A DNA stretch of 64,000 nucleotides from Natronomonas marina (GTDB lineage Archaea; Halobacteriota; Halobacteria; Halobacteriales; Haloarculaceae), in the NCBI RefSeq assembly GCF_024298905.1, contig NZ_CP101154.1:310001-374000 (forward strand), read 5' to 3'. Shown here one piece after another: positions 1 through 64,000 of the stretch. The position numbers and the translations under genes are program-made. Positions within the stretch are counted from its first letter, which is position 1; every line of letters starts with the position of its first letter. The notes under the pieces are model-generated. The model ran no database searches, had not been told where the DNA came from, and was given only the letters and a program-made list of their open reading frames with translations.

Positions 1-1
1 G

Positions 2-454
2 CGGGCGGCCGTCGACCGCCTGCCCGCTGTCTTCGATTCGGTCCGGCCCGGACTCGAATCGCTCCTGTCGGAGCGGCCCCCGAGGACCGAACCGACGGCA
101 CGGCTGTTCCCGTGGGACTTCCGGCCGGGGAACGCGCTCGTCGCGGACGGGGAGGTGACGGCACTGCTCGACTGGGAGGCGCCGCTGGCCGCCGGGCCGG
201 CGCTGTCGGTTGCGAAAGCCGAGTACCTGGTCGCCGACTGGTACGTCGACGATCCCGCCCCGCTACGGTCGGCCTTCGTCGACGGGTACGGGGCGGTCCG
301 GGCGTACCCGGAGCCAGCGCCGGTCCACCGGGCCGTCGCCATCGCGGACAGCGCCGTCGACTCGACGGGCGAGGTCACCAGGCCCGGCTATCCGGAGTGC
401 GGCGTCGAGGAAGCCACGGCGTTTCACCGCCGGGCGCTGGCGGCGTTGCTGTGA
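2..454 (+). CDS. Aminoglycoside phosphotransferase (APH)-family protein, C-terminal part (5' end outside window)
   Basis: The frame is open from the window edge, so only about the last 150 residues are present. The segment LFPWDFRPGNALV followed by VTALLDWE matches the catalytic loop and the metal-binding aspartate strand of APH/choline-kinase-like phosphotransferases (usual pattern H-G-D-x-x-x-x-N, then a D-W-E strand). Here the catalytic-loop aspartate and asparagine are kept, but the usual His-Gly is replaced by Pro-Trp. The rest is the helical C-lobe. The substrate cannot be told; family members phosphorylate hydroxyl groups of small molecules. The next gene is convergent, 392 bases away. 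Confidence 0.7.
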   Translation, partial: RAAVDRLPAVFDSVRPGLESLLSERPPRTEPTARLFPWDFRPGNALVADGEVTALLDWEAPLAAGPALSVAKAEYLVADWYVDDPAPLRSAFVDGYGAVRAYPEPAPVHRAVAIADSAVDSTGEVTRPGYPECGVEEATAFHRRALAALL

Positions 455-484
455 GGGTGGGGGCCTCAGCGGTTTCGAGGCGGA

Positions 485-552
485 GCCTCCGGTCTCAAGA
501 AGCGAGGACTTCCGACGCCAGTCGGAAGGACGACGCGAGTAGGCCGGGGAGG
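485..552 (+). repeat. Degenerate TnpB right-end-like palindrome (copy D)
   Basis: It shares the landmarks CTCAAG-AAGCGA and GCGAGTAGGCCGGGG with the tnpB 3' end, and has a clear inner stem (CTTCCGAC against GTCGGAAG). The outer stem is imperfect. This is the weakest of the four copies in the window. Confidence 0.4.
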
Positions 553-793
553 AAGCCGACACGCTGGGAAGCAGGTGCCGTTGTTGCTGCTGTTCGACTC
601 GCCACCCGATACACTTTTTCCGGGGGCAACCATACCAGTGCCTAGTGATACCGCTGCGCACACGTCGCCGGTATCACGGGCCGCAGTAGCCCGGCCCCCG
701 AATGGTGGGGATGTTGACCCCGACGGTCGTTCGGTACGGGTGAGGAACGACCTTCCTCCCCGGCGACAATTGACGGCGAGTCCCACATCAAAG

Positions 794-842
794 CCCCTCC
801 CTCAACGAGCGAGGTCGCAAGACCGAGCGAAGTAGGGAGGGG
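794..842 (+). repeat. Solo TnpB right-end-like palindrome (copy A)
   Basis: The outer stem CCCCTCCCT (794-802) pairs perfectly with AGGGAGGGG (834-842). An inner stem GGTC-GCAA-GACC lies between them. The order CCTCAA, GAGC, GAGC, GTAGG is the same as at the end of tnpB (12225-12267). Read in the matching frame it would encode SPSLNE, similar to the transposase tail GSPCLKE. It ends 4 bases before the stop codon of the minus-strand glycosyltransferase, so it could also act as that gene's terminator. Confidence 0.6.
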
Positions 843-846
843 TCGG

Positions 847-1851
847 TTACACGGTCTGTTTCGCCGCGACCGTCGAGGTGGTGAGGTCGTCGAGCAACCG
901 CTCGGCGATGGTGGCGATGCCGTTGGCGTACTCGGGTGCGGTCGTAAACTCCGACAGCGCCGTCTCGACGGCTGCCGGGTCCGTGGCGGTCCGGAAGCCG
1001 TCGGCCGGTGCCACCCGCCGCGCGATGCCGTCCTGCTCGTTGGTCGCGGGGTAGACCACGCAGGGGGTCTCGGCGACGGCGGCCTCCATCACCGTCGAGT
1101 AGCCCGAACAGACGACGGCCTCGGCCCGGCGCAACACGGGCAACAGCGAGGGGACCGGCCCCCAGTCGTGGTCGCCGATCAGCGTGACCCGGTGGCCGGC
1201 CGCCCGGAGGCGGTCGGCCAGCGCGTCGAAGTCCGTCGAGTACGTCGACGGGACGAGGACGACCCCCGGGTCGTCGGGTCCGCCGTCGGGTGCGCCCTCC
1301 GGTGGCGGGAGCGCGACCGGTGGCACCCTGGAGACGCCCGGCGGGTCCCCGTCGGCCGGCGGCCACACCGACGGGTAGAAGAACCGCTCGGCGGCCAGTC
1401 GCTGGCTCGCGTTGATGCCCATCGTGGACGCGCGGATGATGGGGTCCCGGTAGAGGGCCGCGGCGTTGTGCGAGAGGACGTACAGCGGCATGTCGGTCGC
1501 GGCGGCCGCCGCGACGGTGAACATGTCGTCGGTGACGACCGCGTCGGGGTCCTGGCCGCGGAGCCACGAGGCGATGCCGCGGACGCGGCCGACGCTGTCC
1601 GGGAGGCTTCCGGTCAGGACGCGTGCGAGGCCGCTGACCGGGTTCCCGGCGTCCTGGTAGTCGCCGATGTAGTCCACCTGCGGCGGTTCGTACGCGCTGT
1701 ACCCGTTGGGTTCGTAGAGTCGTCGCCCCGGCCCCCCACCCGCCAGAGCCACCTCTGCGCCGCGTCGCTGGAGTCCCCGCGCGACCGCCATCATCCGCGT
1801 GGCGTGGCCCGCCCCCTCCGGGTAGTGCGTGACGGCGACGTGGATGGTCAC
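847..1851 (-). CDS. Glycosyltransferase, GT1/GT28-like (GT-B fold)
   Basis: This 334-residue protein opens with a Rossmann strand and glycine turn (HVAVTHYPEGAGHATRMMAVA), as in GT1/GT28 enzymes that move a sugar from an NDP-sugar to a lipid or other acceptor. A second Rossmann half begins near residue 195 (VVLVPSTYSTDFDALADRL). The C-terminal half carries a serine/glycine and glutamate donor-binding region (EAVVCSGYSTVMEAAVAETP) and a later P-x-x-N-E-Q-D-G segment. It has no membrane span and is probably cytoplasmic or membrane-peripheral. It is divergent from the two phosphatase-superfamily genes that follow, which suggests a cell-surface glycolipid or polysaccharide role. Donor and acceptor cannot be inferred. 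Confidence 0.75.
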   Translation of the reverse strand: MTIHVAVTHYPEGAGHATRMMAVARGLQRRGAEVALAGGGPGRRLYEPNGYSAYEPPQVDYIGDYQDAGNPVSGLARVLTGSLPDSVGRVRGIASWLRGQDPDAVVTDDMFTVAAAAATDMPLYVLSHNAAALYRDPIIRASTMGINASQRLAAERFFYPSVWPPADGDPPGVSRVPPVALPPPEGAPDGGPDDPGVVLVPSTYSTDFDALADRLRAAGHRVTLIGDHDWGPVPSLLPVLRRAEAVVCSGYSTVMEAAVAETPCVVYPATNEQDGIARRVAPADGFRTATDPAAVETALSEFTTAPEYANGIATIAERLLDDLTTSTVAAKQTV

Positions 1852-1951
1852 GGAACGAACTGTTCTGTCGAGGCAAAGTAGTTTCCCCTTTCGAACGGTC
1901 GCGTGGGCAGGAACCTCGGGGGATTAAGTTCCGACGTGCCCGACGGGGGAT

Positions 1952-2869
1952 ATGGGCCGTGTTTCGGGTGTGGTGACCGACGTCGTCAGGAACCTCCGTG
2001 GTGCCGGCTTCGGGGCCGTCCGGGAGTTCTGCTGGCGATCCTATCTCCGCTACGCCCGACGCCTCTCGCCGGACCCGGTCTTCGAGGCCGACTGGGACCT
2101 GCTCGTCGTCCTCGACGCCTGCCGGGCCGACCTGTGGGCCGAGGTGGTTGCCCCCGACGGGATCCTGCCGGTCGGGACGACCCGCATCTCGCCGGGCGGG
2201 ACCTCGACCGAGTGGCTCGATGCCGTCTTCGGCGGGCAGCCGAGCGAGGCGCTGTCGTCGGTCGGCTACGTGACCGCCAACCCCTACAGCACCGACCACG
2301 TCGACGGCGAGGCGCTGGGCTACCTCCGGGAGGTCTGGCGGGACGCCTGGGACGACGATCTCGGGACCGTCCCCCCGCGGGCGGTGACCGACGCGGCGAT
2401 ACGCGCCGGCCGCGAGCAGGACCTCGACCGCCTCGTCGTCCACTACATGCAGCCGCACTTCCCTTCCATCGCCGACGACCGCGACGACGGCATCGAACTC
2501 GACGCCTTCGGCGACCGGCCGCTGTCGGTGTGGGAGGACCTCCGGTTCGGCCGCCGCTCGCGGGCCGACGTCTGGGAGGCGTACCGGGCGAACCTCCGGG
2601 CGGTGCTGGACGACGTCGAACTCCTCCTGAACAACGTCGACGCCGAACGGGCGGTCATCACCGCTGACCACGGCAACGCCTTCGGCGAGCGCGGGGTTTA
2701 CGGCCACGCCGCCGGTCTCGCGCTCCGGCCGCTCCGGGAGGTGCCGTGGGCCGTCACCGCCGCGACCGACGGCGGAGGCTACGAGCCGCCGCCGGGCGCC
2801 GAGCGGACCGAGCGGTCGGCGACGACCGCCGAGGTGACCGCCCGCCTCGAACGCCTCGGCTACCGCTGA
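1952..2869 (+). CDS. Alkaline phosphatase/sulfatase-superfamily protein
   Basis: This 305-residue protein has the superfamily's N-terminal metal-binding strand (DLLVVLDACRADLW) near residue 49 and the C-terminal metal site (VITADHGNAFGERGVYGHA) near residue 232, and ends in the RLGYR-type tail seen in the next gene as well. There is no canonical C/S-x-P-x-R nucleophile motif. A threonine-rich segment (GTTRISPGGTSTEWL) stands where the nucleophile usually lies. No signal peptide is seen. It lies about 100 bases upstream of a second superfamily member and is probably co-transcribed. Hydrolase or phospho-group transferase activity on envelope components is inference. Confidence 0.65.
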   Translation: MGRVSGVVTDVVRNLRGAGFGAVREFCWRSYLRYARRLSPDPVFEADWDLLVVLDACRADLWAEVVAPDGILPVGTTRISPGGTSTEWLDAVFGGQPSEALSSVGYVTANPYSTDHVDGEALGYLREVWRDAWDDDLGTVPPRAVTDAAIRAGREQDLDRLVVHYMQPHFPSIADDRDDGIELDAFGDRPLSVWEDLRFGRRSRADVWEAYRANLRAVLDDVELLLNNVDAERAVITADHGNAFGERGVYGHAAGLALRPLREVPWAVTAATDGGGYEPPPGAERTERSATTAEVTARLERLGYR

Positions 2870-2970
2870 CCGGGACCGCACCCCGCGGAGCGCCCCGACG
2901 CAGGGCACGGACCTGCGACGGCGAACGCGAAAACGTAAGCGTCTTGCCGGCCGCCCCCGCGGGTTCGGGC

Positions 2971-4224
2971 GTGTCCGCCCCCGATTCGCCGAACGTCCTC
3001 GTCGTCTGTATCGACTGCCTCCGCGAGGACCATGTCTCCGGGCCGGCCGCCGACACGCCGTTCCTCGACTCGCTCCGCGAGGACGGTCTCGCGGCGACGG
3101 GGATGTACGCCACCGCGACGACGACCAGCCCCTGCGTGGCCAGTCTCCTGACCGGCACCTACGCCGAGCGCCACGAGATACTCTCGCTAGACGTCGGCCC
3201 GCTCGCTTCGGACGTGCCCACGTTCGCCGAGCGGTTCGGCGCCGCCGGCTACCACACCGAGGCGCTCGTGACCGGGCCGCTGGTCGAGGCGACCGGTCTC
3301 CAGCGCGGCTTCGACGCCTACCGCTACCGCGAACCCGACGAGTCGCTGTTCGGTCCCTGGCGCGAGACGGCCGCAGAGCGCCTCGCGGCCCTCCCGGAGC
3401 CGTTCGCCGCCTACCTCCACCTCTGGGAGATACACGAGGACGTGTCGGTCCCCGAGGGGTTCGACGAGCCGCGATACGGCGAGACCCGCTACGCGCGGGC
3501 GCTGTCGGCGCTCGACCGCGAACTCGAGGCGCTGGCCGACGCACTCCCGGAGGGGACGCTTCTCGCGGTCCACGGCGACCACGGCGAGTCGATCACCAAC
3601 CGCTACAGCCCCGTCCGACTCGGCCTGAAGTCGCTCCGGGACGCCCTGAAGTACTACGGCGGCGTCGATACCAGGGCGCGGGTCCGGCGGCTGAACCGCG
3701 CGCTCGCCGACCGGGGCGCCGACGTCCCCGACCACTACCTCGAGAACGGCCACGGCGAGAACGTCTTCGACTTCGCCGCCAACGTCCCCTTCGTCCTGTC
3801 GGGCCCGGGCGTCGGTTCGGCGACCGTCGATGCGACGACCCGGCAGGTGGACGTCCTGCCGACGCTGCTGGACGCCGCGGGCGTCGAGTACGACACCGGG
3901 ACGTTCGACGGGGAATCGCTGTACCCGCCGGGCGAAATCGAGGATCGCCCCGCGTACATGCGGGCCTGCGGCGCCTCGCTCCGCAAGCGGGCCAACTGGG
4001 CGCGGGCCGTCCGCGCCGACGGCCGGAAGTACGTCGAGTACCCCGACCGGGAGTGGCCCGCCGAACTGTACGACCTCGAGTCCGACCCCGAGGAACTGGA
4101 TCCGACCGTCGACCCCGACCCCGACCGGACCGCCCCGCTGCGGCGTGCGTTCCCCGACGAGGACCTGGGCGAGGGCGACCACATCGACGTCGAGGAGCGA
4201 CTTCGACTGCTCGGCTACCGCTGA
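2971..4224 (+). CDS. Sulfatase-like hydrolase/transferase
   Basis: The GTG at 2971 was chosen because domain homology begins at once (SPNVLVVCIDCLREDHV) and longer versions would overlap the previous gene; an AT-rich element lies about 35 bases upstream. The 417-residue protein has the N-terminal aspartate metal site, a nucleophile region TTTSPCVASLLTGTY, the LAVHGDHGES metal motif near residue 200, and an ENGHGEN histidine motif. The nucleophile position is threonine (TSPCVAS) where classical sulfatases have Cys/Ser-x-Pro-x-Arg, so formylglycine-type sulfatase activity is unlikely. Phosphodiester or phosphoglycerol-type chemistry is more probable. A convergent membrane protein gene follows after 6 bases. 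Confidence 0.75.
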   Translation: MSAPDSPNVLVVCIDCLREDHVSGPAADTPFLDSLREDGLAATGMYATATTTSPCVASLLTGTYAERHEILSLDVGPLASDVPTFAERFGAAGYHTEALVTGPLVEATGLQRGFDAYRYREPDESLFGPWRETAAERLAALPEPFAAYLHLWEIHEDVSVPEGFDEPRYGETRYARALSALDRELEALADALPEGTLLAVHGDHGESITNRYSPVRLGLKSLRDALKYYGGVDTRARVRRLNRALADRGADVPDHYLENGHGENVFDFAANVPFVLSGPGVGSATVDATTRQVDVLPTLLDAAGVEYDTGTFDGESLYPPGEIEDRPAYMRACGASLRKRANWARAVRADGRKYVEYPDREWPAELYDLESDPEELDPTVDPDPDRTAPLRRAFPDEDLGEGDHIDVEERLRLLGYR

Positions 4225-4230
4225 GGCCGC

Positions 4231-5301
4231 TCACCCCGCACCGAGGCGGCGCTCGCGGACCTGCAACAGGGTGACGGCGGCGGCGCCGACCGACGTCGTC
4301 AGCAGGAAGCCGCCGACGCTGAACAGCAGGACGGCCGCCGTGACGGTCGCGGCGGCGGCGGCCGTCGTCGCGGTCAACAGCCCGACCTGGATGGGTTCGA
4401 TGCCGCCGAGTCCGCCCGGCGTCGGCATCGCCGACCCGACCGTTCCGAGCGGCACGACGAAGAGCGGGACGTACAGCGGGACGGTCGCTCCGACGGCCCG
4501 GAGCGCGAGCCACAGGCCGACTATCTGCGCGAGCCACCCGGCCGCGGAGCAGGCCAGCGCGACGGCGAGTCGCCGGCGGTCGGCGGCGACCGACTCGATG
4601 GCGCCGACGAAGCCAGCGACGCGGTCGGCGACGGCCGCCCGCTCTGGCGGTGCGACCCGCGGCAGGAGGCGGCCGCCGATTCGGGCCAGCGGCGCCAGCA
4701 GGCCGACCAGGACCCGCTCGACGCCGCGGCGCCGCCGCCACGCCAGCGCCGCGGCCAGGGGGGCAACGACCGCCACGGTGGCGAGGCCGGCGGCGACGGT
4801 CCGCAGCGTCGCCCCCAGCACCGCGACGCTGGCGTAGTAGCCGATACCGACCGCCGCGAGCGTCAGCGACGGCACCACGTTGACGACGTCGAAACTGGTG
4901 ATGGCGGCCAGCGCGCGCTCGAAGGGCGCCCCCGATACGTCCGACAGCAGCAGGGCCGTCGCCGGTTCGCCGCCGGCCTGCCCGAACGGCGTGACGTGGT
5001 TGGCGAAGGCCGCGCCGGCGTTGACGAGGACGGCGTCGACCGCCGAGACGTCGCTGCCGACCGCTTCGAGCACCGCCCGGAGACCCAGCCCCCACAGGCA
5101 GAGCCACGCGAGGATGGTCCCCGCGACGAGCGCGAGGAGTCGGAGGTCGGCCCGCCCGAGCGCCCCCAGGACGGCCTCGCCGCCGGTGACGGTCGCAAGC
5201 GCCACCAGGACCGCCGCGCCGACGCCGAACCCGGCGACTGTCCCCAGGAACTCGCGGCGTTGCACACTCGCCGGAGGGACGCGGGGGAGTATCAAGGCCA
5301 C
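4231..5301 (-). CDS. Flippase-like integral membrane protein (LPG synthase TM-domain / UPF0104 family)
   Basis: This 356-residue protein is almost entirely hydrophobic, with about eight membrane spans. It shows the family signatures ANHVTPFGQAGGEPATALLL in the middle and PTPGGLGGIE near the C-terminus. Relatives include the transmembrane part of bacterial lysyl-phosphatidylglycerol synthase and archaeal proteins near glycosylation genes, where lipid-linked sugar transport is suspected. No soluble synthase domain is attached. The neighbouring glycosyltransferase and phosphatase-superfamily genes fit an envelope role. The substrate is unknown. Confidence 0.75.
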   Translation of the reverse strand: MALILPRVPPASVQRREFLGTVAGFGVGAAVLVALATVTGGEAVLGALGRADLRLLALVAGTILAWLCLWGLGLRAVLEAVGSDVSAVDAVLVNAGAAFANHVTPFGQAGGEPATALLLSDVSGAPFERALAAITSFDVVNVVPSLTLAAVGIGYYASVAVLGATLRTVAAGLATVAVVAPLAAALAWRRRRGVERVLVGLLAPLARIGGRLLPRVAPPERAAVADRVAGFVGAIESVAADRRRLAVALACSAAGWLAQIVGLWLALRAVGATVPLYVPLFVVPLGTVGSAMPTPGGLGGIEPIQVGLLTATTAAAAATVTAAVLLFSVGGFLLTTSVGAAAVTLLQVRERRLGAG

Positions 5302-5346
5302 GGTCCCGCCGGCGGGCTTTTTGCGTCAGGGCCGACTCGATGTCAC

Positions 5347-5835
5347 ATGGGCAAGGTCAACGAGTCCGACCTGGCGTGGACGACGCTGGACGGTGCCGAG
5401 ACGGGGTTGCGCCGCAAGAAACTGGCCGCCGCGACCGACGGCGATGACCTCGGGTGCAGCCTCTACGAACTTCCCGCGGGCGATAAGTCGTGGCCCTACC
5501 ACTACCACACGGGCAACGAGGAGGCGCTGTTCGTGCTGGACGGCGAGGGGACGCTCCGACTCGACGGCGAGGAACTCGGCCTGGAGTCCGGCGACTACGT
5601 CGCGCTGCCGGCCGACGAGCGGGGCGCCCACCGGGTCGTCAACGACTCGGCGGGACCGCTGCGGTACCTGGCGGTCTCGACGATGGCCGAACCGGACGTG
5701 ACCGTCTACCCCGACTCGGAGAAGGTGGGCGTCTTCGTCGGCGCGCCGCCGGGCGGCGAGGGCGAACGCCCCCACCACGGCTACTACCGGCAGCGTGACG
5801 CCGTCGACTACTGGGCGGGCGAGGACGGCGGGTAG
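5347..5835 (+). CDS. Cupin-domain protein
   Basis: This is a 162-residue single-domain cupin. Motif 1 is visible as WPYHYHTGNEEALFVLDGEG (His, His, Glu ligands) and motif 2 as GDYVALPADERGAHRVVN (final His), so a metal site is likely intact. The ATG at 5347 was chosen because homology starts there and upstream sequence belongs to the promoter of the divergent membrane protein gene. The C-terminal third (VTVYPDSEKVGVFVG) resembles sugar- or ligand-binding cupins of unknown role that are common in haloarchaea. Catalysis versus binding cannot be decided. Confidence 0.8.
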   Translation: MGKVNESDLAWTTLDGAETGLRRKKLAAATDGDDLGCSLYELPAGDKSWPYHYHTGNEEALFVLDGEGTLRLDGEELGLESGDYVALPADERGAHRVVNDSAGPLRYLAVSTMAEPDVTVYPDSEKVGVFVGAPPGGEGERPHHGYYRQRDAVDYWAGEDGG

Positions 5836-5887
5836 TGTTTCCGAGGCGAGCGGAGAGCTAAAGGGCCCCTCGCTCCACGTCGGGGAC

Positions 5888-6619
5888 ATGGAGACGTCCG
5901 ACCGCCCGACCTTCGAGACCGAGGCGGGCGAGGCGATATACCGATACGTCGAGCGGCACGGCACCGCGGCGCGGCACCGCGTCCGGGACGTGACCTCGCT
6001 GGAGGCCGACGAGTTCGAGGACGAACTCGAGCGGCTGAAGTCGCGGGGCTACCTTGAGGACGACGGCGGGACGCTGCGGGTCGCCCTGGACGTGGGGTCC
6101 ATCGAGCGCCACGAGACCGACGAGGGCGAGTACACCATCCGGCCCGCCCGCCAGGACGACTTCGAGGGCCTCGTCGACACCATCCGGGACGTGACCGCCG
6201 AGGACACCTACGTCGTCGCCGAGTCCATCGCCGAGCAGTTGCTCTACGAGGACACCGTCACCCGGCACAACGCCATCGAGTCGCGGGTCTTCTTCGTCGC
6301 CACCGTCGACGGCGAGGTGGTCGGGTGGGTCCACCTCGAGTTGCCACAGGTCGACAAACTCCAGAGCACCGCCCAGGTGACCGTCGGCGTCCGGAGCGAC
6401 CACCAGGAGCGCGGCATCGGAACCAACCTGCTGGACCGCGCCCTGGAGTGGGCCGAGGCCAACGGCTACCGGAAGGTGTACAACAGCGTCCCGACGACCA
6501 ACGACCGCGCCATCGCCTTCCTCGAGGCCCGGGGCTGGGAGACCGAGGGCGTCCGCAAGGACCACTACACCATCGGCGACGACCACGTCGACGAGGTCAT
6601 GCTGGCGTACACGTTCTGA
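5888..6619 (+). CDS. GNAT-family N-acetyltransferase with N-terminal winged-helix region
   Basis: This 243-residue protein has residues 1-80 that look like a small helical DNA-binding-like domain (EAIYRYVERHGTAARHRVRD ... LKSRGYL). Residues about 90-243 form a GNAT domain with the acetyl-CoA pyrophosphate loop SDHQERGIGTNLL and the late segment ERGW-like ARGWETEGVR. GNAT enzymes transfer acetyl from acetyl-CoA to amines or protein N-termini. The HTH-GNAT fusion suggests either a regulatory acetyltransferase or a substrate-recognition role. The start at 5888 follows a clear gap after the cupin gene; earlier codons in frame would overlap that gene. Confidence 0.8.
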   Translation: METSDRPTFETEAGEAIYRYVERHGTAARHRVRDVTSLEADEFEDELERLKSRGYLEDDGGTLRVALDVGSIERHETDEGEYTIRPARQDDFEGLVDTIRDVTAEDTYVVAESIAEQLLYEDTVTRHNAIESRVFFVATVDGEVVGWVHLELPQVDKLQSTAQVTVGVRSDHQERGIGTNLLDRALEWAEANGYRKVYNSVPTTNDRAIAFLEARGWETEGVRKDHYTIGDDHVDEVMLAYTF

Positions 6620-6662
6620 TCGCGCCACGGGACGCCCGGAGCCGTATCCACGAACACCGGTA

Positions 6663-7592
6663 TCAGCGGTACAGGCTGCGGTACTTGATGAGTTCGGCGC
6701 CGATCTCACGGCTCTCCAACAGCGCGAATCCGGCGACGATGATTCCGAACCCGACGAGCGTCAGGGGTTGGATGCGCTCGGCGAGGAAGACCCAGCCGAT
6801 CGCCAAGGCGACGACGGGAGTGAGATACGTCGTCAGGTTCGCCTTCAACGGCCCCACATCGCCCATCAACACGAGGTACGCCACGAGCCCGAACACTCCG
6901 AGGAAGACGCCGAGATAGACCACCATCGCCGCGGCCAGCGGCGTCGGGTCGATGCTCGCGACCGATTCGCCGAGCGCGACCGCGAACAGGACGTGGACGG
7001 TCCCACCGAGCAGCATCGCCCAGCCGGTGAGCGCCGGAATCGGCATTTCCGCCCGGCTCCGTCGGACGAGGACGGCCCCGAGTTCGACGACGACCACGCC
7101 GCCGAAGAAGAGCAGCTTCCCGAGGAGCTCCGGGTCGAGGAGGCTCGCCGGGTCCGGCCGGATGACGACGGCGATGCCGACGAAGCCAAGCAGCACTCCG
7201 GCGTAATCCCGGCCAGCGAGCCGTTCGGCCGGAAGGAGCGGCCACGCGAGCACCGCGGTGATGATGGGGGCGAGACTGAAGATGATCGCCGCGACGCCGG
7301 CGGTGATGAACTGCTGGGCGATGAACCCGATTCCCGTGCCGCCGACCAGAAGCAGTCCCGCGGAGAGCACCGCCGTCACGTCCCGCCGGGAGCGGGGCCG
7401 CCAGTACTCGGTCGTCGCGCCGACGTAGAGTAACAGGAGCGCTGCGGCCAGGTAGCTCCGGGAGGCGGCGAACAGCAGCGGTGGGATGAACGCCAACCCG
7501 GTCTTCACGGCCGGAAACGCGGTTCCGAACAGGAGCGTGATGAGAACGAACAGGGCGATAGAACGGGCTCGAGACACGTTGAGAACGACCAT
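6663..7592 (-). CDS. EamA/DMT-family transporter
   Basis: This is a 309-residue protein of about ten membrane spans made of two EamA repeats (each about 140 residues; FGTAFPAVKTGLAFIPPLLFAASR begins the first, and the second ends LAERIQPLTLVGFGIIVAGF). Family members export metabolites or amino acids and are often annotated RhaT/YdcZ-like permeases. The ATG at 7592 is the conventional start. However, a TATA-like element (ATATAT, centred near 7606) is placed so that a leaderless transcript would begin at the in-frame GTG at 7577, which is equally plausible. A TnpB-like hairpin (7619-7640) sits immediately upstream. Confidence 0.8.
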   Translation of the reverse strand: MVVLNVSRARSIALFVLITLLFGTAFPAVKTGLAFIPPLLFAASRSYLAAALLLLYVGATTEYWRPRSRRDVTAVLSAGLLLVGGTGIGFIAQQFITAGVAAIIFSLAPIITAVLAWPLLPAERLAGRDYAGVLLGFVGIAVVIRPDPASLLDPELLGKLLFFGGVVVVELGAVLVRRSRAEMPIPALTGWAMLLGGTVHVLFAVALGESVASIDPTPLAAAMVVYLGVFLGVFGLVAYLVLMGDVGPLKANLTTYLTPVVALAIGWVFLAERIQPLTLVGFGIIVAGFALLESREIGAELIKYRSLYR

Positions 7593-7618
7593 CGATGCGG
7601 ACCAATATATGTGAAGTA

Positions 7619-7640
7619 CCACGGGCGCGGTGGCCCGTGG
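7619..7640 (-). repeat. Hairpin resembling a TnpB-element right end
   Basis: CCACGGGC (7619-7626) and GCCCGTGG (7633-7640) pair perfectly around a 6-base loop. On the minus strand the stem is preceded by GAAG and followed by TACTTCAC. The intact element ends the same way (GAAG, stem, stem, TAGTTCAC at 12268-12275). I infer a remnant insertion edge; the neighbouring sequence is too eroded to show transposase. Confidence 0.45.
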
Positions 7641-7908
7641 CTTCGCCGTGGTCTCTGGCGCCAAGGCCAGCGTAACGACCGATGGCAAATTTAATTCCGC
7701 CCGTGCTCGTCCCTGCGGGGACTCGCGTGGAACCAGTAACACCCGAACACACCATTGGTGCCACCGCAACAGAGGTCGTCTGTTGCTGCCGTGGCGGGTG
7801 TGTCCGTGGGCGTCCGCCCCTTCACGGGGGCGCGACACAGGCCCGGCGCACCGCGTCTTACCCCGAAGTGGGCGCGCGGATTTTGCGAGGCCGATAACGT
7901 GGGTTCCA

Positions 7909-7934
7909 AACTATCGTAGGGCGCCCCGATAGTT
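7909..7934. promoter_or_regulatory. Inverted repeat AACTATCG-n10-CGATAGTT
   Basis: Two perfect 8-base arms flank GGGCGCCC, itself a palindrome. The right part CCCCGATAGT (7924-7933) recurs exactly at 10811-10820, overlapping the TATA element of the TrmB-type regulator gene. The shared 10-mer suggests a common operator, possibly of that regulator. It could instead be a terminator stem. Confidence 0.4.
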
Positions 7935-7970
7935 AAAAACGGGGGACGCAGCCGAGCGGACGCGCTTCAC

Positions 7971-7992
7971 CCCCGCCCACGGTGGGGCGGGG
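7971..7992. repeat. GC-rich hairpin
   Basis: CCCCGCCCA and TGGGGCGGGG pair around CGG with one bulge. The shape resembles right ends of TnpB elements, but no conserved GTAGG landmark is present. Confidence 0.35.
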
Positions 7993-8045
7993 AACTCGCG
8001 CTGCTTTCCGTTTAGAGAGTCGCTTCATTCCGGTACGTACCACCT

Positions 8046-8083
8046 ACCGATCACTTTCGTCGCGCGTCGTGCGAATGATCGGT
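8046..8083. promoter_or_regulatory. Inverted repeat ACCGATCA-n22-TGATCGGT upstream of the R2-like oxidase
   Basis: Perfect 8-base arms lie about 80-120 bases upstream of the oxidase promoter. The 22-base spacer is compatible with two half-sites of a dimeric regulator. The function is inferred only from position. Confidence 0.3.
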
Positions 8084-8193
8084 TCGGCTTTGGTGGCGTG
8101 GGGGGCAATGCCACCCGGGCCCGCGCGCACTCTTGAACGAACCTGCAGTGACTGGTGTAACCTCTATAGGGGTGCCGACGTAACGGTTTTCTC

Positions 8194-9123
8194 ATGAACA
8201 TTGATAACACACGGCCATTGCAGCTGGACCGCGAGAGCCGGGGGACGCGGTACTACCGGAACGCCGTCGAGCGCCACTGGGACCCGCACGACATCGACCT
8301 CGACACCGACCGTGAGCGGCTCGTCGAGTACCTGAGCGGCGTCGACGACCCCGACCAGTACTTCAGCGCGATGAAGATGGGAATCGCGCGGTTCGGCGCC
8401 GGCGAGCAGGCCGTCACCGAGGACCTCGCGCCGCTTGCGACCGCCCTGGACGACATCGACGACCAGCTGTTCATCACCACCCAGCTCTACGAGGAAGGCA
8501 AACACACCGACCACTTCGACCGGTACTGGCGGGAGGTCATCAACCGGGTGGAGGCGGAACTGGGACTCGAACGCTCCTCGCCGACCGACGACCAGTGGTT
8601 CAACGACGCCTACGACGACCTCTTCCAGCGCAACGAAGAGGCGATGCACGCCCTGCTGGACGACCCAACGCCGGAGGACTTCGCCGTCGCGTACTGTCAC
8701 TACCACCTCGTCATCGAGGGCATCCTCGCCCAGACCGGCTACTACGGTATGCAGCAGTCCTACTCGAAGGACAACCACCCCGACCTCCCGCACCTCCCGG
8801 GACTCTACGAGGGCTTCACCCAGATCCGGCAGGACGAGGGCCGCCACGTCGGCTTCGGGATGGCGAAACTGAAGGAACTCATCAGCGAGGAGGGGGTCGA
8901 CCCTCACCTGCTGGACGACACCGTCAACGAACTGCTGCCGCTCGTCAACGGCATCGCCGCCAACCCCGACGACCAGTACATCGAGGACCTCGGCCCGAAA
9001 CCGACGGAACTCCAGACGTTCGCCACCGAGAAACACGTCCAGCGGATGGAGCAGATCAAGGACGCCGCCGCCGACGTGCCCGACCTCGACTCGCTGACCG
9101 AACTCGAGGGCGTCGGCGACTGA
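8194..9123 (+). CDS. R2-like ligand-binding oxidase (ferritin-like dimetal-carboxylate protein)
   Basis: This 309-residue four-helix protein is related to ribonucleotide reductase R2. All six metal ligands are visible in order: E71 (GAGEQ), E101 and H104 (EEGKH), E175 (LVIEG), E215 and H218 (DEGRH). The R2lox-specific valine and tyrosine that form an ether crosslink in characterised mycobacterial and Geobacillus proteins are also in register, V74 three residues after E71 and Y170 five before E175. This argues for an Mn/Fe or diiron oxidase rather than a true R2 subunit, and no R1 gene is nearby. A TATA-like CTCTATAGG lies 27 bases upstream, giving a leaderless start at 8194. The substrate is unknown. 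Confidence 0.85.
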   Translation: MNIDNTRPLQLDRESRGTRYYRNAVERHWDPHDIDLDTDRERLVEYLSGVDDPDQYFSAMKMGIARFGAGEQAVTEDLAPLATALDDIDDQLFITTQLYEEGKHTDHFDRYWREVINRVEAELGLERSSPTDDQWFNDAYDDLFQRNEEAMHALLDDPTPEDFAVAYCHYHLVIEGILAQTGYYGMQQSYSKDNHPDLPHLPGLYEGFTQIRQDEGRHVGFGMAKLKELISEEGVDPHLLDDTVNELLPLVNGIAANPDDQYIEDLGPKPTELQTFATEKHVQRMEQIKDAAADVPDLDSLTELEGVGD

Positions 9124-9223
9124 GGGCGCTGGCGGCGGGCGGCGAGACGGCGGTGCCGGTCGAACGACGCGAGTGGCGGAACCGGCCGATTCGGTCCGGT
9201 AGCCCGCAGTACCGGCGACGGCG

Positions 9224-9760
9224 TCAGTACCGGAGCGCGGCGTCGAGGATGCCGGCCGTCTGTCCGACGCCGACCGCGGCGACGGCAACGAGGACGGCGG
9301 TCGACGACGGGACGGGCAGTGCCGGCGCCAGTGCGTAGACGGCGGCGCCGACCACACAGAGGGCGGCGCCGCCGAGGTAGACGACCCGGGCCGCCTCGAC
9401 GCGACGCCCTGTATCGAGGAGGCCGACCGCCGGCAGCAGCATCCAGCCGTACAGTGCGACCGCCTGCAGCGCCGGACTGTCGAGGCGGAAGCCGGCGGCG
9501 CCGGCCGCGGCCGCGAGGAAGCCGACGGCGATGACGGTCCACCACACACGCAGCGTCCCCTCGCGCATGTCCGGGTAGGCGGTGACGGCGAAGCCCGCGA
9601 GCAGGACGCCCATTACGACGTGGGCGACGAGGAGGGTGTGGTCGGTGACGACGCCGGCGTGGGCGGCGGCGACGACGGTCCAGGCTGCCGGAATCAGGAA
9701 GACGGGGCCGACCTCGCGCGCTCTGCGGAACACGGTCGACCACTCGGCGGCGAGGCCCAA
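9224..9760 (-). CDS. Six-span membrane protein of unknown function
   Basis: The 178-residue protein has about six hydrophobic segments (for example PVFLIPAAWTVVAAAHAGVV and ALYGWMLLPAVGLL) and no catalytic motif that I recognise. The start is TTG at 9760; a GTG eight codons further in is an alternative. It lies 4 bases downstream of the small zinc protein gene and may share its transcript from the TrmB-type regulator gene. No function is assigned. Confidence 0.6.
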   Translation of the reverse strand: MGLAAEWSTVFRRAREVGPVFLIPAAWTVVAAAHAGVVTDHTLLVAHVVMGVLLAGFAVTAYPDMREGTLRVWWTVIAVGFLAAAAGAAGFRLDSPALQAVALYGWMLLPAVGLLDTGRRVEAARVVYLGGAALCVVGAAVYALAPALPVPSSTAVLVAVAAVGVGQTAGILDAALRY

Positions 9761-9764
9761 ATAA

Positions 9765-9932
9765 TCACTCGTCGGCCACGAAGACGGTCTTCAGCCGGTT
9801 CCCGCAGTGCGGACAGCAGAACGTCTGCCACTTCGTCGGGTCGAGGTCGCCCATCGTCTCCCGCCGGATGGCCGCCTCCGCCGACACCGTCCGCTCGCAG
9901 GTATCGCAGTCGAGGCTGTCGGGCACGGACAT
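9765..9932 (-). CDS. Small zinc-ribbon protein (two C-x-x-C pairs)
   Basis: This 55-residue protein has the pairs CDTC near residue 10 and CPHC near residue 42, which would bind one zinc ion. Such short CPxCG proteins are numerous in haloarchaea and mostly uncharacterised. The ATG at 9932 was chosen because upstream codons overlap non-conserved, serine-rich sequence between genes. It lies 46 bases after the regulator gene on the same strand. Confidence 0.65.
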   Translation of the reverse strand: MSVPDSLDCDTCERTVSAEAAIRRETMGDLDPTKWQTFCCPHCGNRLKTVFVADE

Positions 9933-9978
9933 CCCGCGAGGCTTGGGCGGCGACCGCCCTAACGGTGTCGCCCCTGGG

Positions 9979-10788
9979 TCATCCCGACTCGATGCCGGCA
10001 GCGAGGAGTCGATCGAAGACGAAGACGAGGCTGTTGCCACAGCCGTTGCCGCAGACGGCCCGCTCCCGTCGGTCCTCGTCGTGCGTTCCGACCGTGCTTG
10101 CGAGGACGCTCTCGTCGTCGACGAGCAGGACCCGTCCGATGTCGACGTCCGCTCCGTCACCGGCCGCCTGTAGCCACGGGAACCGGGACTCGAAGACCTC
10201 CGGGTCGTCGAGCCGCCCTTCGAGGGTCGCCGCGAGGCTCTCGGGGACGGCGCCGACGACGACGTCGACGCCCCGCTCGCCCGCCGCCTCCAGAGCCGCC
10301 AACAGCCCGTCGGTCAGCACGTCCTCGGTCCCGAGAACGAGCCTGACGCTGTCGTCGGCGTCGCCGACGAGTTCGCGGGTCCGTGTCCGGATCGCCTCCT
10401 TCTCCGAGAGGGCCCACACCTCCTGATCCAGCGGCTCGTCGCCGCCGTCGCCGTCGGCGTCGAGTTCCTCCAGCGCCGCCTCGAGGGACTCGATCCTCGA
10501 CTCGTAGCGGCGCTGGAGGATCTCGACGGCCTCCCCGATCGGGATGGCACGGAACCGCTGTGGCGAGGAGTGTTGCACCTCGACGAGCCCTTCCTTCTCG
10601 AGGACGCGAACGGCCTCGTAGACGCGGGTTCGCGGCACGCCGACGTGGTCGCTTATCTCCCTGGCGGTGCCGCTGGACCGGCTCGTCAGCGAGACGAAAC
10701 ACTTCGCCTCGTACTGTTTCAGCCCGAGTTGCTGCAACTGCCCGACCGCACGTTGGAGGGGCGAACCCTCCGGTGTGTCCCCAACCAT
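9979..10788 (-). CDS. TrmB-family transcriptional regulator
   Basis: This 269-residue protein has residues 13-85 forming a winged helix (LGLKQYEAKCFVSLTSRSSG, SDHVGVPRTRVYEAVRVLEKEGLV) followed by a helix and a C-terminal ligand-binding-like domain (VRLVLGTEDVLTD, VDIGRVLLVDDESVLASTVG), the TrmB plan. Family members sense sugars or other metabolites. Its own promoter carries CCCCGATAGT across the TATA region, suggesting autoregulation. The same 10-mer is part of an inverted repeat at 7909-7934. The regulon is otherwise unknown. Confidence 0.8.
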   Translation of the reverse strand: MVGDTPEGSPLQRAVGQLQQLGLKQYEAKCFVSLTSRSSGTAREISDHVGVPRTRVYEAVRVLEKEGLVEVQHSSPQRFRAIPIGEAVEILQRRYESRIESLEAALEELDADGDGGDEPLDQEVWALSEKEAIRTRTRELVGDADDSVRLVLGTEDVLTDGLLAALEAAGERGVDVVVGAVPESLAATLEGRLDDPEVFESRFPWLQAAGDGADVDIGRVLLVDDESVLASTVGTHDEDRRERAVCGNGCGNSLVFVFDRLLAAGIESG

Positions 10789-10810
10789 CGAAATTGCGTA
10801 TGGCGTTGTG

Positions 10811-10820
10811 CCCCGATAGT
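10811..10820 (-). promoter_or_regulatory. CCCCGATAGT element in the TrmB-type regulator promoter
   Basis: On the minus strand this reads ACTATCGGGG and abuts the TATA-like AGTTAATAC about 30 bases before the start codon. An identical 10-mer is found at 7924-7933. The position suits repression by occlusion of the TATA element. Confidence 0.4.
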
Positions 10821-10841
10821 ATTAACTTTTGCAGGCTAAGT

Positions 10842-10884
10842 CCCCGTCCTCAAGGAGCGACCACCGGGAGCGAGTAGGGCGGGG
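10842..10884 (+). repeat. Solo TnpB right-end-like palindrome (copy B)
   Basis: CCCCGTCCT (10842-10850) pairs with AGGGCGGGG (10876-10884) through one G-U pair. The landmarks CTCAAGGAGC and GCGAGTAGGG are shared with the real tnpB 3' end. It lies just upstream of the intact tnpB gene, so that gene is bracketed by two copies of the structure. Relative to copy C it has one extra base, which would break the transposase reading frame. Confidence 0.6.
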
Positions 10885-10947
10885 ATACAGCCGTGCGCTC
10901 CTTTAGTTCCCGAATGTTCAAGTGATAGGTAACCCAATAAGTCAGTA

Positions 10948-12270
10948 GTGGTTAAGGAGACGTTCAAGTACGCTGCAACGCCGGAAGACGCCGAGACAGC
11001 CACGGCTGCATGGGGCGATATTCAGACGTGTCGGGAAGTGTACAACCACGCTCTCACACAAGAATACCGGCCACGCCCGGACTCCAATAAACCGTCGTAC
11101 ACGGAGATGCAGAACAAACTCACTGGCCCAACCGGGTGGAAAGAACAGTGGCCGGAGTGGAAGGATGTGTATTCCAAGTGCCTGCAAATGGCTATCCGGC
11201 GCATCAAGCAAAGTGAAACAGTGCTTGAGTCTCTGCAAGACCAAGGGTACGACGTTGGGCGGATGAAGTGGAAGCCCCCGCGAGAGTTCCGCAGCATCGT
11301 GTACAACCAATCCGGTTTCGACGTGGATCATAACACGGACCGGACGGATCACGCGATTGTGAACTTCTCGAAAATCGGTGACTTCCACCTCACCTACCAC
11401 CGCCCACTCCCCGACGACGGAGACATCACACAAGTCATCCTGAAAAAAGAGAAAACCGGTGATTGGACTGTCAGCATCGTCGTCGAGTACGAACCCGGCT
11501 ACCCGGAGAAACCGGCTGTCGAGGATATTGACCCGGCAGATACAGTCGGGATTGATCTCGGCATCACGAAGTTCATTCACGACTCAGACGGTCGGTCGTT
11601 CGAATCACTTGATGAGCAGCGTGACCGCGACCGTATTGACCGCCGACACCGTGCTCTCTCCCGGAAAGACCGCGGGTCGAACAACTGGGAGCAAGCCCGG
11701 CAGCAACTCGCTCAGGCATACGACCGGGTGCAGAACCGTCGTGAAGATTACCGGGAGAAGCTCGCCCACGAATACACGACTCGGTACGACGCAGTGTTCC
11801 TCGAAGATCTGGACGTGAAAGCGATGACAGAAGATGATGGGAACAGTCGGACCATCGCAGCGATGTCGTGGCGGCAAACGATTCAGGCATTCAAACGCCA
11901 CGGGAAGAAAAACGGGTGTCACGTGATCGAAGTGCCACCGGAAGGCACGACGAAACGCTGCTCACAGTGTGGCTGTGAGACGGAGAAACCTCTCTGGGTG
12001 CGTGAACACTCGTGCCCCTCGTGTGGGTTCGAAGCTGACAGGGACTACAATGCAGCCTTAGAAATCAAGCGTCTGGGGGTGGAGAAAATTGGAGTTGAAA
12101 CAACTATGCAGACAGTAGGTCAGGGCATGGCCGAATCAACAACGCCTGCGGAGACTGCGCTCCCTGGGGAGACTGAGGCGACAGCCGATGAGGTGTCTCC
12201 AAAGCGCGTCGTTGAAACAGGAAGCCCCTGCCTCAAGGAGCCGCCGAAGGCGGCGAGTAGGCAGGGGTAG
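10948..12270 (+). CDS. tnpB: TnpB, RNA-guided nuclease of an IS1341-type (IS200/IS605) element
   Basis: This 440-residue protein has an N-terminal helical/WED region and a RuvC domain. The catalytic acids are all present: D203 (TVGIDLGITKF), E286 (AVFLEDLDVKAM) and D366 (DRDYNAALEI). Zinc ligands C338, C341, C356 and C359 form the usual finger between RuvC II and III. No TnpA (Y1 transposase) is nearby, as in IS1341-type elements. TnpB proteins cut DNA at sites matching a guide RNA from the element's right end, next to a transposon-adjacent motif. The last codons of the gene form the palindrome at 12225-12267. The start is GTG at 10948. Base composition is lower in GC than in the neighbours, consistent with a mobile gene. 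Confidence 0.93.
   Translation: MVKETFKYAATPEDAETATAAWGDIQTCREVYNHALTQEYRPRPDSNKPSYTEMQNKLTGPTGWKEQWPEWKDVYSKCLQMAIRRIKQSETVLESLQDQGYDVGRMKWKPPREFRSIVYNQSGFDVDHNTDRTDHAIVNFSKIGDFHLTYHRPLPDDGDITQVILKKEKTGDWTVSIVVEYEPGYPEKPAVEDIDPADTVGIDLGITKFIHDSDGRSFESLDEQRDRDRIDRRHRALSRKDRGSNNWEQARQQLAQAYDRVQNRREDYREKLAHEYTTRYDAVFLEDLDVKAMTEDDGNSRTIAAMSWRQTIQAFKRHGKKNGCHVIEVPPEGTTKRCSQCGCETEKPLWVREHSCPSCGFEADRDYNAALEIKRLGVEKIGVETTMQTVGQGMAESTTPAETALPGETEATADEVSPKRVVETGSPCLKEPPKAASRQG
12225..12267 (+). ncRNA. TnpB right-end hairpin, predicted guide-RNA (omega/reRNA, sotRNA-type) scaffold
   Basis: CCCCTGCCT (12225-12233) pairs perfectly with AGGCAGGGG (12259-12267). An inner stem GCCGCC-GAA-GGCGGC lies between them. 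It overlaps the last codons of tnpB. Haloarchaeal IS1341-type genes are known to give sense-overlapping RNAs from this place, and TnpB guide RNAs have their scaffold here with the guide taken from the flank after about 12270. Expression is inference. Confidence 0.6.
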
Positions 12271-12485
12271 TTCACAAAACGTAGCCTAAGTATTCACCGG
12301 GAAGTTGTTGACTCGGATTTTCACAAAAGATTCAAACAGGTGGTGAGCGTAGGCACAGCCGGCGCGGGCGTCAGAGTCCCCAACCACTTCGGCGTCCGTG
12401 CCGTCCGTTCATTCCCGGTCGGGCCGTGGGCGCGGCTCGATCGAATATCCGTACAACGAAGTACACCCCCCACGGGAGTTCGAAC

Positions 12486-13655
12486 GTGCCCGACGACGAG
12501 CGGTTGCTCGGCGGCTACACCGGACGGATGTTGGCGGTGACGGCGCTGGCGTGGGCGGCGCTACAGCTTGCCCGATTCGCCGTGCCACCGCTGTTGCCGG
12601 AGATCCGGGCGGATCTGGGGCTGTCGCTGGCCGACGCGGGCGTCGCACTGACCGTCCTGCAGGGCGTCTACGCGGTCTTCCAGTACCCCAGCGGCCGCCT
12701 CTCCGACGAGTGGAGTCGGGCGACGCTTCTGGCTCCGTCCTTCGTCGTTCTCGGGGTCGGCTGTCTGCTCCTCGGCGGGGCGGTGGGGCTGTGGACACTG
12801 CTGGCCGGGATGGCCGTCTTCGGCGTCGGGAAGGGGCTGTACGCCATCCCCTCGCGTGCGCTGCTGTCGGACCTGTTCGTCGAGCGCCGCGGCCGGGCGC
12901 TGGGCGTGTTCAGCGCCGGGACCGACCTCGGCGGCGTCCTCGCGTCGGGGGCGGCCGTCGTCGCCATCGCCGTCGCCTCCTGGCGGGTCGTCTTCGCGCC
13001 CGTCGCCGTCCTCCTGTTCGTCCTGCTCGTCGTTTTCGTCGCCTGGAACCGCGAACCGTACGTCGTCCGCCGCTCGGAACTGGAGTCGATAGCGACGCTC
13101 CGGCGCCTGCTTGCGACGCCGCGACAGCGCTGGACCATCGTCGCCTTCGTCTGTTTTTACTTCATGGTCAACGGCGTCCTCAACTTCCTGCCCGAGTACC
13201 TCCGGGTCGTCAAGGACTTCTCGCCGGCGCTGGCCAGCGGCGCGTTCGCGCTGCTTTTCGCGTTCGGGCTGGCGGTCAAGCCGGCCTCCGGCGCCCTCAG
13301 CGACCGGTTCCGCCGCCGCACCGTCGCCGTCGCCGGACTCCTCCTGGCAGCGGCCGCGCTGGCCGCCGTCGTCGTCGCCGACTCCCTTGTGGCCGTCGCG
13401 GCCGCCATCGTCGTGTTCGCCTTCGGGTACAAGGCGCAGTTCCCCGTCATCGACGCCATCCTGCTGGACGCCGCACCGGACGCCGACGCCGGTGCCGACC
13501 TCGGGGCCGCACGAACCTTCTTCCTCGGCATCGGCAGCCTCGGGCCGGCCTTCGTCGGCGTCGTCGCCGACTGGCTGAACTTCGCCGTCGCCTTCGCCGC
13601 CCTCGCGGCGCTGCTCGTCGCGGCCGCCGCCATCCTGCTGGCGGTCGGTCGGTGA
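12486..13655 (+). CDS. Major facilitator superfamily (MFS) transporter
   Basis: This 389-residue protein has about twelve membrane spans. The motif-A-like loop between spans 2 and 3 reads GRLSDEWSRATLL, and its counterpart between spans 8 and 9 is GALSDRFRRRTVAVAG. Polar residues are sparse. The substrate cannot be told. The GTG at 12486 was chosen because the hydrophobic core begins about 15 residues later and the preceding codons look like promoter DNA. The gene stands alone, about 215 bases downstream of the TnpB element, and is convergent with the sugar dehydrogenase gene. Confidence 0.8.
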   Translation: MPDDERLLGGYTGRMLAVTALAWAALQLARFAVPPLLPEIRADLGLSLADAGVALTVLQGVYAVFQYPSGRLSDEWSRATLLAPSFVVLGVGCLLLGGAVGLWTLLAGMAVFGVGKGLYAIPSRALLSDLFVERRGRALGVFSAGTDLGGVLASGAAVVAIAVASWRVVFAPVAVLLFVLLVVFVAWNREPYVVRRSELESIATLRRLLATPRQRWTIVAFVCFYFMVNGVLNFLPEYLRVVKDFSPALASGAFALLFAFGLAVKPASGALSDRFRRRTVAVAGLLLAAAALAAVVVADSLVAVAAAIVVFAFGYKAQFPVIDAILLDAAPDADAGADLGAARTFFLGIGSLGPAFVGVVADWLNFAVAFAALAALLVAAAAILLAVGR

Positions 13656-13685
13656 CGGACCGACCGAACGGCGACAGCGGCCGCG

Positions 13686-14966
13686 CTACCGCGGCTCCAC
13701 TCGGACGACCCGGTCGTCGGTCTCCTTCGGGAACTCCTGGGCGACGCGGCCGTCCCGGTTCGAGGTCAGGAGATACAGCGCGCCGTCGGGCCCCTGCTGG
13801 ACGTGCCGGAGGCGGCCGTACTCGCCGGCGTAGAACTCGTGGGCGGTCGCGGTGTAGCGGTCGTCCAGCCAGTCGGCGCCGAACCGGCGGCCGCCGTCCG
13901 GTCCGCCGTCGCGGGAGAGCGTCACCGCATAGAGGGTCTGCGAGCGGAGGCCGGCGACGAACAGCCGGTTTCGCCACGCCGGGACGGCCTCGCCCGTGTA
14001 GAAGGTCGTCCCCGAGGGCGCCCACGTCGCCTCGCCGGTGTTGACGAGCGGCGGCGTGAACGCCTCGTTGTCGGCGTAGGACTCGTACCGGATGCCACCG
14101 TCGCCGCGGGAGACGTTCCACCCGTAGTTGTGCCCCGGCCGCAGCGCCGACACCTCGTCGCGGGCCGAGGGGCCGTGCTCGGCGAGGAGCGGTTCGCCGT
14201 CCGACGTGAAGGAGATCCCCTGCGGGTTCCGGTGGCCGACGGTGTAGAGCCGCGGGTCCGCGCCGGCCCCGAAGTCCGGGTTGTCCGGCGCCGGCTCGCC
14301 CTCCAGGGTCACCCGGAGGACGCCCCCGGCCAGCGATTCCGGGTCCTGGGCCCGGGCGCCCTCCCGGGCGTCGCCGGTCAGCACCCACAGGTGTCCCTCC
14401 GGACCGACGGTTATCCGGCCGCCGTTGTGCCACTTTGCGGCTGGAATCCCGTCGACGACCGTCGTCAGCTCGTCGGCGTCGACGTCGTATCGCACTACCC
14501 GGTTGCGCAGGTCGTCGGCGGCAGTGTAGTAGACGAAGACGACCCTGGGGTCGGGGTAGTCGGGGTGGATTGCGACCCCGAGAGTGCCGCCCTCGCCGGG
14601 ACCGGTCCGGTCCGGCAGTTCGCTCCCCCGCAGCACCGTCGTCGCGGTCTCGACCGGTTCGTCGGTCCCGTCGCGGAGCGTCGCCGCGTCGAACCGCAGC
14701 AGCGGGCCCGTCCGCTCGGTGAGGTAGGCGTCCCCGTCGGCGAACGCCAGGTCCCAGGGGACCGAGAGGTTCCGGACGGCCGTCACCGCCGCGACCTCGG
14801 CGTCGCGGGGCGACCCCGACGCCGGCTCCCACGTCGGCGTCTCCGGCCACGAGCCGGTCCCCTCGGCGGTCGGGCGCTGGTCGGGCGACCCCGCGAGACA
14901 GCCGGCTACCGCGGCCAGGCCGGCGGCGCCACTCGCCAGCAGCGAGCGTCGTGTCGGGCGGTCCAT
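13686..14966 (-). CDS. PQQ-dependent sugar dehydrogenase-type lipoprotein (soluble glucose/aldose dehydrogenase family)
   Basis: The 426-residue protein starts with a twin-arginine, lipobox-type signal (RRSLLASGAAG ... VAGC), so it should be exported folded and lipid-anchored outside the cell. The body is the six-bladed beta-propeller of the GdhB/YliI family: NLSVPWDLAF starts blade 1, then GEGGTLGVAIHPDYP, KWHNGGRI (catalytic His region), GHRNPQGISF, and a late VAGLRSQTL. PQQ-type enzymes oxidise sugars and pass electrons to the membrane. Whether this archaeon makes PQQ is not shown here, and many archaeal members have unknown cofactors. It is a single gene with its own promoter. Confidence 0.82.
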   Translation of the reverse strand: MDRPTRRSLLASGAAGLAAVAGCLAGSPDQRPTAEGTGSWPETPTWEPASGSPRDAEVAAVTAVRNLSVPWDLAFADGDAYLTERTGPLLRFDAATLRDGTDEPVETATTVLRGSELPDRTGPGEGGTLGVAIHPDYPDPRVVFVYYTAADDLRNRVVRYDVDADELTTVVDGIPAAKWHNGGRITVGPEGHLWVLTGDAREGARAQDPESLAGGVLRVTLEGEPAPDNPDFGAGADPRLYTVGHRNPQGISFTSDGEPLLAEHGPSARDEVSALRPGHNYGWNVSRGDGGIRYESYADNEAFTPPLVNTGEATWAPSGTTFYTGEAVPAWRNRLFVAGLRSQTLYAVTLSRDGGPDGGRRFGADWLDDRYTATAHEFYAGEYGRLRHVQQGPDGALYLLTSNRDGRVAQEFPKETDDRVVRVEPR

Positions 14967-15060
14967 ATCCGGGCGTGGGGACGCGAACGGAAATGGTTGA
15001 CCACTGACGGGTTCGCCGGTCGGCGGGGGATACTTCCGCCGGGAGCGCCTACCGCCGCCG

Positions 15061-15546
15061 ATGATCGACCGGGCGGAGGTCCGCGAGGCGCTGGCCGAGA
15101 CCCGCCGGTACCTCCTGTCGCACCACGAACCCCACGAGTTCGACCGCTGTTACGCGCCGGTCCTCTTCGGCCGCCGGGTCCGACTCTGTGCTCGTTGTTC
15201 GGGAATCTACCCCGGCATCGCCGCCGGCATCGTAGCCCACGCCGTCGGCCCGCCGGCCGCGACCGGTCTCGCCCTGGTCGCGCTGTTGCCCCTGCCGGCG
15301 CTCGTCGACTGGGCGGCCACCGCGTTCACCGACCGGCGAGGGCACAATCCCGTCAGGACGGCCACGGGCGCCGCGCTCGGGTACGGCTACGGGGTCGGTC
15401 TCGGTCTGCTCGTCGGTGCGGGTGACTTCCGGGTGCTGGCCGTCGGCGTCGCCTACGGGGCCGCGGCGGCCGCGCTACTGGCCGTCCACCGGGCGCTCGA
15501 CGCGGAGGCCGACGGGCCGCGGTCCTCCCGGATCGGTGAGAGGTAG
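15061..15546 (+). CDS. DUF2085-type membrane protein
   Basis: The 161-residue protein has a cysteine-containing segment RLCARCSGIYPGIAAGI near residue 40, the hallmark of DUF2085, followed by about four membrane spans. An earlier FDRCYAP adds a further cysteine. The family's role is unknown; clustered cysteines next to a membrane span hint at metal binding. It is divergent from the dehydrogenase gene and separated from the TM2 gene by 31 bases, so co-transcription with it is possible. Confidence 0.75.
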   Translation: MIDRAEVREALAETRRYLLSHHEPHEFDRCYAPVLFGRRVRLCARCSGIYPGIAAGIVAHAVGPPAATGLALVALLPLPALVDWAATAFTDRRGHNPVRTATGAALGYGYGVGLGLLVGAGDFRVLAVGVAYGAAAAALLAVHRALDAEADGPRSSRIGER

Positions 15547-15577
15547 CTATTAGTGCGTTCGTGGCCCAGATTCACGT

Positions 15578-16033
15578 ATGTCGAACGAGGGAAGCGACCC
15601 CGACTCCGGCGAGGCGGACGCCGACACCGAACCGGCCGACAGTACCGAGGGAGGCGCCGACACGGAACCGGTCGACCCAATCGGGAGCGGTGCCGGCGAC
15701 GCGGCCACGCGAACGCCCGGGCCTGACGAGCAGTACTGCCCGAACTGCGGCGAGATAATCCTGGAGAAAGCCGAGATCTGTCCGGAGTGCGGCGTCCGGA
15801 AGTCGCCGCCGGGTGGCGACGTCGACGGGTCGAAGGACCGGGTGACGGCGGGCGTGCTCGCCATCCTGCTCGGGTGGGCCGGCGTCCACAAGTTCTACCT
15901 CGGCGACACCGGGCTGGGCGTCCTCTACCTCTGTTTCTTCTGGACGGGCATCCCCGCCATCGTCGGTCTCATCGAGGGCATCCTCTATCTCACCAAGACC
16001 GACGCGGAGTTCCAGGAGAAGTACGTCGACTGA
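15578..16033 (+). CDS. TM2-domain membrane protein with zinc ribbon
   Basis: This 151-residue protein has an acidic disordered N-terminus (about 50 residues), a zinc ribbon with two C-x-x-C pairs (YCPNCGEI, ICPECGVR), then a TM2 domain: VLAILLGWAGVHKFYLGDTGLGVL and a second span FFWTGIPAIVGLIEGILYL. TM2 proteins are two-span membrane proteins of unclear function. The stop is 4 bases from the convergent CAP-domain gene. Confidence 0.85.
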   Translation: MSNEGSDPDSGEADADTEPADSTEGGADTEPVDPIGSGAGDAATRTPGPDEQYCPNCGEIILEKAEICPECGVRKSPPGGDVDGSKDRVTAGVLAILLGWAGVHKFYLGDTGLGVLYLCFFWTGIPAIVGLIEGILYLTKTDAEFQEKYVD

Positions 16034-16037
16034 CCGC

Positions 16038-16742
16038 TCAACAGAACAACTGGGTCACGTAGACGGCCTCCTCGCCGACGGCGACGCCGACGCCCTGTCT
16101 CGTGTACCGCTCGGTCAGGAGCGTCTCGCGGTGGCCGGGCGAGTCCAGCCACGACCGGACGACGTGGTCGGCGAAGGCGCGCTCGGAACTGGCCAGCGCG
16201 CCGCGGGGCGTCTGGTAGATGTTCTCGCCGACGGTGCAGTCGAAACCGGCGGCCTCGGCGCGGTCGTTCGGGCCCTCGCCGTCGGGGTTGGTGTGATCGA
16301 CGAAGCCGCGGTCGCGCATGTCGCGGCTGTGGGCCCGAGCGACGGCCGCGAGGTCGGGATCGCGCTCGACGCCCCCGGCGCCGGCGGCGCGGCGCTCCTC
16401 GTCGGTCCGCTCGGCGACGCGGTCCTCGACGGCACCGGCGTCGAGACCGCCGTCCAGCGGCCCGACGTAGGCGACGGCCCCGACCGCCGCGACGACGAGG
16501 ACGAGCGTCACGAGTGCCAGCCCGAGACCGGGGCGGAACAGCGTCGACAGCGGGCGCTCCGGCGGCCGGTCGGTCCCGGTGCCGTCGAGGTCGAGTCGCC
16601 ACCCGCCGGTCGCGCCCGCGTCGGTCCCCGGACAGTCGTGGGCGTCCGGGGACCGGTGGTCGGCACAGCAGGCCGCCCCGCAGTGGGGACAGGCGTCGCT
16701 GACCGCCGCGTCCCGCCCGCAGACGACGCAGTCGGTGGTCAC
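16038..16742 (-). CDS. CAP/SCP-domain protein with N-terminal AN1-like zinc finger and one membrane span
   Basis: This 234-residue protein has residues 1-40 rich in Cys and His (CVVCG ... CPHCGAACCADHRSPDAHDC), an AN1-type finger. A single membrane span follows (LGLALVTLVLVVAAVGAVAYV), then a CAP domain with the signatures HSRDMRDRGFVDHTNPDGEGP and GENIY and a late WLDSPGHRETLL. The finger should stay in the cytoplasm and the CAP domain outside. The GTG at 16742 has a strong Shine-Dalgarno (GGAGGG) just upstream. CAP domains bind lipids, glycans or proteins; no enzymatic role is assumed. Confidence 0.85.
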   Translation of the reverse strand: MTTDCVVCGRDAAVSDACPHCGAACCADHRSPDAHDCPGTDAGATGGWRLDLDGTGTDRPPERPLSTLFRPGLGLALVTLVLVVAAVGAVAYVGPLDGGLDAGAVEDRVAERTDEERRAAGAGGVERDPDLAAVARAHSRDMRDRGFVDHTNPDGEGPNDRAEAAGFDCTVGENIYQTPRGALASSERAFADHVVRSWLDSPGHRETLLTERYTRQGVGVAVGEEAVYVTQLFC

Positions 16743-16864
16743 GGCCCTCCTACGGGCCGGAGCCACAAAACGACGGCGTCGGGGGGTCGGACGCGGCCAC
16801 CGGGCCGGCGGTCGGCGTCGGGAGGCAGGCGCCACCGTTCCGGTCGGGGGTCGGCGCCGCGAAC

Positions 16865-17953
16865 CTACAGCGTCATGGTCGCCTCGGGCATGTCGAGGAA
16901 GGCCGTCTCGTAGCCCTCGTGGCGGGCCACCTGCGGGTCGGTGCGCACCCGGACGGTCAACTCGTCGCCGCTCTCGACGGGGTCGACGGCGGCCCCGTAG
17001 TGGTAGTTCAGGCGGTCGTCGAAGGTGCGGGTGAGTCGCCCGTCGAAGACCGTCTCGCCGCCGCGTGCGAGGGTCGCCTCCAGTTGCATCATCGGCAGCA
17101 GAAGCTGGTTGTACGGCGTCCGCGCCGAGACGGCGAGGTAGGCGCCCTCGCCGTCGACGCCCTCGGGCGGAGATTCGAGCGTCACGACCGCCAGTCGAGC
17201 GTCGCCGCTCTCGGCGGTGCCGCGGTGCTGGCCGGGCATCGAACCGGGGTCGGGCGCGACCCCCAGCGGGACGTCCATCATCCCCATCACCGACGGGACG
17301 GCGGGTTCGCCGGCCTTCTCGGGCGTCCGGTCGACGGAGATCTCGCTGCGGGCGTCGGCGCTGTACTCGAAGGGGACGGTCGCGGTCGCGGCCTCGCCGA
17401 ACCGCCCCTGGTAGGCGCCCGTCCGCCGGACCGAGGTCCCGCCGATGTCGACGGTCACCTCGTAGTCGCCGTCGCCGTCGAGTTCGAAGTTCGCGCCGTA
17501 GTGAAAGCCCATCCGCGGGGAGAGCATCGGGTAGATGACCTGCTCGTCGAGGGGATCGCCGCCTTTCGAGATGCCGACGCTGACGCCGGACTCGGGGAGC
17601 GTCCGGCCGGTCTCGGGGTCCCACACGAGCGACATCAGGTGGACGTCGTCGCCCTCCTCGGAGGGTTCGAGCGTCGCCTCCTCGACGCTCTCGGTCGAAC
17701 CGTCGACGCGCCAGAAGCGGTGCGGATAGGTGTAGGTGAGACCGACGGCGTACTCGCCGTCGTCGGTCTCGGTCGTGCCGACCATCTTCATCCCGTCGAC
17801 GTGGGTCGGGTGGTAGACGGCGGCCGGTCGGTCCTCGACGATTGCGGGTTCGGAGCGGACCTCGCGGGTCTCGATCAGGTCGGTACAGCCGGCGACGCCG
17901 CCGACGGCGCCGACGGCCAGGGTGGCGTGGAGGTAGTCGCGACGCTTCATCAC
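16865..17953 (-). CDS. P19/Tp34-like iron/copper-binding lipoprotein with duplicated domain
   Basis: The 362-residue protein carries an RR signal and lipobox (MMKRRDYLHATLAVGAVGGVAGC). Conserved blocks recall the Fe2+/Cu2+-binding P19/Tp34 family (Pfam Iron_transport): HPTHVDGMKMVG with metal-binding-type Met/His, VIYPMLSPRMGFHYGANFEL, and a second Y-H-Y-G-A block (NYHYGAAVDP) near residue 315, suggesting two related beta-domains. A close paralogue lies at 19887-20981 with the same order of blocks. Role in metal uptake is inference from family; ligand identity is unknown. Start could be either of two adjacent ATGs. Confidence 0.65.
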   Translation of the reverse strand: MMKRRDYLHATLAVGAVGGVAGCTDLIETREVRSEPAIVEDRPAAVYHPTHVDGMKMVGTTETDDGEYAVGLTYTYPHRFWRVDGSTESVEEATLEPSEEGDDVHLMSLVWDPETGRTLPESGVSVGISKGGDPLDEQVIYPMLSPRMGFHYGANFELDGDGDYEVTVDIGGTSVRRTGAYQGRFGEAATATVPFEYSADARSEISVDRTPEKAGEPAVPSVMGMMDVPLGVAPDPGSMPGQHRGTAESGDARLAVVTLESPPEGVDGEGAYLAVSARTPYNQLLLPMMQLEATLARGGETVFDGRLTRTFDDRLNYHYGAAVDPVESGDELTVRVRTDPQVARHEGYETAFLDMPEATMTL

Positions 17954-18002
17954 CTGTCCCTCGGTCCTTGCCCTACCTCGGGCTTTTGGTCCGGCCGTCG
18001 AA

Positions 18003-18503
18003 TCACTCCAGCAGCGCGTCGACGAGGCGGGTGAACCGGTCGACGAGCCGCTCCGGCAGCGAGGGGTCGGCCGTCTCCAGCAGTTCGGCGGTGCGGCGCT
18101 CGTCGGCGACGACGAGCTGGTGGCCGTCGTAGCGCTTCTCGACGAGGCCGGCCCCGACGAGGCGGTCGGTGTGCCACGCGAGCGTGCTCCGGGCGATGCC
18201 GACCCGCTCGGCGACGTCGACCGGCCGCGAGGGGCCCTCGTCGAGCAGCGTCGCGACGATCTCGGCGCTCGTCTCCCGGCGCAGCAGCGCCAGCGCCCGC
18301 CGCTCCCACTCGTCGTACTCGGGTGGGTAGTAGTGGGTCCGGCCGAACAGTTCGGCGGCGGCGACGCTCCCGCCGTCGGTGAGCCGCCTGACGTGGTACT
18401 GGACCTGTCCCGCGGCGAGGTCCAGCTCGCGGACCAGTTCGTTGAAGTGTATGCCGGGGTCCTCGTGGACGCGGCGCTCGATGCGCGCTCTGACGTCGCT
18501 CAC
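18003..18503 (-). CDS. Two-winged-helix transcriptional regulator (ArsR/MarR-like)
   Basis: The 166-residue protein has an N-terminal winged helix (GIHFNELVRELDLAAGQVQYHVRRL) and a second one (RPVDVAERVGIARSTLAWHTDRLVGAGLV). A helical tail follows. The GTG at 18503 overlaps the stop of the upstream membrane protein gene as GTGA, so the two are translationally coupled. Haloarchaea often pair this regulator with a four-span membrane protein, suggesting membrane-derived signalling. Targets are unknown; the neighbouring metal-lipoprotein genes are candidates. Confidence 0.75.
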   Translation of the reverse strand: MSDVRARIERRVHEDPGIHFNELVRELDLAAGQVQYHVRRLTDGGSVAAAELFGRTHYYPPEYDEWERRALALLRRETSAEIVATLLDEGPSRPVDVAERVGIARSTLAWHTDRLVGAGLVEKRYDGHQLVVADERRTAELLETADPSLPERLVDRFTRLVDALLE

Positions 18504-18802
18504 CGGGTCTCCCCCCCTGTCGGCGAGGAGACGTCCCGGGCGAACGCGACCGCCGCGATGACCAGCGCCGCCATCGCCACGTCGAGACCGTGCTCCAGCA
18601 GGTGGTGGGTGTCGGCGGCGAGGCTGCCCTGCATGTAGCCGACGCCGGCGACGAACCTGACGAACAGCGTCCCGAGCGCCAGCGCGACCAGCAGGTAGGG
18701 CCACGAGCGGCGCTGGGCCAGCGCCGCCAGCGCGAGCCCGAGTATTCCGGCGGCGCCGAGCGCGCCGACGACGAGCAGCGTACCGAGCGTGAGGTCGTAC
18801 AT
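18500..18802 (-). CDS. Small four-span membrane protein coupled to the HTH regulator
   Basis: The 100-residue protein has four hydrophobic segments and a H-H motif (ADTHHLLEHGLDVAM) between spans 2 and 3. The ATG at 18802 is preceded by GGAG at good distance. Its stop overlaps the regulator start by 4 bases (GTGA). No known enzymatic family. The pairing suggests it controls or senses for the regulator. Confidence 0.7.
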   Translation of the reverse strand: MYDLTLGTLLVVGALGAAGILGLALAALAQRRSWPYLLVALALGTLFVRFVAGVGYMQGSLAADTHHLLEHGLDVAMAALVIAAVAFARDVSSPTGGETR

Positions 18803-18905
18803 TGGTGGGTTCTCCTGGCGTCGATCCGTCGAAGTCGACGGACGTAGGGCCGTGAGGCGCAAATGGGTTGCGGTGAGCGTCGGCCGCGTCGACCCGCGAC
18901 GAGCG

Positions 18906-19886
18906 TCAACCGTACCGACGTGCCGCGAGGAGGGCGCCCGCGAGCGCGAGGGCGGCACCGACGGCGCCGACCCCCGCGCCGCTGCCGTCGGTTCCGGTCG
19001 GGGTCGTGGCCGGCGTCGCCGTCGGCTCCGGCGTGTTGACGATGGACGACTCCTCGGCGGTCGGCGTCGGCGTCGGTCCCGTTGCCGGCCCCCGGAACTC
19101 GGCGCCGAAGGTCGTGCTCACGAGCGAGTCGCCGGCCGTCACCGGCGCCGTCGAGTCGGCACCGAAGCCGTCGCCGCCGGCGTAGGCGACCGCCGCCAGT
19201 AGCTCCTCGCTGTCGGCGTCCGCGAGGAACGATTCGTCGAGTTCAACGGTGACGTTCTCGTGGACGCCCGCCGACAGCGCTACCGAGCCGACCGGCTCGC
19301 CGACGTCGCCATCCTCGACGTTCCCGGCGATGTCACCGTCGACGGCGTGGACGGCAAGATGGCCGTCGGCTGCGAGTTCGACCCGCCGAACCGTGGCGGT
19401 GCCGTCGGTCACGGTCTCGGCGTCGAACCCCTGGGCGGCGACGCTGGTCGCACCGTCGGCCTTCTCGACGGTCAGCCGCGTGCCCGCAGGGTCGCCGGAG
19501 AAGCCCGTCTGCATCGGGTCCTCCTCGACGTCGAACCCCTCGCCGCCCTCCTCGCGGTGGAGAACCACCCAGACCTCGCGGCTCCCCTCGATGTCGGCCC
19601 ACTTCCCGTCGTCGATGGCGACCGTGGTGTCGGTCCGGAAGGCGGTCTCGGGGGTGACCCGGCGGTGGCCCAGCACCTCGCCGGGGTCGCCGCCGTCGTC
19701 GGCCCGGACGACGACCCAGCCGTCGGTGCCGACGAACTCCCACTCGACGAGCAGCGTCCCGTCGGCCGAGCGCTGGTCGTCGGCCTCGACGTGGTTGACG
19801 TGGGCGGCGACCGGAGCGACCGCGACGCCGAGGAGGACGACGACGGCGAGGGCAGCCGCCACCGCGGTCGGAGCAGGACGGGCCAT
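18906..19886 (-). CDS. Exported DUF7282-type surface protein, C-terminally anchored
   Basis: The 326-residue protein has a Sec signal peptide ending about residue 28 (VAPVAAHVNHVEA). Two DUF7282-like repeats follow; the first shows TLLVEWEFVGTDGWVVVRAD and a histidine in LGHRRV. Then comes a Thr/Pro linker (TGPTPTPTAEES) and a C-terminal membrane anchor ending in ARRYG. The ATG follows directly on the TAG of the upstream lipoprotein gene, with no gap, so the two are one operon. Anchored surface binding protein is inference. Confidence 0.7.
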   Translation of the reverse strand: MARPAPTAVAAALAVVVLLGVAVAPVAAHVNHVEADDQRSADGTLLVEWEFVGTDGWVVVRADDGGDPGEVLGHRRVTPETAFRTDTTVAIDDGKWADIEGSREVWVVLHREEGGEGFDVEEDPMQTGFSGDPAGTRLTVEKADGATSVAAQGFDAETVTDGTATVRRVELAADGHLAVHAVDGDIAGNVEDGDVGEPVGSVALSAGVHENVTVELDESFLADADSEELLAAVAYAGGDGFGADSTAPVTAGDSLVSTTFGAEFRGPATGPTPTPTAEESSIVNTPEPTATPATTPTGTDGSGAGVGAVGAALALAGALLAARRYG

Positions 19887-20981
19887 CTATACGGTGTAGG
19901 TGACGGGTTCCATGTCGTTGAACGCGAGTTCGTATCCCTGGTGGCGGGCGACCTGTGGCGGCGTCACCGGCTTGACGGTCACCTCGTCGCCACCCTCGAT
20001 TGTGTCGACGGCGGCCCCGTAGTGGTACTTCAACTCGGGGTCGAGCGTCCGCTCGAGGGGCCCCTCGAAGACCGTCTCGCCGCCGCGGTCGACGGTCGCC
20101 TCGAAGCCCGCCGCGGGGAGGACGTACTCGTTGTGGGGGGTGCGGGCGGAGACGTAGAGGTAGGCCCCATCGCCGACCGGCGGGTTCTCCCGGACTGCGA
20201 GGGCGGGCAACACGGCGTCGTCGGTCCGCTGGGTCCCGAGGTGGTCGCCCGGCATCGAGTCGACCGGCGGCGCGACGCCGTCCGGCATCATCATGTCCAT
20301 CGGCTCGAGGGCGCCGGGTTCGCCGTAGCTGTCGAGTTCCCGCGTCCCGTCGGAGACTTCCTGGCGGGTCTCCTCGTCGAAGACGAGTTCGACCGTTCCC
20401 GAGGCCGGGTCCTCGAACCACCCCTCGAAGGCGCCCGTCCGACGGATGTTGACCCCGCCGACGCTGACCCGGACCGCGTACTCGCCGTCACCCTGGAGTT
20501 CGAAGTTCGCGCCGTAGTGAAAGCCCATCGGCTGTGAGAGCATCGGGTAGATGACCTGCTCGTCGAAGCCCCCGCCCTCGGGTGCGATCTCGACCGACAG
20601 CCCCGTCTCCGGGACGACGGTCCCCGTCTCCGGCTCCCAGACCGTCGCCATCAGGTGCAGCGAGTCGCCGCTCTCGACGGGTTCGACCTCGCGCTCGTCG
20701 CCGACCATCCGCCAGAACTGGTGGGGCGCCGAGTACATCACCGCGACCCTGAGGTCGCCGGCGTCGGTGGCCCCCTGCATCGCCATCCCGTCGGTGAACT
20801 GCTGGACGTAGACCCCGTCGTGGAGCCCCTCGCTCGTCGTCGGGTTCGGTTCTCCCCCGTCGGTGCCGGTCGGACTCCCGTCGCCGCCCGACCCGTTTCC
20901 GCCGGAGCCGCCGAAACAGCCGGCGAGTGCGGCCATCGAGAGGGCGCCCGCTCCGGCGCCGATGAAGTTGCGACGTCGCAT
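19887..20981 (-). CDS. P19/Tp34-like lipoprotein with duplicated domain (paralogue of 16865-17953)
   Basis: The 364-residue protein has an RR signal and lipobox (MRRRNFIGAGAG ... LAGC) and a Gly/Ser linker. It shares ordered blocks with the first lipoprotein: DGMAMQGATDAGDLRVAVMY, HQFWRMVGDE, VIYPMLSQPMGFHYGANFEL, and KYHYGAAVDTIEGGDEVTV. An extra methionine run (EPMDMMMPDG) could bind soft metals such as Cu(I). It is the first gene of an operon with the DUF7282-type surface protein. Metal binding is inferred from family and residues, not shown. Confidence 0.65.
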   Translation of the reverse strand: MRRRNFIGAGAGALSMAALAGCFGGSGGNGSGGDGSPTGTDGGEPNPTTSEGLHDGVYVQQFTDGMAMQGATDAGDLRVAVMYSAPHQFWRMVGDEREVEPVESGDSLHLMATVWEPETGTVVPETGLSVEIAPEGGGFDEQVIYPMLSQPMGFHYGANFELQGDGEYAVRVSVGGVNIRRTGAFEGWFEDPASGTVELVFDEETRQEVSDGTRELDSYGEPGALEPMDMMMPDGVAPPVDSMPGDHLGTQRTDDAVLPALAVRENPPVGDGAYLYVSARTPHNEYVLPAAGFEATVDRGGETVFEGPLERTLDPELKYHYGAAVDTIEGGDEVTVKPVTPPQVARHQGYELAFNDMEPVTYTV

Positions 20982-21128
20982 TGGACCACCCGTTGGTCGG
21001 GTACTCCCTATTGTTTCTGGTCTACGGCTCTAGTGCGCGGCCTGATTGTCTCCCAAATCGGGGCCGACGGTCCGCGGTGCCGCGGCTCGACGGCCGTCGA
21101 AAACCGGAGGAGTGTCGGGATTGGGGCC

Positions 21129-21287
21129 TCAGATTTCGAGTTCGATTTCCTCTCCCTCGTACAGTTCCTCGAAGTCGAGGCTGCGGTCGCGTGCCTCGAG
21201 CGCGCGCTCGATCTCGTGCTCGCGGCGCTGCTGGCGCTTCGTCTGCCCCTTCCGTTCGCGGCCTCGCTTCGTGTCAGGCATACTCAT
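21129..21287 (-). CDS. Small charged protein (MPDTKRGRERKG type)
   Basis: A 52-residue protein with a basic N-terminal half and acidic C-terminal half, predicted helical. Start at 21287 (MSMPDTK) or two codons later. The N-terminal pattern M-x-D-T-[KR]-x-G-R-[ED]-[RK]-K-G also occurs in the small acidic protein at 34386-34538. I do not know a function. Short proteins of this type recur in haloarchaeal genomes and could bind nucleic acid or a partner. Confidence 0.6.
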   Translation of the reverse strand: MSMPDTKRGRERKGQTKRQQRREHEIERALEARDRSLDFEELYEGEEIELEI

Positions 21288-21358
21288 GGGTGTGTATACC
21301 ATCCACACACATAGGCGTAACGGCGACGGCCGTATCTGCCCGTCCGGTCGCTGGCCGC

Positions 21359-22321
21359 CTACACCGGCGGTTCGCCCGGGAGTTCGGCCCGGTCGTGGGG
21401 TGCCTCGAAGTCGGGATTGGGGCCGACGGGGACGATGCGCTTGGGGCTCACGTCCGGGTGGGTGGTGTAGTAGTGCTCGGTGATGTGGTCCATGTGGGTC
21501 GTCTCGCCGAAGCCCGCCGTTCCGTACAGGTCCCGCAGGTACGGCCACAGGTGCTCGTACTCCCGGACGAGGTTGTGGTTGCACATGAAGTGGGTGTGGT
21601 AGACCTCGTCGAAGCGGACCAGCGTGGTGTACATGGCGATGTCGGCCTCGGTGAGGCGCTCGCCCGCGAGGTACCGCTGGTCGGCCAGGGTCTCGTTCCA
21701 GCGGTCCAGGGCGTCGAACAGTTCCGTGACGGCCCCGTCGTAGGCCTCCTGGGTCTCCGCGAACCCGGCCCGGTAGACGCCGTTGTTGATGGGTTCGTAT
21801 ATCTCGTCGAGTATCCGGTCGACGTCGTCGCGGAGTGCCGGCGGCGCCAACTCGACGCCGTTGCCCAACTCGGCGAAGCGGTCGGTCAGGATTCGCATCA
21901 CCTCGCGGGACTCGTTGTTGACGATGGTCTCTTCCTCGCGGTCCCACAGGACCGGCACCGTCACGCGGCCGGTGTAGTCGGGGTCGGCCTCGACGTACAC
22001 CTCCCGGAGGTAGTCGGAGCCGTGGACGGAGTCGGCGGTGCAGCCCTCCTTGTCGGGCGTGAACTGCCAGCCGCCCTCCTCGCGGTAGGGGTCGACCACG
22101 TCGACCGTGATGGCGTCCTCAAGTCCAAGGAGCTTCCGGGTGACGAGCGTCCGGTGGGCCCACGGACAGGCGTAGGAGACGTAGAGGTGATAGCGCCCGG
22201 CCTCGACGTCCTCGGGGGCGACGGTGTCCCGGAAGGAGGTCGGCTGGCGGTCGAACTCGCCGTCCTCGTTGGTCGGGTCGTAGTCGGTCACCCACTCGCC
22301 GTCGACGAACTGGTTCACCAT
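21359..22321 (-). CDS. Glutathionyl-hydroquinone reductase-like GST-fold protein (Xi-class/ECM4-YqjG family)
   Basis: The 320-residue protein shows the Xi-class active site CPWAHR with the catalytic cysteine at C52 and the long thioredoxin-like domain typical of ECM4/YqjG, followed by the helical GST domain with AGERLTEADIAMYTTL and RFDEVYHTHFMCN. Enzymes of this class reduce thiol-quinone adducts with glutathione. Halobacteria use gamma-glutamylcysteine in its place, so that is the probable thiol; a GCS2-type ligase gene lies at 60167. The ATG at 22321 was chosen over one seven codons earlier because homology starts here. Confidence 0.85.
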   Translation of the reverse strand: MVNQFVDGEWVTDYDPTNEDGEFDRQPTSFRDTVAPEDVEAGRYHLYVSYACPWAHRTLVTRKLLGLEDAITVDVVDPYREEGGWQFTPDKEGCTADSVHGSDYLREVYVEADPDYTGRVTVPVLWDREEETIVNNESREVMRILTDRFAELGNGVELAPPALRDDVDRILDEIYEPINNGVYRAGFAETQEAYDGAVTELFDALDRWNETLADQRYLAGERLTEADIAMYTTLVRFDEVYHTHFMCNHNLVREYEHLWPYLRDLYGTAGFGETTHMDHITEHYYTTHPDVSPKRIVPVGPNPDFEAPHDRAELPGEPPV

Positions 22322-22416
22322 ACCCGCCGTTCGTGCTCTCACCGGATATGCTGCCCGGCGGTGACGCGGGCTTGCCGGGACCGAGGTGGCTCTCCGGAGA
22401 GGAAACCGCCGTTCCG

Positions 22417-22457
22417 TGGTAACGGTCTCACTGCAGACGTCTCATGGTAACGGTCTC
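22417..22457. repeat. 13-base direct repeat TGGTAACGGTCTC, two copies
   Basis: Identical copies at 22417-22429 and 22445-22457, one repeat every 28 bases. It could be paired binding sites upstream of the GST-fold gene, or a short duplication. Confidence 0.5.
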
Positions 22458-22559
22458 CAGGCAGGGCAGGCCGTCGTCGCACACGAGCGAGGGCCGCAGG
22501 CCCGAGCGAGTGCTTTTTCGTCGACGTTCGGAAGACGTGGGGCGTCTTCGGCAACCCAT

Positions 22560-22648
22560 CAGAAACGCCGTGCGTTTCTGAGGACGTTTTTTGTGGGGGG
22601 TCGAGGCGAGCGGCAAAGCCGCTCGCCGAGGCCTCCCACGAAAAAACG
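22560..22648. repeat. Two adjacent strong hairpins before the ferredoxin gene
   Basis: CAGAAACGC-CGT-GCGTTTCTG occupies 22560-22580. From 22585 a larger stem runs: CGTTTTTTGTGGG...GGCGAGCGGC, loop AAA, GCCGCTCGCC...CCCACGAAAAAACG. The flanking T and A runs would give a terminator on either strand. A third hairpin (GAAGACG-TGGGG-CGTCTTC) lies just before. Confidence 0.6.
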
Positions 22649-22690
22649 TCGAATCACAACGCTATTGAGGGGGCTGTACCAACCACGGGC

Positions 22691-23272
22691 ATGGTCACGA
22701 CAGTGGGTATCGTCGGCGGGGCGGTGCTGACGCTGGTTGCGGTCGTCCTGCACTTCTCGGAGGGGTCGGAGTGGCAACTCCGCGAGGACATCTCCCAGGA
22801 GGTCGTCGAGAAGCGTGCGGAGTCGGTCCCGGAGACGGACTTCCCGGAGCCGTCCAACCGGACCATCGGCGGTGGCGGCGCGGTCGCCGCCGTCGGCGGT
22901 GCCGAGGGCGAGGGTGAGGGCGAACTCGCCGAGGAGGCCGCGGGCGACGACAGCCCCGCCGCCATCCCCGACGACGAGGCCGAGGTCTTCGAGGTCGAGT
23001 ACGTCAAGGAGGGCACGACCATCGAGGTCAAGGAGAACGAGACGCTCTTGGAGGCGGGCGAAGACGAGGGCTGGGACCTTCCCTACGCTTGCCGGGAGGG
23101 CCAGTGCATCTCCTGTTCGGGGCACATCACCGACGGCGGCAACGCCGAGGACTACGTCGAACACCACACCAACCAGATGCTCGGCGAGCCCGAACTCGAC
23201 GAGGGCTACACGCTCACCTGCGTCGCCTACCCGACCGCCGACCTCACGCTGGAGACCGGCGAGTCGCCCTGA
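22691..23272 (+). CDS. Membrane-anchored 2Fe-2S ferredoxin
   Basis: The 193-residue protein begins with one membrane span (GIVGGAVLTLVAVVLHF), then an acidic linker, then a plant-type [2Fe-2S] domain. The ligands are C134, C139, C142 (CREGQCISC) and C177 (TLTCVAYP). The halophilic insertion-type acidic segment is present. Such ferredoxins carry electrons for oxidoreductases; the anchor would hold it at the membrane. Upstream DNA carries strong hairpins. The following small membrane protein gene is convergent by 1 base. Confidence 0.88.
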   Translation: MVTTVGIVGGAVLTLVAVVLHFSEGSEWQLREDISQEVVEKRAESVPETDFPEPSNRTIGGGGAVAAVGGAEGEGEGELAEEAAGDDSPAAIPDDEAEVFEVEYVKEGTTIEVKENETLLEAGEDEGWDLPYACREGQCISCSGHITDGGNAEDYVEHHTNQMLGEPELDEGYTLTCVAYPTADLTLETGESP

Positions 23273-23273
23273 G

Positions 23274-23522
23274 TCACTCCACGAGCGGTATCTTCTCCGG
23301 CTTGACGGGCCCGTCCTCTACCTCCTGGGTCAGGTCCGCGGGGCGGTCGACCGGCCCGTTGACGAACAGCGCGTGTCCCATGACCCCGACCGAGACCGCA
23401 CCGAGCGCGACGATGGCGACGGGCATCGCGACGGCCGTCAGCGCCCCCACCGCACCCCCGACCCCGAGCGGCGCGATGATTCCCACCAGCACCAGGTCGT
23501 AGTATTTCAGAGTGTATCCCAT
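23274..23522 (-). CDS. Small two-span membrane protein
   Basis: An 82-residue protein with two or three hydrophobic segments (YDLVLVGIIAPLGVGGAVGAL; AIVALGAVSVGVMGHALFVNG) and a polar C-terminus ending KIPLVE. No recognised family motif. Convergent with the ferredoxin gene. It seems a conserved haloarchaeal hypothetical protein by composition, but no function is known to me. Confidence 0.6.
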   Translation of the reverse strand: MGYTLKYYDLVLVGIIAPLGVGGAVGALTAVAMPVAIVALGAVSVGVMGHALFVNGPVDRPADLTQEVEDGPVKPEKIPLVE

Positions 23523-23613
23523 GCGTGTACTACGGAGTGACGCGGGATAACTGCCGGGGTCGTCGCCCGCGTGTCACAACGGTTAAACCGTCGCCCGGGG
23601 TACTACCGTGTGA

Positions 23614-23686
23614 GAGCCCGTAGCTCAGTGGACAGAGTGCTTGGTTCCGGACCAAGATGTCGCGGGTTCAAATCCCGTCGGGCTCG
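23614..23686 (+). tRNA. tRNA-Arg(CCG)
   Basis: A full cloverleaf is present: acceptor GAGCCCG with CGGGCTC, D-arm GCTC...GAGT, anticodon stem CTTGG with CCAAG, loop TTCCGGA giving anticodon CCG (23647-23649), T-arm GCGGG-TTCAAAT-CCCGT, discriminator G. No intron. A TATA-like GGTTAAACC about 27 bases upstream fits a tRNA promoter, and TTTT follows the gene. AT-rich, gene-poor DNA starts directly downstream. Confidence 0.95.
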
Positions 23687-24510
23687 CTGTTTTGCGACGA
23701 ACGGACGCGGAGAGCAAACGGTATCCCCGTTCAGTTCACTGAATTCCCGGAGAACGCCGGCTGTGCTCTCTGTACCGCCTATTTGGGTGTTTCGGGGGTG
23801 CGAACGTCGTGTCGGCCTGCGGTCCCCTGGCGGGGGCCGCCTGGCTCCGAACCGGGGACGCACACGTTCTCCCGACGATAGTACGTCGGGTACGACTCTA
23901 CTGTGGGAGGAAGACCGGCGCCGCCGTTTCGTTCTCGCTGATTCCACGAGAAAAATAAGAAAACAAACACTAACGGATAATAATAAAAATTATGTTTATA
24001 ACTTCGTTTAGATTTTCCGGCAATTCAGCGGAGGTTCGTTCGTCGAGGTACGAGGGTATCGAGTCCCCTCCGGGGAGCTCGACTCTCCTCGACACTGCGC
24101 CCGCAACAAAAGTCGGTTATCATAAAATAAGGTCTAAAGATTTAATATATGATCTATATTTGTGATTCAATCGAACGAGATGGGGTTAATCGGTGCTGGC
24201 TCGAGTCGTCGTTCCCCCAACAGCGATTCGGTCCGGGGTGCCGTCGATCGACCGTGGGTTCCTCGCGGGCTCGTTTCGGACGACATTCGGTGTTCGAAAT
24301 ATAAAGAATAGATTATACACAAGAGAATGATATTTTTGACACACGGCCGAACACCGAACGTCCTCGTCCGGACGTCCGGGCGCGTCGAACCACTCCGGGG
24401 TGGCCGATCCACGCCGTGGCAGCGGGGATGCCGTTCGATCCCGTTTCGCGCTCGCAACCGCCTCCGATGACGGCCCAGGATTATTAGCGAGGGACCGGAT
24501 ACGTTCGGCA
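23687..24510. other. Gene-free, AT-rich stretch downstream of tRNA-Arg
   Basis: About 820 bases with no convincing gene. Several patches (around 23945-24010, 24115-24170, 24295-24345) are far richer in A and T than the surroundings. Open frames here lack family features. I found no copy of the tRNA 3' end that would prove an attachment site. The last 40 bases are the promoter of the next gene (GGATTATTAG near 24478). Confidence 0.6.
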
Positions 24511-25419
24511 ATGACCGACCGCCGCGAGGAGTTCGACAGCTATCCCGACGCCGACCGCCCGGACGCTGCGGAGGCCTTCTCGCTTCTGGGCGATTCGTTG
24601 CGTCTCGACATCGTCCGGGTGCTCTGGGAGGCCGGTCGGGGCAACGCCGTCCCCTTCTCGGAGCTGTACGACCGTGTCGAGGTCGACGACACGGGCCAGT
24701 TCAACTACCACCGCCAGCAACTCGTCCCCCACTACGTCCGGAAGTCCGAGGACGGCTACCGACTGACCCAGGCCGGCGAGCGCATCGCTCGGGCGGTCAA
24801 CGCCGGTCTCTACACCGAGGACACCGAGATGGAGGACTTCGACGTCCGGGGGACCTGCTACGACTGCGGCGCCGCCGACCTCCGCGGGGAGTACGTCGGC
24901 GGCCGGTTCCGCATCGACTGCCGCGAGTGCGACAACAGGGTGCTGAACGTCGGGGTGCCGCCCAGCGCCGCCCGCGGACGGGAGCCTTTGGAGTTCGTCG
25001 ACGCCTACGAACTGTGGGCACGGACGCGGGTCGAGCAGGCGAAGGGCGGGCTCTGTCCCGTCTGTAGCGGGCCGATGGAACCGGGCCGCAGCAGACCCAT
25101 CCGGGACACCCTCGACATCGACGTGCAGGCGGTGTTCGACTGTGCGGTCTGCGACCGCCGGGTCGTCTCCTACTTCGGAACGCTGGCGCTGTGGCACGAC
25201 GACGTCGAGTCGTTCCTCCGCGAGCGGGAATCGGCGCTCCTCAAGCGGCCCTACTGGGCGGTCGAGCAGGCGGTGACTGACCGCCACGCCACCCTCGTCT
25301 CGGAGGACCCGTTCCGATATCGGGTCGCGTTCCGGGCGGACGGCGACGTCTGTACGGTCGAGTTCGACGGCGATCTCGATGTCGTCGACTGCTCGGTGGA
25401 CCCGGTTGCCGACGACTGA
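24511..25419 (+). CDS. HTH transcriptional regulator with zinc-ribbon central domain (ArsR-like)
   Basis: The 302-residue protein has an ArsR-like winged helix at residues 18-100 (AFSLLGDSLRLDIVRVLWEA, YDRVEVDDTGQFNYHRQQL), then a zinc-ribbon-like part with cysteine pairs (CYDCGA, CRECDN, CPVCSG, CAVCDR), and a C-terminal alpha/beta tail. This architecture is a common haloarchaeal regulator of unknown targets. TTATTAG sits about 27 bases before the ATG, so the mRNA is probably leaderless. It precedes the frameshifted MFS gene by about 110 bases. Confidence 0.8.
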   Translation: MTDRREEFDSYPDADRPDAAEAFSLLGDSLRLDIVRVLWEAGRGNAVPFSELYDRVEVDDTGQFNYHRQQLVPHYVRKSEDGYRLTQAGERIARAVNAGLYTEDTEMEDFDVRGTCYDCGAADLRGEYVGGRFRIDCRECDNRVLNVGVPPSAARGREPLEFVDAYELWARTRVEQAKGGLCPVCSGPMEPGRSRPIRDTLDIDVQAVFDCAVCDRRVVSYFGTLALWHDDVESFLRERESALLKRPYWAVEQAVTDRHATLVSEDPFRYRVAFRADGDVCTVEFDGDLDVVDCSVDPVADD

Positions 25420-25529
25420 CCCGCCGATACCTATCACATTTCCTTGAGAAACGCCGTTCTGAAACCTTTCGTACAGAAATTACGTTCTCCGAGAACTGAT
25501 TCGCGTAGCGGGTTTCCATTCTGTCAGTG

Positions 25530-26739
25530 ATGGACAACGGACGAACGATTCGCCGCTACTACGCCTACCGGGCCACCACCGCGAACGGGTTCTGGATGCC
25601 CTACGCCTACGTGTATCTGCTCCAGCAGGGGTACGGCGAGGCAACCTTCGGTCTCGCCAACGCGGCGTTTCTGTTCACGATGGTCGTTGCCGAGATTCCG
25701 GCGGGGTACGTCGGCGACCGTGTCGGCCGACGGGCAAGTCTCGCGGTTGGCAATCTGCTCGCTGCGGTCGTGTTCGGTCTCTACGCCGTCGTCGGTAGCG
25801 AAATCCAGGTGGTCGCCCTGTTCGCGGTGTGGGGCGTCGGTTACGCCTTCCACTCCGCGGCCGGCGAGGCGTGGCTGTACGACCTGCTCAACGAACGCGA
25901 CGGGGGAACGATCGACGAATTCGCCCGCGCGAGCGGCCGCAGCGAGACGGTCTCGCTCCTGACATCGGCCGCCGGCGCGCTGGCCGCCACGCCGCTGTAC
26001 TGGGTCGACCCCGCGCTGCCGTTCCTGGCGAACGCGCTGTTGAGTGGGGCCGGACTCCCCGTGCTGGTCGCGCTGCCGTCGACTCGCGGGGAGTCCGAAA
26101 CCGTCGCCTCGATCCGGGGGACGGTCCGACTGCTGGGCGCCCAGGCCGCCCGGCCGGAGATTCGGTGGCTGGTCGTCTACACGGCGCTGTTCAACGCCCT
26201 GCTGTCGGTGACCCGGTGGCTCGAACAGCCGGCACTGACGGCCGCCGGCGTTCCCCTGGCCGGATTCGGTGCGCTCTACGCGTCGTTCCAGCTGGTCTCG
26301 GCGGCCGGGACGTCGACGACCGGATGGCTACAGGACTCCCTCGGCGCGAAGCGGTTCTTTCTGCTGCTTGCGCCCCTCGTCGGGGTCGCTTACGGTCTCG
26401 TCGCGGTCCTGCCGGCGTTCGTGGTCCCGGTGGTCTACCTCCGCCGGGTGTTGGCACGGGTCGTCGGCCCGCTCCGGAATCAGTACCTCAACGACCGCCT
26501 CGACGGGGACCGCCGAGCGACGATGTTGTCGGGCGTGTCGATGGTGTTGACGCTCGCTAGCGGCGCTAGCGCCGCCGTCTTCGGTCCCGTCGCGGGGGGC
26601 GCTCGGGCCGCTCTCGTTCCTGCCGCGTGCCGGGATGGTCGTCGCCGCCGCCGCGGTTCTGTTGTGGGTAACGACAGCACCAGTGCGACCGGCACCGGAC
26701 GCCCGGACGACCCTGTCCGAGACGGGGGCCGACGACTGA
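25530..26739 (+). pseudogene. MFS transporter, frameshifted near the 3' end
   Basis: Eleven spans of an MFS carrier are readable (FWMPYAYVYLLQQGYGEATF, motif A as GYVGDRVGRRASLAVG, ... SMVLTLASGASAAVFGPVAG). After VAG the frame turns into arginine-rich non-membrane sequence. Reading one base on restores a normal end: ALGPLSFLPRAG, the last span VVAAAAVLLWV, then stop at 26737-26739. The break is at a run of six G (26594-26599) where five would keep the frame. Either a real inactivating or slippage site, or a sequencing error. The start is ATG 25530, or GTG just before. Confidence 0.75.
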
Positions 26740-27344
26740 CTACCTGCCTCTGTGGCGGCCGACGCCCTCCAGGTCCCCTCTCCGCCGACGTTCGCCCCGT
26801 CGTCCGGAGGAGCAGCTTCGAGTCCGAACGCACATCTACATCTAGAAAATAAATAATTAAAAGAAAATAAAAATATTGCTCTAAGTTCCTCGGGGGATCG
26901 CACGGACGGAGACGAGAATAGGGTCTGGATACCGGTGGAACCCTCGTAGTGATGATTATTCAAAAATAAAGTACAAAAGAGTTAGAATTGATATGAAAAC
27001 TCATTCAATAAAAAATATCAAACAACAGTAGACAAAACAAAAGGAAGAAATGCGGATACGCTCGTCACGAGACGCACGTATCGAACCAGTTCGACATATG
27101 GATAACGGTCGGATGTAACATACAAAAAATAGTATATTAAAGACTACCCACAAAATAAAATTCATTTCTATCGAGGGTCGGCAACGGGGATCACCGAACG
27201 GCGTCCGATCGGACACCTGCTCCGGCCGTCTCCCAGATACCGGGAACGACCGGCGAGCACTTGTCGAGCGGCACCGAAACTCCACCCGTCACCGCACGGC
27301 GGCAGCCGATTCGACCGCCGACGAATGCGGACACACTCACAGCC
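26740..27344. other. Gene-free stretch with AT-rich core
   Basis: About 600 bases with no supported gene. 26840-27170 is strongly AT-rich (runs such as AAATAAATAATTAAAAG), unlike the rest of the window. The last 100 bases return to high GC before the CBS-domain gene. No repeats or transposase remains are recognised. Confidence 0.6.
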
Positions 27345-28559
27345 ATGGACATCGCCGATATCGTCTCCGAAGATTACGTAGAGTTCTCCCCAGACACGCC
27401 CGTCTCGAAGCTCGCCGGCGCGTTCGACGACCCCACCGTCGCGGGCGTCGTGGTACACGGCGACGAGTTCGAGGGCGTCGTCACCCGAAGACAGCTCGCC
27501 ACTTCCCACCACCAGCCCAACGAGAAGGTCGGCTCGCTGGTCCGGCACGTCCCACGGCTCGCCCCCGACGAGGACGTCCGCAAGGTCGCCCGGCTCATGA
27601 TCGACAGCGACGCGCGGCTCCTTACCGTCTTCGAGGGGGACGACCTGACAGGCGTCGTCACCGTCGACGACATCCTGCGGGCGGTCGAGCCGTTCCTCGA
27701 CGCGGCCACCGTCGCCGAAGCCTACACCGCCGACCTCGTCGTCCTCGACCCGGCGTCGACGTTCGGTGAGGCGCTTCACCTCCTCCGGGAGAACCGGATA
27801 AGTCACCTCCCGGTCGTCGAAGACGGTACGGCCGTCGGCGTCCTGAACCTCTACGACGTGGCCGACTTCACCGTCCGTGCCGAGCAACGGAGCAAGGGCG
27901 GCAACGCGGGCGGGACGGACGCCTTCGGCGGGGACGTATCCGCCAGCGCCGGCCGGTCACACGGAGGATTCGGCGCCAGAGAGGGCGAACTCGCCCGGGT
28001 GCTCGACCTCCCGGTCCGGGACGTCATGACGTCGCCGGTACGCACGATCAACCCCAAAGCGACCCTCGAGCAGGCCGTCGAGGAGATGTTCGCAATCGAC
28101 GGCTCGTCGCTGGTCGTCACCGAGGACGGCCAGCCGTTCGGTATCGTCACCAAGACCGACGTTCTCGACTCGCTCACCTGGGAGGCGGGCGGCAACCGAT
28201 CCGTCCAGCTATACGGCGCCGACCTGCTGGACGATATGCAGTACGAGGACATCGTGGCGATGGTCGAGAAGTTCGACGACCGCGACCACGGGATGGCCGT
28301 GCTGGACGCGAAGATCCACCTCCACGAGCACGACGAGAAACTCCGCGGGACGCCGCTTTTGCTCGCCCGCATCCGACTGCACACCGACCGGGGGCTGTAC
28401 ATCGCGTCCGGTGAGGGCTACGGCGCGAGCCACGCGATCAACGAGGCACGCGACGTGCTCGAACGACAGATCCGCGACCGCAAGACGTACGGTGAAAGCA
28501 AGAAACCGCCGGGCGAGGAGTTCTGGGAGAAGCGGTTCGGCTGGATGCTCGAGGAGTAA
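27345..28559 (+). CDS. Four-CBS-domain protein with ribosome-hibernation-factor-like C-terminus
   Basis: The 404-residue protein has four CBS motifs in two Bateman modules (first DIADIVSEDYVEFSPDTPVSKL; third RDVMTSPVRTINPKATLEQAVE), joined by a glycine/serine linker near residue 185-205. CBS pairs bind adenine nucleotides. The last 100 residues (LDAKIHLHEHDEKLRGTPLL; ARIRLHTDRGLYIASGEGYG; ARDVLERQIRDRK) resemble the HPF/YfiA fold that docks on the small ribosomal subunit. A nucleotide-sensing ribosome-hibernation factor is a reasonable inference. The start ATG is the first in frame within the homologous region. Confidence 0.8.
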   Translation: MDIADIVSEDYVEFSPDTPVSKLAGAFDDPTVAGVVVHGDEFEGVVTRRQLATSHHQPNEKVGSLVRHVPRLAPDEDVRKVARLMIDSDARLLTVFEGDDLTGVVTVDDILRAVEPFLDAATVAEAYTADLVVLDPASTFGEALHLLRENRISHLPVVEDGTAVGVLNLYDVADFTVRAEQRSKGGNAGGTDAFGGDVSASAGRSHGGFGAREGELARVLDLPVRDVMTSPVRTINPKATLEQAVEEMFAIDGSSLVVTEDGQPFGIVTKTDVLDSLTWEAGGNRSVQLYGADLLDDMQYEDIVAMVEKFDDRDHGMAVLDAKIHLHEHDEKLRGTPLLLARIRLHTDRGLYIASGEGYGASHAINEARDVLERQIRDRKTYGESKKPPGEEFWEKRFGWMLEE

Positions 28560-28646
28560 TGTCGGTCTCGGGTCGTGGGTATCGAATCCCGGGATTCCAC
28601 CGTCGGTGATGTCGTCCGACAACCGGGCTGGACGGCCCCGGACAGG

Positions 28647-29117
28647 TTACCCATCCTCGAGCGGTGTCTCGTCGCTGGCCGTCTCCTCGCTCCAGGCGTC
28701 CTCGCCTTCGTCCTCCGCTCCCCAGTCGACGTAGGCGTCTTCGATCGTCTCCACCACCGTCCGTCCGAGGTCGGTCAACTCGGCGGTCGCCTGCGAACCG
28801 AGGTCTTCCCGTCCCGCGAGTTCCCTCGGGACGCCCGGAACCTCGAAGCGAACTTCGTTCCCCATCGGGTCCCAGTAGACGTCGAGCAGTTCGAGCAGTC
28901 CGGCCTCGTGGACGGTGCGGTACTCCGTTTCGGTCAGGTCCGTGTACTCGGCCCACTCCTGGAACGCCTCGCTCCAGGCGCCGTCCCGGAGGATCTCCTC
29001 CAGTTCCTCGCGGCGGAGGTCGACCGTGCCGTCGAGCACCTCCTCGGGATCGAGTTCGCTCGGTAACGGACGGTTCGTCAGGTCCGGCGGGTCCGGCGTC
29101 TCGACGTCGAGTCCCAT
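28647..29117 (-). CDS. Conserved acidic protein of unknown function
   Basis: The 156-residue protein is acidic and mostly helical, with a body such as EYTDLTETEYRTVHEAGLLE and VYWDPMGNEVRFEVPGVP. It has no catalytic motif, membrane span or cysteine cluster. The ATG at 29117 was chosen because longer frames run into the divergent VanZ gene's promoter. No function is assigned. Confidence 0.6.
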   Translation of the reverse strand: MGLDVETPDPPDLTNRPLPSELDPEEVLDGTVDLRREELEEILRDGAWSEAFQEWAEYTDLTETEYRTVHEAGLLELLDVYWDPMGNEVRFEVPGVPRELAGREDLGSQATAELTDLGRTVVETIEDAYVDWGAEDEGEDAWSEETASDETPLEDG

Positions 29118-29211
29118 AGGTGCCGTTTCGGTGACCAGCCGTATAAACGGACTCCCCGGATCGTCCCGGCTCTCCCCCGGTACCAAAACGCTGCGGGACG
29201 TAGGGGCGGTC

Positions 29212-29604
29212 ATGCGCACCCGACTCCCCGACTCGCCGTGGACGCCGGTCGCCTGCTGTACCGTCGTTCTCCTCCTCGCGTCGATGGTGCCGTCGCCGTT
29301 CCAGCGGCACCCGGAGTGGCGATGGACCGGCCCGGACAAGTTCCTGCACCTCCTCGGACACGCGGGCTACGCGGTGGCGCTCGCGGACGCGCTGGCGGCC
29401 GGCCGGTGGTCCGACCGGGACGCGGCGGTCCTCGCGGTGTGCATCTCGACCGGTCTCGGTCTCGTGGCCGGACGGCTCAAGCGGCGGGTTCCCGGACGGG
29501 CGTTCGAACCCGCAGATGTCGTCGCCGGTCTGGTCGGTTCGCTCCTCGCCACCTTCGGGTGGTACGCCGCCGACGACGCGCGAACCGGCGATCCCGGGAC
29601 GTGA
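29212..29604 (+). CDS. VanZ-like membrane protein
   Basis: The 130-residue protein has four membrane segments and the VanZ-type motif DKFLHLLGHAGYAVALADAL near residue 43, with a basic loop (RLKRRVPGRAFEPADVVAGLVGS) before the last span. Such proteins are of unknown role outside glycopeptide resistance. A GGGGCGGT ribosome site precedes the ATG. It is divergent from the previous gene. Confidence 0.75.
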   Translation: MRTRLPDSPWTPVACCTVVLLLASMVPSPFQRHPEWRWTGPDKFLHLLGHAGYAVALADALAAGRWSDRDAAVLAVCISTGLGLVAGRLKRRVPGRAFEPADVVAGLVGSLLATFGWYAADDARTGDPGT

Positions 29605-29781
29605 CTCGAATGGACGGGTCGGCCGCCGCGCCGCCGAACTGCTCCGTCGTCGCTGCCCGTCGAGCGGGCGCGCCTCGCGCCGTCATCACGACTCCTCTTT
29701 CGGGCCGAGGCGGTACGCGACGACGTTCGTCCCCCCGTGCGGCGAACCGCGTGCGTTCCGGATCGCCGACAGGCACGGTCA

Positions 29782-29793
29782 ACAATTAATTGT
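29782..29793. promoter_or_regulatory. Palindromic TATA region ACAATTAATTGT of the stress-protein gene
   Basis: A perfect 12-base palindrome centred about 26 bases before the ATG at 29814. It contains the TATA element and gives a leaderless start. The symmetry could also bind a dimeric repressor. Confidence 0.5.
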
Positions 29794-29813
29794 CCCGCCG
29801 CCGAAGCCCCTCC

Positions 29814-30233
29814 ATGGGAACGATCCTGCTAGCCACGGATGGCAGCGAATACGCACGAGCGGCGGCCAGACAGGCCATCGATCTCGCCGAGGATCGCGGG
29901 GCGACGCTGCACGTCATCTGCGTCGTCGACCAGCGTCGATTCGACGATCCCGCGCTCAGTTCGGCGGAACTGGCGACCATCTACGCGGAGGACCACGCCT
30001 CCGTCTGCGTTCGAGAGGTGACCGGCATGGCCGAAGCGCGGGACGTTCGCGTCCAAGGTGACACCCGGCACGGAATCCCTCCCGAAGTGATCCTCGAGTA
30101 CGCCGACGAGATCGACGCCGATCTCATCCTCATCGGCGAGCACGGCGAACACGACGAGCACTTCTCGGGCGTCGGACGGAAGGTCCTCAAGGAGAGTAAC
30201 AGAGAGGTACGCGTCATCGAAGCGGGAATCTGA
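29814..30233 (+). CDS. Universal stress protein (UspA family)
   Basis: The 139-residue protein starts ILLATDGSEYARAAARQAID and has a long acidic middle. The ATP-binding loop near the end is altered: LIGEHGEHDEHFSGVGRKVL replaces the usual G-x2-G-x9-G-S/T, so nucleotide binding may be lost or changed. The palindromic TATA upstream sets the leaderless ATG at 29814. The remnant permease gene follows after 7 bases; USP proteins are often next to transporters. Confidence 0.8.
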   Translation: MGTILLATDGSEYARAAARQAIDLAEDRGATLHVICVVDQRRFDDPALSSAELATIYAEDHASVCVREVTGMAEARDVRVQGDTRHGIPPEVILEYADEIDADLILIGEHGEHDEHFSGVGRKVLKESNREVRVIEAGI

Positions 30234-30240
30234 CGGGACG

Positions 30241-31372
30241 ATGGACGGTAGGACACCGCTCGAGGCCCTTCTGGAGGTCCGGCGGGCTGGCATCGAGACG
30301 GCCACGGATCGGGCTCGTACGGCGTCCCGGCTCCCGGACCGGATCGCGGAGGCCGCGTCCGTCGAGGTCGAGACGTCCTGACGGTCCGGGCCGACCGAAG
30401 CGCCGTCCGTGATCTCGCATCGGACCTCGATCTCTGGTTGCTCCCGTGGGTTCGGATCGCCGACCTCGACATGAGCGTCCCCGCCGGAATGGGGACGCTC
30501 GTCGAACTCCGGGTACCGTCGAGCTCGGACCTCGTCGGCCAGCGGGTCGGCGACATCCGGTTCCGGCAACGGTACGCGGCGACGATCCTGGCCGTCCGGC
30601 GCGGGGAGACGGTCGTCAGGGACTCCTTCGAGAACGTCGTGGTCGCGGCAGACGACGTTCTCCTGGTCCGGACTGCGGGTGACAACATCGACGTCCTTCG
30701 TGACGTCCAGAACCTCGTGGTGACCGCGGTCGTCGGCGAGGGCCTGGTCGACGGTCCCCCGAGTGCAGGCGGGACCGGCCGGGAGGACCGCGCGTGGCTG
30801 GCGCTCCTCGTCGTCGCCGGCGTCGTCTCGACGGCGGCGCTCGGGTTGGTCTCCATCGCGGTCTCGGCGCTCGCCGGCGTCGTCGCCATGGTCGTGACCG
30901 GCATCCTCGAACCTGGGGAGGCCTACGACGCCGTCGCCTGGGACGTGATATTCCTGCTGGCCGGGATGATCCCGCTCGGCATCGCCCTCGAGAACTCCGG
31001 CGGGTCGCAGTTCCTCGCGGAACTCGTCGTGCTGTTGGCCCGCGCCGTCCCGCCTCTGGCGGTCGTCGGTCTCTTCTACCTCGTGACGGCCCTCGTGACG
31101 AACGTCATCAGCAACAACGCGACCGTCGTTCTGCTGATCCCCGTGGCCGTCGACGTCGCCTTCCAGCTCGGTGCGAATCCCTTCGCGTTCGTCCTCGCCG
31201 TGACGTTCGCGGCGAGTACGTCGTTTCTGACGCCGATCGGCTACCAGACGAACCTCATGGTGTACGGTCCCGGGGGTACGAGTTCGCCGACTACTTCCGG
31301 GTCGGGGCACCGCTGCAACTCCTCCTGGCGGTCGTCACGACGGTCGGCATCTGGGCGTTCTGGGGCGTGTGA
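30241..31372 (+). pseudogene. Decayed SLC13/DASS-type anion permease (C-terminal half with TrkA-C domains)
   Basis: A recognisable SLC13 protein is broken. The N-terminal membrane half is absent. A TrkA-C-like piece starts in one frame (RIAEAASVEVE) and continues in another at about 30372 (DVLTVRADRSAVRDLASDL). A second TrkA-C follows (LVGQRVGDIRFRQRYAATIL), then membrane spans with VTNVISNNATVVLLIPVAVD. At a run of five G (31272-31276) the frame slips; the next frame gives GYEFADYFRVGAPLQL and the natural end IWAFWGV. So at least two frameshifts plus a large 5' loss. Confidence 0.75.
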
Positions 31373-31540
31373 GACGCGGGCGAGACGGCCGGAGCGACGG
31401 GCGAGGCTACCGTTCCGGCCAGTGACGGGCGAGACCACCCTTTTGCCCGCGCCCGTCGCGTTCCTGTTCGTACCCTGGTGAGTCCCGTCCCGCGAGAGCG
31501 ACCTCGCAGAATTATGGTGGTGGCGGGCGAACTCGCCGGT

Positions 31541-32269
31541 ATGCTCTCGGACAAGGTAGCAATCGTCACGGGCGGCGCCACGGGCATCGGGAAGGCGATA
31601 GCGGCCGAATACGTCGAACAGGGCGCGGAGGTCGTCATCTGTGGACGGACCGAGTCGACGGGAACGGCGACCGCCGAGGCGGTCGGCTGCGAGTTTCGGC
31701 AGTGCGACGTGACGGCGTTCGAGGAGGTGGAGGCGCTCGTCGAGGGCGTCGTCGACGACCACGGCCGACTGGACGTCATGGTCAACAACGCCGGCATCGG
31801 GAGCGAGTCGAGTCTGGACGACATGAGCTTAGAGGAGTGGCGGAACGTCATCTCGACCAACCTCGACGGCGTCATGCACGGGTCGAAGGCTGCGCTGCCG
31901 CACCTCCTCCGGTCGGAGGGCTGTATCGTCAACATCGAGTCGATTTACGGTCTCCGGGGCGGGAAGGGCGCCGCCGCCTACTCGGCGGCGAAGGGCGGCG
32001 TCGTCAACTTCACCCAGCAACTCGCCGTCGACTTCGCCGACGACGGGGTCCGCGTGAACGGCATCTGCCCCGGGTTCGTCAGGACGCCGATGACCGACGA
32101 CCTGCTGGAGACGGAGCGGTTCTACGAGTTCATCAGGTCCCGAACGCCGATGGAGCGGCCCGCCGAACCGGAGGAAATCGCGCCGCTTGCCGCGTTCCTC
32201 GCCTCCGACGGCGCCTCCTACATCACTGGTGCCAACGTCCCGGTCGACGGCGGGTGGACCGCGTTCTGA
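31541..32269 (+). CDS. Short-chain dehydrogenase/reductase (SDR)
   Basis: A 242-residue classical SDR: cofactor loop TGGATGIGKAIA, N-N-A-G (VMVNNAGIG), catalytic S-Y-K (SIYGLRGGKGAAAYSAAKGG), and a C-terminal TGANVPVDGGW. It resembles 3-oxoacyl-ACP reductase/glucose dehydrogenase-type SDRs, but the substrate is unknown. The start at 31541 is preferred because a TATA-like AATTATGG lies about 30 bases upstream. NADP versus NAD is not resolved; the residue after beta-2 is Arg (GRTEST), which favours NADPH. Confidence 0.88.
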   Translation: MLSDKVAIVTGGATGIGKAIAAEYVEQGAEVVICGRTESTGTATAEAVGCEFRQCDVTAFEEVEALVEGVVDDHGRLDVMVNNAGIGSESSLDDMSLEEWRNVISTNLDGVMHGSKAALPHLLRSEGCIVNIESIYGLRGGKGAAAYSAAKGGVVNFTQQLAVDFADDGVRVNGICPGFVRTPMTDDLLETERFYEFIRSRTPMERPAEPEEIAPLAAFLASDGASYITGANVPVDGGWTAF

Positions 32270-32464
32270 TCGGCGACCGGTCGGCCTGCTCGCGTGGCGG
32301 GGCACGGCTACGGACACGTCGGGTCCGGTCGCCGTCCCGCCCCATCGCGTTCGCTCGTCGGACACCGCGGGTGGTCGAGCGGCGGACGAGGTCGTCCCCG
32401 AGGCGACTCCCGAACTCGGGGACGTCGAGGGTACGGTCGACGGCGTTTCGAACGGCCGACCGCC

Positions 32465-33232
32465 TTACATGTACATCCGGTTGTTGGGGTACTCCTGTCC
32501 CTCCTGGGCCTGCGCTCCGTCCTGAAGCGCCTGCATCCGCTGGGCGAGTTCCTCGTAGTACTGTTCCATCTGTTCGGCCCGCTCTTGCAGTTCCGCCTCG
32601 TCGACCTCGATCCCGTACACCGGTTCGAGCGTGTCGAGAAGCCGGATCGCAGCGTCGAAGTCGGGGCCGGGAAGGTGCGTGGGCGTGATCAGGGCCCCGG
32701 TCGGCGGCGCCTCGCCGTCGAGGCTCCGGATCAGCAACTCGCCGATCACTCCGTCGAAGAAGCCGCCCGCGAGGGGGCCGATGTCCGGTTCTTCGCTCGG
32801 GAAGTGTTCGGCCCGGTACGCCTCCGTGCCGACGTGGAAGACGAGGTGTTCGTCCTCGCTGTGCGGAAACGGGGCGCCGTACAGTATCGTTATCTCCTCG
32901 ATTCCGTGCCCGTCGGTCCACTCGAGTACGGCGTCGGTCAGCGGATCGGCGACCCAGACGGGAAGGAACACCTCGCTTATGAGCACCGTGACGTCGACGT
33001 CGATCGCGTCGTAGAGCCGGATCGGGTGGCGGGGCTGTCCCTCCGTGAACGGCGTGATGTCGGGCAGGTTCTGGGTCTTGACGTGCCCGATCTGGTTCGT
33101 TTCGGCGTGGGTGACGACGTAGTCGGTCGCCGTTAGACCGGCCACGCCGACGCCGGCCATCCCGACGAGCAGTTTTCCGCCCTGCACCGTGTCCTCCGTG
33201 AGCGCCACTTCGAAAGACGGTTCTTGCGCCAT
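32465..33232 (-). CDS. PAC2-family protein (proteasome assembly chaperone-like)
   Basis: The 255-residue protein has the PAC2 core (LLVGMAGVGVAGLTATDYVV; VLISEVFLPVWVADPLTDAV; GALITPTHLPGPDFDAAIRL) and a C-terminal coiled coil (EAELQERAEQMEQYYEELAQ). Archaeal relatives include PbaA/PbaB, linked to proteasome assembly. The glycine-rich loop near residue 150 (GPLAGGFFDGVIGELL) is typical. The gene is divergent from the exchanger gene. Confidence 0.8.
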   Translation of the reverse strand: MAQEPSFEVALTEDTVQGGKLLVGMAGVGVAGLTATDYVVTHAETNQIGHVKTQNLPDITPFTEGQPRHPIRLYDAIDVDVTVLISEVFLPVWVADPLTDAVLEWTDGHGIEEITILYGAPFPHSEDEHLVFHVGTEAYRAEHFPSEEPDIGPLAGGFFDGVIGELLIRSLDGEAPPTGALITPTHLPGPDFDAAIRLLDTLEPVYGIEVDEAELQERAEQMEQYYEELAQRMQALQDGAQAQEGQEYPNNRMYM

Positions 33233-33361
33233 AGTGGACGTTCGGCCCCCGAGGTAATAATCGGTACGTCCCGTCCTCTCGGTCGGGACCTGCGTCCGGG
33301 ACCGAGCGCGGCGGCGGTGGACAGTTACCTTTTACCTCCCGCCGGACGATGTCAACATCGG

Positions 33362-34282
33362 ATGCTCGTCGAGATCGGCGGCTTTCTGGCCGGCCTGACG
33401 CTCCTTTTGGTCGGTGCCGACCGGACCGTCGACGCCGCCGCGGAGGTGGCGCTCTACTACGGCGTCTCCACCTTCTTCATCGGCGTCACGATCGTCTCGG
33501 TCGGGACCTCGATTCCCGAGATGACCACCTCGGTCTACGGCGCTCTCTACGGCGCCGGCGATCTCCTGGTCGGGAACATCGTCGGCTCCGAGACCGCCCA
33601 GATTACGCTCGCCATCGGCATCGTCGCGCTCGTCTCCCGTATCGAGACCGAACGGCGGAACGTCCTCGTCTACGGCGGTGCGATGATCCTCGCCATGATC
33701 ATCATGATACTCGTCCTCGAGGACGGCGAGATCATTCGCTCGGAGGGGTTCCTCATGATGCTCGCCTACGTCGCGTTCGTCCACGATCTCTACTCGCACG
33801 AGGGGGGCGAGGAGGTGGTCACCGAGGTGGTCGAAGCGCGGACGCCTCCCCGGGCGGCGCTCCCCTGGATCCTCGCGGGGATCGTGTTGATCGTCGTCGG
33901 CGGACATCTCATGGTGACCAACGGCATCGCTGTGGCCCGCCTCGTCGGCCTCCCGGAGTTCCTCGTCGGTCTCCTGACCGGACTCGGCACGACCGCTCCC
34001 GAGATCGCCGTCGCCGGTCTCGCGGCCAAGCGGGGCGACGCCGGCATCTCGGTCGGGTCGCTGCTCGGGAGCAACATCACCGACCCGGTCTTCTCGCTCG
34101 GCATCGGTGCGCTGGTCGCCGATGTCGCCGTCGCCGACCCGCGGACCGTCTTCGTCTCCACCGGCTACATGCTCGCCGTCTCGCTGGCCGTGCTCGGACT
34201 CATGTACTGGCGACGGGGTATCGACCGCCGCGGTGCGGTCCTCTGTGTCCTCCTCTATCTCCCCTCGTTTTTCCTTCTCTGA
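33362..34282 (+). CDS. Sodium/calcium exchanger family (CaCA) membrane protein
   Basis: The 306-residue protein has two inverted halves. The alpha-1 repeat is GTSIPEMTTSVYGALYGAGD followed by GNIVGSE. The alpha-2 repeat is GLGTTAPEIAVAGLAAKRGD followed by GSLLGSNITDP. Both hold the acidic and polar residues that bind Na+ and Ca2+. A histidine- and glutamate-rich cytoplasmic loop lies between. A TATA-like TTACCTTTTAC is about 30 bases before the ATG. The 3' end is partly duplicated downstream (34297-34322). Confidence 0.85.
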   Translation: MLVEIGGFLAGLTLLLVGADRTVDAAAEVALYYGVSTFFIGVTIVSVGTSIPEMTTSVYGALYGAGDLLVGNIVGSETAQITLAIGIVALVSRIETERRNVLVYGGAMILAMIIMILVLEDGEIIRSEGFLMMLAYVAFVHDLYSHEGGEEVVTEVVEARTPPRAALPWILAGIVLIVVGGHLMVTNGIAVARLVGLPEFLVGLLTGLGTTAPEIAVAGLAAKRGDAGISVGSLLGSNITDPVFSLGIGALVADVAVADPRTVFVSTGYMLAVSLAVLGLMYWRRGIDRRGAVLCVLLYLPSFFLL

Positions 34283-34322
34283 ACGCCCGAGTCCTCTCGT
34301 TTTTCCTCCCCTGAACGCCCGC
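34264..34322 (+). repeat. Imperfect 26-base direct repeat at the exchanger 3' end
   Basis: 34264-34289 and 34297-34322 are nearly the same (CTCGTTTTTCCT ... CTGAACGCCCG), differing at a few bases. The copy includes the last codons and stop of the exchanger gene. It looks like a short tandem duplication with T-runs that may serve as a double terminator. Confidence 0.6.
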
Positions 34323-34385
34323 CTCACGGACGCGCCGACGCGGGGCGGGCGAAGAGTTAGGACGATGGCGGCCTAACTCGGACGT

Positions 34386-34538
34386 ATGGGTGACACGCGA
34401 GAGGGCCGCGACAAGAAGGGGCTCGACGAGGAGAAAACACAGCGCGAACAGGAACTCGAGGAGGAACTGGAAAACGAGGAAGACGCCGAGGAACGGGACG
34501 CGGAGGAGGCCGACGCGGAACTCGGCGAGGACGAGTAA
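34386..34538 (+). CDS. Small acidic helical protein (MGDTREGRDKKG type)
   Basis: This 50-residue protein starts with a mixed-charge segment and continues as a very acidic helix (EQELEEELENEEDAEERDAE). The first twelve residues match the pattern of the small protein at 21129-21287. It lies between the exchanger and Hsp20 genes with its own short upstream region. The function is unknown; codon use and composition are haloarchaeal. Confidence 0.6.
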   Translation: MGDTREGRDKKGLDEEKTQREQELEEELENEEDAEERDAEEADAELGEDE

Positions 34539-34677
34539 CGGCGGCCACGCGAGGGCGGGGCGAGCCGGAAGAAACGCCAACGGTCGCCGACGCCGTTCGT
34601 TCGAGCGTACCCGACCGTCGTGTTGCGATATCGGGACGACGCGTCGGAAAACGAGTGCCGTCGACGGCGGCCGGCGA

Positions 34678-35124
34678 CTACTCGATTTCGATGTTGCGGG
34701 CCTCTTCGACCTCGAGTTTCGGGAGTGTGACTGTCAACACGCCGTTCTTCATGCGGGCGTTCACGCCTTCCTTGTCGACGTCGCCGGGGAGCCGGATCGA
34801 CCGGCGCATCGACTCGCGTCGGCGCTCCCGTCGCAGGTACTGTTCTTCTTCTTCCGCGGTGGCCTCCTCGTGTTCGGCCTCGATGCGGAGCGTGTGGTCC
34901 GTGACCTGAATCTCGACGTCGTCCCGCTCGAACCCCGGTAGATCGACCGTCACGACGAACTCTTCGTCGTGGTCGACGAGGTCGACCGCCATCTCGTCGA
35001 ACTCGGACGTCCATCTGCGGAAGGGTCCTTCCGGCTCCCACATTCGGGTCGAGTCCTCGAACTGGTGGCTCATGCGGTCGAACAGGCGTTCCAACTCCTC
35101 GAAGGGGTTCGTTCGTACGCTCAT
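34678..35124 (-). CDS. Small heat-shock protein, Hsp20/alpha-crystallin family
   Basis: The 148-residue protein has an N-terminal arm (NPFEELERLFDRMSHQFEDS) and an alpha-crystallin domain from about residue 45 (VDLVDHDEEFVVTVDLPGFE) to the conserved NGVLTVTLPK. A classical I-x-I/V tail is replaced by ARNIEIE. Hsp20 oligomers hold unfolding proteins. A good ribosome site (GGAGGT) lies 7 bases before the ATG, and a TATA-like GTATTT lies about 40 bases before it. Confidence 0.93.
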   Translation of the reverse strand: MSVRTNPFEELERLFDRMSHQFEDSTRMWEPEGPFRRWTSEFDEMAVDLVDHDEEFVVTVDLPGFERDDVEIQVTDHTLRIEAEHEEATAEEEEQYLRRERRRESMRRSIRLPGDVDKEGVNARMKNGVLTVTLPKLEVEEARNIEIE

Positions 35125-35343
35125 GGCGTGTACCTCCGGGACGACAGTACGACGAGCGGTCCGAAATACTGTGGGGTGATTACCACCGACTGGGACTTCT
35201 CGCGGCGCTTCCGTCGGCGGGCGTGGTCGGGCGTGGCCGGGCGGTGATCCGGGCGAGTCGGAAGCGAGAGCCGTGCGGCCCGCGGTTCGACGCCGCGTGC
35301 GGCCCGGACGACGCTGGAGGCGACCGTCGACGCTCCAGCAGGT

Positions 35344-35541
35344 CTATCCGCCCCACTCGCCGCCGATGTCCTCCGTGACCCGTTCGCGCCAGATCTCGAA
35401 ACGCTCCTCGCAGGCCGGGGCGTCCTCGAGGTGGTCGATGAATCCGGCGCCGCCGTCGGACAGCCCGGTTCCGCAGAACGGACAGAAATCCGGACGGTCC
35501 CACTCCGGCGAATCCCGCGGTGGATGCGAATGACTGGGCAT
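35344..35541 (-). CDS. Small zinc-finger-type protein (C-x-x-C ... H ... C)
   Basis: A 65-residue protein with FCPFCGTGL then HLEDAPACEERFEIWRERV, which can give a Cys3His zinc site. Such proteins are abundant in haloarchaea and uncharacterised. A strong TATA (CAATATATATGG, minus strand) lies about 27 bases before the ATG, so the transcript is leaderless. Confidence 0.7.
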   Translation of the reverse strand: MPSHSHPPRDSPEWDRPDFCPFCGTGLSDGGAGFIDHLEDAPACEERFEIWRERVTEDIGGEWGG

Positions 35542-36078
35542 ATACGATCATCGCGCCCTGACACCATATATATTGACACGCCAACCGACTCCCGGCAGCG
35601 GGCCGTCGCACGAACGGCCTTGTGGTCTCCGATACGGGCCTCGGGGCGTAACCCACGCCCGACCACGCCCGCCGACCGACGCAGGCGGCTCCCTTAGGGA
35701 CCGATTACCGGTGGAACGGGACCGATACGCGGAGTAGGCGGCACTTACCGGTGTAACAGACCTAAGTTTGTTATGGGACACGACGACGCTCCTCCCGGTG
35801 TTCCGGAACCCGCCGACTGCTCTGCCGTTACGGACGTGGTACCGTACCGGATGGCGTGGCTGTGCCCCGTGGGAGCGTGCTGTGGCCTCCGAGACCTGCG
35901 ACCAAAACTTCAGAATTGTTTGCTCGCCAATCTCCGACGCTGGAGCGGGAGAAACCTCGTCCGATCTGACCAGAAGTATAAAAATAAATATATTATAGGA
36001 ATTTTGTATTTTGGAGTTGATTCCGGAGTCGTCGGTAGCGAACGGTTCGCTCGGATTCGTCGGTCCGACGGGTACGGA
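35542..36078. other. Mostly non-coding stretch with AT-rich patch next to transposase remnant
   Basis: It holds the promoter of the zinc protein, then about 500 bases in which I cannot support a gene. An open frame beginning ATG at 35773 (GHDDAPPGVPEP...) has a possible upstream promoter but no family features, and ends in AT-rich DNA at 35975-36020. The frameshifted continuation of the IS630-like gene (REMDAQVV) is readable on the minus strand just before 36079. Confidence 0.5.
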
Positions 36079-36588
36079 CTACCTGGGCATCCATCTCCCG
36101 CGCCGTCCGTCGGTTTCTTCGCGGTCTTGGTCTGTTTCGTCGTCCGTACGGGGCGGCCTTCGGTAGCTCAACCCGGCTTCTTTCAGGAGCCGTCGACAGC
36201 TCGGCAGCGAGTACTCGACACCGTACGCCTCTTCGAGGTGTTTCTGGGCGAGTGCCGGCGTCCACGTCGGCGCGTCGATGCCGACGGCCCCGGGCGGGTC
36301 GTGTACGGTCGCCTCGAATATTTCTTGCTGCTTTTCCGAAAGCTTTCGATTCCTTCCAGATCGACTACCATCTGTGACGGCCTGCTCGAGTGACTCCCCG
36401 GTGTCGAGCCGGTCGAGCCAGCTATAGATCGTGCGTCGTTGCACGCCGTGCCACTCGGCTAGCTCGGTCTGTGTGATGCCGTTCTTGTAGGCGATCGCCG
36501 CAAGCAGTCGCTGTGCCGGACGCTTCCCCTCCACGGCGTCGAGTGCGTCCTGCAGTTCTTCGACGGTGATCTCGTCGAGGTGATCCAT
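36079..36588 (-). pseudogene. IS630-type transposase, N-terminal HTH fragment
   Basis: A 169-residue frame encodes the N-terminal helix-turn-helix half of haloarchaeal IS630-type transposases (ITQTELAEWHGVQRRTIYSW; GAVGIDAPTWTPALAQKHLE; VEYSLPSCRRLLKEAGLSYR). The usual next block (RREMDAxVV, entry to the DDE catalytic domain) appears in another frame (REMDAQVV, near 36090-36070) and then homology stops. So it is truncated and frameshifted, and no catalytic acids remain. It may still bind DNA. Stand-alone HTH versions of this kind also occur in haloarchaea, which is the alternative. Confidence 0.7.
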
Positions 36589-36915
36589 CGACAGTCGAAA
36601 CCGTCTACGAGTAAAAAATTCTAACGGTACTGTGGTCTCGATCGGTGTCCGGCGTGTACTCGGGTGGCCGATACGGGATTCCGTGCCGTTTCGTGGACGG
36701 CGTCGGCCGTCGGGTCCCCGGGCGACCCTGCCGTTCTCGACGCCTGCCGGTACGACCGCCGATTTCGGGCGATTCCCCTCTCGATTCGGGCGGGACGAAC
36801 GGTGACGGAACTCGGTCCATCGATCCAGTGCGGTGATCGTCTCGACGACGGGACCCGGTCGCGCGTCCGACGGTTCGGGGACGCACTTATGCCGGTGTCC
36901 AGCGTACTGTTCGGT
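36589..36915. other. Intergenic region with promoter of the PPOX gene
   Basis: No gene is seen in this stretch. CTTATGCC near 36886-36893 is a possible TATA element for a leaderless start at 36916. AAAAAATT near 36614 may belong to the promoter of the minus-strand HTH gene. Confidence 0.5.
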
Positions 36916-37365
36916 ATGAGCGATACGGAGTCGACAGCAATGGATGACGACGAGCGTGACGCGTTTCTCGGGACCGGCGGCACCGGTGTCATCTCCTTTC
37001 CCGACTCGGAGGAGGAGCCGCCGTACTCCGTGCCGATCTCCTACGGCTACGACCAGTCGGAATCGGTCTTCTACTTCCGGATTTCCGTCGCCCCCGATAG
37101 CGAGAAGGGGGAGGTCGCCGGCCGTCCCGTCACGTTCGTGACCTACGGGCAGGTGGACGACGTCTGGCGGAGCGTCGTCGTGAAGGGGCGCCTGGAAGAG
37201 ACTCGGGAAGACTCGGTCGCCACCGAGTCCTTGGCGGGACTCCGGCAGGTCCACATCCCGCTCGTGGACATCTTCGGCCGCCCCGCGAAGGACGTCCCGT
37301 TCGAGTTCTACCGACTCGTCCCAGACGAGATGACCGCCCGAAAGGAGTCGAGCACCGCGATCTAG
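36916..37365 (+). CDS. Pyridoxamine-5'-phosphate-oxidase-like flavin-binding protein (PPOX fold)
   Basis: The 149-residue split-barrel protein shows GVISFPDSEEEPPYSVPISY, YFRISVAPDSEKGEVAGRPV and VVVKGRLEET, typical for FMN- or F420-binding PPOX-type proteins. Two relatives lie at 48842 and 56055. The substrate is unknown. A TATA-like element about 26 bases upstream supports ATG 36916 instead of the ATG ten codons earlier. Convergent with trxA. Confidence 0.8.
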   Translation: MSDTESTAMDDDERDAFLGTGGTGVISFPDSEEEPPYSVPISYGYDQSESVFYFRISVAPDSEKGEVAGRPVTFVTYGQVDDVWRSVVVKGRLEETREDSVATESLAGLRQVHIPLVDIFGRPAKDVPFEFYRLVPDEMTARKESSTAI

Positions 37366-37453
37366 CCCGGTCGGACGGCCGAAGTCCGCCGTAGCGTACG
37401 GACGCGGTTCGAGCGCCGTCCGTGAACTGCGTCGCCGCCCTCCGCTCGGCCGT

Positions 37454-37816
37454 CTACCGGTTCAGGTACCGCTCGACGAGCGACCGCAGTTGGTCTTCGC
37501 TTTGGACCCCGACTATCTCTTCGACCTTCTCGCCGCCGGCGAAGAGGACGAGCGTCGGAACGCCGCGGACGCCGTAGGTGGTGGCGAGCCGCTGGTTGGC
37601 GTCGACGTCGATCTTGGCCACCGCCGCCCCCGTCTCGGCGGCGAGGGTCTCGACGACCGGTTCGAGCATCTTGCAGGGTCCACACCAGTCGGCGTAGAAG
37701 TCCGCGAGGACGACGTCGTACTCCTCGACCGCGTCGTCGAGGTCCGCCTGTCCGTTCACGTGAACCGGCTCGCCGGGCGTTCCGGCATCCGTCTCGGATG
37801 TACTGTCTGCTGACAT
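37454..37816 (-). CDS. trxA: Thioredoxin
   Basis: The 120-residue protein has the redox motif WCGPC (C45, C48), the buried aspartate ADFYADWCG, and cis-proline RGVPTLVLF. It has a short acidic N-terminal extension. TATA (CTAAATAC, centre about 37842) puts the transcript start at the ATG, and the shared sulfur-region box (TACAATACTA, 37864-37873) is 26 bases further up. It is thus probably regulated with the sulfur genes, as electron donor for sulfur-transfer steps. Confidence 0.93.
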   Translation of the reverse strand: MSADSTSETDAGTPGEPVHVNGQADLDDAVEEYDVVLADFYADWCGPCKMLEPVVETLAAETGAAVAKIDVDANQRLATTYGVRGVPTLVLFAGGEKVEEIVGVQSEDQLRSLVERYLNR

Positions 37817-37863
37817 CGACCGGTAGTACGGCCCGACTGTATTTAGTAGTTTTGGGAAGAATA

Positions 37864-37873
37864 TACAATACTA
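37864..37873 (-). promoter_or_regulatory. Sulfur-region box, trxA promoter (TACAATACTA)
   Basis: Centred about 26 bases upstream of the trxA TATA element. It belongs to the set of boxes with core CAATAYYA found before nearly every transcription unit from 37.8 to 47.3 kb. Confidence 0.6.
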
Positions 37874-37940
37874 AATTCCGGTGCCGCGCTGTCGCTGTCA
37901 CTCGTGGGAGACGAACACGGGAGGAACGCGCCGGGAGCGC

Positions 37941-38345
37941 TTACCCTTCGACCGACGGCGTCGTCGCGTCCTGCTCTTCGTACTTCGTCTCGAACTCCTG
38001 GATGAGCTGGCCCATCTTGGCGTACCAGTCGTTGAGAAGCCGCTGCATGTCGTCGGCGATGTTCGACGGGTCCGTCGGCTCGTAAACGTGGTAGTAACCG
38101 CCCTGGTCGTAGTTCACCTGTTCCTTCTGGATGAACCCGGCCTGGAGGAGCCGCTGGACGGCCCGGTAGGCGGTGGACCGTTCCCGATCGACCGTTTCGG
38201 CGATCTCGTCGACTGTGAGCGGTTCTCCGGTGTTCACGAGCGCCTGGAAGACCTCCCTGTCGAGCTGCTTGAGCCCGTGGAAACACTCCAGCAGCCCCTC
38301 ACACTCCATGTCCTGCTGGAGTTGTTCGGACATCGAATCTGGCAT
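37941..38345 (-). CDS. Winged-helix transcriptional regulator (TrmB/MarR-like), candidate regulator of the sulfur region
   Basis: The 134-residue protein has a winged helix (QLDREVFQALVNTGEPLTVD; EIAETVDRERSTAYRAVQRL; LQAGFIQKEQ) and a C-terminal helix that can form a dimer (DDMQRLLNDWYAKMGQLIQE). There is no ligand domain and no cysteine in the HTH; one Cys is near residue 15 (MECEGLLECFHG has two). ATG 38345 is preferred over GTG 38351 by TATA spacing (GTTAAAAG, 38369-38377). Its own promoter carries a variant of the shared box, which suggests autoregulation. Confidence 0.8.
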   Translation of the reverse strand: MPDSMSEQLQQDMECEGLLECFHGLKQLDREVFQALVNTGEPLTVDEIAETVDRERSTAYRAVQRLLQAGFIQKEQVNYDQGGYYHVYEPTDPSNIADDMQRLLNDWYAKMGQLIQEFETKYEEQDATTPSVEG

Positions 38346-38392
38346 CGTCACCGAATTGGTGTCGAGCGGTTAAAAGACTTGTGCATAGATCA

Positions 38393-38402
38393 TACAATCC
38401 TG
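38393..38402 (-). promoter_or_regulatory. Sulfur-region box, regulator promoter (TACAATCCTG)
   Basis: Variant of the CAATAYYA box, centred about 24 bases upstream of the regulator's TATA element. Confidence 0.5.
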
Positions 38403-38461
38403 CACGGTCCCGTGGTCGAACGGGACGCGGGCAGTCCGCGACCGACGGGGATTCGGACCGT

Positions 38462-39496
38462 TCAGTCGGCCGTGACGGTCTCGCCGTCGGTGGGCGTGGC
38501 CCGGAGTTCGCGGACGGAACTGTAGACGACGGCACCGCTGACCAGGAGGGCTGCACCGAGGATGATGACCAGCGCGACCGTGTCGAGAACGGGCATCTCG
38601 AGGACGCCACCGATCTTCCGGACCGCGACGGCAATTGCGCCGAGCAGCAGCATCACGCCGAAGTACACCTTGATCTCGTCCTCGTCGACGATGCTCGTCG
38701 CCGCGGCGCCGACCCGGGCGCCGAGGGCGCTCCCCGCCAGCAGGGGAGCGACGATGGCGAGGTCGACCGCCCCGTCGAGGGCGTAGAGGAAGCTCCCGAT
38801 GCCGCCCGAGAAGACGATCTCGAAGAGGTCGGTCCCGACCGCGACGGGGACCGGAACGCCGATGAGGTAGAACAGTGCGGGCATCCGGATGAAACCGCCG
38901 CCGACGCCGAGAAAGCCCGACAGCAACCCGGTGGCGAACGCGACCACGAGGATCATCCACAGCGACACGGTGACGCCGCCACGGAGGGATATCATCGGGG
39001 GGACCTCGTAGGACTGGATCTTCCTGGCGATCTCGGGGAGGTCCTCCTCGTCGAATCCACCGTCGCTCTCGACGTCGTGGCTGACGCCGCCACCGCCGTC
39101 GGTGAGCGCCCGGTGGGTGATGAAGAGACCGATGCCGCCGAGCAGGGCGACGTACGCGACGCTGACGACCGTGTCGGCGAGACCCATCGACTGCAGCAGG
39201 TGGAGTCCCTCCTTACCGACCTCGATGCCGGCGGTGGTGCCGGCGATCATTAACAGTCCGAGTTTGTAGTCGACCTGCCCGAGGTCGCGGTGTTTCAGCG
39301 TCGCGATGACCGACGTCCCGAAGACGAAGGCGAGACCGGACGCCACCGCGACGTCCGTCTCGTACCCCATCACGAGCAGGGCCGGCGTCACGAGGAAGGA
39401 GCCGCCCATCCCGAAGAAACCGAACAGCAGCCCGATGAGCAGGCCGAATCCGGTGAACGTCACCAGCAGTGATGCAGCGATGCCGAACACCTCCAT
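38462..39496 (-). CDS. TauE/SafE-family sulfite/organosulfonate exporter-type permease
   Basis: The 344-residue protein has eight or nine spans in two halves, each opening with the family glycine pattern: GLLFGFFGMGGSFLVTPALL and GLLSGFLGVGGGFIRMPALF. An acidic cytoplasmic loop (residues 130-165) separates them. TauE/SafE proteins move sulfonates, sulfite or related anions. It lies 2 bases downstream of the DUF7512-type gene, in one operon, in a sulfur-gene setting. The direction of transport is not known. Confidence 0.85.
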   Translation of the reverse strand: MEVFGIAASLLVTFTGFGLLIGLLFGFFGMGGSFLVTPALLVMGYETDVAVASGLAFVFGTSVIATLKHRDLGQVDYKLGLLMIAGTTAGIEVGKEGLHLLQSMGLADTVVSVAYVALLGGIGLFITHRALTDGGGGVSHDVESDGGFDEEDLPEIARKIQSYEVPPMISLRGGVTVSLWMILVVAFATGLLSGFLGVGGGFIRMPALFYLIGVPVPVAVGTDLFEIVFSGGIGSFLYALDGAVDLAIVAPLLAGSALGARVGAAATSIVDEDEIKVYFGVMLLLGAIAVAVRKIGGVLEMPVLDTVALVIILGAALLVSGAVVYSSVRELRATPTDGETVTAD

Positions 39497-39498
39497 CG

Positions 39499-39648
39499 TC
39501 AGTCACCCCTGATCGCGTCGGTGATGGTCGGTCCCACGACGCTCTCGAGTAGCCCGTAGCCGACGTACAGTACGATGGCTTCCACCAGGACGAGTCCGAT
39601 GACTCTCCCGGCCTGAGTCCAGCCGCCGAACGATTCAATACCGATCAT
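39499..39648 (-). CDS. Small one-span membrane protein (DUF7512-like)
   Basis: A 49-residue protein (MIGIESFGGWTQAGRVIGLV ... ) with a single membrane segment VIGLVLVEAIVLYVGYGLL. It ends 2 bases before the TauE/SafE ATG, so it is co-transcribed and probably a partner subunit. The same pairing is common in haloarchaea. A TATA-like CAAAGTATG lies near 39693, with shared boxes at 39701-39710 and 39750-39759. Confidence 0.75.
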   Translation of the reverse strand: MIGIESFGGWTQAGRVIGLVLVEAIVLYVGYGLLESVVGPTITDAIRGD

Positions 39649-39700
39649 CGTGCGTCATCTCGTCGCTGATACGTGAACTTGTCCGATTCATACTTTGCTG

Positions 39701-39710
39701 CGCAATACCA
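39701..39710 (-). promoter_or_regulatory. Sulfur-region box, exporter operon promoter (CGCAATACCA)
   Basis: Immediately upstream of the TATA-like element of the small membrane protein/TauE operon. A second, better copy lies 49 bases further upstream. Confidence 0.5.
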
Positions 39711-39749
39711 CGTAGCGGACTGGGGTTGAAAACGGTTTTGGGTCAAACG

Positions 39750-39759
39750 CACAATACTA
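39750..39759 (-). promoter_or_regulatory. Sulfur-region box, second copy of exporter operon (CACAATACTA)
   Basis: Identical in all ten bases to the box at 45855-45864 before the class-V aminotransferase gene. Confidence 0.55.
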
Positions 39760-39928
39760 TATCTCGGTAACACAGAGATGGCGTCACGTACGTGACTCGT
39801 AACTTATCGGCCGAACCACGACCGCGGTCCCGGCTCGAGACGACGAGACGCGGCGCGGGCGGGACCGCGCCAAAACGAGCAGCAACCGTCCGTCTGACGA
39901 CGCCGGCGGTCGAGGTGGCGAGCGAACC

Positions 39929-41110
39929 TCACCCCATCGGAAGCAGGAGGACCGCGGCGTAGCCGACGGCGAACGCCAAGAGGAGCGACCCGGCCCACGA
40001 CCCCACCGTCACGAGTATCTTCCTGGCGTCGACGGCGTCGCCGCCGCCGACCGCCGCCCCGCTCCCGATGATGGCGCTGACGACGATCTCGTTGAACGAG
40101 ACGGGGACGCCGAGCAGGACCGCCAGCTGTGCTATCAGGAACGACGGCACGAGCGCGGCGATGGACCGACGGGGTCCGAGCGAGGAGTAGTCCTGTGCCA
40201 GCGACTTTATCATCCGGGGCGCGCCCGTCCAGGCGCCGACGAGCATCCCGGCGCCGCCGCCCGTGAGGATCGCCAGGACGGGAATCGCCTCCAGGTCGTC
40301 GAGGAGGGGGACGAGCGGCCCGACCGCCAGCCCGACCTGGCTACCGCCCGCCGAGAAGGCGACGAGCGAGCCGAGCGCCAGCAGCACCCGCCGCAGTCCG
40401 CCGGCGGTGTCGCGGCGAACGTCCCACGTCACGACCCCGGCGACCCCGGCGGCGACGAAAAGCGAGACGGCGACCGAGAACGCGACGCCCTCGGCCTGCA
40501 TCGTTCGCCGACCGAGACCGACGAGGGATCCCGCCGTTCCGCCCGGCCCGAGGTAGGCGAACTGGACGTTCGCGACGACGACGCCGACGAGTCCGGCCAG
40601 CAGGGGAATGCTGTACCGTTCCGGCACGTCTCCCCGCGGGAGGACGCGCGCGATGGCGTAGGCGAGTCCGCCGCCGACGAACGGCGTCAGCACCCAGACG
40701 GCGCCGATCTGGAGGTACTTCGGCCAGACGGGCGTGCCGCCGAGCGCGAGTCCGACGCCGACGACCGCGCCGGTGACGGTGAATGCCGTCGCGATGGGAT
40801 AGCCCGTCCTTATCCCGAACGCCATGAGACCGGCGCCGATGGTCAGGACGACGATGACGGCCGTCGCGGGAAGGCCCACCCCACCGATCAGGCCGCCACC
40901 GACCGTTTGCGAGACGTTCGCGCCCTGTACGACGGCGCCCGCGAAACTGAAGACGCCGACGACGAAGGCGGCCCGCATCGTCGGGATGGCGTTGGCGCCG
41001 ACCGCCGGGGCGAACGGCGTCGCACCGCTGGAACCGGCGCCGATGACCCACGCCATGAACAGACTCGCCAGTCCGGCAACCAGAAACAGCGCGACTACTG
41101 ACGGTTCCAT
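39929..41110 (-). CDS. PiT-family anion permease, possibly sulfate/thiosulfate (CysP-like)
   Basis: This is a 393-residue protein with about ten spans and the two PiT signature halves, GANAIPTMRAAFVVGVFSFA and, late, VPVSFNEIVVSAIIGSGAAV. PiT proteins usually take up phosphate with Na+ or H+, but one branch (CysP) carries sulfate. The gene is the last of an operon with the split YeeE genes and a persulfide dioxygenase, so a sulfur oxyanion is the better guess. No phosphate-type PhoU gene is adjacent. Confidence 0.75.
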   Translation of the reverse strand: MEPSVVALFLVAGLASLFMAWVIGAGSSGATPFAPAVGANAIPTMRAAFVVGVFSFAGAVVQGANVSQTVGGGLIGGVGLPATAVIVVLTIGAGLMAFGIRTGYPIATAFTVTGAVVGVGLALGGTPVWPKYLQIGAVWVLTPFVGGGLAYAIARVLPRGDVPERYSIPLLAGLVGVVVANVQFAYLGPGGTAGSLVGLGRRTMQAEGVAFSVAVSLFVAAGVAGVVTWDVRRDTAGGLRRVLLALGSLVAFSAGGSQVGLAVGPLVPLLDDLEAIPVLAILTGGGAGMLVGAWTGAPRMIKSLAQDYSSLGPRRSIAALVPSFLIAQLAVLLGVPVSFNEIVVSAIIGSGAAVGGGDAVDARKILVTVGSWAGSLLLAFAVGYAAVLLLPMG

Positions 41111-41135
41111 CGTTGAGTGAGGTGGGACAATGCAG

Positions 41136-41594
41136 TTAGTCCGCGCCGGCCGTCGCGGGGTCGGTTCCCGTCGTTTTGCTCCGCCAGACGCCCTGTGCGT
41201 ACGCGCCGAGGAACATCCCGGCCAGCGCCCACAGGATGGTCACGTTGCCGACGCCGAGGCTGGCGTAGGCGGCGCCGGGACAGATGCCCGACAGCCCCCA
41301 GCCGACGCCGAAGATGGCGCCGCCGATGACCACGTTCCTGTCGAACGGCTTCAGCCGACGCTCGTAGCGGTCGCCGGTCAGCGGCGCGCCCTCTCGGATT
41401 CGTGGCATCACCGCGAAGGCGATGCCGGTGACGGTGGCCGCGCCGAACATGACGAACACCAGTCCGAGGTCCTCGAACTGGAGGAAGTTCAACACGACCT
41501 CCGGCCTCGCCATGTGGCTGAAGCCGAGACCGAACCCGAATATCAGGCCGCCGACAAGTATCAGCGGCTTGAACAGCGGATGTCGGTCCGCCAT
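41136..41594 (-). CDS. YeeE/YedE-family thiosulfate transporter half, DUF6691 type
   Basis: The 152-residue membrane protein has about four spans and the conserved cysteine motif WGLSGICPGAAYASLG. YeeE (TsuA) carries thiosulfate through a path lined by cysteines; in haloarchaea the protein is often split in two. Its ATG shares one base with the TAA of the upstream half (TAATG), so the two are made together. An internal basic loop (RYERRLKPFDRNVVIGG) lies before span 3. Confidence 0.82.
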   Translation of the reverse strand: MADRHPLFKPLILVGGLIFGFGLGFSHMARPEVVLNFLQFEDLGLVFVMFGAATVTGIAFAVMPRIREGAPLTGDRYERRLKPFDRNVVIGGAIFGVGWGLSGICPGAAYASLGVGNVTILWALAGMFLGAYAQGVWRSKTTGTDPATAGAD

Positions 41595-42151
41595 TACGGA
41601 CTCACCCCCAGTGCGGAGACGAGCTGTGCCGTTCCGATGGCGACCAGGATGAACGTCACCACGCCGACGAGGGACGTCTTCGAGGCCGACCCGACGCCGC
41701 AGACGCCGTGGCCGGACGTACACCCCTTGCCGACTCGGGTGCCGATGCCGACCAGAATGCCACCGAAGAACAGCCGCCACGGCTGTACGTCGGTCGACCA
41801 CAGCGTCACGCCGGCGACCTCGTACAGCTGGCCGGTGGTGCCGGGTTCGTACAGCGACGTCGTGACGACGCCGGACTGGACCGTCGCCGCGAACAGCGCC
41901 GCACCGAGGACGATGCCGAGCGTGAACACGACGCGCCAGTCCCGGGAGGCGACGTACTGCTGGAACCGCCGCCGGTCCGAGATGTACGAGAGCGTCGATT
42001 CGAGGAACGTACTCGCACCGACCGGAATGCCCGTTCCCAGATAAATCACGACGGCTCCGAGACCGACCAGCAGCCCACCGACGGCGTAGCGACTGACCCC
42101 GTTGGGGAACAGTTCGGCGGCCACCTGCACGGCGAGTAAGTCAGCCACCAT
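41594..42151 (-). CDS. YeeE/YedE-family thiosulfate transporter half
   Basis: The 185-residue protein has about five spans and the family motif VGKGCTSGHGVCGVG, with two cysteines of the sulfur-relay path, near residue 145. With the downstream DUF6691 half it should build a full transporter for thiosulfate or a related sulfane-sulfur anion. It starts 8 bases after the persulfide dioxygenase gene. Confidence 0.85.
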   Translation of the reverse strand: MVADLLAVQVAAELFPNGVSRYAVGGLLVGLGAVVIYLGTGIPVGASTFLESTLSYISDRRRFQQYVASRDWRVVFTLGIVLGAALFAATVQSGVVTTSLYEPGTTGQLYEVAGVTLWSTDVQPWRLFFGGILVGIGTRVGKGCTSGHGVCGVGSASKTSLVGVVTFILVAIGTAQLVSALGVSP

Positions 42152-42159
42152 CGGCGTCG

Positions 42160-43353
42160 TCAGTCACCGGCCAGGGAGTCCTGGCTCGCCGCGCAGTTGT
42201 TCGGTCCCAGCTCGAGCGTGAACGCCGCCTCGTCGTCGACGGCGTTCTGCCCCAGGTTCGTCGCGATGATGTCCTCGTAGTTGGCCGGACGCGGCGGCAT
42301 GTCCGAGAGGATGAGTTCGACGAAGTCGTCTTCGTCCATCGTGAGCGCGTCCATCTCCTCGACGAGGTCGCCGATGGGTGCGGTGTAGGTGCCGTCGGCG
42401 GCGGGCTCGGCGGCGTCGCTGAAGTGAGCGCCGCCGATCAGGACGTCGTCGTCGAGCGTCAGCACCCGCTCCTGCAGCGACTCGTACAGCATACGGGCCG
42501 CGTCGGGTGCGCCCTCGTCGCCCTCTTCGAGGTCGGGACGGGCGACGCTCTCGACGAACAGCCCGTCGCCGGTCGCCAGCAGGCTACCGTCGATCAGATA
42601 CGAGGTCATCCCGGTCGTGTGACCGGGGGTGTAGACGGCCTCGACGGTGGCGTCGCCGACTTCGAAGGTGTCGCCGTCTTCGGCGGTCGTCACCTCGTCG
42701 GCGTAGGTGATGCCGCGGTCGACTGCGGCGTCCGGAACGACGCCCTCGACGCCCGCCGCCGCGAGCGCGCGGACGCCCGAGATGTGGTCCGCGTGGACGT
42801 GCGTGTCGAGGGCGTACTCGAGGTCGACGCCGAGGTCGGCGGCGTCCTCGAGGTACCGGTCGGTGAATGCCCGGAGCGGGTCGACGACGGCGGCCTCGCC
42901 GTCGTCGTACAGGAGGTATCCCAGACAGCCCGAGGAGGGCCGCTGGTACTGCAGGAGCGTCCCGCTCCCGTCGTAGCCGGTGACCTCGACGGCCTCGTAG
43001 ACCCGGGCCCACCCGTTCATGCCGTCCTCGAGGTGGTTCACGTCGTAGCCGCGCTCGACGAGCGTGCCCGCAACGTACTCGCTGGCGCCGCCCTTGGCAC
43101 AGAGGACGGTCACTTCTCGGTCCTCGGGAATCGACTCGAGGACGTCCTCGTCGATATCCTCGTCGAGGAACTCGAAGTACGGGACGTTCACCGACGTGAC
43201 GTTCTCGCCGTCGATGTGCCACTCCTCGTACTCCGAGGTCATCCGTGCGTCCAGCAGCGTCACGGTCTCGTCGGAATCGATGCGACCCTTCAGCGTCTCC
43301 GGCGCGATACTTTCGACGTCCGCGTCCGGAGTCGGGAAGTCTTCGGCGTCCAT
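42160..43353 (-). CDS. Rhodanese-persulfide dioxygenase fusion (metallo-beta-lactamase fold)
   Basis: The 397-residue protein has a rhodanese domain (about residues 15-120) with the catalytic cysteine C85 in the loop CAKGGAS, and then an ETHE1-type metallo-beta-lactamase domain. Metal motif THVHADH is at 184-190, followed by YTPGHTTGM and LLATGDGLF. ETHE1-type enzymes oxidise persulfide to sulfite with O2; a rhodanese passes sulfane sulfur. The domain order (rhodanese first) is opposite to most bacterial fusions. It is the first gene of the transporter operon and carries the shared box in its promoter. Confidence 0.87.
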   Translation of the reverse strand: MDAEDFPTPDADVESIAPETLKGRIDSDETVTLLDARMTSEYEEWHIDGENVTSVNVPYFEFLDEDIDEDVLESIPEDREVTVLCAKGGASEYVAGTLVERGYDVNHLEDGMNGWARVYEAVEVTGYDGSGTLLQYQRPSSGCLGYLLYDDGEAAVVDPLRAFTDRYLEDAADLGVDLEYALDTHVHADHISGVRALAAAGVEGVVPDAAVDRGITYADEVTTAEDGDTFEVGDATVEAVYTPGHTTGMTSYLIDGSLLATGDGLFVESVARPDLEEGDEGAPDAARMLYESLQERVLTLDDDVLIGGAHFSDAAEPAADGTYTAPIGDLVEEMDALTMDEDDFVELILSDMPPRPANYEDIIATNLGQNAVDDEAAFTLELGPNNCAASQDSLAGD

Positions 43354-43415
43354 GTCGTGCGTCCCGACCTACCGGATGGACCCACAAAAAAGTTTGTATA
43401 GTAATCCACCAACCA

Positions 43416-43425
43416 CACAATATAG
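43416..43425 (-). promoter_or_regulatory. Sulfur-region box, persulfide dioxygenase operon promoter (CACAATATAG)
   Basis: Centred about 20 bases upstream of a minus-strand TATA element (TTACTATA, 43397-43404). It controls the four-gene transporter operon by inference. Confidence 0.55.
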
Positions 43426-43554
43426 AAATAAGGGAGAACACGGAAAACAGATTTTGCAAGCGTAGAAGGCTGCCTATAGACATCTAGACCGGTTCATCTG
43501 TAGAACGGTTGTTCGTGGATGTCCCAAGAACCAACATAGTTTTAACCCCGGAGT

Positions 43555-43564
43555 TGATATTGTG
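43555..43564 (+). promoter_or_regulatory. Sulfur-region box, TusA promoter (reverse complement CACAATATCA)
   Basis: The box lies just downstream of the TATA-like TTTTAACC (43540-43547), unlike the other boxes, so its effect may differ. Together with CCAATA at 43573-43578 it forms an inverted pair TATTG-n11-CAATA. Confidence 0.5.
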
Positions 43565-43601
43565 CGCTAGCTCCAATACAGACCAACGGAGCGGACAACC
43601 C

Positions 43602-43847
43602 ATGAGTGCAGAATACGATATCGCGGAGACGCTCGACGTGAAAGGCGCATCGTGTCCCATGCCGGTCGTGAAGACGAAGTCCGCCATCGACGACCTGAGC
43701 GGCGGCGAGGTCCTGGAGGTGCTGGCGACCGACCCCGGCAGCATGAGCGACATCGACGGCTGGGCGGCCGGCACCGACGGCGTGGAACTCGTCGACCAGG
43801 TCGAAGGCGAGGACGTCTACAGACACTACGTCCGCAAGGCCGAGTGA
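43602..43847 (+). CDS. tusA: TusA-family sulfur-carrier protein
   Basis: The 81-residue protein has the TusA motif LDVKGASCPMPVVKTK with the sulfur-carrying C18. It relays persulfide sulfur to partners such as DsrE-type proteins or tRNA thiolation enzymes. The gene is 2 bases before the DsrE-type gene, clearly one operon. The persulfide dioxygenase operon is divergent, so both share a 248-base control region. Confidence 0.92.
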   Translation: MSAEYDIAETLDVKGASCPMPVVKTKSAIDDLSGGEVLEVLATDPGSMSDIDGWAAGTDGVELVDQVEGEDVYRHYVRKAE

Positions 43848-43849
43848 CG

Positions 43850-44422
43850 ATGAGCACGGACACACCGGAGACGCCGCGCGAGGACGCGCCCTCGCGGGCC
43901 GAACTCGCCGCGCGGGTCGAGGAGCTCGAGGCGTCCCTCGCGGAGGCGACGACCGACGACGACGCGAAGAAGATGAGCATCATCGCGACGAAGGGGACCC
44001 TCGACATGGCGTACCCGCCGCTCATCCTCGCCAGCACCGCGGCCGCCTTCGACTACGAGGTCACCGTGTTCCACACGTTCTGGGGGCTGGACATCCTCCA
44101 CGAGGAGCGCTCGAAGGACCTCAAGCTCAGTTCGGTCGGCAACCCGAACATGCCGGTCCCGAACGTGGTCGGTGCGCTCCCCGGCATGGACCGGATGACG
44201 ACGAAGATGATGGAACGGCGGATCGAGAACAACGACACCGCAACCATCGAGGAACTCGTCGAGACCAGCCTCGACATGGGCGTGGAGTTCCAGGCCTGCC
44301 AGATGACCATCGACCTGATGGACTACGACGAGGACGACTTCTACGACGGCGTCACCACCGGCGTGGGTGCGGCGACCGCGCTCCAGGACATGGCCGAGGC
44401 CGACATCCAGTTGCTGGTCTGA
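43850..44422 (+). CDS. DsrE/DsrF-like sulfur-relay protein (DsrE3 type)
   Basis: The 190-residue protein has an N-terminal coiled coil (RAELAARVEELEASLAEATT), then a DsrE domain (MSIIATKGTLDMAYPPLILA; FDYEVTVFHTFWGLDIL). The conserved cysteine is in EFQACQMTIDLMDY. DsrE-type proteins take sulfur from TusA in sulfur oxidation. The start ATG overlaps nothing and is 2 bases after the tusA stop. Two methionine-rich segments (RMTTKMMERR) occur in this subfamily. Confidence 0.87.
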   Translation: MSTDTPETPREDAPSRAELAARVEELEASLAEATTDDDAKKMSIIATKGTLDMAYPPLILASTAAAFDYEVTVFHTFWGLDILHEERSKDLKLSSVGNPNMPVPNVVGALPGMDRMTTKMMERRIENNDTATIEELVETSLDMGVEFQACQMTIDLMDYDEDDFYDGVTTGVGAATALQDMAEADIQLLV

Positions 44423-44497
44423 CCGCCCCTTCGTCCCGCGCTTCTCCCCGCCGACGGAGTCGACCGTCCGTCCCCGACTTCCCCCGTTCGCCGTCGG

Positions 44498-45613
44498 CTA
44501 CCACTCGGGTTCGAGCGCCTCGAGCAGTCGGTCGAGTTCGGTCCGCGTGTTCACCGCGTGGACGGAGGCGCGAACCGCGTTCGGTTCGGGCAGCGCCCGG
44601 ACGACGATGTCCTCCTCGGCGAGTCGGGCGACGGTCGCCTCGGGGTCGTCGACGTCGATGGTGACCAGTCCCGATTCGGGCCGCTGGGGGCTGTACAGCC
44701 GTTCGGCGGGGACGCCGTCGACGAGGTACGTCGCCAGCCGGCGAACCCGCGATTCGATACCGTCGACGCCGACCTCCTCGACGACGTCGACGGCCTCCCG
44801 GAGCGCGACGTGGGGCGCCGGGTTCGCCGAACCCACCTCGAACCGGCGCGCGCCCGCGGCGTACTCGTAGGGGTCGGCCGTCGGCGTCTCGACGCTCCGG
44901 TAGCCGACCGTCCGCGGCTGGAGCGTCTCGGCGACGTCGCTGTCGACGTAGAGGAAGCCGCCGCCCCACAGCCCCAGGAGCCACTTGTGGCCGGCCGCCG
45001 CGACCGCGTCGGCGTTCCAGTCGGTGACGTCGAACGAGAGCTGTCCGGGCATCTGCACGGCGTCGACCAGCGCCAGCGCCCCGGCGTCGTGGGCGACGTC
45101 GACGAGTTCGGCGACGGACAGAACCGTTCCGTGAGTCCAGGTGAGCGCGCTGAAGCAGGCGACCCGCGCGTCGGCGACGGCCTCGGCGAAGGCGTCGACG
45201 TCGATGCGGCCGCCCTCCGTCTCGACGACGCGAACCTCGACGCCCTCCTGCCGAAGGCGCTGCCAGGGGAGGACCCCAGCCGGGTGTTCGATGTCCGTGC
45301 GGACGACGACGTCGCCCGGCTGCCAGTCGATGGCGTTGGCGACGGCGTTGATGCCCGCCGTCGTGCTCTCTGTGAGGGCGATCTCGTCGGGCGAGGCGCC
45401 GACGAACGACGCGACGCGTTCCCGCGTGCGGTCGAACGCCCGGAACGCCGCCTCGTAGGGGTCGTCCGCCACCGGGACGTCGTACTCGTGTGTGCGCTGG
45501 AACTCGGCCGCCGCCTCCACGACGTACCGCGGACTCGGCCCGTGGGCACCGAAGTTCAGGTAGACGCCGTCCCGGAGTGCGGGCACGTCGGCGCGGAGCT
45601 CTTTCGGGTCCAT
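44498..45613 (-). CDS. Class-V aminotransferase (cysteine desulfurase-like, without persulfide cysteine)
   Basis: The 371-residue PLP enzyme has the PLP lysine K210 in AAAGHKWLLG and the preceding ALVDAVQMPGQ strand (Asp and Gln of the family). Cysteine desulfurases need a cysteine late in the protein; here the only cysteine is C153 and the corresponding region reads RALPEPNAVRASVHAVNT. It is therefore more like isopenicillin-N-epimerase/EgtE-type beta-lyases. Its place in the sulfur region suggests action on a sulfur amino acid. A perfect GGAGGT ribosome site overlaps the end of the short upstream frame. Confidence 0.8.
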   Translation of the reverse strand: MDPKELRADVPALRDGVYLNFGAHGPSPRYVVEAAAEFQRTHEYDVPVADDPYEAAFRAFDRTRERVASFVGASPDEIALTESTTAGINAVANAIDWQPGDVVVRTDIEHPAGVLPWQRLRQEGVEVRVVETEGGRIDVDAFAEAVADARVACFSALTWTHGTVLSVAELVDVAHDAGALALVDAVQMPGQLSFDVTDWNADAVAAAGHKWLLGLWGGGFLYVDSDVAETLQPRTVGYRSVETPTADPYEYAAGARRFEVGSANPAPHVALREAVDVVEEVGVDGIESRVRRLATYLVDGVPAERLYSPQRPESGLVTIDVDDPEATVARLAEEDIVVRALPEPNAVRASVHAVNTRTELDRLLEALEPEW

Positions 45614-45618
45614 CGTGC

Positions 45619-45810
45619 TTACCTCCCCGCGGGACGGTCCAGCGCCGTCCCGGCGTCCGCCGCGGTCCCGTCGGACGCCGGTTCCGACTGCTCGCGGGTG
45701 TCGCACGCCGTCGTGCGGAACACCACGGGAACGGCGTCGTTCTCGGCGGGACCGTCGGAAGCACCCCCACCGGCCGCTCGCACGCCACCGCCTACAGGAT
45801 TTCTCGCCAT
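45619..45810 (-). CDS. Short leader protein upstream of the aminotransferase
   Basis: The 63-residue frame starts at the ATG that lies 27 bases after a clear TATA (AGATTATTA, centre about 45839), so it is the first codon of a leaderless transcript. It is glycine/alanine-rich with one cysteine (FRTTACDTREQ). It stops 5 bases before the aminotransferase ATG, which has its own ribosome site. It could be a real small protein or a leader peptide. No family is known to me. Confidence 0.45.
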   Translation of the reverse strand: MARNPVGGGVRAAGGGASDGPAENDAVPVVFRTTACDTREQSEPASDGTAADAGTALDRPAGR

Positions 45811-45854
45811 GTCGCGGGCTACGGACCGCCCGGGTAATAATCTTGTGACTGATA

Positions 45855-45864
45855 CACAATACTA
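45855..45864 (-). promoter_or_regulatory. Sulfur-region box, aminotransferase promoter (CACAATACTA)
   Basis: Centred about 20 bases upstream of the TATA element. Identical to the box at 39750-39759. Confidence 0.6.
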
Positions 45865-45884
45865 TCTGTGGGGAGCGCGGACCG

Positions 45885-47138
45885 TCAGTCGGTTTCGTCG
45901 GCGAACGTCCCCGGCAGGCGCGCGTATATCGTCACGTTGTCGACGAGCGCGTCGACGGTGATGTACTCGTCGACGGCGTGGACCGTGTCGGTCCCGAGCG
46001 CGAACTCGACGGTGGGTATCCCGGCGTTCCTGAGCAGTTTCGCGTCCCCGCCCCCGGTCGCGCTCCGGCGGAACACCCGCCGACCGAGCACGTCCTGGGC
46101 GGTGGCGGCGACCGTCTCGACGAGCGGGCTGTCGACCGGTTCGACGGTCCCGACGCTCCAGGAGACGTCGGCGACGGTGATGCCCTCACACGAGGCGACG
46201 CAGTCGCGGATCTCGGCCAGCATCTCGGGCGTCTCGACGCCGGCCACCAGCCTGATGTCGACCTCGGCGCGCGCGGACTGGGGGACGCTGTTGATGGCCT
46301 CGCCGCCCTCGATGGTTCCCAGGTTGATCGACGGCGTGGTGAAGAGACGGCGGGCCGTCGCCGCGCCCATCGCCGGTTCGTAGTAATCGACGGACTCCTC
46401 GAGTATCGGCTCCATGTCGGCGCCGACGTCCAGCCTGCGGCTGCCGAACCGCTCGCGGAGTTGCTGGACGGCGTCGTACAGGCGGTCGATGGCGTTCTCG
46501 CCCAGCATCGGGCGCGACCCGTGGGCGGCCTCCCCGCGGGCTTCGAGGGTCAGCCAGATGCTCCCGCGGTCGGCGACGGTCACCGAGTGACGGCCCTCCT
46601 CGCAGGTCGGTTCGCCGATGACGCAGGCGTCGGCGTCGAGGCGGTTCGCCTCCAAGAGCGCCCGCAGGCCGGCGTCGCCGCCGACTTCCTCGTCGCTGAC
46701 GAACGCGAACCCGAGGTCGGTCGGCGGCGTGGTTCCGGTCTCGGCGAACGCCTCGACGACGAACAGCATCGCGGCCAGCGGTCCCTTCATGTCGGTCGCG
46801 CCGCGGCCGTAGAGCCGGCCGTCGACCCGCTCCCCGAGCGGGTCGTGGGTCCACTCGGGGGCGTCGAACGGGACCGTGTCCAGGTGGCCGTTGAACAGGA
46901 ACGTCCCGTCACCCGTTCCCGGATAGCTCACGAGGAGGTTCGGCTTCGCCGGGTCGACCGCCAGGCGTTCGACCTCGACGGGGAAGGGGGCGAGGTACTC
47001 CTCGACGAGTGAGACGATTTCGCGCGTCTCTCCCGGCGGGTTCGCCGTCTCGACCGCCAGCAGTTCGAGGGCCAGTTCGACGAGGTCGTCGCGGTGGTCC
47101 GCGACGTAGGCGGCCGGGTCCCCGGACGGCGTCGTCAC
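45885..47138 (-). CDS. M20-family metallopeptidase/deacylase (ArgE/DapE-type)
   Basis: The 417-residue protein has the M20 metal motif LFNGHLDTVPFD, the ATDMKGPLAAM aspartate bridge, and the catalytic pair SDEEVGGDAG; the dimerisation domain follows (RLVAGVETPEMLAEIRDC). M20 enzymes remove acyl groups or cleave dipeptides. In this sulfur setting a cysteine conjugate or gamma-glutamyl-type dipeptide is conceivable, but this is a guess. The GTG start overlaps the stop of a 24-residue leader frame as GTGA, and the shared box lies in the promoter. Confidence 0.85.
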   Translation of the reverse strand: MTTPSGDPAAYVADHRDDLVELALELLAVETANPPGETREIVSLVEEYLAPFPVEVERLAVDPAKPNLLVSYPGTGDGTFLFNGHLDTVPFDAPEWTHDPLGERVDGRLYGRGATDMKGPLAAMLFVVEAFAETGTTPPTDLGFAFVSDEEVGGDAGLRALLEANRLDADACVIGEPTCEEGRHSVTVADRGSIWLTLEARGEAAHGSRPMLGENAIDRLYDAVQQLRERFGSRRLDVGADMEPILEESVDYYEPAMGAATARRLFTTPSINLGTIEGGEAINSVPQSARAEVDIRLVAGVETPEMLAEIRDCVASCEGITVADVSWSVGTVEPVDSPLVETVAATAQDVLGRRVFRRSATGGGDAKLLRNAGIPTVEFALGTDTVHAVDEYITVDALVDNVTIYARLPGTFADETD

Positions 47139-47209
47139 GCCGGGACCTCCCGCGTCTCGCTCGCGGCGCTCGTCTCCGCCGCGTCACCGCCGACGAACGT
47201 GTCGTTCAT
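47135..47209 (-). CDS. 24-residue leader frame coupled to the M20 peptidase
   Basis: MNDTFVGGDAAE... is a frame of 24 codons whose TGA overlaps the GTG start of the peptidase (GTGA). A TATA-like CACTTTTCGC lies about 27 bases before its ATG. Translation of the leader would deliver ribosomes to the peptidase start. Its peptide has no recognisable features. Confidence 0.45.
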   Translation of the reverse strand: MNDTFVGGDAAETSAASETREVPA

Positions 47210-47252
47210 GGGTCCCACTTGGGCCGGGAGCGCGAAAAGTGTTCGTTCGGTT

Positions 47253-47270
47253 CCCAATACTACAATATAC
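47253..47270 (-). promoter_or_regulatory. Sulfur-region boxes, peptidase promoter (CCCAATACTA and TACAATATAC)
   Basis: Two overlapping versions of the box, about 20 and 28 bases upstream of the TATA-like element. This is the last of the boxes in the window. Confidence 0.5.
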
Positions 47271-47371
47271 TGTTCCGCGGACGGCCGGACGACACTCGAC
47301 CGCACGGCGTGGGGCGGGCGACGTCGCCCGGAAGTGGGAAGGGGGCTCGAATCGAAGCCCGGTCAGGGACG

Positions 47372-48265
47372 ATGTACGACAGTATCGTGCTTCCCGTCGA
47401 CGGCAGCGACGAGGCCCGACACGCGGCGAGGCGTGGTCTCGAATTCGCCCGCGCGTTCGGTGCGACCGTCCACGTTCTCCACGTCGTCGAACGGAAGACC
47501 CTGCGACTCACGGAAACGGCGGCCGAAAAGTCACGGCTACGGGAACGGGGCGAGGCGGCCGTAGCGGAGATAGCGGACATGGCGTCGGATCCGGGCCCCG
47601 TCGAGACGGAACTGCTCGAGGGCAAACCCGCCGCCCGGATCGACGAGTACGCCGACGAGCGGGGTGCCGACCTGATAGTCCTCGGGCGGCAGGGACGGAC
47701 CGGCCTCGGCAGACGGCTCCTCGGCGGCGTCACCGAGGGGGTCCTCCACCGGAGCGACGTCCCGGTGTTCGTCGTTCCGGGACCCGACGGCGACGCCGGC
47801 GAGCCCGCCGGCTACGCTCGCGTTCTCGTCCCGACGGACGGCAGCGAGAACGCCGAGGCGGCCGCCCCCCACGGCGCCGAAGTCGCACGGCAGTTCGGCT
47901 CGACGCTCCACGTCCTGAGCGTCGTGGACCTGCAGGCCGCGGGCGGCCTGTTCGACGCCGGCGGACTCGACGCGGCGTTCGTCGAACGCCTCGAGGCGGA
48001 CGGACAGGTAGCGGTCGACAGGGCCGTGAGCGAGGTGGGGAAACTCGCCCCGGACGTGGCGGTGCGGACCGCCGTCGAGCGGGTAGCGGCCGACGCCGAC
48101 GCGGCCGTCGGCATCCGCGAGTACGTCGAGGACGCCGACATCGACCTCGTCGTGATGGGCTCGCACGGCCGGTCGAACCTCGGGCGCCAGCTCCTCGGCA
48201 GCGTCGCCTCGACCGTCCTTCGAACGGTCGACGTGCCCGTCCTGATCGTGAAGCGAACGTCATGA
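47372..48265 (+). CDS. Tandem universal stress protein (two UspA domains)
   Basis: The 297-residue protein has two Usp domains. The first starts SIVLPVDGSDEARHAARRGL and has the ATP loop LGRQGRTGLGRRLLGGVTEG. The second starts VLVPTDGSENAEAAAPHGAE with loop MGSHGRSNLGRQLLGSVAST. Both loops fit the G-x2-G-x9-G-S/T nucleotide-binding pattern. It is followed 100 bases later by a single-domain stress protein. Function is probably in stress survival, by family. Confidence 0.88.
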   Translation: MYDSIVLPVDGSDEARHAARRGLEFARAFGATVHVLHVVERKTLRLTETAAEKSRLRERGEAAVAEIADMASDPGPVETELLEGKPAARIDEYADERGADLIVLGRQGRTGLGRRLLGGVTEGVLHRSDVPVFVVPGPDGDAGEPAGYARVLVPTDGSENAEAAAPHGAEVARQFGSTLHVLSVVDLQAAGGLFDAGGLDAAFVERLEADGQVAVDRAVSEVGKLAPDVAVRTAVERVAADADAAVGIREYVEDADIDLVVMGSHGRSNLGRQLLGSVASTVLRTVDVPVLIVKRTS

Positions 48266-48365
48266 GCGGTCGGTTCGGTCGGGCCTCCCTCGCCCGGTGG
48301 CACGGCGCCCTCGGGGACGGCCGCCGACCCTCGGAATCTTTGCCCTGGTCCCCGTAGGGGAAGAC

Positions 48366-48803
48366 ATGTACGACCGTATTCTCGTTGCGACCGACGGGAG
48401 TCCCACCGCGAGACGGGCGACGGCGCAGGCGGTCGAGTTGGCCCGACAGACCGGGGCGGCCCTGCACGCGGTGTACGTCGTCGAGACGCGAACCGGCTAC
48501 GACAACGCCATCGTCGACCCCGAGGTCGTCCGCCGGAACCTCGAAGCCGACGGGCGGGAGGCACTCGCCGCCGTCGAGACCGAGGCCGGGTCGGACCTCG
48601 CGGTGACCGCCGCGATTCGGGAGGGCGTCCCCCACGAGGAACTGCTCGCCTACGCCGACGAGCACGGCGTCGACCTCGTCGTTGTCGGCGCGAAGGGCCG
48701 CTCGGCGTTCAAGACGCGCCTGCTCGGGAGCGTGACCGAGGCGCTGTTGCACTCGGGGAGCGTGCCCGTACTGGTCGTCGACGGCGCCGACGGGGAGGCG
48801 TAG
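48366..48803 (+). CDS. Universal stress protein (UspA family)
   Basis: A 145-residue single Usp domain, ILVATDGSPTARRATAQAVE at the start and the nucleotide loop VGAKGRSAFKTRLLGSVTEA near the end, so ATP binding is likely intact. It stands between the tandem stress protein and a PPOX-type gene (convergent). Confidence 0.88.
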   Translation: MYDRILVATDGSPTARRATAQAVELARQTGAALHAVYVVETRTGYDNAIVDPEVVRRNLEADGREALAAVETEAGSDLAVTAAIREGVPHEELLAYADEHGVDLVVVGAKGRSAFKTRLLGSVTEALLHSGSVPVLVVDGADGEA

Positions 48804-48841
48804 CCGACGGCGGTTCCCGGCGTCGCGGCCCGCCAAGCCGG

Positions 48842-49273
48842 CTACCCGACTGTCTTCCGGCCGATGACCGTCTCCATCCCGAGTTCGTACAGCGAGAACT
48901 CGACGTCCCCGACGGCCTCGTCGAACAGGCGAAACGGCGGGAACCACTCGTTGAGCGTCGCCTCGTCGACGTCCGCGTCCCACTCGCGGACGGGGCCGCG
49001 AACGTGGACGCTCCAGGAGTCGTCCGTCGACCCCTCGTAACGGACGAACGTGGCCGTCCCGGTCGTTCGCAGGTACTGCCCCTTCTCGCTGTCGTCGTCG
49101 TGCTCGCTCACCCGCAGGAGGAACCGCTCGCCGTCGTAGTGGTAGCTCAGCGGGACCGCGTAGGCGTCGTCGCCGTCCGCCAGCGCGAGGACGCCGTGCT
49201 CGCCCGACCGGAGGTGTTCGTCCACTTCGGTCTCGCTCATGCCGCTCGTGTAGACGTACTCGACGTGTTCCAT
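48842..49273 (-). CDS. PPOX-fold flavin-binding protein
   Basis: The 143-residue protein shows HGVLALADGDDAYAVPLSYH, LLRVSEHDDDSEKGQYLRTT and VHVRGPVREWD, as in PPOX split-barrel proteins. It is a relative of those at 36916 and 56055. The ATG at 49273 begins MEHVEYVYTSGM; an earlier ATG in frame is possible. It lies next to stress-protein and P-type ATPase genes. Confidence 0.8.
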   Translation of the reverse strand: MEHVEYVYTSGMSETEVDEHLRSGEHGVLALADGDDAYAVPLSYHYDGERFLLRVSEHDDDSEKGQYLRTTGTATFVRYEGSTDDSWSVHVRGPVREWDADVDEATLNEWFPPFRLFDEAVGDVEFSLYELGMETVIGRKTVG

Positions 49274-49482
49274 ACCGAGGACACGTCGCTGCCGAGGAAG
49301 TAGATGCAGCATCTCTAGAGGGGTCGTCGGCGGGAAGGCACTCCTTACTCGTCCGGTTCGGCGGCCGCCCCCGGCGCTCGGCCGCCGTTCGCCCCCCGTT
49401 TCGCGTCGAGACTCCGGGGTCGATTTTCACGAGACTGCAACCACCGGTAACTACCAAGAGGGCGGACTGCGACGGGTACCTA

Positions 49483-52053
49483 GTGGTCGAAGCGCCGCAC
49501 AGCCAGCCGACGGAGTCGGTCCTCGCCGCCCAGGACACGACCGAGGCGGGCCTCTCGTCCGAGGAGGCTCGACGACGACTCGACGAAGGCGGTCCCAACG
49601 ATGTCGTCCAGGTGAGCGAGCGGACGCCGTGGACCATCCTCGTGGCGCAGTTCGACAGCGTCCTCATCTGGGTGCTGGTGGCTGCTGCGGCGCTGTCGGT
49701 CTGGACCGGTCACGTCGTCGACGCCGTCCTCATCGCTCTCATCGTCGTCGCCAACGGGCTCTTCGGCTTCGTTCAGGACTACCGCGCCGAGCAGAGCCTC
49801 GAGGCGCTCCGGGAGTTGACCGCGCCGACGGCGACCGTCCGGCGGGACGGCGAGCGCGTGGAGGTCGACGCGACGGAACTCGTCGCCGGCGACGTCCTCG
49901 AACTGGAGAGCGGCGACGTCGTCCCCGCCGACGGGCGGCTCCTCGAGGCGACGGACCTCGGGGTCGACGAGGCGGCGCTCACCGGCGAGAGCGCCCCGGT
50001 CTCGAAGTCCACCGAGCCGGTGGCCGCCGACGCCCCGCTGGCCGAGCGCGAGAGCATGGTGTACAAGGGGACGAACGTCACCCGCGGGAAGGCGGCCGTG
50101 GTCGTCGCCGCGACCGGCATGGACACCGAGGTCGGCGCCATCGCCCGGGAACTGGCGGCGACCGAGGAGACGCAGACGCCGCTGCAACACGAACTCGACC
50201 GACTCGGACGCCGGATCGGGCTCGGCGTCCTCCTGCTGGCCGCCCTCGTCGTTCCCCTCCTGGTGTTTCGAGGGACGCAACCGCTCCAGGCCGGTCTCAC
50301 CGCGGTGTCGCTCGCGGTCGCCGCCGTCCCAGAGGGGCTGCCGGCCGTGGTGACGCTGACGCTCGCGCTCGGCGTGCGGACGATGGCCGACGAGAACGCC
50401 CTCGTCCGCCGGCTGCCGGCCGTCGAGGCGCTGGGCGCCGTCGACGTCGTCTGCACCGACAAGACCGGGACGCTGACCGAGGGGCGGATGACCGTCAGCG
50501 AACTGTGGGTCAACGACGCCGTCGTCGACTTCGAGGGGCGCGAGGACGCCCCCGACGAGCGCGTCGAGTTACTGTTGCGGGCCGGCGCGCTCTGCAACGA
50601 CGCGACCCTGGAGGACGGCGACCCGACCGAGCGGGCGCTCGTGCAGGCGGCCGCCGACTACGGGTTCGACGTCGCGGACCTGCGGGAGCGACAGCCCCGG
50701 ACCGACGAGATCCCCTTCTCCTCGGACCGGAAGTGGATGGGAACGGTTCACGGCGACGTCGGGTACGTCAAGGGGGCGCCGGACGTCGTCCTCTCGAAGT
50801 CCTCGCGCGTGCTGACGGCGGACGGTCCCGCCGACCTCACCTCGGCGGCGGCCGACCGCGTCCGCCAGCAGGTTCGCGCCTTCGCCGACGACGCGCTCCG
50901 CGTGCTGGCCGTCGCCTACGCCGAGGACCCGGACGACATCGACAGTGACCTCGTCTTCGTCGGCCTGGTCGGCATGATCGACCCGCCGCGGGCGGAGGTC
51001 GCCGACGCCATCGCGGCGACCGAGGGCGCGGGCATCGACGTGAAGATGGTGACCGGCGACAACGTCCGTACGGCCGCCGCCATCGCGGGGTCGCTGGGGA
51101 TGGGTCGAGCGGTGATGGAGGGCGGCGAGATAGAGGGGATGGACGAGGACACCCTCCGCGAGCGCGTCGAGACCGTCGACGTGTTCGCCCGAACCTCCCC
51201 CGAGCACAAGGTTCGCATCCTGCGTGCGCTGCAGGCCAACGGCCACGTCGTCGCGATGACCGGCGACGGCGTCAACGACGCCCCGGCGCTGAAGAACGCC
51301 GACATCGGCGTGGCGATGGGGGTCCGCGGCACCGACGTGGCCAAACACGCAAGCGACGTGGTGCTGCTCGACGACAACTACGCGACCATCGAGCGGGCCG
51401 TCGAGCGCGGACGGGCCATCTTCGACAACGTCTGGAAGTTCGTCGCCTACCTGTTGAGCGCGAACGTCGCCGAGGTCGCAATCGTCTTTCTCGCCTCGCT
51501 GTTCGGCTACCTCGTGTTGCCGGCGGTCCAGTTGCTGTGGATAAACCTGCTGACCGACGGCCTGCCGGCGCTGGCACTCGGCGCGGACCCACAGAGCGGC
51601 GACGTGATGGAACGACCGCCACGGGACCCCGACCGGGGCATCGTCGACCGTCAGATGCTCGCGCTCGTCGGGGGTGCCGGGACGGTGTCGACGGCCGTCA
51701 TGCTCGGATTGATGTTCGACAGCCTCGGCGGAGCGGCCGCCGTCACGCCGTACGCGATGACGATGGTGTTCACGGGGTTCGTCGCGCTCGAGTTCGAGAA
51801 GCTGTACGTCATCCGGTGGTTCCGGGAGACGCCCACGTTCTCGAACCCGTGGCTCGCGCTCGCGGTCGGGACGTCGCTCGCGCTCCAGTTGGCCGTCCTC
51901 TACACCCCGCTCAACCGGTACTTCGGGACGGTGCCGCTCGGCGTCGCCGACTGGCTGGAAATCGGCGCCGTCCTCGCGGTCGCGCTCCCCGGGTATCTCG
52001 TGGTCGTCGTCGCCATCCGTCGGTATCTCTCCCCCACCGTCGACACCGACTAG
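49483..52053 (+). CDS. P-type cation-transporting ATPase (P2-type, Ca2+/SERCA-like)
   Basis: The 856-residue pump has all domains: N-terminal cation ATPase domain ([18 protein letters not shown]), actuator with TGES (167-170), PEGLP in span 4 (283-287), phosphorylated aspartate in DKTGT (D326), KGAPD in the nucleotide domain, and [20 protein letters not shown] before span 5. Late spans carry N-x-L-T-D ([19 protein letters not shown]). The PEGLP motif and late-span pattern suit Ca2+, Mn2+ or Na+ rather than Cu+. The GTG start is preceded by a weak TATA. It overlaps the convergent membrane gene by 4 bases. Confidence 0.92.
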
Positions 52054-52736
52054 CTCCGGATCGACCCTCCGAGCCCGACGACCAGCGCCATCAGCGCCGA
52101 GCCGACCAGCAGTATCCACCCTCCGGCGACCAGGATCGCACCGGTCACCCCCGGGAACCGTCCGACGAGCGGGACGAAGATTCGGAGGTCGAACCCGACC
52201 ACGAGCAGCGCACCCACCACGTCGAAGACGAGGTCGACGGCGGTGTCGCGCCGCCCGTAGTGGACCAGCACGGGCTCGATGTCGAACCGCTCGCCGACCT
52301 CGCGTGCGACCAGCTCGATCAGTTCCCAGAAGACGCCGACCGCGAACGTGGCCACCACGGTCACGGCCGCGGCCGTTCCCGGCGGGCCGTCGTCCCCGGC
52401 GAGGTCCGGCAGCGCGACGATGACGCCGGCGTACAGCAGCGCCGCGAGCAGCGCCGCGGAGACGGTGTGCGTGAGGTTGTCCCACCACCACCTCGACTCG
52501 TACAGCCCCAGCATACCGAGCGAGTGGAGGAAGCCGGCGACGCCGAGCCACAGCGGGAGTCTCGGGTCGACGGGGACGTTCCAGGCGATCTCGACGGCGG
52601 CCGGGAGCACGGCGAGTGCGAACGACCCGATCGCGTTGATGGCGGCGGCGGCGTTTCGGCGCCGAACCGCCACGGCGAACAGACAGAGGATGGCGCCCTG
52701 GAGCAGGAATCCCGCGAGCGCTATCGGTCCCACCAT
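52050..52736 (-). CDS. Seven- or eight-span membrane protein (YjdF/DUF2238-like)
   Basis: The 228-residue hydrophobic protein has the segment SRWWWDNLTHTVSAALLAAL and, later, VHYGRRDTAVDLVFDVVGAL, with Trp, Asn, His and Asp residues in the membrane like DUF2238-type proteins. The function is not known. Its stop overlaps that of the ATPase gene on the other strand. Confidence 0.65.
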   Translation of the reverse strand: MVGPIALAGFLLQGAILCLFAVAVRRRNAAAAINAIGSFALAVLPAAVEIAWNVPVDPRLPLWLGVAGFLHSLGMLGLYESRWWWDNLTHTVSAALLAALLYAGVIVALPDLAGDDGPPGTAAAVTVVATFAVGVFWELIELVAREVGERFDIEPVLVHYGRRDTAVDLVFDVVGALLVVGFDLRIFVPLVGRFPGVTGAILVAGGWILLVGSALMALVVGLGGSIRS

Positions 52737-52829
52737 CGGCGACTCACGTTCGGGTCCCGTCCGGAGCGACGAAGGTTCTTCGGTCGTCGGGACTCCACGG
52801 GATCGTGTCGGGTCGTATCACGCCCGCCC

Positions 52830-53456
52830 TCAGTAGTCGGCCTCGCGGTAGCGGGCGGGCACGTACGCCAGCAGGTGATCGGGGAGACGCGGCGAGAGCA
52901 CCTCCTCGACGAGGGCGGCCGCCAGCGCCGGCAGGAGGCGCCGGACGGCCGTGTAGACGACCGCGACGGCCAGCGCCGCGACGACGACCCCGTAGAAGAG
53001 TCCCTCCAGGGTCACCAAAAGCGGCACGGCGAGTGCGCCCGAAAGCAGGAGGTCGCCGGGAGAGCCGTCGTAGCGGACCCAGCGCCGGGGTTCGATCCAC
53101 CGCTCGCCGTGGTGGTCGTAGACGGCGCGGTCGGAGGTCGCCTCCCAGGGCCGCAGTTCCAGCCCCCCGCCGAAGACGTCGGCGACGCTGTGGACGGCCG
53201 CCCCGACGAGGAAGAACGCGGCGAAGGCGGTCGCCACCGACGGGACGAGGCCGGCGACCGCCACCACCGGAACCGCGAGTGCGGAGTAGTACACCGGGTA
53301 GTGTAGCGACTTCCGGTGTTCGACGTACATGTCCAGGTCCGGGAAGACCCCGCCGAGGAGCCCGGCCAGGAGGGCCGGACCGGCCAGCTCCGGCGCTGCG
53401 AACGCGACGGGCAGCGCCAGCGCCATCCCCACGAGGGCGTGGGTCGGGAGCATCAT
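52830..53456 (-). CDS. Membrane-bound metal-dependent hydrolase-like protein (DUF457/YdjM type)
   Basis: The 208-residue protein starts MMLPTHALVGMALALP and has the H...GGVFPDLDMYVEHRKSLHY pattern with His and Asp residues near the membrane, typical for DUF457. A second His-Asp block is HSVADVFGGGLE and DHHGERWIEPRRW. The family has four or five spans and an unproved hydrolase role. The first of two adjacent ATGs was chosen. Confidence 0.78.
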   Translation of the reverse strand: MMLPTHALVGMALALPVAFAAPELAGPALLAGLLGGVFPDLDMYVEHRKSLHYPVYYSALAVPVVAVAGLVPSVATAFAAFFLVGAAVHSVADVFGGGLELRPWEATSDRAVYDHHGERWIEPRRWVRYDGSPGDLLLSGALAVPLLVTLEGLFYGVVVAALAVAVVYTAVRRLLPALAAALVEEVLSPRLPDHLLAYVPARYREADY

Positions 53457-53702
53457 CGTGTCCCATCGTAGGGGACACGACCGAATCAGTGTGTCGGTGG
53501 TCCGACCCGGGGGCGGGCAGACGCTCCGTTCTTTCCGGTCCGGCGAACGGCCAGCGACGGCTCCGACCGACCACGTCGGCGCCGTTCCGCCGGTAGCTCC
53601 CCGGGCCGTGACAGCACGTCTAGACATTGAGTGTAGTTGAGTGGTACAGAATGGTATAGGAAGGAAAAGTTTATATCCCATCGTCGCGTATCCGTAGGTA
53701 CG

Positions 53703-54347
53703 ATGAGCCAGAACGACTCCCCGGTAAGCACGGTCTTCGAAGTGCAGCGCAACGCCATCGAGCAGACCCACGACATCGTCGCTCGCTCCGTCGAACTCCA
53801 ACAGGACGTCAACGGCCGCATGCTCGACACGGTCGGCCCGGCCCGCGACGTCTCCGAGCGGAGCAACGACCTCGTCCGGACGGGCGTCGAGACGTACTTC
53901 GACGCCATCGAGGCCGCCGTCCCCGGTGACCAGGAGGTCGTCGCGGACCTGCGGGAGACCATCGACGAACAGCTCGACACCCTCGAGGAGACCCAGACCG
54001 ACGCCTTCGATCAGCTCGAGGAGAACCTCGAGGACGGCTCCGAGTCCGTCGACGAACTGCTCGAGGAGTTCCTCGAAACGCTCGACGAACAGGTCGAGTC
54101 GCTGATGGAGGCCAACGAGGACCTCGAATCCCAGACCGTCGACGCCTACGACCAGCTCGAGGAGGCCATCGAGGACCTCCAGGCCGAACTCGAAGAGCAA
54201 AGCGAGGAGTTCCAGGAGCGCTTCGAAGACCAGCTCGACGAACTCCAGGAGCGCATCGAAGAACAGACCGAGACGCTGCAGGACCAGGTCGAGGACGTCA
54301 CCCAGCAGGTCGAAGACGCCACCGAGGACGTCAACCCCGCCGCCTGA
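53703..54347 (+). CDS. Coiled-coil protein, possibly phasin-like
   Basis: The 214-residue protein has an N-terminal amphipathic segment (VSTVFEVQRNAIEQTHDIVA; FDAIEAAVPGDQEVVADLRE) similar to phasins that coat polyhydroxyalkanoate granules, then about 120 residues of heptad-type acidic coiled coil (EQVESLMEANEDLESQTVDA). There are no cysteines. A strong TATA (GTTTATATCC) lies 30 bases before the ATG, which suggests high expression. No PHA synthase gene is adjacent, so the phasin idea stays tentative. Confidence 0.6.
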   Translation: MSQNDSPVSTVFEVQRNAIEQTHDIVARSVELQQDVNGRMLDTVGPARDVSERSNDLVRTGVETYFDAIEAAVPGDQEVVADLRETIDEQLDTLEETQTDAFDQLEENLEDGSESVDELLEEFLETLDEQVESLMEANEDLESQTVDAYDQLEEAIEDLQAELEEQSEEFQERFEDQLDELQERIEEQTETLQDQVEDVTQQVEDATEDVNPAA

Positions 54348-54482
54348 CGCTCCGTAGCGAGGCACCTGTTCCCTTCTTCCCTTTCGACGCGCCGAGTAGC
54401 CGCGGTGCCGTGCGTCCCGTGCGTCCCGTGCGTCCCCTGGTCCGTTCCGTACGTCCAGCGTGGACGGGGCGTGAGCGGCGAT

Positions 54483-55133
54483 TTAGGTATCGAGGACGGC
54501 GTCGAAGAGCTTCGACTGTGCGGCCGAGATGTGTTCGGCGAACGTCGACCTGCTGATGTCGAGTTCGTCGGCGACTTCGCCGGCGTTGGCGCCCTTCGGG
54601 TGGTCGAAGTAGCCCATCCCGTGTGCGGTCTCGAGGACCTCCTGCTGTCTGTCGGTCAGCTCACCCCGGTCGACGAACAGGAGGTCGTCGCCGGGCCGTT
54701 CGTGCTCCGAGCGGAGGAGCCGCTGGACGTCGACGGTCGGGAACGCCTCCTGGAGGGCGCCCATGATTCCCTGCAGTTCCGCCATGTCGGCCGCGTGGAA
54801 GACGAGCCGCAGGCTTCCCTTCCGGGCCCGGACGTCGGCGAGCGGGGCGTCGAACCGCTCGACGAGTTCGCAGGGACAGCCCCGCCCGCGCTCGCGGGTG
54901 AACCGGTAGACGGTCGCGGCGCCGTACTCGAAGACGCTGGACAGTTCGACGTCGGTCCCGGTGACGGGGTCGTCGGACTCGATGGTGAACTCCTCGGTCA
55001 CACGCTCCGGATCCCCGGCTGGGACGGCCTTCGAGACGGAATGGGCCGGTGCGCCGGCAGCGATCGAGGTCTCGACGACGGGACAGGTGCCCGCCGGATC
55101 GACGTTCACTTCCGCGCGTATCCCCGGACTCAT
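54483..55133 (-). CDS. Bacterio-opsin-activator-type HTH regulator (HTH-10)
   Basis: The 216-residue protein has an N-terminal sensor-like region with a cysteine near residue 17 and CPCELVERF near 115, and a C-terminal HTH-10 (LTDRQQEVLETAHGMGYFDH; EVADELDISRSTFAEHISAA), the signature of haloarchaeal Bat-like regulators. The ATG at 55133 is the usual start; the promoter region is shared with the divergent HTH gene, around a single TATAAATA. Confidence 0.85.
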   Translation of the reverse strand: MSPGIRAEVNVDPAGTCPVVETSIAAGAPAHSVSKAVPAGDPERVTEEFTIESDDPVTGTDVELSSVFEYGAATVYRFTRERGRGCPCELVERFDAPLADVRARKGSLRLVFHAADMAELQGIMGALQEAFPTVDVQRLLRSEHERPGDDLLFVDRGELTDRQQEVLETAHGMGYFDHPKGANAGEVADELDISRSTFAEHISAAQSKLFDAVLDT

Positions 55134-55197
55134 CGCCCGGAATTGACGCCTCGAACACCTAAGTCTGTCTGCGACCGCCGGGCGACCGCTCCGGGCG

Positions 55198-55205
55198 TAT
55201 AAATA
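55198..55205. promoter_or_regulatory. TATAAATA between two divergent regulator genes
   Basis: A near-symmetric TATA element halfway between the starts of the Bat-like and the small HTH genes. It is about 27 bases from plausible start points on either side and may serve both. Confidence 0.5.
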
Positions 55206-55257
55206 CCCCAAGTATCGTGGGTGTGGATACGCGGCGGTTCGGCCTCTTCCGACAGGT

Positions 55258-55629
55258 ATGTCGAGTATCCGGGAACGGTCCGGCCGTCACGAAGGGACGA
55301 CCGGGCGACCGACGAGCGAACCGGTCGATACGATGGCGGCGCTGGACGCGCTCGAGGACCCCGACTGCCGGGCGCTGCTGGAGGCGACCACCGGGGAGGC
55401 GCTGACCGCACACGAACTGATCGAGGCGTGTGACGTTCCGCGGTCGACGACCTACCGGAAGGTCGAACGGCTCGTAGCGGCCGGCCTCCTCGAGGAGCGG
55501 GTTCGGATCCGTTCCGACGGGAAACACGCCAGCGAGTACCGTCGTGCCTTCGAGAACGTCGTCGTCTCGCTGTCCGCTTCCGACGGCATCGAGGTCGGGA
55601 TCTCGGGCTCGGCGCCCGGGGAGGCGTGA
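55258..55629 (+). CDS. Small winged-helix transcriptional regulator (ArsR-like)
   Basis: The 123-residue protein has a winged helix (ALDALEDPDCRALLEATTGE; LIEACDVPRSTTYRKVERLV; AAGLLEERVRI) and a short C-terminal beta segment. It resembles the small HTH proteins that accompany Bat-like regulators in haloarchaea. The start is the ATG at 55258; the upstream gene is divergent. Confidence 0.82.
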   Translation: MSSIRERSGRHEGTTGRPTSEPVDTMAALDALEDPDCRALLEATTGEALTAHELIEACDVPRSTTYRKVERLVAAGLLEERVRIRSDGKHASEYRRAFENVVVSLSASDGIEVGISGSAPGEA

Positions 55630-55896
55630 CGTGCGCCGCGCGGGTGTGACGGACACCGCCCGTCGGTGGTCGGAACCGCGACGACCCACGGTCGGTGCGT
55701 AGATGGTCCCCGACGGTCCGGTAGTGGCCGGCGACCGCCTCCCGTTCCGTTCGGGCCCCCGCTCCCCGGGCCCCCGGATCGGGGACCGTCCGCGAGCCCC
55801 CGGTACCGGCCTCGTGGAGAATCACCCAGTATATACAGGAGGGGGATCTACGGCCGGACGACCCCGGTCGACGCCGGGAGGAACGGACAGCAGCCG

Positions 55897-56034
55897 ATGA
55901 CTACCTACGTGTTCACATGCTCGGACTGCGGGCAGGAGATCGAGGTCAACGGGTCGATGCGGGAGGCCATCCTCTCCAGCGGCTGTCCGGTCTGTACCGA
56001 GCCGGTCGAGACGGCCGACTTCGAGACGGAGTGA
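55897..56034 (+). CDS. Small zinc-ribbon protein
   Basis: A 45-residue protein with two C-x-x-C pairs (FTCSDCGQEI and GCPVCTEPV). It probably binds one zinc. A TATA (AGTATATAC, near 55828) and a ribosome site (GGAGG, about 20 bases upstream of the ATG) support expression. Common haloarchaeal type with no known role. It is convergent with the PPOX gene. Confidence 0.7.
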   Translation: MTTYVFTCSDCGQEIEVNGSMREAILSSGCPVCTEPVETADFETE

Positions 56035-56054
56035 GGAACGCCCGCCGGACAGTG

Positions 56055-56510
56055 TCAGTTCTTCTCGCGGTCGACCTCGACGAGACGGCCGCTCAGCGTC
56101 TCGGGCGTCAGCCGGTAGAGCTCGATGTCGAGGTCGCCCTTCTGCTTCGGCCAGATCTCGAACAGTGGCCGCTTTGCCGATCCGTACTGCTGGATGTCCT
56201 CGACGGTGAGTTCGTCCGGGTCGATCCGTTCGAGCGTTCCGATAGCGATGACGCTGCGGTAGCTCTCGTCGACCTCCTCGTAGACGACGAGCCTCGCGGC
56301 CGGCGAGGACGCCAGGAACCGCCGCTTTTCGCTTTCGGGCGTCGATACCAGCCGCATGTAGAACTGCCGGTCTTCGGCGTCGAAACCGTAGGAGACGGGA
56401 ATCGCGTACGGCTCGTCGGTCCGGGCGAGCGCCAGCACGCCGGTCTCCTGGCGACCGAGGAACGCCTCGGTCGCCTCGGGGGACATCTCGGTACGGCGGT
56501 CGATGGCCAT
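56055..56510 (-). CDS. PPOX-fold flavin-binding protein
   Basis: The 151-residue protein has the PPOX blocks TGVLALARTDEPYAIPVSYG, FYMRLVSTPESEKRRFLASS and AIGTLERIDPDELTVEDIQQ. A TATA (TATAAATG, minus strand, about 56535-56542) places a leaderless start at ATG 56510. Third PPOX-fold gene in the window; close in plan to the one at 36916. Confidence 0.8.
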   Translation of the reverse strand: MAIDRRTEMSPEATEAFLGRQETGVLALARTDEPYAIPVSYGFDAEDRQFYMRLVSTPESEKRRFLASSPAARLVVYEEVDESYRSVIAIGTLERIDPDELTVEDIQQYGSAKRPLFEIWPKQKGDLDIELYRLTPETLSGRLVEVDREKN

Positions 56511-56563
56511 ACCGAACCAACCCTGCCCGGACATTTATAGATAGTGCGAGGCGCCGTCGCCGG

Positions 56564-57925
56564 TCAGTCGGCGGCGGCGTCGGCGGCCTCGCCCGGTCGC
56601 GGCGCCGTCTCCGGTTCGAGGATGTCCCGTGCCTCGGCGGCGAGTTCGTTCATCACCGCACGGCCCTCCCGATTTCGGGTGACGATCCCGTCCTCCTCGA
56701 GCCGCTGGAGGTGGTGACTGACGGTGCTCGGATCGCGGCCCAGGTCGTCGGCGAGGTCGCTCACGGAGGCGGCGCCGAGTCGCGCCAGCGCGTCGATGAC
56801 GTCGGCCGTCGCGTCGTCGTTCAGGGCGGCGGCCAGTTCGATGTCCTCGGTGTAGGCGGGGTAGAACCGGCGCTTGCCGCGGAGCTTCGCCCCCGAGACC
56901 AATCCCTCCCGTTCGAGGACCTTCATGTGGTGTCGGGTCGTCGACAGCGGCAGGTCGGCCCGCTCGCTGACCGCCGAGAGGTACGACCCCGGCGTCGCGT
57001 CGACGATCTCGTAGACGCGTTCGCGCGCCTCGTGCTCCAGCGGGTCGGAGTCGTCGTACCGGCTGTACCGCAGCGGGAAGACGAACGGCTTGATCTTCTC
57101 CAGCAGCGACGAGAGGTAGCCCGTGGCCGCCGTTCCGGCGCCCGAACCGCTCGCGGCGCCGACCAGCGGCGTCGACCGGACGGCCGCGGCGGCCGCAATC
57201 GCGCCGAGACCGAGCGCGACACCGCCGCCCGCGTCGGCCGGCACCGGCTGACCGCCGCTCGCGCCGGCCGAGAGAGCCGCCGGCTCGTCGGGGCCGATGC
57301 TCGCAACGGCTCTCTCGGCGTCGTACGCGTCCGAGGCGTCGTCCGAGGACCGGTCGTCGGATTCGGTTGCCGGCTCGCGGACCGAGAGGCGGGTGTTCGG
57401 CTCGTTCGCGTCGACAGGGACCGATTCCGCCCCCTCCGTGCCGTCGAACGGCAGACCGACCGACCCCTGTTCGTCGGTGGCGTCCGTGGTGGACTCGATG
57501 AGTTCGAACGTCCGGTAGGCGGTCCCGCTGGTGGTTCCGTCCACCGTCTCGGCGGCCCCGTCGATGGTCTCCGTCGTCGCGTTGACCGTCTCGTCGACCG
57601 CCTCGGTCACGTTCTCGGCGGTGTCGTCGTCGCGCTCCCGATCCGAGGCGTCGTCGGTTTCGTCCGTCCCTCCGGCGTCGTCGGTCGCGCTCTCCTCATC
57701 GGCGTCGTCGGCCGATTCCTCGCCCGTCGACCCGTCGTCGGTCGAGTTACTGTCGGTCGAGTTCCCGTCGGAGGTGTCGTCGTCGGAACCGAACGCACTG
57801 CTGACGCCGTCCTCGACCGAACTGTCCGACCCGGCCGCCGCGATGGCTGGCGCGCCCGCGAACGAACAGGCAACGAGCAGCGCCAGCAGCACGGCGAGCA
57901 GTCGCCGTGTGGTAGTATTTGACAT
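56564..57925 (-). CDS. Predicted membrane-tethered transcriptional regulator (signal/linker, one TM, two winged helices)
   Basis: The 453-residue protein begins with a signal-type segment (RRLLAVLLALLVACSFAGAP), then about 190 acidic, low-complexity residues (EESADDADEESATDD), a hydrophobic span (GGGVALGLGAIAAAAAVRS) and two winged-helix domains (DATPGSYLSAVSERADLPLS; LGAASVSDLADDLGRDPSTV). The acidic part would face outside and the DNA-binding part inside. Haloarchaea have such one-component membrane regulators; the signal is unknown. A perfect palindrome (57952-57969) lies just upstream. Confidence 0.78.
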   Translation of the reverse strand: MSNTTTRRLLAVLLALLVACSFAGAPAIAAAGSDSSVEDGVSSAFGSDDDTSDGNSTDSNSTDDGSTGEESADDADEESATDDAGGTDETDDASDRERDDDTAENVTEAVDETVNATTETIDGAAETVDGTTSGTAYRTFELIESTTDATDEQGSVGLPFDGTEGAESVPVDANEPNTRLSVREPATESDDRSSDDASDAYDAERAVASIGPDEPAALSAGASGGQPVPADAGGGVALGLGAIAAAAAVRSTPLVGAASGSGAGTAATGYLSSLLEKIKPFVFPLRYSRYDDSDPLEHEARERVYEIVDATPGSYLSAVSERADLPLSTTRHHMKVLEREGLVSGAKLRGKRRFYPAYTEDIELAAALNDDATADVIDALARLGAASVSDLADDLGRDPSTVSHHLQRLEEDGIVTRNREGRAVMNELAAEARDILEPETAPRPGEAADAAAD

Positions 57926-57951
57926 GGATGGCGAGTTCCTAGGACCGAAGT

Positions 57952-57969
57952 TACCCGAACATTCGGGTA
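57952..57969. promoter_or_regulatory. Palindrome TACCCGAA-CA-TTCGGGTA upstream of the membrane-tethered regulator
   Basis: Two perfect 8-base arms around a 2-base spacer, 27-44 bases upstream of the ATG at 57925. A TATA-like CTTATACG lies 40 bases further upstream. The position just past the expected transcript start suits repression, probably by the product of the same gene. Confidence 0.6.
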
Positions 57970-58141
57970 TTGCTTGAAATGAATTGCGCGGGGTATTCGT
58001 GGGCGTATAAGTAGGGACCGCTACTTCGCGTCCCGGTTCGGACCGATCATACCTGTTATATCTACTGGCAGATGCGTCCAAATCTGTCAACATTTGCCGC
58101 CCGACCGCGTCGAACGAAGGTGCTAAAAATGGAGTCGCCGG

Positions 58142-58645
58142 CTACAGGTTCTCGCCCTGGTAGCTACCGTCGTAGGTGCCCTCGGCGTCCGCCTCCGCGA
58201 GGACGAACTGGGCGATGCGGGCGCCCGTCTCTATCTCGATGTCGTGGTGGACTTCCAGAAGCCCCTCGCCTTTCCCCTCGTAGCCGGCGTCCCAGACGGC
58301 GGTGTCGAGCATACACGAGTTCCGCAGCAGCGACGACCGGGGGTAGACGAAGCCGACGTGGTCGTCGGGCACCGAGACGATCTCGGCGTACCGGACGACG
58401 TAGCCGCCGGGCGGGAGGTAGTAGGTGTCGTTCTCGTCGGCCACCCGGTCGATGGAGTCGCCCTCGACGACCGGGTCGGCCCGGCGGCGCTGGCGGCGGC
58501 CGACCTCCTTGCCGTCGCGGCCGATACGGCCCGGTTCGCGCTGTTCGTGGACCGACTCCAGCGTCAGGTCGACCCCGTTGGGCTGGACCTGCTCGTCGGT
58601 CGTCGGCGTGACCTGTTCGGCGACGAACGCACCGCTGCGGTACAT
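58142..58645 (-). CDS. dut: dUTPase/dCTP deaminase-family protein
   Basis: The 167-residue protein has the trimeric-enzyme motifs QVQPNGVDLTLE, the substrate-loop YPRSSLLRNSCMLDTAVWDA and GYEGKGEGLLEVHH. Haloarchaeal proteins of this length are treated as dUTP nucleotidohydrolase, related to dCTP deaminase. They remove dUTP to keep uracil out of DNA. ATG 58645 begins MYRSGAFVAEQV; the upstream region holds GGAGG at 20 bases distance. Deaminase activity cannot be ruled out. Confidence 0.8.
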   Translation of the reverse strand: MYRSGAFVAEQVTPTTDEQVQPNGVDLTLESVHEQREPGRIGRDGKEVGRRQRRRADPVVEGDSIDRVADENDTYYLPPGGYVVRYAEIVSVPDDHVGFVYPRSSLLRNSCMLDTAVWDAGYEGKGEGLLEVHHDIEIETGARIAQFVLAEADAEGTYDGSYQGENL

Positions 58646-58721
58646 ACCGGCCGGTCCGTCGCCTCCATGAAGTCGTTTGCGTTCGACCGCCTTTTTCAGG
58701 GTCCGTCCCGAAGGCGCGTCC

Positions 58722-59030
58722 ATGGACGCCGACACCTTCGACGAGGAGAAGTACGCCGAGTACTTCCCGCAGCTCCAGCAGGCGTACAAGAACGCCTTCA
58801 ATCGGATCAACGAGCGGTACGACTCGACGCTGGTCCACGGCATCGACCAGCAGGTCCTCGACGAGTCCGAACCGTTCTACGACGACGAAGAGGGCTTTTA
58901 CCTCGAGGTTCCCGACGAACCCTACGAGCGGCTCACGGGCGTCGTCGTCGACGAGGGGAAGTTCGACGCGGTGCTGGAGGAGTACGTCGCGGAGATAGAA
59001 CGGGAGCTACAGCGGGTCTTCGACGCCTAG
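58722..59030 (+). CDS. Conserved haloarchaeal protein (DUF5783 type)
   Basis: The 102-residue acidic protein (DEEKYAEYFPQLQQAYKNAF; STLVHGIDQQVLDESEPFYD) has no catalytic signature. The TATA-like GCCTTTTTC about 30 bases upstream gives a leaderless start at ATG 58722. It is convergent with the lipoprotein gene and overlaps it by 4 bases. Confidence 0.75.
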   Translation: MDADTFDEEKYAEYFPQLQQAYKNAFNRINERYDSTLVHGIDQQVLDESEPFYDDEEGFYLEVPDEPYERLTGVVVDEGKFDAVLEEYVAEIERELQRVFDA

Positions 59031-59485
59031 CGTTCGCAGTCGGTGCCGTACAGGATTCCGAGTTCGCCCTCGGCGTCGATGCGGAGCACCATCCGGACGC
59101 ACTCGGCGTCCTCGCCGACGCTGCCCGCCACGTCGGTCGACTGGATCTCCCCGTCGTCGAGGCGAGCGTGGACGAGATAGGCACCGGTGGCGCCGGTCCA
59201 GTCGCCCTCGACGACCGTTCCGCCGCCGGCCTCGAGCTGGTAGGTGTCCAGATGCAGGAGCCCCTCGCCCGACTCGACGGCGAGCTGGACAGTGTGGCCC
59301 TCCCCGTGGTTGTTCCTGACGGAGAGTCGCTCGAGGCGGACACCTTCCCCGTCGGCGGGATCGCCGGTCCCGTCCGAGGGGGCGTCGTTCGCGGAGTCGG
59401 GGTTGTCGTCGCCGAGGACGCTCATGCAACCGGGGCTTGCGGCGGCGACGCCCGCGACGGCGAGTAGATGACGGCGCGTTGGCAT
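59027..59485 (-). CDS. Small exported lipoprotein of unknown function
   Basis: The 152-residue protein has an RR-type signal with lipobox (TRRHLLAVAGVAAASPGC), a short acidic linker and a beta-rich domain (RLERLSVRNNHGEGHTVQLA) that ends with two cysteines (EDAECVRMVL; GTDCER) that could form a disulfide. TATA-like TTTAAG at 59509-59514 sets the leaderless ATG at 59485. No known enzymatic family. Confidence 0.75.
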   Translation of the reverse strand: MPTRRHLLAVAGVAAASPGCMSVLGDDNPDSANDAPSDGTGDPADGEGVRLERLSVRNNHGEGHTVQLAVESGEGLLHLDTYQLEAGGGTVVEGDWTGATGAYLVHARLDDGEIQSTDVAGSVGEDAECVRMVLRIDAEGELGILYGTDCER

Positions 59486-59653
59486 AGTAGGTACCACGGT
59501 GAGCGAACGGCTTAAACACCCGTCAGACGCCCGTCTCGCGCCCGTCACATCCGCCGGGGAAGCGGCCCCGAGGCCGACCCATCCGGGCGACGTTCAGTCC
59601 GGACGGCGGCCCCGAGCCAAATCTTCATACGGTTGCGTCCCATACCGACGGAT

Positions 59654-60016
59654 ATGAGTACCGAATCCGCCGACGGCAACGAGGAACTCCGCGAGCGCAT
59701 CAGCAACTTCCTCCGGCGCAACTTCCCCCAGATTCAGATGCACGGCGGCAGCGCCGCCATCCAGAACCTCGACCGCGAGTCCGGCGAGGTCACCATCATG
59801 CTCGGAGGCGCCTGCTCCGGCTGTGGCATCTCCCCGATGACCATCCAGGCCATCAAGAGCCGGATGACCGAGGAGATACCCGAGATCGACACCGTCCACG
59901 CCGACACCGGCATGGACGGCGGCACCGAGGGCATGGCTGGCGGCCAGATGTCGCCGTCCTTCCCCGGCGAGGGCGGCGACGACGGCGACGACGAGGGCCC
60001 CGAAGCCCCCTTCTGA
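59654..60016 (+). CDS. NifU C-terminal-domain Fe-S scaffold/carrier protein
   Basis: The 120-residue protein has the Nfu domain with the cluster-binding motif GACSGCGISPMTIQ (C-x-x-C) and the preceding strand SGEVTIMLGG. The tail is glycine/aspartate-rich (GGDDGDDEGPE). Nfu proteins hold a [4Fe-4S] cluster and hand it to enzymes. The ATG at 59654 was chosen over one seven codons earlier. Confidence 0.9.
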   Translation: MSTESADGNEELRERISNFLRRNFPQIQMHGGSAAIQNLDRESGEVTIMLGGACSGCGISPMTIQAIKSRMTEEIPEIDTVHADTGMDGGTEGMAGGQMSPSFPGEGGDDGDDEGPEAPF

Positions 60017-60166
60017 TCGGTCGGTTCGACGTTTTCGGGCGGCCCGACGGCTCCCCACAACCTCCGGTTTCGGCAGCCGCGTCGGACGCGGGACGCTCCG
60101 GGCCCAAGCGTGTTCCTTGGTAGCGATTAACAGTGGTTTGAAGTCGCTGGCAGGCCTCCGGACGGT

Positions 60167-61684
60167 ATGGACGAACTCGCCCGACGGGTGAGGGCCGCCC
60201 GCGACGTCGACACCGACGCCTTCGCCGAGCGTGTCGACCGGGAAGCCGAGGAGCTGAAGGCACAGCTGGAGGTCGGCACCTTCGACAACCCCCAGGCCAT
60301 CGTCGGGCTCGAACACGAGTTCTACGCCGTCGACGAGGGGACCGGTGTCCTGCGGCGCGTACCGGTGCCGCTGCTCGAACTCATCGGCTTCGAGAAGGAA
60401 CTCGGCCTCCACAACGCGGAACTGGCGAGCCGGCCACAGCCGTTCGGTCCCCACGGCCTGGCGGCGCTCGGCAACGAGGTCCAGGCCGTGGTCCGGGCCG
60501 CACACGACGCCTCGAAGCGGAACGAGGGCATCCGGTTGGTGGCAGACGGCTTCTGGACCGTCCCGCCCGTCGGCGAGACGGCCGTCGAGTACCTCCGGGC
60601 GACCGCGGAGTTCGACGGCGTCGTCCTCTCGCCGAACATCCCGCCGTCCGTCCGGTATCAGGTGATGTCGAACACGCCGCTGTACGAGCCGCGGTGTCGG
60701 CTGGAGACGGAAAACGTGACCCTCGAGACGCGGACCATCTCGCCGGCCACGCTCACGACGAGCATCCAGCCGCACTACCAGGTACCGAGCGCGGCCGACC
60801 TCCCGAGCTACTTCGCGTACGCGTTGCGCGTGGCCGGCCCGCTGTTGGCGATGTCGGTCAACTCGCCGCTGTTCCCGCCGTCGCTGTACGACGCCGACGC
60901 GACCGTCGAGTCCGTCCTCGCCGAGGCTGACCTCGAGAACCGCGTCGAACTGTACGAGGCGGTGATGAACGACCCCGACCGCCCGGCGAAGGTCCGCTTT
61001 CCCCGGGACATCGACAGCGCGGCCGACGCGGTCGACCGCATCGCCGCCGACCCGCCCATCTCGCCGGAACTGCTCGCGGCGGGCGACCGCTTCGACGACC
61101 GCTTCGCCCACCTGCGGCACAAGCACAGCTCCTACTGGCGGTGGGTCCGGCCCGTCTTCGACGGCGCCTCGGAGTCGGCCGCCAACGCCCGCATCGAGTT
61201 CCGTCCGCTGCCCGGCCAGCCAACCGTCCCCGACGCCGTGGCGCTCGTGGCGGCCTTCGCCGGCCTGTTGAACGGGCTGGCCGCGACCGACCACCCGGTC
61301 GCCGACCTCCCGTGGGAGCAGGCCAGGGAGAACTTCTACGCGGCCGCAAGCGACGGCCTCGCGGCCGAGATGCGGTGGATCACCGCCGACGGCACCGAGA
61401 CGACCGACACCGATGCCGTCTACGACGACCTCCTCGCGGTGGCCGCCGAGGGCCTCCAGCGGGCCGGCTTCGACCCCGGGGCCGCCGAGGAACACCTCCG
61501 GCTGCTGCGGGCACGAGTCGACGCCCGGACCTCCCCCGCCGGCTGGAAGCGGGACCGCCTCCGTACACACGCCGAGGAGGGCGCGTCGCTGCCGACGGCG
61601 GTCGTGGCCGCGGCGGACGATTACCGCGACCGACAGGCCGAGACCCTAATCGAGGGCAGTTTCGCCGAGTGGCCGGGGCTGTGA
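60167..61684 (+). CDS. Glutamate-cysteine ligase family 2 (GCS2)-type protein
   Basis: The 505-residue protein has the GCS2-type metal/ATP strand IVGLEHEFYAVDEGTG, then an ELASRPQP segment, the glutamate site in NARIEFRPLPGQPT, and a long helical tail. GCS2 enzymes join glutamate and cysteine; Halobacteria use gamma-glutamylcysteine as main thiol. The protein is longer than the usual haloarchaeal GshA (about 360 residues), so a different gamma-glutamyl or amide-forming ligase is possible. A TATA-like GATTAACAG lies about 40 bases before the ATG. Confidence 0.65.
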   Translation: MDELARRVRAARDVDTDAFAERVDREAEELKAQLEVGTFDNPQAIVGLEHEFYAVDEGTGVLRRVPVPLLELIGFEKELGLHNAELASRPQPFGPHGLAALGNEVQAVVRAAHDASKRNEGIRLVADGFWTVPPVGETAVEYLRATAEFDGVVLSPNIPPSVRYQVMSNTPLYEPRCRLETENVTLETRTISPATLTTSIQPHYQVPSAADLPSYFAYALRVAGPLLAMSVNSPLFPPSLYDADATVESVLAEADLENRVELYEAVMNDPDRPAKVRFPRDIDSAADAVDRIAADPPISPELLAAGDRFDDRFAHLRHKHSSYWRWVRPVFDGASESAANARIEFRPLPGQPTVPDAVALVAAFAGLLNGLAATDHPVADLPWEQARENFYAAASDGLAAEMRWITADGTETTDTDAVYDDLLAVAAEGLQRAGFDPGAAEEHLRLLRARVDARTSPAGWKRDRLRTHAEEGASLPTAVVAAADDYRDRQAETLIEGSFAEWPGL

Positions 61685-61736
61685 CGAGCCGACACCACAC
61701 CGTTTAAGCCCGAAACACACGGAGTGGCAGCCACGG

Positions 61737-63266
61737 ATGTCGGAGCCCGCCGGTCGGAACGTGCTCTTCGTGGTCATGGACACGGTGCGGAAGGACCACC
61801 TCACGCCCTACGGGTACGACCGGCCGACGACGCCGACGCTGGACGCCTTCGCCGAGGAGGCGCTGGTCTACGAGGAGGCCGTCGCGCAGGCGCCGTGGAC
61901 GCTGCCCGTCCACGCCTCGATGTTCACCGGCCTGTACCCGGCCGAACACACCGCGACCCAGGAGGCGCCCTACCTTCCTGACGACGTCGGGACGCTCGCG
62001 CAGGCGCTCTCCTCGGCCGGCTACGCGACGGCGTGTTACTCCTCGAACGCCTGGATAACGCCGTACACCCGACTGACGGCGGGCTTCGACCGGCAGGACA
62101 ACTTCTTCGAGGTGCTGCCCGGCGAGGCGCTGTCCGGGCTGGCGGCGAGCCTCTGGCAGCGCGTCCTCGACAGCCGCTTCCGGTGGGTCGCCGACCGCCT
62201 CGTCGAGATGGGTAACGAAATTCACGAACACCTCGCCGGCGGCGAGGGCGCCGACTCGAAGACGCCCGAGATAATCGACCGGGTCACGGCCTTCGCCGAC
62301 GACAACGCCGACGACGAGTGGTTCGCGTTCATCAATCTGATGGACGCCCACCTGCCGTACTACCCCCCCGAGGAGTACCGCGAGCAGTTCGCTCCCGGCG
62401 TCGACCCCGAAGCCGTCTGTCAAAACTCCAAGGAGTACAACTCGGGGGCCCGCGCCATCGACGAGGCGGAGTTCGACGACATCCGGGACCTGTACGACGC
62501 CGAGATACGCCACATCGACGCCGAACTCGGGCGCCTGTTCGACCACCTGAAGGAGACTGGCCAGTGGGAGGACACCCTCGTCGTCGTCTGCTCGGACCAC
62601 GGCGAACTCCACGGCGAGCACGGTCTCTACGGCCACGAGTTCGCTATCTACGACCCCCTCGTGAACGTCCCGCTCTTCGTGAAACACCCCGACGTCGAGG
62701 CCGGCCGGACCGACGAGCAGGTCGAGTTGCTCGACCTCTACGACACGGTGCTGGAGTCGGCGGCCGCCACCGACGCCACCGGAACCGTCGACGCCCGCCC
62801 CTTCCAGCCGGGCCGGTCGCTGCTGTCTCCGGGCCGGGACATCGATGACGGCGAGTACGCCTTCGTCGACTACCACCGGCCGGTGGTGGAACTGAACCAA
62901 CTGGAGACGAAGGCCGCCGACGCCGGCATCGACCTCGAGGAGGACTCGCGGTTCTACTCGCGGATGCGCGCGGCCCGCCGTCCCGACGGCAAGTACATCC
63001 GCAACGAGCGCATCGCCGACGAGGCCTACCGTCTCGACGCCGACCCCGGCGAGGTCGACCCGCTCGGCCGCGAGGGCACCGGGACCAGCGGCGAGGCCCC
63101 TCGCGTCGACGACCCCGTCCTCGAGCGGGTCTACGCCGCCCTCGAACGGTTCGAGGCCCGCGCCGCCGACGAGTGGGACGCCACCGCCACCGACGCCGAG
63201 GCAGCGCTGGACCACATGGACGAGGAGGCCAAAGAGCGCCTCCAGGACCTCGGCTACATGGAGTGA
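61737..63266 (+). CDS. Sulfatase-like phosphatase-superfamily protein
   Basis: The 509-residue protein has NVLFVVMDTVRKDHLTPYGY at the start, nucleophile block APWTLPVHASMFTGLYPAEH, CSDHGELHGEHGLYGHEFAI with metal ligands, and LFVKHPDV. The nucleophile position is Thr (PWTLPVH), not formylglycine-forming Cys, so it is closer to phosphoethanolamine/phosphoglycerol transferases or phosphonate hydrolases. There is no signal or membrane span. TTTAAG about 31 bases upstream gives a leaderless ATG at 61737. A relative of the genes at 1952 and 2971, but in a different setting. Confidence 0.8.
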   Translation: MSEPAGRNVLFVVMDTVRKDHLTPYGYDRPTTPTLDAFAEEALVYEEAVAQAPWTLPVHASMFTGLYPAEHTATQEAPYLPDDVGTLAQALSSAGYATACYSSNAWITPYTRLTAGFDRQDNFFEVLPGEALSGLAASLWQRVLDSRFRWVADRLVEMGNEIHEHLAGGEGADSKTPEIIDRVTAFADDNADDEWFAFINLMDAHLPYYPPEEYREQFAPGVDPEAVCQNSKEYNSGARAIDEAEFDDIRDLYDAEIRHIDAELGRLFDHLKETGQWEDTLVVVCSDHGELHGEHGLYGHEFAIYDPLVNVPLFVKHPDVEAGRTDEQVELLDLYDTVLESAAATDATGTVDARPFQPGRSLLSPGRDIDDGEYAFVDYHRPVVELNQLETKAADAGIDLEEDSRFYSRMRAARRPDGKYIRNERIADEAYRLDADPGEVDPLGREGTGTSGEAPRVDDPVLERVYAALERFEARAADEWDATATDAEAALDHMDEEAKERLQDLGYME

Positions 63267-63303
63267 GTCGGTCGACGCGCCGCGAGCCGTCTCCGTACGA
63301 CGC

Positions 63304-63516
63304 CTACCGCCGGTCGTCGAGTTCCGCCCGCAGTTCCTCGAGTTCCCGCCGCGTCTCCGCCAGTTCCCGCTCCAGTTCCTCGATGCGTGCGTCGTCGTCG
63401 CGGCCGACGTAGAGACCGAACGTCCCGAGGAGGATTCCGGTACCGAACCCGACGATTGCGCCGCGCTGTCCGGCGAACAGGAGGCCGAAGACGACCGCGA
63501 GACCCGGGAGGGTCAC
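63304..63516 (-). CDS. Small membrane protein with C-terminal coiled coil
   Basis: The 70-residue protein has two membrane segments (GLAVVFGLLFAGQRGAIVGF; GILLGTFGLYVG) and a coiled coil (IEELERELAETRRELEELRA). The GTG start lies 25 bases after a TATA-like TATTATC. It is of a type common in haloarchaea, without known function. Confidence 0.65.
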   Translation of the reverse strand: MTLPGLAVVFGLLFAGQRGAIVGFGTGILLGTFGLYVGRDDDARIEELERELAETRRELEELRAELDDRR

Positions 63517-63650
63517 GATTCCGTCGAACCAGTTGATAATACCGGATTCGAACTCCAGAAATTAAATCCGGCGCAATCGCCCGGCGTGCGGTCGCAATCA
63601 CGACCAGCGGGCCGGGGCGAGGGAGGCGATACCGGGGTCGTCTCGCCCGG

Positions 63651-64000
63651 TTAGCGGACCCCCTGTCCGGTTTCCCAGGCCCGCAACAGCCGCGTCGTCG
63701 TCTCGACGACCGGGGCGTCCACCCCGTGGTCGTCGGCCCGTTCGAGGACGTACCCGCCGATGGCGTCGACCTCGGTCCGGCGGCCGGCCTCGACGTCCTG
63801 CCGCATCGAGGAGGTGTTGGCCGCCGTCGCCCGGGCGACCCGTTCGACCGCGGATTCCGCCGCCGCCGCCGACAGGTCGACCCCCTCCGCGCGGGCGACG
63901 CGGGCGACCTCGCGGGCGGCATCGGCCGCCACGGGGCCGGCCTCGCCGTCCAGCAGGGCGCCGTTGTCGACCCGCGCCAGCGCCGTCGTCGCGTTGATAC
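63651..64000 (-). CDS. Ketopantoate reductase (PanE/ApbA), C-terminal part; 5' end outside window
   Basis: Minus-strand frame open to the window edge. NATTALARVDNGALLDGEAG at the start and SSMRQDVEAGRRTEVDAIGG near residue 65 of the visible part are the PanE C-terminal domain signatures (catalytic-domain serines and the glutamate). The enzyme reduces 2-dehydropantoate with NADPH for pantothenate or coenzyme A synthesis. Only about 115 residues are present, so the Rossmann half lies beyond the edge. Confidence 0.88.
   Translation of the reverse strand, partial: INATTALARVDNGALLDGEAGPVAADAAREVARVARAEGVDLSAAAAESAVERVARATAANTSSMRQDVEAGRRTEVDAIGGYVLERADDHGVDAPVVETTTRLLRAWETGQGVR

Follow-up and report, generated by a model that had tools for sequence, protein, structure and literature searches.

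The window analyzed here is a 64-kb stretch (C1:310001-374000) of a 3.99-Mb haloarchaeal genome assembled in 2 contigs. At 8194..9123 on its plus strand lies an open reading frame with an ATG start that specifies a protein of 309 amino acids, named R2-like ligand-binding oxidase (R2lox) in what follows. Upstream, on the same strand, a gene at 5888..6619 codes for a GNAT acetyltransferase whose N-terminus is extended by about 80 residues (Pfam PF00583, 5e-16), and between the two an EamA-family transporter is encoded on the minus strand (6663..7592; PF00892, 1e-30). The GNAT gene is found upstream of R2lox in 5 of the 10 loci of the focal clade, which is group A1 of the tree described below. 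The transporter occurs in the window only and is absent from the other A1 loci. On the other side of R2lox, the minus strand carries a gene for a TrmB-type regulator (9979..10788; PF01978, 2e-21).

A preliminary description of this DNA had proposed that the TrmB-type regulator and a shared motif nearby could serve as clues to the control of R2lox. The regulator gene is real, as indicated by the Pfam match, yet a homologue was sought at the other nine A1 loci and found at none of them; as for the motif, none was found, and exact words shared by the promoter regions of R2lox and TrmB do not exceed 7 bases. Since the regulator is not conserved at the orthologous loci and the promoters share no such word, TrmB was ruled out as a clue to the regulation of R2lox and the lead was dropped. 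A TrmB homologue (44%) is present at locus L141, which belongs to group B.

Alignment of the upstream regions of the orthologues revealed a conserved promoter element at 8132..8168 on the plus strand. It comprises CTTGAACG, CCTGCAGTG and GGTGTAAC, and ends in the TATA-like sequence CTCTATA. Among the 10 A1 loci, six show the element clearly and one weakly, and three lack it. A leaderless transcript is suggested by the 25 nt between the end of the TATA-like box and the ATG, given how haloarchaeal promoters are generally built. Allowing 3 mismatches, the element occurs just once in the genome, where its reversed control has 0 matches, and no other copy lies in the 64-kb window; it was therefore ruled out as the mark of a genome-wide regulon. 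Its core, CAGTG-N3-GGTGTAAC, has four matches in the window within 2 mismatches, one of them exact, versus 0.49 expected. A sigma-70 scan of the R2lox promoter, sigma-70 being the wrong promoter type for archaea, gave nothing above chance. A repeat search found none upstream of R2lox, and the repeats found downstream were exclusively GC-rich and chance-like.

Two other genes of the window are recorded here. A gene for a TnpB RNA-guided nuclease (10948-12270; NCBIfam guided_TnpB, 229.9 bits) lies some 160 bases away from that for TrmB, and a 47% TnpB homologue was observed near R2lox at locus L143. Positions 53703-54347 code for a coiled, apolipoprotein-like protein of 214 amino acids, possibly granule-associated, for which an SF-assemblin match alone is just above its cut-off.

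Assignment to the R2lox family

By its sequence and predicted fold the product of the 8194..9123 gene is a member of the R2lox family, and we consider it almost certain that the gene encodes a true R2lox, an archaeal member of this known group of metal-dependent oxidases, as the preliminary description had held. The closest named relatives come from a Halobacteriales metagenome-assembled genome (85%) and from Natronomonas species (82%), which makes Natronomonas the most likely genus of the host, and genome G099 has an orthologue that is 71% identical. In a phmmer search of the PDB the top solved relative was GkR2loxI of Geobacillus kaustophilus (4hr0, E 1.6e-27), followed by the R2lox proteins of Saccharopolyspora, Mycobacterium tuberculosis and Sulfolobus acidocaldarius. 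Five NCBIfam R2lox models match the protein with E values from 8e-43 to 1e-24, each below its cut-off (best score 146.9 bits, cut-off 194), and the proteins of loci L032-L034, L011 and L119 likewise fall below the NCBIfam cut-offs. These models seem to have been built on other branches of the family, and the shortfall concerns a database threshold rather than a biochemical feature. The Pfam model Ribonuc_red_sm scores 26.8 bits against a cut-off of 33.6.

The residues of the metal site were compared with those of GkR2loxI by a HMMER alignment to 4hr0. The numbering given earlier for the six ligands (E71, E101, H104, E175, E215 and H218) and for the presumed cross-link pair (V74 and Y170) was checked and is right. 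The ligands align with E69, E102, H105, E167, E202 and H205 of GkR2loxI (numbered as in PMC10867098), V74 with V72 and Y170 with Y162; both residues of the pair are therefore placed at the metal site, with the spacing that had been described. On the plus strand the codons from E71, a Glu as first metal ligand, to the cross-link valine V74 extend over 8404..8415, those from E101 to H104, with K103 between the two ligands, over 8494..8505, those from the cross-link tyrosine Y170 to E175 over 8701..8718, and those from E215 to H218, with R217 between, over 8836..8847. The codons from A179 to Y183, channel residues that correspond to A171 and Y175 of GkR2loxI, occupy 8728..8742.

Munro et al. 2013 (PMC3824934) described, beside the Val-Tyr pair, six residues found in R2lox alone, namely Gly, Pro, Lys, Ala, Tyr and Arg. 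The Ala takes the channel position where the R2 subunit of ribonucleotide reductase (RNR) has Phe (PMC6399176), and the Tyr equivalent to Y175 of GkR2loxI lines the ligand cavity (PMC4118035). When their positions are derived from the distances to the ligands, all six are present in the focal protein as G70, P80, K103, A179, Y183 and R217. Among 101 non-identical haloarchaeal rows, counting the focal protein and omitting L101, whose R2lox is in two pieces, the six ligands, the Val-Tyr pair and the residues G70, P80 and R217 are found in 101, A179 and Y183 in 100 each and K103 in 99. The conservation of E101, K103 and H104 is partly selected for, because similarity to the focal protein and a pair of peptide patterns were used to pick the 80 named loci, and these three residues are part of one pattern, Q-[LI]-YEE-[AG]-KH. 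The remaining conserved positions lie outside both patterns. Nine haloarchaeal RNR R2 proteins out of 14 weak matches served as controls (L124, L128, L130, L133 and L134, which local tblastn did not recover, were omitted), and all nine have Thr and Phe at the positions of V74 and Y170 and none of the six R2lox-unique residues. Since every haloarchaeal row keeps the Val-Tyr pair and every control differs, its conservation is more than chance. The focal protein has F108 at the position of the radical Tyr after the site-1 His and, as in R2lox generally (PMC3824934), no C-terminal Tyr; its tail is LTELEGVGD, while two of the RNR R2 controls end in TEYQSGGSLEW.

A structure model predicted from 41 haloarchaeal sequences had a mean pLDDT of 87.6 and a pTM of 0.87. 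When it was compared with known structures by VIA-align, ranks 1-27 of the best 50 entries were R2lox (Z 33.3-29.7, rmsd 2.0-2.5 Å), and the top RNR R2 among these 50 followed below them with a Z of 26.9 and an rmsd of 3.2 Å. An earlier, shallower model made from 8 sequences (pLDDT 82.3) likewise ranked R2lox before RNR R2, with Foldseek rmsd values to R2lox entries mostly of 6-8 Å. Structure prediction, which had been suggested as a check, thus places the model on R2lox above the RNR R2 entries listed.

The predicted protein was set against the characterized members of the family. It is like GkR2loxI in its ligands, the Val-Tyr pair, the Gly that precedes the first ligand, the Ala and Tyr of the channel and the overall fold; the two differ in that identity in the structural alignment is 30% and the focal protein has a short insertion after residue 192. 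GK2771 is surrounded by an alkane gene cluster (PMC10867098), whereas the focal gene has none. The M. tuberculosis protein Rv0233 (3ee4, 4ac8) has a similar fold, with a Z of 33.0 over 286 residues to 4ac8, and is 25% identical. The S. acidocaldarius R2lox, also archaeal and with solved structures (7qbk, 6qrz), shows 25-28% identity and Z values of 31.4 and 29.7, and is no nearer to the focal protein than the bacterial R2lox proteins are. The R2lox of Natronomonas pharaonis shares genus and family with it and appears in the available text of Munro et al. (PMC3824934) as a named clade member only.

The RNR genes of the genome were also inspected. Class II RNR enzymes (NrdJ), which depend on B12, need no R2 subunit. 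The genome has two RNR large chains, and both match the class II model NrdJ_Z (672.9 and 660 bits, cut-off 399.95); they are located at C1:2397275-2401336 and C1:177253-178635, and one of them contains intein sequence. The Pfam R2 model found no R2 above its cut-off across the genome. Because the large chains are of class II and no R2 reached the cut-off, the focal protein is almost certainly not an RNR subunit.

Distribution of R2lox in haloarchaea

Of 391 sampled haloarchaeal genomes, 171 have a match to the focal R2lox at E 1e-3 or better. By hand count the match is strong (E 5e-35 or lower) in 133 of these and weak in the other 38; when 14 of the 38 were sampled, the 9 that could be aligned were RNR R2-like. 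Many genomes hold two to five copies of R2lox, a lower bound because no more than five candidates per genome were scored. Besides the focal gene, the window's own genome has three paralogues, at C1:2285368, C1:630100 and C1:224059, each 49% identical to it, which makes four R2lox genes. Annotated records of many haloarchaeal relatives carry the name 'ribonucleotide-diphosphate reductase subunit beta'.

A quick maximum-likelihood tree was calculated from 112 distinct rows, in which bacterial and RNR rows form long branches of unsure placement. The main haloarchaeal R2lox group consists of 100 rows (SH-aLRT 98); row L117 and the two bacterial references stand outside it. A Natronomonas/Halovenus group of 10 rows (A1, support 99) contains the focal gene, and the three paralogues of the same genome all fall in group B (28 rows, support 95). 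The further groups are A2, the Natrialbaceae sister group, C, which takes the remaining haloarchaeal rows, and D, the cassette type described below. Row L117, from a Halocatena salina plasmid (4980-5909 of its locus), represents a haloarchaeal R2lox that has just 31% identity with the focal protein; it groups with the R2lox of a Geobacillus plasmid (L116) in the quick tree, adjoins an aldehyde dehydrogenase gene and is perhaps a separate acquisition. Genes in two pieces were seen in Natrinema sp. SYSU A 869 (L147, 6941-7827) and in a Halobacteriales metagenome-assembled genome (L101), and may represent either real decay or sequencing error.

Genomic settings of the relatives

Seven acyl-CoA families were sought within 7.5 kb of R2lox, with references taken by annotated names and, for CoA-transferase, by Pfam. 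For comparison, 59 of 60 random regions were kept (L175 held an R2lox and was omitted; L167 and L168 overlap), 39 from genomes with A2 genes and 20 from Natronomonas genomes. At least one of the seven families was found at 18/24 A2, 11/34 B, 8/28 C and 0/4 D loci, and at none of the 10 A1 loci, versus 4/39 and 1/20 random regions from the two sets of genomes. Three or more families were present at 12/24 A2, 1/34 B, 2/28 C and 0/10 A1 loci, versus 1/39 and 0/20 random regions. For the individual families, the counts at 100 R2lox loci and at the 59 random regions were 20 and 2 for acyl-CoA dehydrogenase (p 0.002), 22 and 2 for long-chain CoA ligase (p 0.0008), 20 and 1 for enoyl-CoA hydratase (p 0.0004), 10 and 1 for hydroxyacyl-CoA dehydrogenase (p 0.04), 12 and 0 for CoA-transferase (p 0.0029), 6 and 1 for thiolase (p 0.19) and 6 and 2 for MaoC (p 0.37). 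These p-values are too optimistic because the loci lack independence: Natrinema supplies 10 of the 13 A2 loci that have at least two families. The window's genome contains 29 acyl-CoA dehydrogenase domain matches.

The paralogues of group B have settings of their own. At five B loci R2lox lies close to genes for an isocitrate-lyase-family protein and for malate synthase of the haloarchaeal type (812.5 bits, cut-off 780), an arrangement seen in 0/59 random regions, and a regulator of the HTH_10 type lies near R2lox in 17/34 B loci versus at most 1/59 random regions. Within the window's genome, the copy at C1:630100 (locus L136, C1:620600-640599), which is one of these five, was observed near an isocitrate-lyase-family gene, a malate synthase gene and a divergent HTH_10 regulator gene. 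The copy at C1:224059 adjoins an enoyl-CoA hydratase gene, and that at C1:2285368 adjoins an SDR gene and two genes for succinyl-CoA synthetase-type CoA-ligases.

In a third setting, R2lox is followed by a gene for an NADPH:quinone oxidoreductase in Haloferax mediterranei (plasmid pHME505), Natronorubrum bangense and Haloterrigena sp. KLK7, with genes for an acyl carrier protein (ACP), a ketosynthase, a holo-ACP synthase, a malonyltransferase and FabG nearby. A comparable cassette in Natrinema sp. SYSU A 869 contains the R2lox that is in two pieces. Judged by these genes, the R2lox-bearing haloarchaeal cassette is of an ACP-dependent fatty-acid or polyketide type. Cassettes with R2lox were recorded at L119 (5980-11602, H. 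mediterranei pHME505), L146, L148, L232-L236, L238 and L239. The cassette ketosynthase was found at 18 places in 16/391 haloarchaeal genomes; R2lox lies within the examined stretch at 7/18 of these places and at 7/8 of those where the ketosynthase is at least 67% identical. Counting L148 and L239, which are identical, once, there are nine different R2lox proteins in the cassettes, and all of them keep the Val-Tyr pair and all ligands. In six of the nine, A179 is replaced by Gly and Y183 by Phe, in one Y183 alone is changed and in two neither is. Replacement of the channel Ala and Tyr by Gly and Phe with the Val-Tyr pair kept is what would be expected if the substrate channel of the cassette enzymes had been re-shaped.

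A few archaea have ACP and its machinery, which were transferred from bacteria (Lombard et al., PMC3533463), and since these authors note such machinery in archaea, the cassette genes as such are unsurprising. No mention of a tie between an ACP cassette and R2lox was found in the available text of the literature surveyed. Taken by location, haloarchaeal R2lox genes outside the focal clade often have beta-oxidation or glyoxylate-shunt genes as neighbours or belong to an ACP cassette.

Discussion

The R2lox family is already published and the genus Natronomonas was already represented in its clade by the R2lox of N. pharaonis (PMC3824934), so the focal protein is an ordinary member. What is new here is the presence of four R2lox genes in one genome, the spread of the family in haloarchaea and the genomic settings of its groups.

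The chemistry expected of the focal protein follows that of GkR2loxI, in which Fe occupies site 2 and Mn or Fe site 1, O2 is reduced, and an ether bond joins Cbeta of V72 to the oxygen of Y162 (PMC4118035, PMC6060897). Because every residue named for this chemistry is present, the same reactions are likely in the focal protein, and homology makes it highly probable that it has a Mn/Fe or Fe/Fe cofactor with the cross-link. By analogy, the apo-protein would take up Fe at site 2 and either Mn or Fe at site 1, reduce O2 to a high-valent state and oxidize Y170, which would then be joined to V74 by a Tyr-Val ether. Once matured, the enzyme would carry out a two-electron oxidation of a long hydrocarbon chain held in the hydrophobic channel. 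This chain would most likely be an alkane, a fatty acid or an acyl thioester, with the product feeding acyl-CoA breakdown.

The preliminary description had stated that such proteins have no known physiological substrate. That statement is outdated, or at least too strong, given a 2024 paper describing GkR2loxI as an alkane monooxygenase on the basis of alkane loss with crude lysate, a report tempered by the fact that activity of the crude lysate was only partly lost in the E202A/H205A mutant (PMC10867098). The same paper cites Kumar et al. 2020 for a haloarchaeal R2lox that is up-regulated on hexadecane. N. pharaonis is described as growing on long-chain fatty acids and making wax esters (PMC11948995). 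Overall, we regard an R2lox acting as a Mn/Fe cross-linked oxidase of long chains as the best explanation, and a probable one. For the focal copy itself, a long-chain acyl or alkane substrate is suggested by relatives about 45-65% identical, because none of the 10 A1 loci has acyl-CoA families nearby, and we hold the chances of it to be about even.

An unlikely alternative is that the substrate of R2lox is an isoprenoid, such as an archaeol side chain, menaquinone or a carotenoid, and that the fatty acid seen in bacterial crystals is a surrogate. It fits the membrane chemistry of haloarchaea, archaeal membranes being isoprenoid (PMC9385802), as well as the lack of acyl-CoA genes near R2lox in the focal clade (0/10); one cassette R2lox is adjoined by genes for a geranylgeranyl reductase and a 2Fe-2S protein, and the co-purified fatty acid was presumed to be an artefact of the host (PMC4118035). 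However, genes for acyl-CoA metabolism, the glyoxylate shunt and ACP recur beside haloarchaeal R2lox, which argues against it. Rather improbable, too, is a protective or signalling protein without a turnover substrate, whose self cross-link would be its sole oxidation and would sense O2, peroxide or Mn/Fe. The ether bond is indeed the best documented reaction of R2lox (PMC6060897, PMC6399176) and the focal locus offers no metabolic partner, but such a protein does not account well for the conservation of the channel residues A179 and Y183, the recurrence of catabolic neighbours at the loci of relatives or the alkane loss reported for GkR2loxI (PMC10867098). A class Ic-like R2 subunit of RNR that passes a radical to an R1 chain, as the database name says, is most improbable: a Glu as first ligand and a Phe at the radical-Tyr position occur in R2c too (PMC3824934), W29 and D214 are conserved and the Pfam Ribonuc_red_sm model gives its match below cut-off, yet the protein carries the R2lox-unique residues and the Val-Tyr pair lacking in the controls, has neither a C-terminal Tyr nor Phe at the positions of A179 and Y170, resembles R2lox over R2 in structure and comes from a genome whose large chains are both class II NrdJ.

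Within the preferred reading of R2lox as an oxidase of long chains, the different settings raise the tentative possibility that haloarchaeal R2lox radiated into a set of Mn/Fe acyl-chain oxidases that act on free alkanes or fatty acids, on acyl-CoA (at the beta-oxidation and glyoxylate-shunt loci) and on acyl-ACP chains in the cassette, whose ketosynthase is of a bacterial type. If this were true, the ACP branch would be comparable to an acyl-ACP desaturase or hydroxylase, in hosts whose membranes are isoprenoid and not acyl. The haloarchaeal genes that bear the name 'ribonucleotide-diphosphate reductase subunit beta' are in many cases misnamed.

Haloferax mediterranei is a genetically tractable organism. 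R2lox has been crystallized in detail while its substrate is still disputed, and in haloarchaea many R2lox genes lie in recognizable metabolic settings. With paralogues in such settings, one of them, WP_004060699.1, in H. mediterranei, the question of the R2lox substrate becomes testable in cultured haloarchaea by knock-out and lipidomics.
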